This document shows positions 1 through 32,033 of a stretch of DNA of 32,033 nucleotides, piece by piece. The first letter of the stretch is position 1, and each line of letters opens with the position of its first letter. The translations under genes and the position numbers were made by a program. Source of the stretch: a virus; IMG/VR virus record IMGVR_UViG_3300035162_001655, positions 1 to 32,033 of that record. The stretch is one strand, 5' to 3'. The notes under the pieces were generated by a model that did not search any database, had not been told where the DNA came from, and saw only the letters and a program-made list of their open reading frames with translations.

Positions 1-127
1 GGAAACTATCACGCAAATTAAAGCGCATTTGATAGCCAAACACGCTACGTGTGCCTACACCTGTGCGATCACTTACGTCTTCACCGTTCTCTAATATATG
101 CTCTAGGGCATCTAAATACTGCTTCAT
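1..127 (-). CDS. thyA: Thymidylate synthase ThyA, N-terminal part (cut by window edge)
   Basis: Reading leftward from the ATG at 125-127 gives about 42 residues that match the ThyA N-terminus: a start [15 protein letters not shown], then the DRTGVGT loop that binds the dUMP phosphate and [11 protein letters not shown]. ThyA methylates dUMP to dTMP using methylene-tetrahydrofolate, which becomes dihydrofolate. The start codon overlaps the stop of the dihydrofolate reductase gene (ATGA), so the two are translationally coupled and form a complete dTMP cycle, as in T4 (frd-td). The reading frame is open to the window edge, and the catalytic Cys lies outside. It is too short for the ORF list but the match is clear. 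Confidence 0.9.
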
Positions 128-606
128 TTAATTTTACTCCATACATCTACATATACGTTGTTGTTTAATCCGCTACTGGTAAGACTGTAGTTTTCTTCTA
201 TCAGCGATGCTGGTAAGAATGTATCACAGTCGTACGATCCTTTGATACGACTTAGATGAAATTCATCAATAAGGTTTATACAACTAAGAATAAGTTTAGT
301 GCCACCGATAATCCAAACAGGATAATCTTGACTTAAACTAACTATACGATCATTGACATTATCACAAAACACAAAGTCAGCATTTTCTATATTACGATTT
401 TCTATTGAAGTTATAACTACATTAGTTCTATTTGGTAACGGTTTTTTGGGCAAACTTACCCATGTATTTCTTCCCATAACAATAGCACAGTCTGTTGTGC
501 TTTCTTTAAACCATTTTAAGTCTGCTGGATTATGCGGCCAAGGAAGAGTTCCGTCTTTACCAATACCGTAATTATCATCACAGGCTAGGATTGCTTTGAT
601 TGTCAT
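124..606 (-). CDS. folA: Dihydrofolate reductase
   Basis: This 160-residue protein is normal length for bacterial DHFR, which reduces dihydrofolate to tetrahydrofolate with NADPH. Visible landmarks are the Met20-loop segment [10 protein letters not shown] (residues 14-23), the catalytic acid Asp29 in ADLKWFK, the cofactor-binding MGRNTW (44-49), and WIIGGTKLI in place of the usual IGG motif. It sits directly before thyA with an ATGA overlap, so it probably recycles the dihydrofolate ThyA makes during phage DNA synthesis. The upstream small gene overlaps its start by 29 nt. No truncation or missing catalytic residue is seen. Confidence 0.95.
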
Positions 607-787
607 CCAATATCCTTTTCATTGTAGTGCTTGCTATTGTAGGAAATAATCTAGGAGCAACACTATGAATAATAAGTGCCGGTACTAGTAGTTGTAATTT
701 AAATGCAATTTTAAGAGCGTGTATCATGTGTTGCACCCCTGTCATATTTGCTTTTTTAAGATGCAATTTGCATTGCTTGCTTAACAT
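578..787 (-). CDS. Small DUF6356-like protein
   Basis: This 69-residue protein starts at the ATG at 785-787, chosen because GGAG (796-799) lies 8 nt upstream and the start sits two bases after the oxygenase stop. A longer reading frame to 898 exists but would overlap the oxygenase by about 100 nt. The segment HMIHALKIAFKLQLLVPALI followed by IHSVAPRLFPTIAS (about residues 20-53) fits my recollection of the DUF6356 pattern: His-Met, an amphipathic helix, then a hydrophobic stretch with H...P.LF..TAS. The function of that family is unknown. One membrane-associated helix is likely. Its 3' end overlaps the DHFR start. The family call is from memory only. Confidence 0.65.
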   Translation of the reverse strand: MLSKQCKLHLKKANMTGVQHMIHALKIAFKLQLLVPALIIHSVAPRLFPTIASTTMKRILDDNQSNPSL

Positions 788-789
788 TA

Positions 790-1323
790 TTAAAACTCCA
801 TATCTGCCGCAATAATGAAGCGGTCTTTTTGAGATTGTACTATACCAGGTCTGTGCCAAACTGATCCAGGATATATCATCCAGTGTCCTGTTTTCCAAGG
901 TACAAAAAAGTTACCTTCACCTTCTGGACTAATAGGTGCTAATTCTGTTCCGGCTGTAGTTAAATCTTTAACGTCTTCAGGCAAGTGCATATAGTACACA
1001 CCGCTTACTGTTTTTGTTTCCGGATTATGATTGTGGTGATGCCACAGTGCATCTCTTTCTTCAACATGTTTAAGTGAAGTTTGAAATGCCCAACTTTGTA
1101 TATTTTTGATAGGTACGTCACGTTGCAAGTATTTAAAGCAACTCCAAATAAAGCTCATTTTTAAATCTGTAAATTCTTGGAATACATTCCAGTTAGTTTG
1201 GTACTTGGGACTATTTGTCCAAAAGTTACCTGCTTCAATTCCTGTACTAACATCGCGACACATCGAGTTACGATTATCTTCACTAATTAAAGCGTTCCAG
1301 TCATAGTACTCGTATTCAACCAT
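790..1323 (-). CDS. Putative 2OG-Fe(II) oxygenase
   Basis: This 177-residue protein resembles the small 2-oxoglutarate/Fe(II) dioxygenases (PF13759-like) common in marine T4-like phages. The histidine cluster HHHNHNPE (residues 95-102) precedes VSGVYYMHLPE, typical of the first half of the double-stranded beta-helix. His157 in GSVWHRPGI and Arg168 in DRFIIAADMEF are where the distal iron ligand and the 2OG-binding Arg are expected. The substrate cannot be told from sequence; proline, lysine or DNA-base hydroxylation have all been suggested for the wider superfamily. Its start overlaps the FkbM methyltransferase by 8 nt, so the two are probably co-expressed. It lacks a strong Shine-Dalgarno sequence. 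Confidence 0.8.
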   Translation of the reverse strand: MVEYEYYDWNALISEDNRNSMCRDVSTGIEAGNFWTNSPKYQTNWNVFQEFTDLKMSFIWSCFKYLQRDVPIKNIQSWAFQTSLKHVEERDALWHHHNHNPETKTVSGVYYMHLPEDVKDLTTAGTELAPISPEGEGNFFVPWKTGHWMIYPGSVWHRPGIVQSQKDRFIIAADMEF

Positions 1324-1954
1324 TTTTTATATACCTATCTTCTACTACGTTCTGATCAAAGTCAACCCTAGTATATCCGTTCTGAGACATTGTGCTATAT
1401 ATTAAAGCTCTATTATCTTCGTTTTCATATTCTATACTAAACATTTTAACATCATATTCAGAAAAATCAAATCCTGCTAATACTTCAAGTTCACTTCCTT
1501 CAACATCAATGCTTATGTAATCAATCTTATGCGGCGCACTATAAAGTTTTAATAAATCTGTAAGTGTAATTGTAAAGACTTTATGATCGTTCATTTTTAC
1601 GCCCATATCGTTACTTACAAGACCATCTATGCCACTACGCAAATTCCAACCATAAAATTCTGATTGGTCACCTAAATACTTAAAGGGTAATATTTTACCT
1701 GACTCTTTATATACACAAAGATCGCTAACTGATGTATCTCTAGCACCGCACATACTTTTTAAGGTAACAGGATTTGGATCTACACAAATACCTTTCCATT
1801 TGTAAAACTTTTCAAGCAAGTAAGTGTTACTAGCAGTAACTCCGTCACTAGCACCAATATCAACAAAATACCCTTTTCTATAGTAACTGTTTTCTAATGC
1901 CCAGAAGTCGCATCCGTTTTCGCTAAATTTTAAATTTAAACCTTCAGGACCCAT
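1316..1954 (-). CDS. FkbM-family methyltransferase
   Basis: This 212-residue SAM-dependent methyltransferase starts at the ATG at 1952-1954, which overlaps the parvulin stop (TAATG) and has AAGGA about 7 nt upstream. The frame extends 11 codons further but those lie inside the parvulin gene. Motif I is VDIGASDGV (residues 31-39), followed by GICVDPNP (55-62) at the acidic end of strand 2 and IDYISIDVEGSELEVL (about 134-149), the FkbM signature. FkbM-type enzymes O-methylate sugars or small metabolites. With the neighbouring oxygenase it might modify a surface glycan or a virion protein, but that is inference. Confidence 0.88.
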   Translation of the reverse strand: MGPEGLNLKFSENGCDFWALENSYYRKGYFVDIGASDGVTASNTYLLEKFYKWKGICVDPNPVTLKSMCGARDTSVSDLCVYKESGKILPFKYLGDQSEFYGWNLRSGIDGLVSNDMGVKMNDHKVFTITLTDLLKLYSAPHKIDYISIDVEGSELEVLAGFDFSEYDVKMFSIEYENEDNRALIYSTMSQNGYTRVDFDQNVVEDRYIKNG

Positions 1955-2274
1955 TAGCCTGTCCTTAGAACAATATGCACACCCCAAGGTGTAGTAATAG
2001 GAGGCTCACTAAGCTCATTGATAGGAATACATTTAACAGCATTCGCAAAATCGGGGTGCATTGTTTCTTCTTCAAACCATCCAAGGTCCCCGCCGACTTT
2101 ATGACTTAAACATGCACTATGCTTGACAGCCGCATCATTCCAAGTAACAACACCTTTTTTTAATTCTGCAATTATTTTGTTAGCATCTGCTACTGCTACT
2201 TCTAGCGGACGATCATGTGAACTATTCTCAGCTTCTTCGTAACTTAGCAATATGTGCTTGCACTTAATCTTCAT
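1954..2274 (-). CDS. Parvulin-type peptidyl-prolyl isomerase (PpiC-like)
   Basis: This 106-residue protein is a stand-alone parvulin domain with no signal peptide, so it should act in the cytoplasm on folding or assembly of phage or host proteins. It shows KHILLSYEEA (residues 6-15), GGDLGWFEEETMHPDF (61-76) and the terminal WGVHIVLRTG, the three conserved blocks of the rotamase fold. GGAG lies 7-8 nt upstream of the ATG at 2272-2274. It overlaps the upstream 37-residue ORF by 11 nt and abuts the FkbM gene. Parvulins in phages are unusual but recur in marine T4-like genomes; the client protein is unknown. Confidence 0.88.
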   Translation of the reverse strand: MKIKCKHILLSYEEAENSSHDRPLEVAVADANKIIAELKKGVVTWNDAAVKHSACLSHKVGGDLGWFEEETMHPDFANAVKCIPINELSEPPITTPWGVHIVLRTG

Positions 2275-2377
2275 TCATCATCTCCGCAATTTCTGTTAAC
2301 TTCTTAATAAAGTCTTCAACAGCATTTAGATCCTGTTCTACCTCAGTGTCAATTTCTAATTCTATTTTTATTTTCAT
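2264..2377 (-). CDS. Small acidic peptide, unknown
   Basis: A 37-residue reading frame (start MKIKIELEIDTEVEQD, end KLTEIAEMMNED) fills the gap between fdxA and the parvulin gene. It overlaps the parvulin start by 11 nt, the junction style used throughout this genome. The product is highly charged and predicted helical, with a hydrophobic heptad-like spacing. No strong Shine-Dalgarno is visible (AAGG lies about 14 nt upstream), so translation may depend on coupling to fdxA. I recognise no family. Support is position, intact frame and lack of another explanation for the gap. Confidence 0.5.
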   Translation of the reverse strand: MKIKIELEIDTEVEQDLNAVEDFIKKLTEIAEMMNED

Positions 2378-2385
2378 ATGTTTTA

Positions 2386-2724
2386 TTATTTGCCTTCGCC
2401 TGGCTTTTCGCTAAAGTGATTTTCAAATTTATCAGGCACTCCGTCCCATTCTTTAGCATCTTCAGGCGGAGTTCCCATTACTGAAATATTTGGCCATGTG
2501 TTTGACCATTTATGATTAATGTCGTACCATTTATTATCAACGTCATTAAAGTCTGTAATAATAGCATCAACCGGACATTCTGGTTCACAGACACCACAGT
2601 CAATACATTCGTCTGGATTAATTACAAGCATGTTTTCACCCTCGTAAAAACAGTCGACTGGACATACTTCTACACAGTCCATGTGCTTGCACTTAATACA
2701 ATTATCGTTTACTAGATAAGTCAT
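2386..2724 (-). CDS. fdxA: 7Fe (3Fe-4S/4Fe-4S) ferredoxin, FdxA type
   Basis: This 112-residue protein closely follows Azotobacter-type ferredoxin [19 protein letters not shown] near the N-terminus and [14 protein letters not shown] at residues 38-51. By analogy with that protein, Cys9, Cys17 and Cys50 would bind the 3Fe-4S cluster and Cys21, Cys40, Cys43 and Cys46 the 4Fe-4S cluster; all are present. The C-terminal tail with WPNIS and the ending FSEKPGEGK is typical of proteobacterial FdxA. It carries low-potential electrons. Cyanophages usually carry plant-type 2Fe-2S ferredoxin, so this variant points to a heterotrophic proteobacterial host. It overlaps gp44 by ATGA, so it is made together with a replication protein. 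Confidence 0.93.
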
Positions 2725-3641
2725 TTATTCAACCTTGCTAATCTAATTAATGTTGCGGCCAAATTAATTTCTGGGTCGCTTACTAACGTATGATCAACTA
2801 GTCCTTGTTTAATTACTAGGATAGCACTTTCCTGTTTTTCATCATCACCAAACAAAGAAATATTATCATACAACCACTTGTATATATCTTCTATTTCTTC
2901 TGGGCGAGCTTGACTACACACTAGTTTTCTTGCTTGGCCAATCTTACCAGCCTTAAACAGTTCAACCATTTCAAGTTTGTAATCTGCATCGCCACTGTCG
3001 CTCTTTGCTGGCGGAACTAATGCGCCGTCTACACAGTTCATTTGTACCATATTAATACATTTGCGCAAGTCTGGATATGTAGCCTTTACGTATGTGTCTA
3101 GTACATCTAAATCTGGAACAACTTCTTCTGTAATAAGAATCTCAGCTACTCGTGCTGTAAACTCAGTTTGGTCAATGCGTTCAATATGAAAGCCTTGGCA
3201 ACGTGAATGTAGTGCAGGAATAATTCTGTTAGGATAGTTGCAAGTTAAAATAAATCTACTTGTAGTATGATACTCTTCCATCACTCCACGTAGTGCGGCT
3301 TGTGCGTTAGGCGACAAATAGTCAGCCTCATCAAGTAGTACAACCTTAAAGTCACCAAACGGAATCATTTGTACAAAGTTTACAATCTTGTCACGTACAT
3401 CTTCTACAGAGTTTGTACGACTAGCGTTAATTTCTAGTACATCATACTCGTTTACTTCTAACTGGTTAAGTAAAATTTTAGCAAGTGTTGTTTTACCAAT
3501 ACCTGCGTTACCACTAAACAATAGATGCGGAATAGTACCGTCTTTAATCCAAGTGTTTACTTGATTACGCTGATGTTGATCTCTAAAAACATAACCATCT
3601 ACTGTTGCTGGACGGTATTTTTCTACCCATAATTCCTTCAT
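2721..3641 (-). CDS. 44: Sliding clamp loader ATPase subunit (T4 gp44-like)
   Basis: This 306-residue AAA+ protein has the RFC small-subunit/T4 gp44 layout and loads the DNA polymerase clamp. It shows the N-terminal ELWVEKYRP box, Walker A GNAGIGKT (44-51), Walker B VVLLDEAD (100-107) and the SRC arginine-finger motif (146-148), followed by a helical C-terminal collar domain. Its start overlaps the exonuclease stop (ATGA) and its stop overlaps fdxA. The partner subunit gp62 is not found on its usual side: fdxA occupies the downstream place. It lies in the unit driven by the strong promoter at 4382-4410. Confidence 0.95.
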
Positions 3642-4189
3642 CGTACTTCTACTCCAAAATGTTTATATGATTGCTGTACGCATATAGCTTGATAATAACA
3701 ATCAGCTAATGCATTATGTAGTTCTTCTTGTATTGCTTTACGCGGATCCTGGGGCATCATTGCAAACAGCGTTCGACTATCTCTAATTTGCCAAAAGTTC
3801 CACGGACACGGTTTACCTATGCCGCTGTACAAGTTTTGCAAAATTGCATAGTCAAATAACGGTCCTTGACACCAAAGTTGGTCAATGCCTACACACCATT
3901 TATTAAGTGCCTTTGTAAGCTGATCCATGTTAACACGATCCTCGTGTTCTCCAAACGCTTCGTCTTGGATCTTTTGATCTTGTTTGCCCCACCAAGCAAG
4001 TGTATTGTCATCTACACTTCTGCCGAGCTGTTCTGTTTGTTCTTCAATATCGCAACGTAAATATAATCCACTGTGCGGTTCAACATCAGTATAAGGATCA
4101 AATTTAATAGCACCTAGGGTAATAATAGTACTGTCTGGGTTTACGCCAAGCGTTTCTAAGTCTATCATTCCGTGTACTTTAGTGCCCAT
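3638..4189 (-). CDS. dexA: DEDD-type 3'-5' exonuclease (T4 DexA / Rv2179c-like)
   Basis: This 183-residue protein has the DnaQ-fold exonuclease motifs: Exo I MIDLETLG with Asp10 and Glu12, a central acidic stretch, and Exo III HNALADCYYQ with His158 and Asp163 in HxxxxD spacing, i.e. the DEDDh subtype. LAWWGKQD and LWCQGPLFD are typical of the Rv2179c-like branch that includes T4 DexA. It probably degrades single-stranded DNA or RNA ends during replication or host genome breakdown. AAGGG upstream of ATG 4187-4189 supports the start. It follows the small membrane gene and is coupled to gp44. The dexA symbol is by analogy. Confidence 0.82.
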   Translation of the reverse strand: MGTKVHGMIDLETLGVNPDSTIITLGAIKFDPYTDVEPHSGLYLRCDIEEQTEQLGRSVDDNTLAWWGKQDQKIQDEAFGEHEDRVNMDQLTKALNKWCVGIDQLWCQGPLFDYAILQNLYSGIGKPCPWNFWQIRDSRTLFAMMPQDPRKAIQEELHNALADCYYQAICVQQSYKHFGVEVR

Positions 4190-4190
4190 A

Positions 4191-4355
4191 TTAGCCCTTC
4201 CTATTCTCTTGACCGATTGCGCTTAGGATTAATGCGACATATAGTAACGGCCATGCCCAGCCGGTGATAAATCCTGTAGTGTGCAGTATTAACAAAGCCA
4301 CACCACATACTCCAGTAGTACCTATACCACTGCTTTGGGGTTTTGGGAATTTCAT
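4191..4355 (-). CDS. Small two-helix membrane protein
   Basis: A 54-residue ORF (start MKFPKPQSSGIG) begins at ATG 4353-4355 with a perfect AAGGAG Shine-Dalgarno 7 nt upstream, the first gene after the consensus promoter at 4382-4410. Residues about 13-28 and 30-49 are hydrophobic with a Gly-rich turn (TTGFITGWAWP), giving two predicted membrane helices and a basic C-terminus (GQENRKG). It ends one base before the exonuclease start. A longer overlapping frame at 4201-4398 is a shadow because it covers the promoter itself and has no ribosome site. Function unknown; immediate-early position would suit a host-membrane or superinfection factor, which is inference. Confidence 0.8.
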   Translation of the reverse strand: MKFPKPQSSGIGTTGVCGVALLILHTTGFITGWAWPLLYVALILSAIGQENRKG

Positions 4356-4381
4356 AAAAATACTCCTTAATCGTTATATAC

Positions 4382-4410
4382 ATTATAGCATAAAACAATT
4401 AAGGAGTCAA
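4382..4410 (-). promoter_or_regulatory. Sigma70-type promoter
   Basis: On the minus strand TTGACT (4405-4410), a 17-bp spacer and TATAAT (4382-4387) form a near-perfect sigma70 promoter. Transcription would start near 4375 and run through the membrane peptide, exonuclease, gp44, fdxA and the genes beyond. It lies just after the mazG stop. Confidence 0.85.
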
Positions 4411-4422
4411 GTGTTTTTTTAC

Positions 4423-4833
4423 TTAAAGATCGCCGTCTTTACGGTTTTCGGAATAATGTACATCAAACTCACCGCCTGGGTAACGTGCTTTAAGTTTGTT
4501 TACATTTTCTGCTAGAACTTCATTAGGGTCCAAATTAAGTGCCCTGCAACTATTAACCCAGTACCAAGCAATATCGCCAAGTTCTCGTTTAGCATGAAAG
4601 ATAGTTGCATCATCAAGTGGTTTACCTTGGAAAATACATTTTTTAACAATTTCAGCAAATTCGCCTCCTTCACTCGCCATTCCGATCGAGCCTGTTAGTA
4701 GTAGTGCCATGTTAACACCACTTTCAGTTTCTAGTTTATCTAGGGTTTTTGATAGCTCAGTAGTATTATTACTTGCTGTGCTAGTTACTTCTTCTACAAA
4801 TTCTTTATACTTATTTAGATCTACGTTATTCAC
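4423..4833 (-). CDS. mazG: MazG-like nucleotide pyrophosphohydrolase
   Basis: This 136-residue all-alpha NTP pyrophosphohydrolase has the MazG metal-binding pattern: Glu55 and Glu58 in ASEGGEFAEIV, and Glu84xxAsp87 in KRELGDIAWYW. Residues 103-136 (PNEVLAENVNKL, RYPGG, SENRKDGDL) match the C-terminal signature of marine phage MazG proteins. Such enzymes hydrolyse NTPs or dNTPs to monophosphates and have been proposed to influence ppGpp or nucleotide pools during infection. Start is GTG 4831-4833 preceded by GAGG; the overlapping ATG two bases upstream is immediately closed by TGA. It ends just upstream of the promoter at 4382-4410. Confidence 0.9.
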   Translation of the reverse strand: MNNVDLNKYKEFVEEVTSTASNNTTELSKTLDKLETESGVNMALLLTGSIGMASEGGEFAEIVKKCIFQGKPLDDATIFHAKRELGDIAWYWVNSCRALNLDPNEVLAENVNKLKARYPGGEFDVHYSENRKDGDL

Positions 4834-4864
4834 ATTAGCCTCTTTCTTTGAGTGTTTTAATTTC

Positions 4865-5320
4865 TTACTGTGTCATCTGTCCGCGAGCGTTAACAAAGTC
4901 TTCCGGACGAGCTTGATCACCGTTTACGTCAATTTCTTCACCTAGTCTAAGGTCATTGGGTTTTTCTTCAGCCCAACCTAAGATACTTTCTGCTTCGACC
5001 ATTCGTACTGTAATTGGCTCTTCGCCATCTAGTGCAATGTTTAAGCCCCGTGTCCAGCGACCATGTTCGACTAATATCCATTGTCCTACTTCATATGGAT
5101 CTACGTTTGTTGGACCTTTAGAAAATACTTTACCCCAACGTGGATAAATTCCTCTAGATTCGCCATCATCACTTCTAATAATAAGCCCACCTTGAGTATA
5201 TTGTTCTCCAAATTCCATATCGGTAACAAGCACTCTATCATTGATAGCCCGCAATTTTTCAGCTTTAATTGTTACTTGGTGGCCTCGCTTGTTTGCGGCC
5301 ATATCTTTATAATTAAACAT
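4865..5320 (-). CDS. GroES-like co-chaperonin (possible gp31 analogue)
   Basis: This 151-residue protein has a GroES-like arrangement: AINDRVLV (residues 25-32) resembling GroES PLHDRVIV, a loop ending in GGLIIR (44-49) in the place of the mobile loop, RWGKVFSKGP (61-70), VGQWILVEHGRWTRG (78-92) and a closing AESILGW (110-116). T4 gp31 is a highly diverged GroES that helps GroEL fold the capsid protein, and this may serve the same role. It is longer than GroES (about 97), with an acidic C-terminal extension of about 35 residues. Start ATG overlaps the upstream stop (TAATG) with AAGG ahead. The fold call rests on motif order, not strong identity. Confidence 0.6.
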   Translation of the reverse strand: MFNYKDMAANKRGHQVTIKAEKLRAINDRVLVTDMEFGEQYTQGGLIIRSDDGESRGIYPRWGKVFSKGPTNVDPYEVGQWILVEHGRWTRGLNIALDGEEPITVRMVEAESILGWAEEKPNDLRLGEEIDVNGDQARPEDFVNARGQMTQ

Positions 5321-5715
5321 TAATCACCTTTTTTTACAAAATTACCATCTGCATCTTCAACCCATTCGTCATCGGTTGCTTTTGCTTCTGCTTTAGTCTG
5401 TCCTGTTCTTGCCTTAGTAGCACGAGGAGTTGGAACTTCGACTTGTACTGTTTCTTGTACAGGCTCTGCCGGAGTAGGTTCTTTCTCTGATGCTTCGAAC
5501 TGTGTAGGTTCAACATTATCATCATAAAAGTCACGCATTACTTCTTCACGCTTGCGAATAATTTGACCGCCTGCTCCTAGTTCGTCTCCACGAGCATTTA
5601 CTTTAGCATTGCCTACTGCTGGTGTTAATTCATTTCTTTGTCTTAACAAATCCATATCAACGGTTTTGCCCGTCATAGTTTTGTATATTTTTCGACCTGT
5701 TTGCTTTACTGCCAT
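5320..5715 (-). CDS. Conserved T4-like marine phage protein, unknown function
   Basis: This 131-residue protein begins MAVKQTGRKIYKTMTGKTVD, then a compact charged stretch RNELTPAVGNAKVNARGDE (about 26-44). The second half is low-complexity Pro/Glu/Thr/Ala with QETVQVEVPTPRATKAR, ending WVEDADGNFVKKGD. AGGAG precedes ATG 5713-5715. The N-terminal half looks like a family I have seen in T4-like cyanophages without an assigned job. A disordered acidic tail fits a scaffold, adaptor or virion-associated role, but nothing in the sequence decides it. It is coupled to the GroES-like gene by TAATG. Confidence 0.75.
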   Translation of the reverse strand: MAVKQTGRKIYKTMTGKTVDMDLLRQRNELTPAVGNAKVNARGDELGAGGQIIRKREEVMRDFYDDNVEPTQFEASEKEPTPAEPVQETVQVEVPTPRATKARTGQTKAEAKATDDEWVEDADGNFVKKGD

Positions 5716-5737
5716 TTGTGTCTCCTTGTTATATTAG

Positions 5738-5745
5738 TACTTATC
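5738..5745 (-). promoter_or_regulatory. Possible late-promoter variant box GATAAGTA
   Basis: GATAAGTA overlaps the stop of the DnaE-like gene, 22 nt upstream of ATG 5715. It differs by one base from the NATAAATA boxes elsewhere. The same segment continues into TACTAATATAACAAGGA, which recurs almost exactly in the queD leader. Weak evidence alone. Confidence 0.3.
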
Positions 5746-6274
5746 TCAGGAACTCTCTCCAATCCAGGTCATACTGGATCGAATCTATTTTGTGTACACC
5801 TATTAAGTATAACACATAACTTGCTACAGAGCTACCTCTACCTACACCCCAAACAATATTATTCTCACGCATAAAGTCTACAAGATAGATCATGTAACGT
5901 AATAAGTCGTGCATGCCACGTGCTTCATATTCTCTAAGTTCTTCCCATATACGTTCTTGATGGGGGATTTCCTCACAGGGTATTTCTGCTTTACCTAATA
6001 CATAATGGTATACATTAAGTTCTTTATATTTGTCAGGCATAAACCATTCGGACTGTAACGCACCGTCAAAGTCTTTCTGCTCTACATCAATTGGGATATA
6101 TTGTTTAAGCTCAGGTAAGTACTGATCACGCATTGCTTTGTTAAATTGATCAATGTCGTCACTTGGGTCACATAGTACTACGTGGCATTTGTCAGCATGA
6201 CCTGAATAGATCATGTCAATAAGATCCTTGTTAGAGAATCGTGGTATTCCGAGGTTGTCTGTTTTCATTAGCAT
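5741..6274 (-). CDS. DnaE-like fragment protein (Pol III alpha-related, non-catalytic)
   Basis: This 177-residue protein aligns by eye with a short part of bacterial DNA polymerase III alpha just before and including the palm entry: YEARGMHDLLRYMIYLVDFM then GVGRGSSVASYVLYLIGVHK (about 143-162) and DWREFLR, matching the DnaE GPGRGSAAGS...L..ITDIDP...LLFERFL block. The catalytic PDxD motif that follows in DnaE is absent because the protein ends there. The PHP domain is also absent. It may be a stable relic or a clamp- or polymerase-interacting decoy. Start is ATG 6272-6274 or 6266-6268; no Shine-Dalgarno is present, and a promoter -10 ends only 6 nt upstream. Confidence 0.7.
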   Translation of the reverse strand: MLMKTDNLGIPRFSNKDLIDMIYSGHADKCHVVLCDPSDDIDQFNKAMRDQYLPELKQYIPIDVEQKDFDGALQSEWFMPDKYKELNVYHYVLGKAEIPCEEIPHQERIWEELREYEARGMHDLLRYMIYLVDFMRENNIVWGVGRGSSVASYVLYLIGVHKIDSIQYDLDWREFLR

Positions 6275-6280
6275 ACATAT

Positions 6281-6309
6281 AGTTTAACTGATATTAATCA
6301 GTTTGTCAA
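6281..6309 (-). promoter_or_regulatory. Sigma70-type promoter, weaker -10
   Basis: TTGACA (6304-6309), 17-bp spacer and TAAACT (6281-6286) on the minus strand. The -35 is perfect, the -10 matches 4 of 6. It overlaps the end of the upstream gene, whose TAA stop is part of the -10. Transcription would begin at or within a base or two of the start codon at 6274, giving a leaderless mRNA. Confidence 0.55.
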
Positions 6310-6523
6310 GATCTAAATCGCCATTTTTACGATTTTTTTGTTCTTCTACTTGATTTCTTGCTTCTTTCATCATTGCTTCTTGTCTATACAATTCAATAAA
6401 TGTAGAAATTTGGTCGCGGACTTGGGGATTTTGAGTTGCAAAGTATTTGTTAGTTAACTCTGCAACTCGATCGTAAAGTTGCTGTACTGACATGTTTGAG
6501 GTGTCTTCAGCAAATGGATGCAT
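6284..6523 (-). CDS. Small conserved T4-like phage protein, helical
   Basis: A 79-residue protein starting MHPFAEDTSNMSVQQLYDRV, then a helical charged region (AELTNKYF, STFIELYRQEAMMKEARNQVEEQ) ending with DLDLDKLINIS. The pattern MHPFA...LYD...LT.KYF...NP.VR is one I associate with small conserved proteins of T4-like cyanophages of unknown role. A short coiled coil is likely. It is coupled to the upstream structural gene by TAATG, so it is probably made late and may be a virion or assembly factor. The promoter at 6281-6309 overlaps its C-terminal codons. Confidence 0.72.
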   Translation of the reverse strand: MHPFAEDTSNMSVQQLYDRVAELTNKYFATQNPQVRDQISTFIELYRQEAMMKEARNQVEEQKNRKNGDLDLDKLINIS

Positions 6524-7128
6524 TACTGGAAGATTCCTAAATACTTAGCCCATACAGTAGCGCCACTATCATAGCTAGTAAATTCAAAAGCATAATACTT
6601 ACTTGCTTCATCTGCGCCCGGTGCACCAATTACTGCTGTAGTATTAGCTGTCGGCCATCCGTTGTCTGTTTTAATAGTTCCAGCACCTGCATTGGATGCA
6701 AATGTAATAGTTCTATTAGTAGCACTACCAGCGGCTTGGTCACTTTGTACGTGTACTCTAACCTTACCTGCTTTTGCAGTAACACTAGACCAGTTTGAAA
6801 GTGTAAATGTAATATCTGCACCTGCTTTAAATTCTTGGTATCCACCGCTATCTACGTTAACGTTTTGGCTAGTATTAACTGTAGTACTTGCAATGTATGC
6901 CGTCTCAGTAACATTTTGTAAGTTTGCGCCCGAAACTGTGTTACCTAAGAAATTGTTTGCTACATTTAGTTTTGCAGTGGTAGTCTGCAATGTTTCAATC
7001 TCTGCCTTTGCCGCAACAAAGTTAGTTTTGATTGTTGAGAAATTATCTCTAAATCCTTGTGAGTCGTTGTCGACGCCTGCAATTGGATAATCGCTATTCA
7101 CCGCAGTGTCATTAATATTACTTGCCAT
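6523..7128 (-). CDS. Tail-fibre-associated structural protein with shared N-terminal module
   Basis: This 201-residue protein has an N-terminal segment AGVDNDSQGFRDNFSTIKTNF (18-38) followed by a coiled-coil-like VAAKAEIETLQTTTAKLN. The segment is a diverged form of the module at the start of three other proteins here. The rest is Thr/Ser/Ala/Gly-rich beta sequence with regular hydrophobic alternation (ITFTLSNW, GKVRVHVQ, TITFASN), ending SGATVWAKYLGIFQ. This is the composition of phage fibre or baseplate-attached proteins. AGGAG precedes ATG 7126-7128, and a late-type box GATAAATA lies 20 nt upstream. No enzymatic motif is seen. Confidence 0.78.
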   Translation of the reverse strand: MASNINDTAVNSDYPIAGVDNDSQGFRDNFSTIKTNFVAAKAEIETLQTTTAKLNVANNFLGNTVSGANLQNVTETAYIASTTVNTSQNVNVDSGGYQEFKAGADITFTLSNWSSVTAKAGKVRVHVQSDQAAGSATNRTITFASNAGAGTIKTDNGWPTANTTAVIGAPGADEASKYYAFEFTSYDSGATVWAKYLGIFQ

Positions 7129-7148
7129 CTATTTGCTCCTGTTATATC

Positions 7149-7156
7149 TATTTATC
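7149..7156 (-). promoter_or_regulatory. Late-type promoter box GATAAATA
   Basis: GATAAATA on the minus strand in the short gap before the gene starting at 7128. It matches the NATAAATA form of T4-like late promoters, and a 20-nt leader with AGGAG follows. Confidence 0.6.
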
Positions 7157-7160
7157 GGCT

Positions 7161-10118
7161 TTACACATTGAATTGGTAATTTCCGAACGGTATGTATTGT
7201 TCGTTACTGTTTCCATTTGTACTGTCAATATTGTATCTTTCAATCTCAATATCTAGTTGTCTAAAGTCAAAGTTACTATTTTTAATATTTAGAATTACAC
7301 TATCTGCTTCTCCCGGCTTACAATAACATAACGGTATTGCAAGTGTAAATCCTAATTCTGACTGTCCTTGCACTTGTGCAGTACGCATCCATAATGGATA
7401 AAACTCTCTTAGATTGCTACCTACTGCTCTAATACGATCTCTCATATTAGTAATATTACTGATATATTTACGTTGATCTTTACTGTCACTTACTAATACT
7501 GCATCACTGTCAATTTTGATTGTATTAGTTGTTGGGCGCAATCTTAAACTATCAGAGCTGATACTGTCGTCAATATCTGCTACTACAATGTCACTACCGT
7601 TACGTAGTACAAGAGGTATACTGCCGCCCGGCGTAAACAACACAGGACCAACTCTTGTATAGAATGTAATAGTTCCTGTTGATGCAGGACTAGTTCCGTC
7701 ACCGCCTCTAAGGCCTAACGTAAAGAATCCTTCACCTGTACCAACACCAGTATTATCGTCAGTGACTGAATATTGAATACTATCTGTTGTAATCTTATTT
7801 TTTGTTGTTGCTACAAAACTTTGTTTTGTTTTTCCTTTGATTTTATCCGGCTCGTCTGGATCAATAACTTCTAAATATATTACTTCATATACAGTGTCAT
7901 TACTTCCAGGATTTTTTGCTATTGCTTTTTTAACTTGGCCTAGCTTATAACTTTTTCTCTTGTGATTCTTTGCCGCGGCCGCTACAAATTCTCTTACATC
8001 TTTAGTTTCAATGCCAGCATACGCTAACATTTTAATTTCGCTTTGTAATCCAAATGTATCATCGTTTGGTCTATATACGCTTCTTGGTGTAAAGATAGTT
8101 GGATCAGATACAAAGTTTCTAAAGTTTATTCTTTGTGTTTGTTTTAACAGTGGAACCATTGATAAACTACTGTATAGTAAATCATCTGGATCTGTAGTAG
8201 TGATAGTAAATGTTCTAGTTGATGCACTAAATTGGAATTGATCCTGTGCCTTAACAGTAAATGTGTAACTACGGTCAATGGTAGTTGTAAGTCCGTCAAA
8301 CGTTGTTGCTGTAGTTGCTTTGTCAATAGTTGTTAAGCCCAAATCACCAACTGCACCAAACTGTTTAATTTTACCTTGTAGCTGTCCGTCGATTGCTAAC
8401 GTAATGCCAGGAGGCAGTCTTCCTGATTCAAAGCTATAAAGTACAACCGCGCTAGTAACATTACTAGTAGCACTAACACTTAATGTACTAACAAAGTTTG
8501 CTCTTAAATTTCCAAGACTGGCCGCAGTGTTCCATGTAATGGCACTTTCGACCTCGCCTAATAGCTTAACACTGAATTGTTTATCTTTAGATACAGTCGG
8601 ATTGCTAGTAATAGTGTTACGCTTATCAAAGTTATAAAACGATATTGTAACAACTTTATTTGAGATAGTTGCACCATTTGAATCGTATGTTTTATATCCT
8701 ACGTTAGGAATAGTTCCAATAAACTTACCTCTAAGATAGTCAGTTGTTCCTACTTCAATTTTAGTAGTAGCAGTATTTTTTGAAGTAGAAGTAACTCTAC
8801 CATTTTCTATAGTCCATACAGTTTTATCAAGTACATCAATTGCAACATATGATTTATTATCACCTGCATCTGCTGTAGAAACAGCCGCCTCGTTAAATAC
8901 TACCCAACCCGATCCGCCTAATCTGTTAAATCTAGTATCAGCAAATTCTGTCCATGAAACATTTTCGTCACCGCTCCATGTCTGGCCTACACCAAAGCTA
9001 TTTGCAAATGGCTGTGTTGTTGTATCGGACGAAGAACCTAGTTGTCTTAGTGCTTCGATTGTAAAATTATATTCTCGTGTAACAGCTGGCTGATAAGGAA
9101 TACGTCCTGCAATTTCTCCAGTAGTGCTGTCAATAATCATGCCGGGCGGCAATGCACTTGTGCTTCCGTCTGCGTTTGAATCTTTAACTGTAAAGCTAAT
9201 AATGCCTGTGTTACTAGTCGGATCATATACATCAAGGAATAGTGTTACATAGTTGTTGGCTCTTCTATATCCCAAGTCGCTTGGTGTTAACCAAACTGGT
9301 GCTCTAAGGTATGTGTTATCTGCCGTAAATAACCCTGTAGCAAGTTGCATAATAGTATTATCTGATCTTAGGAAATCGTCACCTACAAGATAGATTTGAA
9401 ACTTGCGTTGAGCAATAGTAACACCGTCGCTTGCACTTACTGTAAATTCGTAATATCGATTTAATTTTTTAGGACTTCTGGTAGCAACATTATAATCATA
9501 AAATGTTGTATCGTAGTAATAGCTTTCAAAACCGTTTGCACTCTTGACGCCAAAATCAAACGCATGTTGTCCGTATGTATTTGTATCAAAGAATCCGCTA
9601 TTTGCTCGTTGTTCTAACGCTAGTATAGGTTCAACTATTCCTGTAAGTTTACCAGTAGTAGTACCTAGTGTAATACCCGGAGGTAGTTCACCGTTATTAT
9701 CGGCAATAAAGTATTCAATAGTGTCGCCAGCTGGTAAATCAGGATCAATAAGTTGTAATTGGAAGTCTACTAAACTACTGTCTAAAATATAAAATTTGTT
9801 GTTAGGACCTATTGCTAACGGTCCTTCAGGAGTTATCCATACTGGAGCATCTGCACCATCAATTTTTAATTTCAATGTTAAGTCTTCTGTGACATTGTCA
9901 TTAACTGCTCTCATTACAAACTTAAATGTCTTTAGAAAGTTTACTTCATTGGGAGTTCCTGTTAGTGTAGTTCCTTCTATTCTTAGGCCACTCGGAATCG
10001 CTCCACTAATAAGTGTAAGAGTACTTCCGGCAGATACCGGTAATGGTATTGTCTGTGTGATACTTTCTTGAAATGTACCTAAGTTGTAACCTGTGCTAAC
10101 GGTCCATAATTGTGCCAT
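7161..10118 (-). CDS. Large Ig-like tail fibre/adsorption protein
   Basis: This 985-residue protein carries several putative Ig-like (He_PIG/cadherin-like) repeats. Each has the hairpin pattern LPPGITL...TGKLTG: near residues 37-58 (IPSGLRIEGTTLTGTP), 145-165, about 325-345 (LPPGMIIDSTTGEIAG) and about 570-590 (LPPGITLAIDGQLQGKI). Such domains make elongated extracellular fibres that bind surface glycans. The C-terminal 150 residues differ, with a helix MRDRIRAVGSNLREFYPLWMRT, a LCYCKPG segment and an end YIPFGNYQFNV that looks like a compact terminal domain. AAGGA precedes ATG 10116-10118. It sits in the fibre block and is followed by the 201-residue protein. Exact virion position is unknown. 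Confidence 0.82.
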   Translation of the reverse strand: MAQLWTVSTGYNLGTFQESITQTIPLPVSAGSTLTLISGAIPSGLRIEGTTLTGTPNEVNFLKTFKFVMRAVNDNVTEDLTLKLKIDGADAPVWITPEGPLAIGPNNKFYILDSSLVDFQLQLIDPDLPAGDTIEYFIADNNGELPPGITLGTTTGKLTGIVEPILALEQRANSGFFDTNTYGQHAFDFGVKSANGFESYYYDTTFYDYNVATRSPKKLNRYYEFTVSASDGVTIAQRKFQIYLVGDDFLRSDNTIMQLATGLFTADNTYLRAPVWLTPSDLGYRRANNYVTLFLDVYDPTSNTGIISFTVKDSNADGSTSALPPGMIIDSTTGEIAGRIPYQPAVTREYNFTIEALRQLGSSSDTTTQPFANSFGVGQTWSGDENVSWTEFADTRFNRLGGSGWVVFNEAAVSTADAGDNKSYVAIDVLDKTVWTIENGRVTSTSKNTATTKIEVGTTDYLRGKFIGTIPNVGYKTYDSNGATISNKVVTISFYNFDKRNTITSNPTVSKDKQFSVKLLGEVESAITWNTAASLGNLRANFVSTLSVSATSNVTSAVVLYSFESGRLPPGITLAIDGQLQGKIKQFGAVGDLGLTTIDKATTATTFDGLTTTIDRSYTFTVKAQDQFQFSASTRTFTITTTDPDDLLYSSLSMVPLLKQTQRINFRNFVSDPTIFTPRSVYRPNDDTFGLQSEIKMLAYAGIETKDVREFVAAAAKNHKRKSYKLGQVKKAIAKNPGSNDTVYEVIYLEVIDPDEPDKIKGKTKQSFVATTKNKITTDSIQYSVTDDNTGVGTGEGFFTLGLRGGDGTSPASTGTITFYTRVGPVLFTPGGSIPLVLRNGSDIVVADIDDSISSDSLRLRPTTNTIKIDSDAVLVSDSKDQRKYISNITNMRDRIRAVGSNLREFYPLWMRTAQVQGQSELGFTLAIPLCYCKPGEADSVILNIKNSNFDFRQLDIEIERYNIDSTNGNSNEQYIPFGNYQFNV

Positions 10119-10127
10119 TTATATTCC

Positions 10128-10826
10128 TTAACTAAAACTAGTGCCAAATTCTGCTGTAGGTTGTGCTGACGCTGTAAACGTACTAGAACCGTTATCAAAA
10201 TCAACAGTCATATTATGAATCAAGTATTCTAATCCAGTACTAAATGATTCTGGGTTAAATAGTCCTAAGTCTAGTTCGTTAACATAAGATTGTATTCCAT
10301 CCATTTTACGGATATCAAGATTATGTACTAAACCTGTCATATTACCTACGTTAGTAATATCATTAGTTTGTGCGTTCAGTGTTGCTGTTAGTTTAGGTGC
10401 TGTATCAGTTTGGACTGACGTAACACTTGACACTGTAATCGTTGTTCCGCTTAGATTTGTAGTAGTTGTTCCGCCACCTGCAATAGTTAATGCATTACTG
10501 TTTGAATCTAGTGTAAGGTTATTATTATCGGCAAACACTTGTACGCTAGGTAAGCCTGTTGCTGTACTATTAATTGTAACAGTGTTAGCATCAGAAGCAA
10601 GTGTTATTGCTGACCCAGCTACAATCTTTTTAAACTGTAGCTCTGCTAAACTTATTTGCGCAAAAATACCCTCTCCACTAGCTCCTAGATTAGCTCCAGT
10701 TGTTTGCTCCGGCGATCTTGCACTAAGTTCTGAAAAGTTGTTATTAACTTTTACAAACGCTTCACGAAGATCATCACCTGTGCCGTCGTTTGCAATAGTT
10801 CCGATGTTGATAGTTTGTATTGCCAT
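10128..10826 (-). CDS. Structural protein with shared N-terminal fibre module
   Basis: This 232-residue protein begins MAIQTINIGTIANDGTGDDL, then REAFVKVNNNFSEL, the clearest form of the N-terminal module also found at 15294-15572 and 15572-22789. The middle is a Thr/Ser/Asn-rich beta region (NTVTINSTAT, TTTTNLSGTTITVSS) typical of trimeric fibres. The C-terminal third is less repetitive (LDIRKMDGIQSYVNELDLGLF). It follows the protease gene and precedes the Ig-like fibre. GGAG and a GATAAATA box 17 nt upstream of the start mark it as the head of a late transcript. A short tail fibre or fibre connector is likely. Confidence 0.78.
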   Translation of the reverse strand: MAIQTINIGTIANDGTGDDLREAFVKVNNNFSELSARSPEQTTGANLGASGEGIFAQISLAELQFKKIVAGSAITLASDANTVTINSTATGLPSVQVFADNNNLTLDSNSNALTIAGGGTTTTNLSGTTITVSSVTSVQTDTAPKLTATLNAQTNDITNVGNMTGLVHNLDIRKMDGIQSYVNELDLGLFNPESFSTGLEYLIHNMTVDFDNGSSTFTASAQPTAEFGTSFS

Positions 10827-10843
10827 GTAAGTCTCCTATACTA

Positions 10844-10851
10844 TATTTATC
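10844..10851 (-). promoter_or_regulatory. Late-type promoter box GATAAATA
   Basis: GATAAATA on the minus strand overlaps the last codons of the protease gene and lies 17 nt before ATG 10826. The leader contains GGAG. Same form as the box at 7149-7156. Confidence 0.58.
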
Positions 10852-13354
10852 GCTTCTTCATTGCTACAATATTACTAGTAAATGGCTTTTGTTGATTATA
10901 TTTGTTAAACAACATTCTATTTTCAGCACCACATATATCTGTAGTATCACCGTAGTTAGTAAGATTATTTTCGTCTTTCAAAATTGCCTTTGAAGCATTG
11001 TTCATTTTATTTTGTAGTTGTGCAGGTGTAAGTTCTGGACTTGCTTGTAAGTACAATGCTCCTACTCCGCATACTTGTGGACTTGCCATACTTGTTCCGC
11101 TAATATTAGTTTGCCTATAGTTAGCATTGTCAAAATAACTTGGCGCCCCAAATTTGTTTGTTGTACTAGTTGCACTAACAATATTCTCACCAGCCGCAAA
11201 TATATTTACTGCTGGACCTGTTGTACTAAACCCTGTTTTCCTTTCTACATTACCTGATTCATCTTGTGGTGTGCTGTCCATACACCCTACCATAAATGCA
11301 TTATCACTAAAAGGTGAACTACCTCTATGGTAGCTTCCATTTGCTCCACTACTTGAAAATACAATATTATTATAATCTAAGCCAGTGCTTAGATCTGCTT
11401 TAAAACTGTTGTTACCTGCCGCAATGCAAATGTGTACACCTGCCGCAATACATTCGTTTACGTCTGTATCTACACTAGATACTCTTACAGGAAATCTATA
11501 ATTGCCACTTGCATAGTATGGATAATAACCATAGGTATCTCTCATATGAGTTATTCCACCAAAGCTACCATCATTACCGCTATTATAAGTTGTACCTCTG
11601 TACACAATAGTTGTAATGTTATTAAAGGTATTACCAATGCTACTGCTATATCCCCAACTTGCGTTTACAATAGTAGGACGTTTTACTCCTGTAATTGGAT
11701 CTGCTTCTTTGTTGATGTGCCATTGTTTAATACAATCATATATGTTTGATATACTAATACCAGTGCCACTATCACCACTGCCTTCTAATCCTGCTACTTT
11801 GACAGAAAAGATTCTTGCTTTTGTACCCCAACCAAAGTTCTTACCTACTGCTGTTCCGCCACAATGTGTTCCGTGTCCGTCATAGTCTCTATAATGATTT
11901 GCACTCTGTGTAAAACTTATTCCGCTTTCGTCTGCCCAATTAATTTCATGTACTCTATTTGCACCGGACCATGCTAGATAGTTTTCGTTACCTTGATCGT
12001 TTCCTTTGAAGATACTTTTCAATGTTGTAAAACTTGGCTTGCTTAATACAGGCATAAAGTATTTTTTGAAAAGTTGATAACCTTGTGGATTATTTGTTCT
12101 AATACCAGCCGGTGTACGCATGTCGTCTGTCCATTCTGGTGCAAGAGTTCCGCCACTCCAAAACTCGCTCATATCCCACATACCCCAGTTAAGCAAATAC
12201 ATGTATTCCTTGTAAGCAAGTTCTGCCTGTTCTGTGTTAGTTGCCCAACTAGGTGCATAATCACTTGGGTCAAATTTACTCGCGGCAATAGCTTCTGCCA
12301 TTGCAAGATGTAGTTCAGTTGTTTTCCAACTATCTCCAACAGCATTTGTAGCAAGCCAATTTAATCCTGTTGCACTACCTGGAGTTGCGCCTGGCAATCC
12401 AAATAAATGTATTGTATGAAACAAGTGTTCCATAACTTCTTCAATTTCACTATCTTGTGTAGTTGGTTGAGGCCCGCTTGCATTATTATACCATACCATA
12501 TCGTTAGCCACATGTGAGTCTAAAAATGTTTGATATCCTGCATAACTTGGAATGCCCGCATCAGTTAGCCAGTTAGGTGAATAACTTGAACCTGCACTGT
12601 TACCAATTCTTTGTGCAGTTGGCATACCTGCATGGAATGTACCAGCATCACCTTTTAGTGTTGCTATTAGATTTTTTTGGTGTGTAAGATTAATATGTGT
12701 GCCTGTAGGATCAATTAATAGTTTTACAACTTGTGCAACTTTTTTACTAAAGTCATCTGGCACTGCTGACTGTCCGCCTACTGCACCTGCCGGAACAAGT
12801 TTTAATCCGTGAACTGTGACTTCTCTATCAAACACTGCACCATTTGTGCTGTTAGCATCGAGTGTTGTACTAACATACTCTGCTGTATCGGCCATGTAAA
12901 ATTCAGGGTGACCACATTCCAGCCCACTATCTTGTATAACAACATCAACACCTTGTCCGTCCATTGCAAACGTACGGTTAGTGTTTGTTGAGTTACTTGC
13001 ATATTGTTGTTCAAAGAAACTGTGTCTAATTTTACCCCAGTCTCGATAATCTCCGCTATCGGCACTTGACTTATTAAAATTTGCTGTCTGTACTGATTGA
13101 ATACCAATTTCAATATTTGGATTTTGATCAGGTGGAAGATCTACATCTAAAACTCTACTGTCGTTTTTAAGAGTATCTACTTCGTCAGTAGTCAACATAT
13201 AATGTGTATTTCTTTGTGAACCTAGTCTTGCGTCTGCTATAGTAACAGTACGTCCTGGAATATCTCCGGCGCCTGTTTCTGCAATCATCTCTCGATTAAA
13301 TGCATCATAGTCGACACCTTCTTTAAGAGTTACGATATACTCTTTTTCACTCAT
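10847..13354 (-). CDS. Subtilisin-like (S8) serine protease with large insertion
   Basis: This 835-residue protein holds a complete subtilase triad: Asp142 in VVIQDSGLECGHPEF, His494 in DYDGHGTHCGGTAVG and Ser755 in GTSMASPQVCG, with the oxyanion Asn648 in IAAGNNSF. Residues 5-75 (YIVTLKEGVDYDAF, HYMLTTDEVDTL, VLDVD) resemble an I9-type propeptide, so it may self-process. There is no signal peptide. The Asp-His spacing is about 350 residues against about 30 in subtilisin; the extra part (about 165-470) has its own aromatic-rich helical character. Its place among fibre genes suggests a virion or tail-associated protease that trims fibre proteins or acts on the host surface. Start ATG with AAGGA upstream. 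Confidence 0.92.
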   Translation of the reverse strand: MSEKEYIVTLKEGVDYDAFNREMIAETGAGDIPGRTVTIADARLGSQRNTHYMLTTDEVDTLKNDSRVLDVDLPPDQNPNIEIGIQSVQTANFNKSSADSGDYRDWGKIRHSFFEQQYASNSTNTNRTFAMDGQGVDVVIQDSGLECGHPEFYMADTAEYVSTTLDANSTNGAVFDREVTVHGLKLVPAGAVGGQSAVPDDFSKKVAQVVKLLIDPTGTHINLTHQKNLIATLKGDAGTFHAGMPTAQRIGNSAGSSYSPNWLTDAGIPSYAGYQTFLDSHVANDMVWYNNASGPQPTTQDSEIEEVMEHLFHTIHLFGLPGATPGSATGLNWLATNAVGDSWKTTELHLAMAEAIAASKFDPSDYAPSWATNTEQAELAYKEYMYLLNWGMWDMSEFWSGGTLAPEWTDDMRTPAGIRTNNPQGYQLFKKYFMPVLSKPSFTTLKSIFKGNDQGNENYLAWSGANRVHEINWADESGISFTQSANHYRDYDGHGTHCGGTAVGKNFGWGTKARIFSVKVAGLEGSGDSGTGISISNIYDCIKQWHINKEADPITGVKRPTIVNASWGYSSSIGNTFNNITTIVYRGTTYNSGNDGSFGGITHMRDTYGYYPYYASGNYRFPVRVSSVDTDVNECIAAGVHICIAAGNNSFKADLSTGLDYNNIVFSSSGANGSYHRGSSPFSDNAFMVGCMDSTPQDESGNVERKTGFSTTGPAVNIFAAGENIVSATSTTNKFGAPSYFDNANYRQTNISGTSMASPQVCGVGALYLQASPELTPAQLQNKMNNASKAILKDENNLTNYGDTTDICGAENRMLFNKYNQQKPFTSNIVAMKKR

Positions 13355-13366
13355 CAGTTAAATCCT

Positions 13367-15283
13367 TTAATGTAAGTCAACCCAACCACCGTTCGCATAA
13401 CCTTGGAACTTGTTTGTAGTTGTGTTATATATGGTATCCCCGTTTACTGCTGTAAGAGCGTTACGCTCAGTAGTTGTAAACGATGCTAATCTAAATGGAC
13501 TCTGTGTTACCTTAACAGCATCTTCAGCAACAAGCTCAATTGAGCCTGCACTAGTAATCTGCGGAGTACCTGTACCTGTACCTTCAAATGTTTCTGCTTG
13601 TAATGATCCTGTTACGATCATATCGTTTTGTACTGTAAGATCGCTACTTAATACCATTGCTGGCGTTACTGTAATTGCACTAGAATCGTCTGTATCGATT
13701 GTGCTAGAACTAAATGTAAAGTTCCCAACTGATTCACCACCTGCCGCGTTAGTCCAAATGCCTCCAACGTATTTTATTACTTGATTTGCCAACGGAGTGT
13801 TAATACTTACATCAGACAGTGTAGTGATACTAGTTGATGTTAAGTTTGCCAAGTAGCCTGAGTCATTGGTAAATGAACTTACTGTTGTTGGTGCTCCTGT
13901 TAAGTCACCGTATGCACCTGTAGTTGCTACTGTTGCTAGTGTAGGTGTGCCTGTAACATTTGAGTATTGTACTCCTGTAATATTTGCACCACCGCCGTAG
14001 AAGTTAGTTGCATAAGCGTTTAAATAAACATTGTTGCTTGCGCCTAAGTTATATGTACTAGTTGCAAAAGGTGTAACATTACCAAAGCTAACACTATCAC
14101 TTACTTCAGAGCCGCCTGATAATACTTGACTAAGTGTAAGTCCTGTTAAACTTGCACCACTACCAACAAATGATGTACCTTTTATATCGCCTGCTACTGT
14201 TAATTTGTGTGTAGGAGCAACATCAAACATACCAATGCGTTGCGTACCTGTATCAATATACATTGCTGACACTGTGCCACCCGATGGCTTAATTTTAAAG
14301 TTCATGTCCTGCTCAGTAACACTGTTTTCAAAAATTACTGCGTTGTCAATATGTATTTTTAAGTTATTGTTAGTACCAACTACAATACCCATATCACTAT
14401 TAAATGTTACTGAACCGTTTTGTGTGTAATTTCCGCTAGTACTAACAGCATCAGTAATTCCGTATCCTGATAATGTTGTAGGAGTGCCAACTAGTGAACT
14501 CCATTCGCTGTTAAACAATGCAGGTTGATTGGTTAAGTTAGCGTAGTCTAAAAAGTATGGGCTATCAAATCCGTCAAGTGTATCTGCATTTAATCCGCCG
14601 CCACCTGAAGTAGCATCATTAGCAGGTGCCCACTTGGTACCGTCCCATTTTAAAACTTGTCCCGGAGTGGGCGGAGTTGATTGAGTGTCAACATCATCTA
14701 AGTCGCTAATGTCATCTACAATACTAGGTTTGTTTGTTAAGTTATTATAACTACCTGTTGTCGCTACTGTAGCTAAACTAGGTGTTCCAACAATTTCACT
14801 ATAATTAACAAAGCTATTAACCCAAGCACCGGCATTGTCTTGTCCAGCTGTAGTATTCCATTTTAATAGTTGGGTATTTGCTAACCCTGTTAACTCAGTG
14901 GTAATGCCGCTACCACCACCACTGCCACTAGCAGTTGAAGCAATAGTAATTGTTCCATTTAAGTCATCATATGTGATGTCGATGTTAGAGCCTTCTCTAA
15001 GTACAGCGTTAACTCTGTCATCAACTCTTTCGTTTGTAAAATACTGATTAGTGCCTTCAGGTAAGTCTGTTGTGCTTGCGGCTACTGTGGGCTTATCTGC
15101 TAAGTCATTCCAACTTCCACTAAACGGATTATAACTAACCCCAGCAAGTGTAAGTCCTGTTGCAGAAATATTTCCTGCTCCGGTTATACCCGATCCTGTT
15201 AAGTCTAAATTATCACCTATTGGTAATTCTTTTAGTTTGTTGCTATCGTCTCTATCAACAATTAATGGTATTCTATTTGCCAT
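13367..15283 (-). CDS. Repeat-rich tail fibre protein
   Basis: This 638-residue protein contains scattered copies of a fibre repeat of the form GTPxLATVATTGxYxxLTxxP: VGTPSLATVATTGSYNNLTN in the first third, TGTPTLATVATTGAYGDLTG in the second half, and looser copies GSWNDLADKPTV and YANLTNQPALF. It starts MANRIPLIVDRDDSNKLKELP and ends with GDTIYNTTTNKFQGYANGGW, a domain common at the ends of phage fibre proteins. Composition is Thr/Ser/Gly/Asn-rich with very few charged residues, as in trimeric beta-structured fibres. Receptor specificity cannot be inferred. It is preceded by AAGGA and lies between the giant fibre group and the protease. Confidence 0.82.
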   Translation of the reverse strand: MANRIPLIVDRDDSNKLKELPIGDNLDLTGSGITGAGNISATGLTLAGVSYNPFSGSWNDLADKPTVAASTTDLPEGTNQYFTNERVDDRVNAVLREGSNIDITYDDLNGTITIASTASGSGGGSGITTELTGLANTQLLKWNTTAGQDNAGAWVNSFVNYSEIVGTPSLATVATTGSYNNLTNKPSIVDDISDLDDVDTQSTPPTPGQVLKWDGTKWAPANDATSGGGGLNADTLDGFDSPYFLDYANLTNQPALFNSEWSSLVGTPTTLSGYGITDAVSTSGNYTQNGSVTFNSDMGIVVGTNNNLKIHIDNAVIFENSVTEQDMNFKIKPSGGTVSAMYIDTGTQRIGMFDVAPTHKLTVAGDIKGTSFVGSGASLTGLTLSQVLSGGSEVSDSVSFGNVTPFATSTYNLGASNNVYLNAYATNFYGGGANITGVQYSNVTGTPTLATVATTGAYGDLTGAPTTVSSFTNDSGYLANLTSTSITTLSDVSINTPLANQVIKYVGGIWTNAAGGESVGNFTFSSSTIDTDDSSAITVTPAMVLSSDLTVQNDMIVTGSLQAETFEGTGTGTPQITSAGSIELVAEDAVKVTQSPFRLASFTTTERNALTAVNGDTIYNTTTNKFQGYANGGWVDLH

Positions 15284-15293
15284 GTCTTTATCC

Positions 15294-15572
15294 TTATAAT
15301 GCCGCTATACGTACTTTGAATGCCGCAAAGTCTGCACTTGCCGCTACTTCAGTTTTTAATGTTGCTAAACTTACATACCCTGGTATAATGCCATTTACAG
15401 CATCTACAAGTAATGTACTGTCATCAGCAAATACACTTCCTACTACATCTCTATTTGTATTGGTTACATTTAGTTCTGCAAAGTTATCGTTGATTTTTTT
15501 AAACGCCGCTCTTAAAGTGTCGCCGTCACCCTTGTTAGCACTTGTGCCAATGTTTACTGTTTGAATAGCCAT
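15294..15572 (-). CDS. Small structural protein consisting mostly of the shared N-terminal module
   Basis: This 92-residue protein starts MAIQTVNIGTSANKGDGDTL, then RAAFKKINDNFAELNV. It is almost only the module that begins the 232- and 2405-residue proteins, plus about 50 residues (DDSTLLVDAVNGIIPGYVSL, then helical AASADFAAFKVRIAAL). It may cap or nucleate the same trimeric base, or be a truncated fibre paralogue. Its start overlaps the giant fibre stop (TAATG), so the two are made together. Confidence 0.75.
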   Translation of the reverse strand: MAIQTVNIGTSANKGDGDTLRAAFKKINDNFAELNVTNTNRDVVGSVFADDSTLLVDAVNGIIPGYVSLATLKTEVAASADFAAFKVRIAAL

Positions 15573-18500
15573 TATACTCTCCCTACCACAACTTCGACTG
15601 TGCCGCGATCGTCAGTAGTTTTATTAGCTACTGCCTTTCCAATTACAGTTCCAACTTTGGGGTCATTGTCTACAATAGCATACCCTGGTATAGCACTTGT
15701 AACAAGCAAGTCTCCTTTATGTACTTTGCCTAGTACCTTAACAGGTACACGCCCTTGTAGTGCAATAGTTCCTATAAACTCTCCTTCAAGTTCTGAATTC
15801 ATTAAGTATGCAGGATGAGCTGAAATAACACCAGCTATTCTTCTATCACCCTTAGTGTGTGCTAATGTAACTTCTTGTTCGCCACCAAACACAACAACTG
15901 TGCCTTCTTCGTACTCAGCGTCTGCTAAGTAATTCTCTGCCAAGTCAGCATATTTTGCTTGTGATGAAATACTCGATACTGCGTTAGCATATACTGTACC
16001 AAACTTTAATGCACTAGTACCTAAGTCGTAGCCGCCATCGGAACTTGGAACTACTTGTGATTGCTTAAACACTACTGCCGCAACGTTATTATTTGCAACA
16101 ATAGAAACTTCGCCTGCACTACTAAATCCTGTACCTGCTCCAATACCAATACCTGTACTTGAAGTACTCTTTTCACCTGGTGCTTCAATAAAGCTAGTAT
16201 ACATCCAGTCTGCCGCCACCCTCGGTGAGTTCAGTGTAGCATCACTTGGATCTCCGTAACTACTATTCTGTTGGAAGAACGATGCTGTAATACTAGTGTC
16301 GCCTATTTGTAATGTACCTGGTAACGTAGTAGTTGTATTACTTGGAATTGTACCAACTGTGTTAAACACTGTAGCACCACCCGGTGTCTTCATTGTCATT
16401 GTTAAGTTAGTTTGATCTAAAACATCGTAGTTATCAAGTTTAAATTTCTGTGCATCAACACTTCCATCTGCGCCTGTTTTAATAATTCTATCAGCAACAC
16501 CTGTTGTAGTAAATGAACCACCTGTGTTAACAATAGTACTAAACGCAATGGCACTTGCATCGCCGCTACTTGATGCGCTTCTGCCATACACTGTGTTTTG
16601 TGCTACATCCGGTAAGTCGGCAAAGTCAACTGCACTTGCGGCTAGTGTTACCCAACCGTCTGTTACACTAAAGTCACCACTATCAAAACTTGCTAGTCCT
16701 AAATCACTTTGTGCAATACCTGTTGCGTTTGCTCTTGCACTTGCGGCAGTCATTGCTAGTTTACTTTGGGTAATCGCCGCACTAGCATTGATATCCGAGT
16801 TAATAATAACACCACTAGTAATTGCTGTTGTTGCAACGTTGTCTGTAACACTTAAAGTTACATCACCTTGTAATGTTGCGTTGTCGTAACTTGTACCATC
16901 CCATACTAGTAAGTCATTAGTGTTTCTGTTACCAATGTCTGCACCAATTGCTTCTGCACCAAATGGTGTTCTGGCATCTACATAAGATTTTGTAGACAAG
17001 TCTTGTGCATTAGTAGGATCAGCTGAGTTATAAATCTTATTACTACCAGCATTAAGGTTACCCGTTAATGGTGTAGTACCATCTCTTGCAAGTGCTCCTG
17101 GTCCAATAGTTCCGGTATTAATAATGACACCGTCTCTATCAAAGTGTAGTCGTTTCTCAATAAACTTTTCAGTTGCAAATTCTGTTGGAACTGCCGCCGG
17201 GTCACCATCTGACATTGTATCATCATTACTAAACTCTTGTATTCTAACACCCTGTCTAAATCCAAGTCCGTCTAAGTTACTAATGGCAATACTTGCCGCG
17301 AATGTAACTGTACCAGTTCCTTGGTCTACACTAAAGAATTTACCAACTCTAAAGAAACCATCCTGGTCTGTACTTGCAAAGAATACTCTGCCCTTGCCAC
17401 GTTCGTTAACTTCTGCATCTTGGTTAGCACTAAGAGTTGACTGACCGTAGATAATACTTGGATAGTTAGTAGTGTTAAATCCACCTGTACCAATTTTATC
17501 AAAGTCGTGTCCGTTAGCTCTTAGAGTTGAAATACCAACTGTAATGGTACCAGCTTCGTTATCTTGTAATGACAATGAAATTGTTCTAGTTGCGGCTGGA
17601 CTAAATCTTAGATCTGCACCAATACCTGTATCACCAAACAATCCAGCATTACTATTAATGTTACTCGATGCTAAGTCAGCTATGTTAACTGTAGCATATG
17701 AGCCTCTGCTTGTATAGTTTGAAACAACATGTGTCTTACCTGCAAAGGAGAAGATCATATCGTCATTAGCAATACGTGCAATTTGCGGTGCTGTTAGTGT
17801 ATCAATAGCAATTACATCGTCACCTACAGTAGCACCCATTGTGGTACCTGTGCCAGCATATGTATTCAATGCTGATTCTGTAGTTCTAAGTGTTAGATTT
17901 AAGTGAGTAAACGGTGAGTCTAATACTACCTGGAATCTATCTGATGCTAGTGCAGTACCGTCTGCATCTTGGTTATTAAAACTAATTGTTCTATAAACTG
18001 AATCTTCATTCTCTGTAAATATTAATGCTGTTGAAGGTCTTGTTGCTGTAACACCACTCAATCCGTCCAGCAAGTGGTTCTTGTTCATTCTAACAACAAC
18101 GTATGCTGATGCATCACTTGCTACTGTTGGATTGTGTACACCTGTGATAGCTGTTTCTAATCCTGTGCTTCCTGCAACACTACATCTGTATATAGGGCTG
18201 TTAGCACCCTTACGTCCTGTTGGTCCTGTTGCGCCTGTGTATCCACCAATGTTACTTGTAATTGGTGCAACAATACTTGTTGCTGTTACTTCGTAAGTTG
18301 TAACACCTGCCGCTGTATATACGTCAATTAAACTGTTTGGATAAGGCATGTAATCACAGTCATATAAGAAGATACTAAACGCACCTGCCGCATGTCCAAA
18401 CGTACCAAATCCAAATGTGTTATTGCTATCGTTAAACACTTTAGCAGGTTGTTGCATATTTCTTAGTGTTGCAATATCATCAACAGTTTCGTTTGGATCT

Positions 18501-21500
18501 GATCCTGCCGCAACTAAACCAAAGTTACCGTTTGCGTTAGAACAGTTAAGTGCTCTAATCTCTGAACCGTTGTTACTAAAGAACGCGGTATGGTTGTAAT
18601 AAGTAAATGTCGATACTTGCTCTGATAGTGCCGCGTTGTTACAAAATAATCCATAACCTAAGTCGTTAACTTGAGTATAGTCGTTTGCCAACATACTTCT
18701 GTTACCAGCAGTTTGAACATAAATTGCTTGAGGGAAACTTGTTGCTTGATAACCAAGGCCTTCATTTGACAATTTGTTAATTAATAGTTTAGCTGTACCA
18801 GCCGCTCCATCATATTCTGAAATAGCATCAACTTGATAACGGATACCGTTAATAAAGAATGGCGCAGGAGTTTGTGGTTTTCTAATTCTTAAACCGGTGC
18901 CTGCATCTGATTCTACATTAAGTGTGTAGTTGTCGTCCTTACTTGTAATCTTAGTTTCTAAGTTACCAGCAAATCCATCAATGTACATACCACCTTTAAA
19001 GCCTTGTTTGTTTGTACTTCTTGAGAACGATCCACATACTTGTGTGTATGGTGATTTGATTAGAACCTGTCCTGCAGGGTCAAGTACTTGCGCAAATCCA
19101 CCGTGTCCTTGGAATGACATGTTTGCAAGTCTTGTTGCATCATTCATTAAGAACACATCCATTTGATCGTTTGTTTTCTTAGCACTTGCTACATCCATTG
19201 GATCAGTTAGATAGTGATAACCGTAATTTGTTGTTTGTTTAATGTGCCAAGCACCCGATGCAATATCGTTCAAGTTTGGAAGAACATCTATAGTTAGTGT
19301 AACTTCAAAGTCACTTCCGCCATCAGGATTACTAATAAGTCCCATTGCACCATTGTCTGTGTAGAACCAAGCGCCGTCCCATGCAGTAGCAGTAATGTTA
19401 TCTGCTGGAGTAACTGTAATTACACCACCTGCTGTGTTTGTTCCTGTTATAGCAACTACTTGTGCTGTTGCTAAGTCAGAGCCAGTTACATCTGTAATTT
19501 TTAGATTGTCTAGTAACTTGTCTCTGTAAAAATATGTTGTTGCCCAAGGTGATTGTGAAATCCGTTTTGCTGGTCTAATTTGGCAACGTCTAAAGTCCGA
19601 ACCTTTAATCGAAACGTTAGCAGGAACTTTTAACGGATAGTCTTCATAGTAAATGCCTGTCTCAACATGTACTGTAATTTGCTTCTCAGCAGTTGGGTTG
19701 CCGTACTCTAAGTCTTCACCAATTCTAAATTCAGTTGGCTCAACTAATACAACTTGTACTCTATCGTATGCTACGCCACCTAAGTCTACTCCGCTTTGGT
19801 ATCTTACAATACGTCCTCTAGCACCCGATGTTTTACCAACAACAATTTTACCAGGTAAAATATCTACGTTAGTGTTAACACCTTGGTCAGTACTATCATT
19901 GCCTGTTCCGTTACCAAAGTCAACATTGTATGTACTACCTTCAACTAGTGTGTAGTTGTTTCTAGCAGTAAATCCATTTTCTAAAATATCAAGTATAATA
20001 TCAAACTTAGCATTTAGAGCATCTTTGACTTGTGTACTAACAGTTGTAATGGACGAGTCTAACCACTGTGGAATTAAAGTTGTGTAATCTGATGGATAAA
20101 CTTTCGTTCCAAATTCACATTCAAACACAATGCTATCTAGTACAACAACATCACCTGCACCTAATCCGTGTGCAGTAGTAGTTGTAATAACACCTTTACC
20201 TGTTGTGTGGTTATAATTAAAACCACTTATGTTATATGCAGTACCACCAAATGTAACAGTACCACCACTAACATATGTGTGTGCATAAGGATTTGTTCCT
20301 ACTGCTACTTGTAATTGGGTTGATGTTAAATTATCAGTCTCTACTGCAAAACGTCTACTTGCTGTTAACAAATCTGTATTACTAACAACTGCATTTACAA
20401 TAGACTTAGCTTTAGTCATTGCCGCTCTAGTTTCTTGTCCTTGACTAATACGTGCTCTAGCGCCCGAAGTTGTACTAAAATAGCGTGTAGCGGCTTGTAT
20501 AGCATTATAGTTTGAGTTAGTACCGTTGCCGATATCAATAATCATACCATCAACAATTAAGCCAACATCTCTTTCACAAGTATTATTAGACTTAACTGGT
20601 TGCTCAGGAGGAACTAATACAGTTAGTCCGTTTGTAATAACGTTTGTAATTGTAGTTGTTAGCGTACTTGCTCTGTTTGCAACATCGTTAACGCCCGTGC
20701 CTGATTCTACTGTTAATCCAGTTGTAGTATTTTGTGTAAATGTCTCTGGGTAAATTTTAGCAGTAGTAACGCCATTGTACGTACAGTTAACATTAATAGC
20801 CGCAAGTGTTACTACATTGCCTGCTGATAATCCGTGATTGGTTGTAGTTGTAATACTTGCAATGCCTGTTGCTTCATTATATGTAAATCCGCTTACTGCT
20901 AATACACTAGCATCTGCTTTGGTTACAGTACCGCCGCTAATATATACGTTTGCGCGACTACTGCGACCAATGTAAAATTCAAATACAGTTGCGGCCAAGT
21001 TATTACTATCAACTACAAATGTAGTTTGCTTTGATGTGTATGCTGAGTTTGCTAGTACATTATTAACTACTAAGTCTCTTGCAAATTCAATTGCACCGTT
21101 AGTTTGTGCAATTTGATCAGCAGTACCTAAGCCTGTACCAGATGGACCTACAGCATTTTGATTTCCTGCTAGATAACTAGCGGCCATTCTACGTGTTTCT
21201 AAGTTGCCGCCTCTTGATAAATCGTTAATCCATGCATCTACAATATAGCCTACATCACGCTTACATTTTTCACTACTGTAATCAAAGTTATTCCATATAC
21301 CTGAGCCACCAGCTGTTCCAACATTATGGTTGATCCAGTACGTAACTTCTTCTTGAATAAATTCTTTGTTCTGAAACAAAATTGCTTCGGCGTTAGGATT
21401 GGAAACACTTGATGAGTCATAGCTAAGATTTGGAAACGTATCGTTTACATAATCAAGAACTGCTTTTTGTATAAACTTTTTATTCTTTCTTAGATACGTT

Positions 21501-22789
21501 TGCGCACCGTAAGCCGCTGTGTTAGGAGTTGTTGTGCCTATTGCTTTAACTAGTGCAACACCTGCACCATTGTCGTATGTAATTGTTTGCTTGTATGCGC
21601 CGGGCTCAATTGGGGCGCTTTCAATAACTTCTTCAGCTTTTAATAGAGCGCCTTTTAAACTACCATATGCATAACTTAGCCCACGTCCTTCTAGTCCTAC
21701 TGGAGTACGTGTTTGTGTATCGTCACCTTGCATAGTAACAAATAAATCTTCAGTGGATGCATAAGAATTGTTATCAACATATAGTTTTGATGCGGCTTGC
21801 TTGTCGCTAATATTACCTGTGTCTGTTCCTGCTAAGTCACCTGGGTGATCATGCAAGTACAATGCACCAGTCATGTCATCGCCTTGGCGTCTTACTGCCG
21901 AACTTCTTGGTAGTGTTTCGTTGTCTCTGTAGAATCCGTATAGTGAATTATCGTATGCAGTATCTACTACAAGGTCTGTTCCTACAACTGCTGTTGTTGC
22001 ACCTAGTCCAATGTTAACCTTTACACGAGTAACGTCATTGTTATTTTGTGACTCTTGTTTAGTTGTGTGTATACTAAGTTGATCTTCTGTTACCCATCTT
22101 AGATAGTAGTCTGTATTATTAGTTAATCCGTTTGGTGGAGTATCTGTTGTAGAGTACTTCCACTTAGTTCCGTTAATACTCCAGTCATAACCATGATCAG
22201 TAATTACTAAGTTGCCGCCTCTGTATTCAATAATAGTTCTAGTGTATTCGTTTGCGTTAGCAGGCTCAGTTCTAGCATACACTGGCTTTGTTGGCTCAGT
22301 TGTTGTATTTGGTGCATAATACTGGTCTTGGAATTTTTTATCTGTTACAATATCGTTAATGGTAATTGAACTACCATGTGTGGTATTAAATTCAGCAATA
22401 GCCGCTGGAGATGTTGCAATCTTACCAATAGCATAAACCTGGTTACCACTTACTGGTCCACCAAAGATCGGTGAAGTATCTGCGTTGATATTTGCACCTG
22501 TGTTTGTAATAGTAATACTTGATGCACTGGAGTTGTCAATGCTAATACCATTTCCCGCTGATAGCGTTTTTGATATAATTTCTGTACCAGTTGTGTTACC
22601 AATTAATACACCAAGTGGTGTAATGCCTGTTGGTGTATCGTTGAGTGCGGTAAAACTAATAGTTCCGCCTTGTCCAAATACAGCATATAGCTCTGTAAAG
22701 TTTTCGTTCGCTTTACGGAATGCTTCACGGATACTATCACCTGTTCCGTCATTACCCTCTACACCTAAATAAATATCATTCTTTGCCAT
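15572..22789 (-). CDS. Giant tail fibre protein (2405 residues)
   Basis: By far the largest gene. The N-terminus carries the shared module NDGTGDSIREAFRKANENF (about 13-31). Residues about 330-390 (MTGALYLHDHP, ASKLYVDNN, YAYGSLKGALLKAEE) resemble fibre segments of T4-like cyanophages. A tandem duplication of about 229 residues starts at Cys509 and Cys738. A short collagen-like run GYTGATGPTGRKGAN lies near 1515-1530. Near 1936 is the LTGNLNAGSNKI...STKSYVDAR motif typical of fibre shafts. The last 130 residues (YADLAENYLAD, IALQGRVPVKVLGKV, GDLLVTSAIPGYAI) form a conserved end domain of many marine fibres. It is probably the main long, trimeric adsorption fibre. One intact frame, no frameshift seen. 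Confidence 0.88.
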   Translation of the reverse strand: MAKNDIYLGVEGNDGTGDSIREAFRKANENFTELYAVFGQGGTISFTALNDTPTGITPLGVLIGNTTGTEIISKTLSAGNGISIDNSSASSITITNTGANINADTSPIFGGPVSGNQVYAIGKIATSPAAIAEFNTTHGSSITINDIVTDKKFQDQYYAPNTTTEPTKPVYARTEPANANEYTRTIIEYRGGNLVITDHGYDWSINGTKWKYSTTDTPPNGLTNNTDYYLRWVTEDQLSIHTTKQESQNNNDVTRVKVNIGLGATTAVVGTDLVVDTAYDNSLYGFYRDNETLPRSSAVRRQGDDMTGALYLHDHPGDLAGTDTGNISDKQAASKLYVDNNSYASTEDLFVTMQGDDTQTRTPVGLEGRGLSYAYGSLKGALLKAEEVIESAPIEPGAYKQTITYDNGAGVALVKAIGTTTPNTAAYGAQTYLRKNKKFIQKAVLDYVNDTFPNLSYDSSSVSNPNAEAILFQNKEFIQEEVTYWINHNVGTAGGSGIWNNFDYSSEKCKRDVGYIVDAWINDLSRGGNLETRRMAASYLAGNQNAVGPSGTGLGTADQIAQTNGAIEFARDLVVNNVLANSAYTSKQTTFVVDSNNLAATVFEFYIGRSSRANVYISGGTVTKADASVLAVSGFTYNEATGIASITTTTNHGLSAGNVVTLAAINVNCTYNGVTTAKIYPETFTQNTTTGLTVESGTGVNDVANRASTLTTTITNVITNGLTVLVPPEQPVKSNNTCERDVGLIVDGMIIDIGNGTNSNYNAIQAATRYFSTTSGARARISQGQETRAAMTKAKSIVNAVVSNTDLLTASRRFAVETDNLTSTQLQVAVGTNPYAHTYVSGGTVTFGGTAYNISGFNYNHTTGKGVITTTTAHGLGAGDVVVLDSIVFECEFGTKVYPSDYTTLIPQWLDSSITTVSTQVKDALNAKFDIILDILENGFTARNNYTLVEGSTYNVDFGNGTGNDSTDQGVNTNVDILPGKIVVGKTSGARGRIVRYQSGVDLGGVAYDRVQVVLVEPTEFRIGEDLEYGNPTAEKQITVHVETGIYYEDYPLKVPANVSIKGSDFRRCQIRPAKRISQSPWATTYFYRDKLLDNLKITDVTGSDLATAQVVAITGTNTAGGVITVTPADNITATAWDGAWFYTDNGAMGLISNPDGGSDFEVTLTIDVLPNLNDIASGAWHIKQTTNYGYHYLTDPMDVASAKKTNDQMDVFLMNDATRLANMSFQGHGGFAQVLDPAGQVLIKSPYTQVCGSFSRSTNKQGFKGGMYIDGFAGNLETKITSKDDNYTLNVESDAGTGLRIRKPQTPAPFFINGIRYQVDAISEYDGAAGTAKLLINKLSNEGLGYQATSFPQAIYVQTAGNRSMLANDYTQVNDLGYGLFCNNAALSEQVSTFTYYNHTAFFSNNGSEIRALNCSNANGNFGLVAAGSDPNETVDDIATLRNMQQPAKVFNDSNNTFGFGTFGHAAGAFSIFLYDCDYMPYPNSLIDVYTAAGVTTYEVTATSIVAPITSNIGGYTGATGPTGRKGANSPIYRCSVAGSTGLETAITGVHNPTVASDASAYVVVRMNKNHLLDGLSGVTATRPSTALIFTENEDSVYRTISFNNQDADGTALASDRFQVVLDSPFTHLNLTLRTTESALNTYAGTGTTMGATVGDDVIAIDTLTAPQIARIANDDMIFSFAGKTHVVSNYTSRGSYATVNIADLASSNINSNAGLFGDTGIGADLRFSPAATRTISLSLQDNEAGTITVGISTLRANGHDFDKIGTGGFNTTNYPSIIYGQSTLSANQDAEVNERGKGRVFFASTDQDGFFRVGKFFSVDQGTGTVTFAASIAISNLDGLGFRQGVRIQEFSNDDTMSDGDPAAVPTEFATEKFIEKRLHFDRDGVIINTGTIGPGALARDGTTPLTGNLNAGSNKIYNSADPTNAQDLSTKSYVDARTPFGAEAIGADIGNRNTNDLLVWDGTSYDNATLQGDVTLSVTDNVATTAITSGVIINSDINASAAITQSKLAMTAASARANATGIAQSDLGLASFDSGDFSVTDGWVTLAASAVDFADLPDVAQNTVYGRSASSSGDASAIAFSTIVNTGGSFTTTGVADRIIKTGADGSVDAQKFKLDNYDVLDQTNLTMTMKTPGGATVFNTVGTIPSNTTTTLPGTLQIGDTSITASFFQQNSSYGDPSDATLNSPRVAADWMYTSFIEAPGEKSTSSTGIGIGAGTGFSSAGEVSIVANNNVAAVVFKQSQVVPSSDGGYDLGTSALKFGTVYANAVSSISSQAKYADLAENYLADAEYEEGTVVVFGGEQEVTLAHTKGDRRIAGVISAHPAYLMNSELEGEFIGTIALQGRVPVKVLGKVHKGDLLVTSAIPGYAIVDNDPKVGTVIGKAVANKTTDDRGTVEVVVGRV
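19960..21270 (-). repeat. Tandem duplicated domain inside the giant fibre
   Basis: Two copies about 229 residues (687 nt) apart. Copy 1 starts at CKRDVGYIVDAW (Cys509, 21265) and copy 2 at CERDVGLIVDGM (Cys738, 20578). Both continue with an A..Y/RF helix, then VDSNNL/VETDNL, ISGGTVT/VSGGTVT, a TTTTNHGLSAG/TTTTAHGLGAG element, and KIYPETFT/KVYPSDYT. Conservation is at protein level and well diverged, so this is an old duplication. The right-hand limit is approximate. Confidence 0.85.
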
Positions 22790-22792
22790 TGA

Positions 22793-23116
22793 TTAAAATC
22801 CTATACTTTCACCACAGCCACAACTACTTGTAGCGGTAGGGTTTTGAATGTCGAAATAAGAGCCAAACACTTCTTTTTTATAATCTACTACTGATCCTAG
22901 CAAGTACATAATACTCGAGTTATCAATAGCAAATTTGCCGTTTGGTAAATCTATTACTTCGTCCCGTTCTTCTAAATTATCTTCTAATGTCCAATTGTAC
23001 TTAAATCCCGAACATCCTCCTCCTTGCAGTTCTAATCTAATAGCTGGCTTGCTATGCTCTAAAAGCATGCTATCCATCTGTTTTATAGCTGATTCCGTAA
23101 GGGTTACAATTGACAT
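22793..23116 (-). CDS. iscA: A-type iron-sulfur cluster carrier (IscA/ErpA/HesB family)
   Basis: This 107-residue protein has the three conserved cysteines of A-type carriers: Cys35 in GGGCSGFKY, and Cys99 and Cys101 in SSCGCGESIGF. These carriers hold Fe or a Fe-S cluster and pass it to apo-enzymes. The start MSIVTLTESAIKQM at ATG 23114-23116 is chosen because AAGGAA lies just upstream; the frame runs 23 codons further without a ribosome site and across a late-type box. It is the first gene of the transcript that continues into the giant fibre, 3 nt away. Possible clients in the window are FdxA or a virion protein. HesB/IscA genes recur in marine T4-like phages. Confidence 0.93.
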   Translation of the reverse strand: MSIVTLTESAIKQMDSMLLEHSKPAIRLELQGGGCSGFKYNWTLEDNLEERDEVIDLPNGKFAIDNSSIMYLLGSVVDYKKEVFGSYFDIQNPTATSSCGCGESIGF

Positions 23117-23133
23117 TTTTATTTCCTTCTTTG

Positions 23134-23141
23134 TATTTATA
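23134..23141 (-). promoter_or_regulatory. Late-type promoter box TATAAATA
   Basis: An exact T4 late-promoter TATAAATA on the minus strand, 17 nt before the iscA start, with AAGGAA in the leader. It would drive iscA and the giant fibre gene. Confidence 0.7.
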
Positions 23142-23164
23142 CTTTGTTTTGCAATCCGAATGTA

Positions 23165-23172
23165 AATAAATA
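23165..23172 (+). promoter_or_regulatory. Late-type promoter box AATAAATA
   Basis: AATAAATA on the plus strand, 5 nt before the ATG at 23178 of the only plus-strand gene. It lies 23 bp from the oppositely directed box of iscA. Start of transcription would fall at or next to the ATG. Confidence 0.5.
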
Positions 23173-23177
23173 CAATT

Positions 23178-23465
23178 ATGTTCAAAAGAATTGAAAAAGA
23201 AGTAAGATTTTACGTGCGCAAAAGTAAGACGGGCAAGACCCATCCGTACAAGCGAATACGTAGTTATGCAGTATTTGAGTGTGACGAGTGTCACGAAGAG
23301 TTTCAGCGAGAAAAAGGCAAAGTAGACCATAAACGTCTTGACGACTATTATGTCCACGTTTGCCCTAATTGTGATCCTAAAAGGTTCGCTCAACGCAAAG
23401 GTGTTGAGCAACGTAAGAAACTTAATATGCCTGCTGGCTTAGATATTCCTATTAGCGATCTTTAA
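23178..23465 (+). CDS. Zinc-ribbon-like small basic protein
   Basis: The only plus-strand gene, 95 residues. Two CxxC pairs, Cys35/Cys38 (CDECHEEF) and Cys62/Cys65 (CPNCDPKRF), are 24 residues apart and suggest a zinc ribbon or treble-clef knuckle; His51 could also be near the metal. The N-terminus is strongly basic (RKSKTGKTHPYKRIR), so nucleic-acid binding is plausible. No HNH catalytic pattern is clear, though small HNH-like nucleases share this Cys layout. No Shine-Dalgarno is visible, and the promoter box ends 5 nt before ATG, so the message may be leaderless. Its stop overlaps the convergent membrane gene by 4 nt. Confidence 0.78.
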   Translation: MFKRIEKEVRFYVRKSKTGKTHPYKRIRSYAVFECDECHEEFQREKGKVDHKRLDDYYVHVCPNCDPKRFAQRKGVEQRKKLNMPAGLDIPISDL

Positions 23466-23626
23466 TCTTTAGTGTAAATTGCCCAAGCACCGTAAGCAAT
23501 CGCTCCGTATGCCGCTAGTTTAGCAAATGGTCCTGCAATTAGTACAATAACACCAACTGCAATTAGCACTACGCCATTAGTTGTAGTGCGTTCGTTGAGT
23601 CTTTCTTTAATCCATAGTTTAAGCAT
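23462..23626 (-). CDS. Small membrane protein (54 residues)
   Basis: The ORF begins MLKLWIKERLNERTTTNG and continues as a hydrophobic hairpin: VVLIAVGVIVLIAGPFAKL (about 19-37) and AAYGAIAYGAWAIY (about 38-51), ending TKD. AGGAG stands 9 nt before ATG 23624-23626. The pattern RLNERTT.NG.VLI...FAKLAAY is one I associate with a small protein conserved in T4-like cyanophages. It overlaps the uvdE 3' end by 58 nt in another frame and meets the plus-strand gene end to end. Function unknown; two membrane-spanning helices are predicted. Confidence 0.78.
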   Translation of the reverse strand: MLKLWIKERLNERTTTNGVVLIAVGVIVLIAGPFAKLAAYGAIAYGAWAIYTKD

Positions 23627-24654
23627 TTTTCTTCTCCTGTCATGTATTTATTGTATAATTCAATGCTTGCAAGGTTTTTGCACTTACTCTCACACATAAT
23701 ATCTGTATGTTCTAAGAAGCTAAGTGCCCACTCATTTACAAGATGATTAGGATAGTAATCACTGTGCGCTCGTAGTTTGCCTTTCTTGTGTCCAGCTTCT
23801 AGCAAGTCTGGAAAGTGTAGCATACTATCGTGTGCAAAGCCTTCTGGCAATGCTGTGTCTCTGCTGTAGCTGTAATGCATTGCAGGACGCACACCACGCC
23901 AGCTATCAACTATGCGCTTATATCTATCGTCGGAGGGTTGTATGTATTCTCCTTCACGGCACCAGTGATGGTGTACGTCGAGGACAAGTGCGAGGTCGTC
24001 TGCAAGCTCGAGGCTGTGTTCGATGCCCCACTTGTTTTCGTCGTTTTCGATTGTGATAACGTTTCGCGCTTCTGGCGATAACCGCTTGAGGGAGGCTTTG
24101 ATGCCTGCTGGACCATTGCGGCCTGATATGTGTACATTACACTTAAAGTCTTGGAAGGATTTTCCGTAACCCATATAGCGGATGACATCGGTGTGATATT
24201 CAAATTCTTCTATGCTCCTATCTACAATGTCGGCGTTGTCGCTCGCAAGTACAGTAAATTGGCCTGGGTGCATCGATAGTCGGACATCGAGGGCTCTTGC
24301 CGTGTCACCGACTTTTGCGAACTCTCGTTCTGCATACGCAATAACGTCAGGTAACTGCCAATAATAACTCCAATCACGCTGGGTATAAACAGGAAGCACA
24401 TCACTGCCCAATCTAACCATTCTAAGTCCTGGAGGAAGAGATCCAACATATTCAATCAACCTTTTGTATGCGGCAATGTTGTGTACCATAATGTCCCACA
24501 ACCGTTGCTCGGCTACATCAACAGTTTGCCTGTTAAGCCACTGTACTGTTGTACTACGAGTATTTAGCGGACGCTGAATCTCTTCTAGTACTTTCTTCTT
24601 CTGTGTTTGATCTGGGTGCATGAACTTGCATGCAAAGCCTATACGTTTAATCAT
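23569..24654 (-). CDS. uvdE: UV damage endonuclease UvdE
   Basis: This 361-residue TIM-barrel nuclease nicks DNA 5' of UV photoproducts and starts alternative excision repair. Signature blocks are IGFACKFM near the N-terminus, RLSMHPGQFTVL (about 125-136), FKCNVHISGR, VITIENDENKWG and LVLDVHHHWC, which provide the His, Glu and Asp metal ligands of the UvdE active site. The usual length for the family is about 300-420. Residues encoded by 23940-24300 use distinctly G+C-rich codons, about 53% G+C by my count of 180 bases, against about 37% in the next gene, suggesting recent acquisition. It has its own consensus promoter inside the preceding gene (24701-24729) and overlaps that gene by 8 nt. 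Confidence 0.92.
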   Translation of the reverse strand: MIKRIGFACKFMHPDQTQKKKVLEEIQRPLNTRSTTVQWLNRQTVDVAEQRLWDIMVHNIAAYKRLIEYVGSLPPGLRMVRLGSDVLPVYTQRDWSYYWQLPDVIAYAEREFAKVGDTARALDVRLSMHPGQFTVLASDNADIVDRSIEEFEYHTDVIRYMGYGKSFQDFKCNVHISGRNGPAGIKASLKRLSPEARNVITIENDENKWGIEHSLELADDLALVLDVHHHWCREGEYIQPSDDRYKRIVDSWRGVRPAMHYSYSRDTALPEGFAHDSMLHFPDLLEAGHKKGKLRAHSDYYPNHLVNEWALSFLEHTDIMCESKCKNLASIELYNKYMTGEEKCLNYGLKKDSTNALQLMA

Positions 24655-25369
24655 TTATGTGTGCCTTTAGTAGAGTCCATGTATCTTTGTAATCCTCTAC
24701 ATTATAGCATGTTCCGTGACTGTTGTCAAGTATAACTTTAGCCAAAGGATAGTCATTACCTGCTTCATCCATTCTGTCGCCATAGAACTTTAGTTTTTCA
24801 TTAAACATTGTCAAAGTACCGTCTAGGTCTAAAACAAACTTTAGTATTTGACTTTTGTCTGCTCCCTTTGGTCCAATGTCAATACCTGTTTCCCCACCTG
24901 CCTTTGCTTCTAACTTAGTAAACTTACTATTAAACATTTCAGCAATAAGAGTTCGTTCGTCAGATGCTTTATCGTACTTAACATACAATCCTCTTTCACT
25001 GTGTGTAGCGTTGCGTCCTACAATACTAAAGTTAACCATACCCGGACGATGTTCAATGTGTAGTCCTGTACGTAACGGAAAGTTGCTTTCTTCTAGCTGT
25101 TCGTTCAGCCAACGTTTTGCATTTAACGGAAGTGTCCATTCATTAGATTCAATATGCTTTCCGTAAAAATACACATCGTTACCATTACATTGGAAACTAT
25201 ACTTTGCACCTACAAACATATCCAAGCCAACTTGTTCAATAGTTTTTTCTTTGTCACTGCCTGTAACAAAGCAATAGTCGTGTATGTTTTCTGTAAACCA
25301 TTGTTTAAAGTCTGGATCTATCTTCTGTCTGCTAGGTGTTAGTGTTCCGTCAACGTCAAAAATAAACAT
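24647..25369 (-). CDS. Phosphomannomutase-like HAD phosphatase/mutase
   Basis: This protein (240 residues from ATG 25369; a TTG three codons earlier is possible) follows the eukaryotic-type phosphomannomutase family. HAD motif I is FDVDGTLTP (Asp5 nucleophile, Asp7 acid). It also shows YSFQCNGNDVYF, GMVNFSIVGRNATHSERG, a GETGIDIGPKGADKSQIL cap-to-core stretch, and FYGDRMDEAGNDYPLA, which matches the PMM block FGD.T.PGGND. PMM interconverts mannose-6-P and mannose-1-P for GDP-sugar synthesis. Odd: a second LDLDGTLTMFNE (about 180-191) sits just before the GD motif where PMM normally has a short loop. It lies between the glycosyltransferase (TAATG) and uvdE. Confidence 0.8.
   Translation of the reverse strand: MFIFDVDGTLTPSRQKIDPDFKQWFTENIHDYCFVTGSDKEKTIEQVGLDMFVGAKYSFQCNGNDVYFYGKHIESNEWTLPLNAKRWLNEQLEESNFPLRTGLHIEHRPGMVNFSIVGRNATHSERGLYVKYDKASDERTLIAEMFNSKFTKLEAKAGGETGIDIGPKGADKSQILKFVLDLDGTLTMFNEKLKFYGDRMDEAGNDYPLAKVILDNSHGTCYNVEDYKDTWTLLKAHIND
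24701..24729 (-). promoter_or_regulatory. Sigma70-type promoter for uvdE
   Basis: TTGACA (24724-24729), 17-bp spacer and TATAAT (24701-24706) on the minus strand: a full consensus promoter placed inside the 3' end of the phosphomannomutase-like gene. The start of transcription would be about 40 nt before the uvdE ATG. Confidence 0.85.
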
Positions 25370-26280
25370 TACTTCCAATTCTCCTTAACCCATGCATCTT
25401 CGCACTGATGCGGGTGTGGTTCTCCGTGAAATACTGCAATACATGTCTTTGGTAATACTTTAGGATCAGCAGTTGTTTTAAAGTTTCTAGGCTGACCGTG
25501 TACTTTAACTAGCTGAGACCTATCTCGCATTTCCCATTTATAACTTAGAATCCACTCATCAGGCCAAAAGACCCATTCTTGTTTGTTTGGACCAACTTGC
25601 TCATAAATCCAATCTTGATCTCCATGAAATCTACGTATGTTCACTTCATGACTTTCCATAAAGTTATCATACACGTAGGGCAAGCTACCAGTCTTTAATC
25701 TAAACACACTACTGTTCATCCTGTTCCAGTCGTGTCGAATTGATCTATTAAAGTCCCTAATAATACAAAACTTATCAGGCTGGTATGTAAACAAATGATC
25801 AATATTTGCATTAATAACAATGTCTAGGTCCATGTACAACAAAGTTCCGTCTACTCCAAGATTCTTATCAAAGAACATCGGCTTGTACCACCAACCAGAT
25901 AGACCATTTTGTTTTAGTGCAATGGTTTTAATGTTACCATCAATGCCACGAAGATCGTCCGTGAAGCACACAAATTCAAAAGGAACTGTTAAGTGTCGCT
26001 TGCACATACTATGCAATTTGTTTACATACTCGGAAGAATATTTACTTCCGTGCTTTAAACATACTACGTAGTTTTTAGTAGTGTTAGGTTGAGAGCTTAC
26101 CATCGACTCTCGCGGAGGTATTACGGCCTCAACCGGGGGAATCGCTTGCTTATTATCTTGCTCAGTAGGCGCATTGCTCTGTGCTTTCCTTGCTCGATTC
26201 TCTTCTTTTTCTTTTCGCCGAGATGCTTTGACAATTTGCCACTGTGCTTTTGTATACTGACTCTTATCAATCTTAGCCAT
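25369..26280 (-). CDS. Glycosyltransferase, DxD type
   Basis: This 303-residue protein has a charged, low-complexity N-terminal extension (residues 1-65, Lys/Arg/Glu then Pro-rich) followed by a GT-A-like glycosyltransferase core. Core marks are NYVVCLKHGSKYSSEYV, VCFTDDLRGI, LSGWWYKPMFF, the DxD-type metal site LLYMDLDIVI (about 145-154), HGDQDWIYEQ and the end CIAVFHGEPHPHQC. These fit sugar-nucleotide-dependent transfer, resembling GT8-like phage enzymes. The acceptor is unknown: host surface glycan, phage DNA or a virion protein. It lies next to the phosphomannomutase-like gene, which could supply its donor. It starts immediately after the QueD stop. Confidence 0.82.
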   Translation of the reverse strand: MAKIDKSQYTKAQWQIVKASRRKEKEENRARKAQSNAPTEQDNKQAIPPVEAVIPPRESMVSSQPNTTKNYVVCLKHGSKYSSEYVNKLHSMCKRHLTVPFEFVCFTDDLRGIDGNIKTIALKQNGLSGWWYKPMFFDKNLGVDGTLLYMDLDIVINANIDHLFTYQPDKFCIIRDFNRSIRHDWNRMNSSVFRLKTGSLPYVYDNFMESHEVNIRRFHGDQDWIYEQVGPNKQEWVFWPDEWILSYKWEMRDRSQLVKVHGQPRNFKTTADPKVLPKTCIAVFHGEPHPHQCEDAWVKENWK

Positions 26281-26730
26281 TTAGCCCTCATAGATCGCCG
26301 AATTCGCGCCATGCTCTGCACATTCTGCACGTACACAATAGCAACGATTATTACTTTTTTCACGTATTAGTTTGTCTGCAAAGTTAAATGCATGTTCTGC
26401 AAACTTCTCAGCACCAACACCGTCCATAACAACAATCTCTGCTAGGTCAAGTTCTTGCAGTTCCATAAACTTATCTAAGTATGGATCGTTCTTGTCAATT
26501 GCTGTCTTGTGATCAAAGTTATCTTCGAGCCATGCCTTCAACGGCTTTAGTCCGCCAAAGTCTACTGCCCAGTTCTTTTGATCTAGTTCTGTACAGCCAA
26601 ATGTAAATGTAAATGCTAAACTGTACCCGTGTAGTAGATGACAGTGTGAATGATCTGCATTAGGCTGACGGAATACTGCCGACAAGCCGATGTTGTGCCC
26701 GTAATGTTTTGTGCTGTAATATTTTCCCAT
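26281..26730 (-). CDS. queD: 6-pyruvoyl-tetrahydropterin / 6-carboxy-tetrahydropterin synthase-like (QueD)
   Basis: This 149-residue T-fold enzyme would convert dihydroneopterin triphosphate to 6-carboxy-tetrahydropterin, the second step toward queuosine and other 7-deazaguanines. The active-site block is HSHCHLLHGYSLAF (27-40) with catalytic Cys30, then DFGGLKPLKAWLEDNFDHKT. In E. coli QueD the metal motif is HGH; here the second His is Tyr36, a change I recall in a marine/alphaproteobacterial subgroup. GANSAIY near the end keeps the substrate-binding loop region. No other queuosine gene is visible, so the product may feed host or off-window enzymes. First gene after the promoter at 26808-26836; GGAG at 6-nt spacing. 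Confidence 0.85.
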   Translation of the reverse strand: MGKYYSTKHYGHNIGLSAVFRQPNADHSHCHLLHGYSLAFTFTFGCTELDQKNWAVDFGGLKPLKAWLEDNFDHKTAIDKNDPYLDKFMELQELDLAEIVVMDGVGAEKFAEHAFNFADKLIREKSNNRCYCVRAECAEHGANSAIYEG

Positions 26731-26807
26731 ATTATTCTCCTATTTAATAAATTATATGAGCGGCAGAGTTAGAAGGGTTGACGCCAAGTCCTTGTTATAT
26801 AGTACTT

Positions 26808-26836
26808 ATTATACTACAATTTGTCTAAGGTGTCAA
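26808..26836 (-). promoter_or_regulatory. Sigma70-type consensus promoter for the queD operon
   Basis: TTGACA (26831-26836), 17-bp spacer and TATAAT (26808-26813) on the minus strand, overlapping the last codons of the preceding gene. A leader of about 70 nt follows to the queD start; it holds no clear hairpin. The segment following the -10 (AAGTACTATATAACAAGGA) recurs upstream of 5715. Confidence 0.88.
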
Positions 26837-27380
26837 GTGAAACATTAGCCAATTTCCATTCTTTTGGCATATCCCACTCTGGAGTATTGTATATTCTAAA
26901 GGTAGTTTGAGGGAACCATGTAAACACTTTTGCTATTTGATAAACCCAATAGCTATGATCTGTAGCACTGTTGTCACTGCTCTTATAACCTTCAGTGTCA
27001 CTGTATACGTTGTTGATCTTCTTATCTACGCCATACAGGTCAAAGCCTACCATTTGTATATTAGCATCCATAAATGCACCAAGTAGTATTGCATACGGGC
27101 CACTGCCCCAATGAAAGGGATCGTCCTTTCGGTCACTGCCTTCTTCAACTAAGTTAGGTAAGTGTTGCACCGACTCGTGATTAAAGTCATCAGCCCATCG
27201 AGGCCGAGTATATATACTTGGATGGCCGTGTCCCATTGCTTGCTTAACCATGCGCTTGTCGCAACAGACTAGATGGTCTATGTAACAATCTCTAAAGACT
27301 GCATTACATCCTATCTTTTCTTGATAAATTTTATTGAGGTCTATTTTAGAACGACTTAACCCATTGCCAATTACTAACAT
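26814..27380 (-). CDS. Rossmann-like protein, possible glycosyltransferase-related
   Basis: This 188-residue protein starts MLVIGNGLSRSKIDLNKI, like the VIGNGPS start of DUF115 and CstII-type (GT42) proteins. It continues NAVFRDCYIDHLVCCDKRM, a middle WGSGPYAILLGAFMDANIQMV-like stretch before GFDLYG, and then DHSYWVYQIAKVFTWFP. The order (glycine loop, N.VFR, GPYAILLGA, GFDLYG, H) parallels GT42 sialyltransferases, but overall identity seems low. It could also bind another nucleotide. No Shine-Dalgarno precedes the ATG at 27378-27380, 8 nt after the upstream stop. Function not assigned. Confidence 0.6.
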   Translation of the reverse strand: MLVIGNGLSRSKIDLNKIYQEKIGCNAVFRDCYIDHLVCCDKRMVKQAMGHGHPSIYTRPRWADDFNHESVQHLPNLVEEGSDRKDDPFHWGSGPYAILLGAFMDANIQMVGFDLYGVDKKINNVYSDTEGYKSSDNSATDHSYWVYQIAKVFTWFPQTTFRIYNTPEWDMPKEWKLANVSLDTLDKL

Positions 27381-27388
27381 AAGTGTAC

Positions 27389-27868
27389 TTAGCGTGGATC
27401 TATTTGTAGGTAAATGTTATCGAATGTTTGTGCTTTTTCTTGTTGGAAGATTAAGTAGTTGCATACAAATTCGCCAGTCATACTAACACGATATTCTCCG
27501 CCACTGTTCATGCCTTCCGGAACAGCCATACGCCATCCATTCTCTACTCTATCACCAGGTGCTGTATTTTGTATGTAACGTTTTGTAAACTTGGTTAACT
27601 TGTGTGAATGACTTCCATCTACAGAGTGTGCTATACCATAAGCGGCTGTGCTGTTACACTCGTGTTTCTTTGATCCAACCATATAGAACTCTATGTCGGT
27701 TGCCGCATCAATCGGATTGTTTACTATATTAATATGGGTGTCTTGGAATACAAATGCATTACTAAAACTCATGTACGCGATGCCTAATGATATAATAGTA
27801 ACTAAGCTAATACCGCTAATTACATTTAACATTGCTTTGACAAGTATGTACCGGTTTTCAGATGTCAT
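27389..27868 (-). CDS. Membrane-anchored protein with one N-terminal helix
   Basis: Start taken at ATG 27866-27868 (159 residues), 11 nt inside the upstream gene and 8 nt after AAGGA; a start 45 nt earlier has less support. Residues about 12-33 (LNVISGISLVTIISLGIAYMSF) form one membrane helix. The rest, about 125 residues, should face the periplasm or cytoplasm and contains two Cys and a beta-rich end GEYRVSMTGEFVCNYLIFQQ. No signal cleavage site is evident. The topology is like several phage envelope or lysis proteins, but I recognise no family. Coupled to the two-helix gene upstream. Confidence 0.65.
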   Translation of the reverse strand: MTSENRYILVKAMLNVISGISLVTIISLGIAYMSFSNAFVFQDTHINIVNNPIDAATDIEFYMVGSKKHECNSTAAYGIAHSVDGSHSHKLTKFTKRYIQNTAPGDRVENGWRMAVPEGMNSGGEYRVSMTGEFVCNYLIFQQEKAQTFDNIYLQIDPR

Positions 27869-28172
27869 CTTTAAAGTCCTTAAGGTCGGAATTAATTGAT
27901 CGAAATTCTTCACGAACTTCTAACAAGTTCTTACTAGCTCTATTTAGCGTATATACTAAATGTTTAATAGTAAAAATAGTCCAAAACCACCAAGTAACTG
28001 CGGTAACAGCAAACAGTCCAATGCCGATAAAAAAGGCCGCACTGAAGTCTATGATACCAAACGATATGCAGATAGCTGATATAATTAGAAATACTGTAGG
28101 GGCGACTCTAGCATACAAGTCCCAACGTTCTACTTGTTTTTCAACTCTTTTTGTTTCTTCTATAATATGCAC
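27858..28172 (-). CDS. Two-helix membrane protein, conserved in T4-like marine phages
   Basis: This 104-residue protein starts at GTG 28170-28172 with GGAG 7 nt upstream. Layout: charged N-terminus EETKRVEKQVERWDLY, helix 1 VAPTVFLIISAICISFGIID, helix 2 AFFIGIGLFAVTAVTWWFWTI, then a long amphipathic C-terminal helix (LNRASKNLLEVREEF...). I associate the pattern ETKRVEK..ERWDLYA and FA.TA..WWFWTI..I with a conserved protein of T4-like cyanophages of unknown function. Two membrane spans and a cytosolic coiled coil fit a membrane-bound assembly or lysis partner, unproven. Confidence 0.75.
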   Translation of the reverse strand: MHIIEETKRVEKQVERWDLYARVAPTVFLIISAICISFGIIDFSAAFFIGIGLFAVTAVTWWFWTIFTIKHLVYTLNRASKNLLEVREEFRSINSDLKDFKDDI

Positions 28173-28197
28173 CCAAGTTCTCCCCCGTAGTTGTACT

Positions 28198-28205
28198 TAC
28201 TTATC
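28198..28205 (-). promoter_or_regulatory. Possible late-promoter variant box GATAAGTA
   Basis: GATAAGTA 25 nt before GTG 28172, in a 60-nt gap between genes. Same variant as at 5738-5745. Weak support. Confidence 0.3.
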
Positions 28206-28227
28206 TATAATTTAAGGATTGTAAAAG

Positions 28228-28241
28228 CAGGTGTTAACCTG
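28228..28241 (-). terminator. Weak possible terminator hairpin
   Basis: CAGGTTAACACCTG forms a 5-bp stem with a 4-nt loop overlapping the stop of the fibre paralogue, followed on the minus strand by CTTTTAC. The stem is short and the U-run only four long, so this is marginal. Confidence 0.3.
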
Positions 28242-28653
28242 AGATAGCACCAAACGAGCGCCATTCACCTGGAGTGCCTGTACGAATACAGATCCACCCT
28301 AGATTACTTTCTGGCTTAGGAGTGTCGTTCCAAATTATATCGCCTATATTATAAAGTCCGATGGTAGGAACTGCATTTCCAACTGTGAATGTTTTGCCTT
28401 GAAACTTAACTGGCCCACTAGTTTCTAGTGAAATACCGTTAGTTACTGATGAAACACCAATGCCTACACCGCCTTCAAAGACTGTGTCTGATGTTCCTTG
28501 TATTCTTAAAGAGCCACTGCCGTCAATAACAAGTCTTGATGAGTTATCATCTCCAGCAACTCTATGAATTGATAGTAGTGCATTGCCTAGTTCATTTAGC
28601 CCGTCTCTAATTGCGCCAACGTTGTCAGGACTAATATTAATTAAGGATGTCAT
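28234..28653 (-). CDS. Tail-fibre-like protein, short paralogue
   Basis: Start ATG 28651-28653 overlaps the upstream stop (ATGA); 139 residues. N-terminal helix NVGAIRDGLNELGNALLSIH suggests a trimerising coiled coil. It is followed by a beta repeat (SRLVIDGSGSLRIQG, VGIGVSSVTNG) and a C-terminal module GDIIWNDTPKPESNLGWICI, RTGTPGEWRSFGAISG. The last module recurs at the end of the 355-residue neighbour, so the two are paralogues and probably assemble in the same fibre. No enzymatic motif. Confidence 0.75.
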   Translation of the reverse strand: MTSLINISPDNVGAIRDGLNELGNALLSIHRVAGDDNSSRLVIDGSGSLRIQGTSDTVFEGGVGIGVSSVTNGISLETSGPVKFQGKTFTVGNAVPTIGLYNIGDIIWNDTPKPESNLGWICIRTGTPGEWRSFGAISG

Positions 28654-29717
28654 GCTTCTATTACTCCGAATCTTTTCCATACGCCTGGGGTTCCGCTTTC
28701 AATGCATACCCAGCCTATGTAACCACCTGCGGTTACATTTGAATTATAAACTATGTCGCCGTTGTTAAAAGTACCGTCAGTTGGTTCAGTTAGTCCAACT
28801 GATAATTTTTTATCTGCAAATCTAATTGCGCCTGCAACTTGAAGGTCAACATCATCACCTGGGTATTGTACCTTAATGCCTAACGTGCCCTTAACTTCAA
28901 CTCCGCCTTGCTCTTTAATAACAATACGTTCTTTGTTGTCTGTTAACAAACTCATCTTACTAGTAGTATATGTACCTACTCTAACATGATCAAACTCAGG
29001 ATCAACAATAAACTCTGCTTCGTTGCTTGCTACACTAAATTGTGCGGCAGGTGCTTCAGCACCAATAGCAAATCTCATTGTTCCGCTGTCGTAGGTAACA
29101 AACTCATCAATTGATAAGTCGCCGTTTGTGCGTAAATTAGTTAATGTGCCCACTGTTCGTAAGCTACTGTTTTGTACAGTAACACCTAGTGAGTCTGCGC
29201 TTAGTACTGGAATATTGTCAATTTCAATAACTGCATTTCTATGCAAGTCTAATGTATTGCTGATATAGAATCTATCATTACGCCATACAATTTGCTTAGT
29301 TGCTTGTCCAGGCTGTCTCCATTGCAAGCCCATCATATCTAAGCTACCTGCATCAGGATGGAAGTCAATTGACTGTGTCACCTTCTGCGTTGATACAACT
29401 TCGTCAACGTGCATTCTACTAGCAGTAACTTCACCTTGGATGGTTAAGTTTCCGCTTACACTTAGGTCGCCTACAATACTATCAATGTCAGCATTGCCAA
29501 CAGTAATCATATCATCTTCAACTAGTAAACTAGTCCTAGAAGCAAGGTCTGTAACCCCTGTGCTCCTAAGTAGCGTAATCTTACCACCGTGTATAGCACT
29601 ACCACTAATGCTGTTAATTGTAGCAGGAGGCAACTCTTGCTGTTCTGTATTCGCGATAGTCTCGATCGCAGTACTTAAACGTGCGAGACCTTGTCTAATG
29701 TTATCTAATTGGCTCAT
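28650..29717 (-). CDS. Tail-fibre-like protein with coiled-coil start
   Basis: 355 residues from ATG 29715-29717; a TTG at 29732 would add five residues. It starts with coiled-coil MSQLDNIRQGLARLSTAIET, then a shaft of beta repeats (GDLSVSGNLTIQGEVTASRM, DNIPVLSADSLGVTVQNSSL) typical of phage long-fibre shafts, and ends with GDIVYNSNVTAGGYIGWVCI, ESGTPGVWKRFGVIEA, shared with the 139-residue paralogue. The promoter box GATAAATA lies only 5 nt before ATG 29717 and no Shine-Dalgarno is suitably placed for it. It may attach to the tail beside the main fibre. Confidence 0.78.
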   Translation of the reverse strand: MSQLDNIRQGLARLSTAIETIANTEQQELPPATINSISGSAIHGGKITLLRSTGVTDLASRTSLLVEDDMITVGNADIDSIVGDLSVSGNLTIQGEVTASRMHVDEVVSTQKVTQSIDFHPDAGSLDMMGLQWRQPGQATKQIVWRNDRFYISNTLDLHRNAVIEIDNIPVLSADSLGVTVQNSSLRTVGTLTNLRTNGDLSIDEFVTYDSGTMRFAIGAEAPAAQFSVASNEAEFIVDPEFDHVRVGTYTTSKMSLLTDNKERIVIKEQGGVEVKGTLGIKVQYPGDDVDLQVAGAIRFADKKLSVGLTEPTDGTFNNGDIVYNSNVTAGGYIGWVCIESGTPGVWKRFGVIEA

Positions 29718-29722
29718 GTAAG

Positions 29723-29730
29723 TATTTATC
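29723..29730 (-). promoter_or_regulatory. Late-type promoter box GATAAATA
   Basis: GATAAATA on the minus strand overlapping the stop of the 436-residue gene and ending 5 nt before the ATG at 29717. Predicted leaderless start for the fibre gene. Confidence 0.55.
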
Positions 29731-31039
29731 AACTTACCTTTAGAAGTATTGTCTCCGCATTTACTCGGCCATTAAGTTTGATGTCTACAGCATTGATGTC
29801 ATCTAAAAATGCACGTAATTTAACCTTACCTGCTGATTTAAATTCACCAAGTTTCTCTGCCGGCTTACGTAGTGTCTTTTGTACACTTAGCTCTTCGTCA
29901 AAGCCTATGATAGTTGTACCTTTAACACTAAGCCCACTGCCATCTCTACCCATGCCTTGCGGATCAATATTCTTAGCAATGTACTTGCCTAGCTTACGTG
30001 TTTTAATATTAAACACCCAAAGCTCGTTTGCTTTGATAACATCAACTGGATTAATACTAACTATTTTAAACTTATCGTCAGTCTTGAGATACTTTAGCTT
30101 CTCTACAAGTTTGTCTGCGCTTTTGGGTTTTGTTTTGCGTGTTTTGCGTACTGCCTTTGACGATTCAATTACAAAGTCTAGTGCCGCAGTTAATTCTTCT
30201 ATAGCAGTTATGAATACTTTAAGGTCTGCTTTCTTAATATGTGCATATCCTTCTTTAAGTTGAGCCCATAAGTCTTGTTCTAAGTCACTCATCTTTGCAA
30301 GTTTAGCCGCAGAAGGAAAATTTAATATATCCTTAAAGTCAGTAATCTCTCCTTCAAAGAAGCTCTTAATTTTACGAGCGTGTGCTTGTGTAACACCCGA
30401 CTTTTGGAAGTGATTCTTAAAGTCAAAGCCTTTTGGATCAAATGTCTTCTTGTCGTTTGTCCATCCTTCAAGCCAATCATCAATAGCTTCGCTTTGTATC
30501 AATGCTTGATCTCGGATACGTTCTTGGATAGATGGTGCATGCACTTTACGGGTGTCAGCTTCTTCAGCAGTCTTAGCTTCTAATACCTTTGCACCTTCGC
30601 GTACACTAATAGCAACTTGTTTGTGTATAAACTCACTAACAGGCTTAACAGTATCGCCTTGACACCCAGGCATCTTTGCCCAATGTGCATCATGCTTAGG
30701 ATTAGTGTTTGGCATACCGTTTAGCATCATTCTTGCGTATATACTAGCAGTAACACTCAAGTAAGTATTAGGTGCGCTTTTTGCACCAGCAATATCTTCT
30801 TTGCTATACTCGCCAATTTCTTCCATCCATTTAAAAATACTAGGATACAAGTCTGCAGGCTTATAGTTTTGATAGTAAAACATACTAGACTCTCTGCGAA
30901 ACTTATGATATACTTCGCCAGCCCAGTCTAAGCAGTCATCCCAACTAGGTTCGCTAATCTTTGCTCCGCGCTTTACACGAGGTGCACCGCGAACTACTTT
31001 TTTCTTAGGTTTTTTAGATAATGCTTTAACAGATGCCAT
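29729..31039 (-). CDS. Conserved T4-like marine phage protein (436 residues), unknown
   Basis: Basic, Lys-rich protein with an N-terminal patch KKPKKKVVRGAPRVKRGAK suited to nucleic-acid or ribosome contact. A helical domain follows (WDDCLDWAGEVYHKFRRESS, IFKWMEEIGEY), then a central helical segment with ERIRDQALIQSEAIDDWLEG, and a more beta-rich C-terminal third (FKIVSINPVDVIKANELWVF, GTTIIGFDEELSVQKTLRKP). I associate this pattern with a protein conserved among T4-like cyanophages but without an assigned function. It has its own consensus promoter (31065-31093) and AAGGAG before ATG 31037-31039, implying early, strong expression. No catalytic motif recognised. Confidence 0.78.
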   Translation of the reverse strand: MASVKALSKKPKKKVVRGAPRVKRGAKISEPSWDDCLDWAGEVYHKFRRESSMFYYQNYKPADLYPSIFKWMEEIGEYSKEDIAGAKSAPNTYLSVTASIYARMMLNGMPNTNPKHDAHWAKMPGCQGDTVKPVSEFIHKQVAISVREGAKVLEAKTAEEADTRKVHAPSIQERIRDQALIQSEAIDDWLEGWTNDKKTFDPKGFDFKNHFQKSGVTQAHARKIKSFFEGEITDFKDILNFPSAAKLAKMSDLEQDLWAQLKEGYAHIKKADLKVFITAIEELTAALDFVIESSKAVRKTRKTKPKSADKLVEKLKYLKTDDKFKIVSINPVDVIKANELWVFNIKTRKLGKYIAKNIDPQGMGRDGSGLSVKGTTIIGFDEELSVQKTLRKPAEKLGEFKSAGKVKLRAFLDDINAVDIKLNGRVNAETILLKVS

Positions 31040-31064
31040 TGGTATTCTCCTTACTGTTTCATAT

Positions 31065-31093
31065 ATTATATAGCCAACTAGCTATAAAGTCAA
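31065..31093 (-). promoter_or_regulatory. Sigma70-type consensus promoter
   Basis: TTGACT (31088-31093), 17-bp spacer and TATAAT (31065-31070) on the minus strand in the gap between the 233- and 436-residue genes. The -10 lies within GGCTATATAAT, the same string as in the box at the right edge (32022-32027). Confidence 0.88.
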
Positions 31094-31103
31094 GCAGAAA
31101 TGG

Positions 31104-31805
31104 TTAATTAAACTTTTTCTTTTTGTGAAATGCACGTTTATACATGTTATGTAAAAACAAATTTAGTTTGCTAGATGTACTAGGAACTTCGAATCGTGTT
31201 GTATGTGTCCAGTCATCTCGCTTGAATGGAATGACTTGCACAAGAGGTTGTCCTGAACTAAGATTTGCTACAGGATCTTTTAAGTAACCTGGAAAATTTA
31301 GTGTGTTGCTGTCATGTTCGTCTGTGTCAATGATTGAAGGCATTATCACAAATTCTGATTCAAAGTGAAAGAAAGGTTGAATAAACAAGCAACTATAGCC
31401 CGGCGGTGTTTTGATACGCCAAGGCAACGAAATTTTAAAATAGGATTTTTTTTGATTATCAATATCAACAGGGCATTGTGCATGATGATGCATAAAACTT
31501 GGATGAGTCATGTGATTCTGTATTTCCCAGAACTTGCCCATTTCTTCTACAGGGTAAACTCTTTCATATTCCTCAATACCAGTTGCATGATCCCTACTTG
31601 CAATTATTTCTTGTTCAAACACATTTGGAATAATATATCCCGCTGTGACTATATCTTTAACTGGCATGCACCCTGTAATAGTAGGAACACCGTTTTCGTC
31701 TTGTGCTTTTAACTCACTATACCATTTTGGTAAACAATTCTTTGCCGGCACAATAGGAAAATGTTTGCTTATGTGTTCGTCGCCGCATATAAATTCAATA
31801 TTCAT
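31104..31805 (-). CDS. Conserved T4-like phage protein (DUF6065-like?), unknown
   Basis: This 233-residue protein starts MNIEFICGDEHISKHFPIVP followed by AKNCLPKWYSELKAQ, then ITGCMPVKDIVTAGYIIPN, a His-rich stretch HPSFMHHHAQCP (about 119-130), PWRIKTPPGYSCLFIQPFFH and a C-terminal basic tail RAFHKKKKFN. The order PxxxxPxWY...CMP..D....GY.I reminds me of DUF6065-type proteins common in marine phages. Histidines near the middle could bind metal, but no cupin or dioxygenase pattern is certain. It overlaps the small upstream gene by ATGA. Confidence 0.65.
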   Translation of the reverse strand: MNIEFICGDEHISKHFPIVPAKNCLPKWYSELKAQDENGVPTITGCMPVKDIVTAGYIIPNVFEQEIIASRDHATGIEEYERVYPVEEMGKFWEIQNHMTHPSFMHHHAQCPVDIDNQKKSYFKISLPWRIKTPPGYSCLFIQPFFHFESEFVIMPSIIDTDEHDSNTLNFPGYLKDPVANLSSGQPLVQVIPFKRDDWTHTTRFEVPSTSSKLNLFLHNMYKRAFHKKKKFN

Positions 31806-31990
31806 TTTCCTGCCCTTGAGTCTTTTTCTGCTTTAGTTAGTTTGTTGTTCCAAGTGTTGTTACTAATACCAAGTTCATTTGGCATAGGCTTTGTTTTGCC
31901 TTTAGTGATAGTGCCGCCCTTGGCTAAAAATTCAGCCTTCATCCGTTCTATTTCTTCGTCTGTTGGCCTTGCGTCATGATTCATGCTCAT
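31802..31990 (-). CDS. Small conserved protein, unknown
   Basis: A 62-residue hydrophilic protein: MSMNHDARPTDEEIERMKAE, FLAKGGTITKGKTKPMPNEL, ending NKLTKAEKDSRAGK. The pattern ARPT.EEIE.MKA.FLA.GG..TK is recurrent in T4-like cyanophages as I recall, without function. It is highly charged and probably nucleic-acid or protein binding. AAAGGG lies about 14 nt upstream of ATG 31988-31990; a second ATG two codons later is possible. Coupled to the downstream 233-residue gene. A -10 box (32022-32027) lies 31 nt upstream. Confidence 0.7.
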   Translation of the reverse strand: MSMNHDARPTDEEIERMKAEFLAKGGTITKGKTKPMPNELGISNNTWNNKLTKAEKDSRAGK

Positions 31991-32021
31991 TGGTAATAAT
32001 CCCTTTCATGTGTATATTATT

Positions 32022-32027
32022 ATTATA
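32022..32027 (-). promoter_or_regulatory. Promoter -10 box at the window edge
   Basis: TATAAT on the minus strand within TGGCTATATAAT, identical over 11 bases to the promoter at 31065-31070. The -35 would lie beyond the window, so this is only half seen. Confidence 0.5.
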
Positions 32028-32033
32028 TAGCCA

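Follow-up and report, generated by a model that had tools for sequence, protein, structure and literature searches.

A conserved tandem pair of fibre-like paralogues in a marine T4-type phage, with a late-promoter-like element 5 nt before the first start codon

In the window analysed here, the whole 32,033-base stretch of the IMG/VR virus record IMGVR_UViG_3300035162_001655, two adjacent genes on the minus strand encode fibre-like proteins. The long gene (28650..29717; ATG at 29717, stop at 28650-28652) encodes a protein of 355 amino acids with the C-terminal end GWVCIESGTPGVWKRFGVIEA, and the short gene (28234..28653; ATG at 28653, stop at 28234-28236) a protein of 139 amino acids with the end GWICIRTGTPGEWRSFGAISG; the stop codon of the former and the start codon of the latter overlap in ATGA (28650..28653, minus strand). 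Both open reading frames, which also have profile matches and homologs, lie where the preliminary description of this DNA had placed them, and the end strings quoted there are exact, with two further residues following each. The long gene is preceded by the late-promoter-like sequence GATAAATA (29730-29723, minus strand), with the ATG exactly 5 nt downstream. The window is that of a marine T4-type phage; it contains, according to profile matches, T4-type genes for a clamp loader, an exonuclease and a polymerase, and, at 54.6% identity, the closest named clamp loader comes from the Pseudomonas jumbo phages of the PA5oct group. Positions 10,128-22,789 contain genes that match profiles of tail fibres or baseplate connectors, and those with tail-fibre profiles run in the same direction as the pair, approximately 5-18 kb away. 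A fibre-like protein of 2405 amino acids (15572-22789, minus strand) and a protein of 232 amino acids (10128-10826, minus strand) have in common an NDGTGDxxREAF N-terminus, which, in the latter, coincides with baseplate-connector profiles.

Each protein of the pair can be divided into three regions. In the long protein, an N-terminal helix region (residues 1-28; 29634..29717) is followed by a shaft delineated from profiles and the structural model (residues 29-301; 28815..29633) and an end domain (residues 302-355; 28653..28814); in the short protein, the corresponding regions are residues 1-34 (28552..28653), a short shaft taken from the model (residues 35-86; 28396..28551) and an end domain (residues 87-139; 28237..28395), all on the minus strand. 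The folds considered here are AlphaFold2 monomer models. The helices predicted at residues 3-23 of the long protein and 9-33 of the short one are similar in length, so the difference in length that had been envisaged for the N-terminal coiled-coil starts is not borne out; it is the shaft that differs in length. Overall confidence in the long model is weak (pLDDT 70.9, pTM 0.27), and its residues 23-70 are unreliable (pLDDT <50), whereas the short model reaches a pLDDT of 83.4, with lower confidence at residues 31-60. The end domain, with block-mean pLDDT values of 88-95 (long) and 90-96 (short), is confidently predicted to fold as a compact monomer, and its limits are also apparent in the alignment of tips. 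T4 fibritin, the neck whisker protein, contains a long segmented coiled coil; by contrast, only a single helix of 21 or 25 residues is predicted here, and the long model is largely of low confidence.

When used as a query, the long protein matches the short one with E = 1.7e-17 (39% identity, query residues 260-354), far beyond chance, in agreement with the original recognition of two adjacent paralogues with a common C-terminal end. The ends are homologous, as proposed, but the common part is not limited to 40 residues: the alignment of both families extends it to approximately 95-100 residues, from the last portion of the shaft to the C-terminus, and an IRxGLxxL motif is found near the N-terminus of both proteins. 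By its sequence, the short protein looks like the long one minus most of the shaft. Tail-fibre profiles, along with matches to predicted viral proteins named tail fibre, corroborate the assignment of the paralogues to fibres. When the last 100 residues were used for an unrooted tree, the 15 long copies that belong to the 355-residue type fell into one group (support 0.98), with their short partners outside, and the short copies form no firmly supported group of their own; in all 6 pairs tried, leave-out profiles assigned each copy to its own type, long or short. Given that the long copies of divergent records group together to the exclusion of the short ones, the duplication is old, and the pair probably arose from it in tandem. 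In two relatives with a single copy (L034 and L035), the body is of the long type, and the ends score 29 and 21 bits better, respectively, with the short model; the short-type end in these could be either ancestral or the product of a body-end fusion via a deletion between the copies, and both records suggest an exchange or loss of ends between the copies. In kind, this finding is mostly ordinary, namely, tandem fibre-like paralogues with a widespread unnamed end domain.

The C-terminal 50 residues match phrog_21471 (1.3e-12 for the short protein and 1e-15 for the long one), the strongest end-domain profile, which has no known function annotated; the strongest profiles of known function are those of tail fibres. 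The profile search that had been suggested for the end domain has identified a phage fibre end domain of the phrog_21471 type. Seven residues (P, G, C, G, P, G, W), a single Cys and a single Trp included, are invariant in 25 of 25 aligned tips, a pattern defined in this analysis and not by a curator, in an alignment that leaves out 'Rudgehvirus' and RN05-S, the latter lacking the Cys; within this set, the conserved Cys and Trp of a compact tip are confirmed. Of 11 named proteins inspected, 9 have the domain at the protein end, and in the remaining two, SPO1 gp18.1 (residues 428-474 of 638) and 'Rudgehvirus', it is internal, so that the tip, as the domain had been described, is the predominant but not the sole position. 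Phages of Bacillus, Vibrio, Pseudomonas, Arthrobacter, Rhizobium, Serratia and others also carry the domain, as do, when searched with one narrow pattern, 16 loci of bacterial genome contigs; judging from these similarities, it is a known but unnamed phage fibre domain (SPO1 gp18.1, Vc1, pf16). The fibre pair has the GDIxxN...GWxC...GxPGxW domain in common with SPO1 gp18.1, Vibrio phage Vc1, pf16 gp214, Xenomorph gp17 and Moonbeam. Those proteins consist of 447-638 residues, and at least two of them (pf16 gp214 and Vc1) carry pectate-lyase-type descriptions, whereas here the domain terminates both members of a short/long pair, the 139-residue protein and its long paralogue. SPO1 gp18.1 is a putative tail fibre; mutations in it, in gp18.3 and in gp16.2 overcome gtaB resistance, a form of receptor resistance, according to a passage that does not state the position within gp18.1 (PMC10356755). 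Residues 80-238 of the long protein match phrog_6002 (head and packaging, virion structural), and the middle region resembles the marine T4-type families phrog_6002 and phrog_30158 (S-CAM7 hypothetical, S-H9-2 virion structural protein); in S-CAM7, this module lies within a 779-residue protein, whereas here it makes up the shaft between the helix and the end domain.

Pfam searches with both proteins and all 21 members of alignment A4 gave nothing near a usable score, sequence and profile searches of the PDB with both proteins gave nothing significant, and a Foldseek search of the PDB with the short model gave no match at E <= 0.001. Within a library of predicted viral proteins, the short model has 21 matches at E <= 0.001, including Vc1, CampHawk, SPO1 gp18.1 and Xenomorph, several of which are described as pectate-lyase-type or fibre proteins. 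The best VIA-align match of both models, phage Phi92 gp150 (6e0v; Z 4.6, rmsd 2.2, 47 residues), is in the tool's warning range, and a match of the long model to 8ond_B (E = 8e-4), with 288 columns at an rmsd of 17.2, was not trusted. The weak Foldseek list for the short model, where 22 of the 50 entries listed are chitinases, chitin deacetylases or isolated chitin-binding domains, all with weak scores, led us to pursue a relationship with CBM5/12. By eye, GD, an aromatic residue, P and W follow in a similar order in the end domain, but the likeness is not significant, with Foldseek E values of 1.7 and worse. With VIA-align, two chitin deacetylase chains aligned across 38 residues with Z of 2.1-2.3; PF02839 (CBM5/12) had no match above the cut-off in the fibre proteins; and hhalign of the end domain against a profile of the PF02839 domain of E. 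coli ChiA and eight fetched relatives gave probabilities of 0.3-8% (P 0.004-0.14, not significant), with or without ChiA. A search of four bacterial genomes with PF02839 yielded 0 of 4.

Scanning with only the short protein retrieved no relative. An alignment scan yielded 51 IMG/VR records, and the counts that follow refer to the stretches fetched from these. A long gene (~355 residues) followed by a short one (128-143) is present in 27 of the 51, one of the long copies being cut by the contig end; two medium copies (~270-290 residues) are found in 4 (L044-L047), and one copy in 20, three of which (L059-L061) are larger, different proteins. When 20 of the 51 records, which may be fragments, were searched in full, 11 had two tips and 9 had one. 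The distance from the first stop to the second ATG ranges from -8 nt (inside the first gene) to +2 nt at all 18 of the junctions inspected, 10 of which have the 4-nt ATGA overlap. The gene order, a phrog_11903 homologue, the fibre, then homologues of a 188-residue protein, QueD and a glycosyltransferase-type protein, is kept in all three records compared (G001, G006 and G011), with an additional gene in G006 and G011. Among 8 closely related sequences, all regions are under purifying selection (pN/pS 0.07-0.28); the end domain, at 0.28, exceeds every other region of the long copy, and in the short copy it has the lowest value (0.17). These differences are small; they would fit host contact for the long end and tighter constraint on the short one.

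The element in front of the pair matches a T4-type late promoter in sequence. The T4 late promoter box is located at -13 to -6. Combined with this rule, the 5-nt spacing would place the transcription start on the A of the ATG; unlike in a typical T4-type late promoter, there is no room for a leader or a Shine-Dalgarno sequence. Passages in two sources place the T4 box about one helical turn upstream of the transcription start (PMC2988020) and give NATAAATA as the T4-type late promoter motif of cyanophages (PMC2984593); GATAAATA conforms to the latter. The pair had been credited with its own late promoter: a late-promoter-like sequence does precede it, but there is one element for both genes, and its position is unusual. 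The spacing to the long-gene ATG is 5 nt in 20 of 25 relatives, counting L058 with a corrected start; L044, L045, L047, L049 and L059, a different protein, are the exceptions. GATAAATA overlaps the stop codon of the upstream gene in the window and close relatives; where that gene terminates at a greater distance (L040, L051, and G006 with a gap of 38 nt), the spacing is kept as well. ATAAATA occurs 5 and 2 times on the two strands of the window, compared to 8.2 expected on each, and the other four minus-strand sites have longer leaders downstream or are intragenic, so that both kinds are present in one genome.

We then extended this comparison to a clade set consisting of the window and seven related records (552,265 bases), requiring an ATG reading frame of at least 60 amino acids. 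Of 152 ATAAATA sites, 20 are at 5 nt and 8 at 4 nt from an ATG, with a second group from 17 nt on, whereas in the control with 20 permuted heptamers, only 21 of 5,679 sites (0.4%) are at 5 nt. The 28 sites at 4-5 nt span 15 protein families, of which that of the fibre gene, with 7 sites, is the largest; such sites are seen at 29715-29730 (minus strand) and 23165-23180 (plus strand) of the window and at loci L107, L113, L117, L067, L121 and L129. A Shine-Dalgarno-like word accompanies none of these 28 compared with 50 of the 60 sites at 14 nt or more, a contrast that is not independent evidence because the motif itself fills that place at 4-5 nt. In the SAR11 phage HTVC008M, 9 of 45 sites are at 5 nt (controls, 5 of 1,867), and the ATGs of all nine, which include loci L131, L135 and L136, are annotated starts. 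A 49-kb stretch of PA5oct has 2 of 35, and the spacing is absent from 50-kb stretches of T4 (0/29), S-CAM7 (0/16) and phiM19 (0/7), although the sites in the latter two are too few to exclude it on their own; with annotated starts only, S-CAM7 has 0 of 7 and PA5oct 1 of 12. In the T4 stretch, 14 of 15 ATG-linked sites lie at 14-40 nt, and in contigs found with S-CAM7 gp55, 76 sites lie at 14-30 nt and 2 of 143 at 5 nt, near the control (0.88%). Thus, most sites of T4 and the cyanophage-type contigs have a leader, whereas the long fibre gene here has 5 nt only. PA5oct gp262 has the 5-nt spacing without a fibre-profile match, and no such match was detected in HTVC008M at E <= 0.1.

The conserved leaderless spacing is more surprising than the fibre pair itself. 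Judging from these positions, it seems an even bet that an entire class of late promoters in this marine T4-type clade and in HTVC008M fires on the A of the ATG, so that the fibre pair and many other late genes would have leaderless mRNAs, which would set them apart from T4 and the cyanophages and would be a mode of expression unusual for this type of virus. A limited literature search found no report of a leaderless T4-type late mRNA; the paper on AR9 contains both 'leaderless' and 'late promoter' in its text (PMC5312081). Late-promoter prediction in SAR11 myophages was unsuccessful, according to one report (PMC7029224), and leaderless spacing is one possible reason. If leaderless late expression is real, abundant ocean phages would require changes in gene finding, in promoter prediction and in host-takeover models. 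A bolder extension, namely that a phage-encoded ribosomal protein bS21 retunes host ribosomes for leaderless mRNAs, we consider quite improbable, although, if true, it would give phage bS21 a testable role. For E. coli ribosomes with HTVC008M bS21, an activity of roughly 5% on a GFP message has been published, and incompatibility with these ribosomes was proposed there as one explanation (PMC6375957). The gene (PF01165) is present in 7 of 21 records (G001, G003, G004, G011, G015, HTVC008M and PA5oct), of which 16 are from IMG/VR and possibly fragments; among the five complete named genomes, HTVC008M and PA5oct have it, and T4, S-CAM7 and phiM19 do not. Contigs around G001-like bS21 have 33 of 402 sites at 5 nt (control 0.47%) and those around HTVC-like bS21 4 of 168 (control 0.35%), the groups being related by descent, with only exact duplicates removed and G001 and G015 inside the former group. 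The HTVC-like contigs either speak against a general link between bS21 and leaderless genes or hold few late genes.

For the pair itself, the reading that we favor, with a probability of roughly 0.6, is that of an old tandem-duplicated fibre pair of a T4-type marine phage, that is, late structural proteins that would be coupled in expression and would carry one glycan-binding head at two reach lengths. The N-terminal helix of each protein probably serves for anchoring and trimerisation; next would come a beta shaft, extended in one copy and very short in the other; and the distal domain of ~50 residues, present in both, most likely closes the trimer and contacts a host-surface glycan. The two genes would make up one translationally coupled unit driven by a late promoter positioned at the ATG or beside it, and the virion would present one type of head at two reach lengths. 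If so, the pair illustrates a way for a phage to maintain one adhesin in two reach lengths.

A less likely alternative is that the end domain is merely a foldon-like trimerisation cap, with host binding relegated to the larger fibre proteins at ~10-23 kb. The small, compact domain with conserved Gly, Pro and Trp, its internal position in two named proteins, the presence of other fibre genes in the window and a weak match to Fibritin_C (PF07921) in one of the 21 members of A4 (E = 0.12) are compatible with such a cap. However, neither protein of the pair matches Fibritin_C, pN/pS within the long copy peaks in the tip, and L034 and L035, where a body of the long type carries an end of the short type, indicate that the ends diverged into types. 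Somewhat more doubtful still is a location on the neck or head, as a whisker or decoration, instead of the baseplate. Neither protein of the pair has the NDGTGDxxREAF-type N-terminus of the 2405- and 232-residue proteins, so a baseplate location is not required; moreover, the middle region matches the head and packaging family phrog_6002, the end matches a head-decoration profile (E = 0.003), and the PA5oct homologue of the upstream gene adjoins a head-tail adaptor gene. Against this stand the tail-fibre nature of the top end-domain profiles of known function and the lack of a fibre-profile match in the two PA5oct stretches searched.

The least probable of these alternatives is that GATAAATA is a chance AT-rich string on the upstream stop codon, the pair being read from upstream. 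Its overlap with that codon in the window and close relatives, and the number of ATAAATA sites in the window, not above expectation, would agree with chance; the persistence of the spacing where the upstream gene ends further away, and the excess at 5 nt over controls in both the clade and HTVC008M, would not. Returning to the favored duplicated pair, several observations concern its neighbourhood. After it are two small genes (27389-27913 and 27858-28172, minus strand) with hydrophobic stretches recognized by eye. Both are missing at the corresponding place in the single-fibre records G006 and G011, and G001 keeps both after its fibre pair, the second as judged by eye. Further along, a QueD-like 6-pyruvoyl-tetrahydropterin synthase gene (26281-26730, minus strand) adjoins the glycosyltransferase-type gene.
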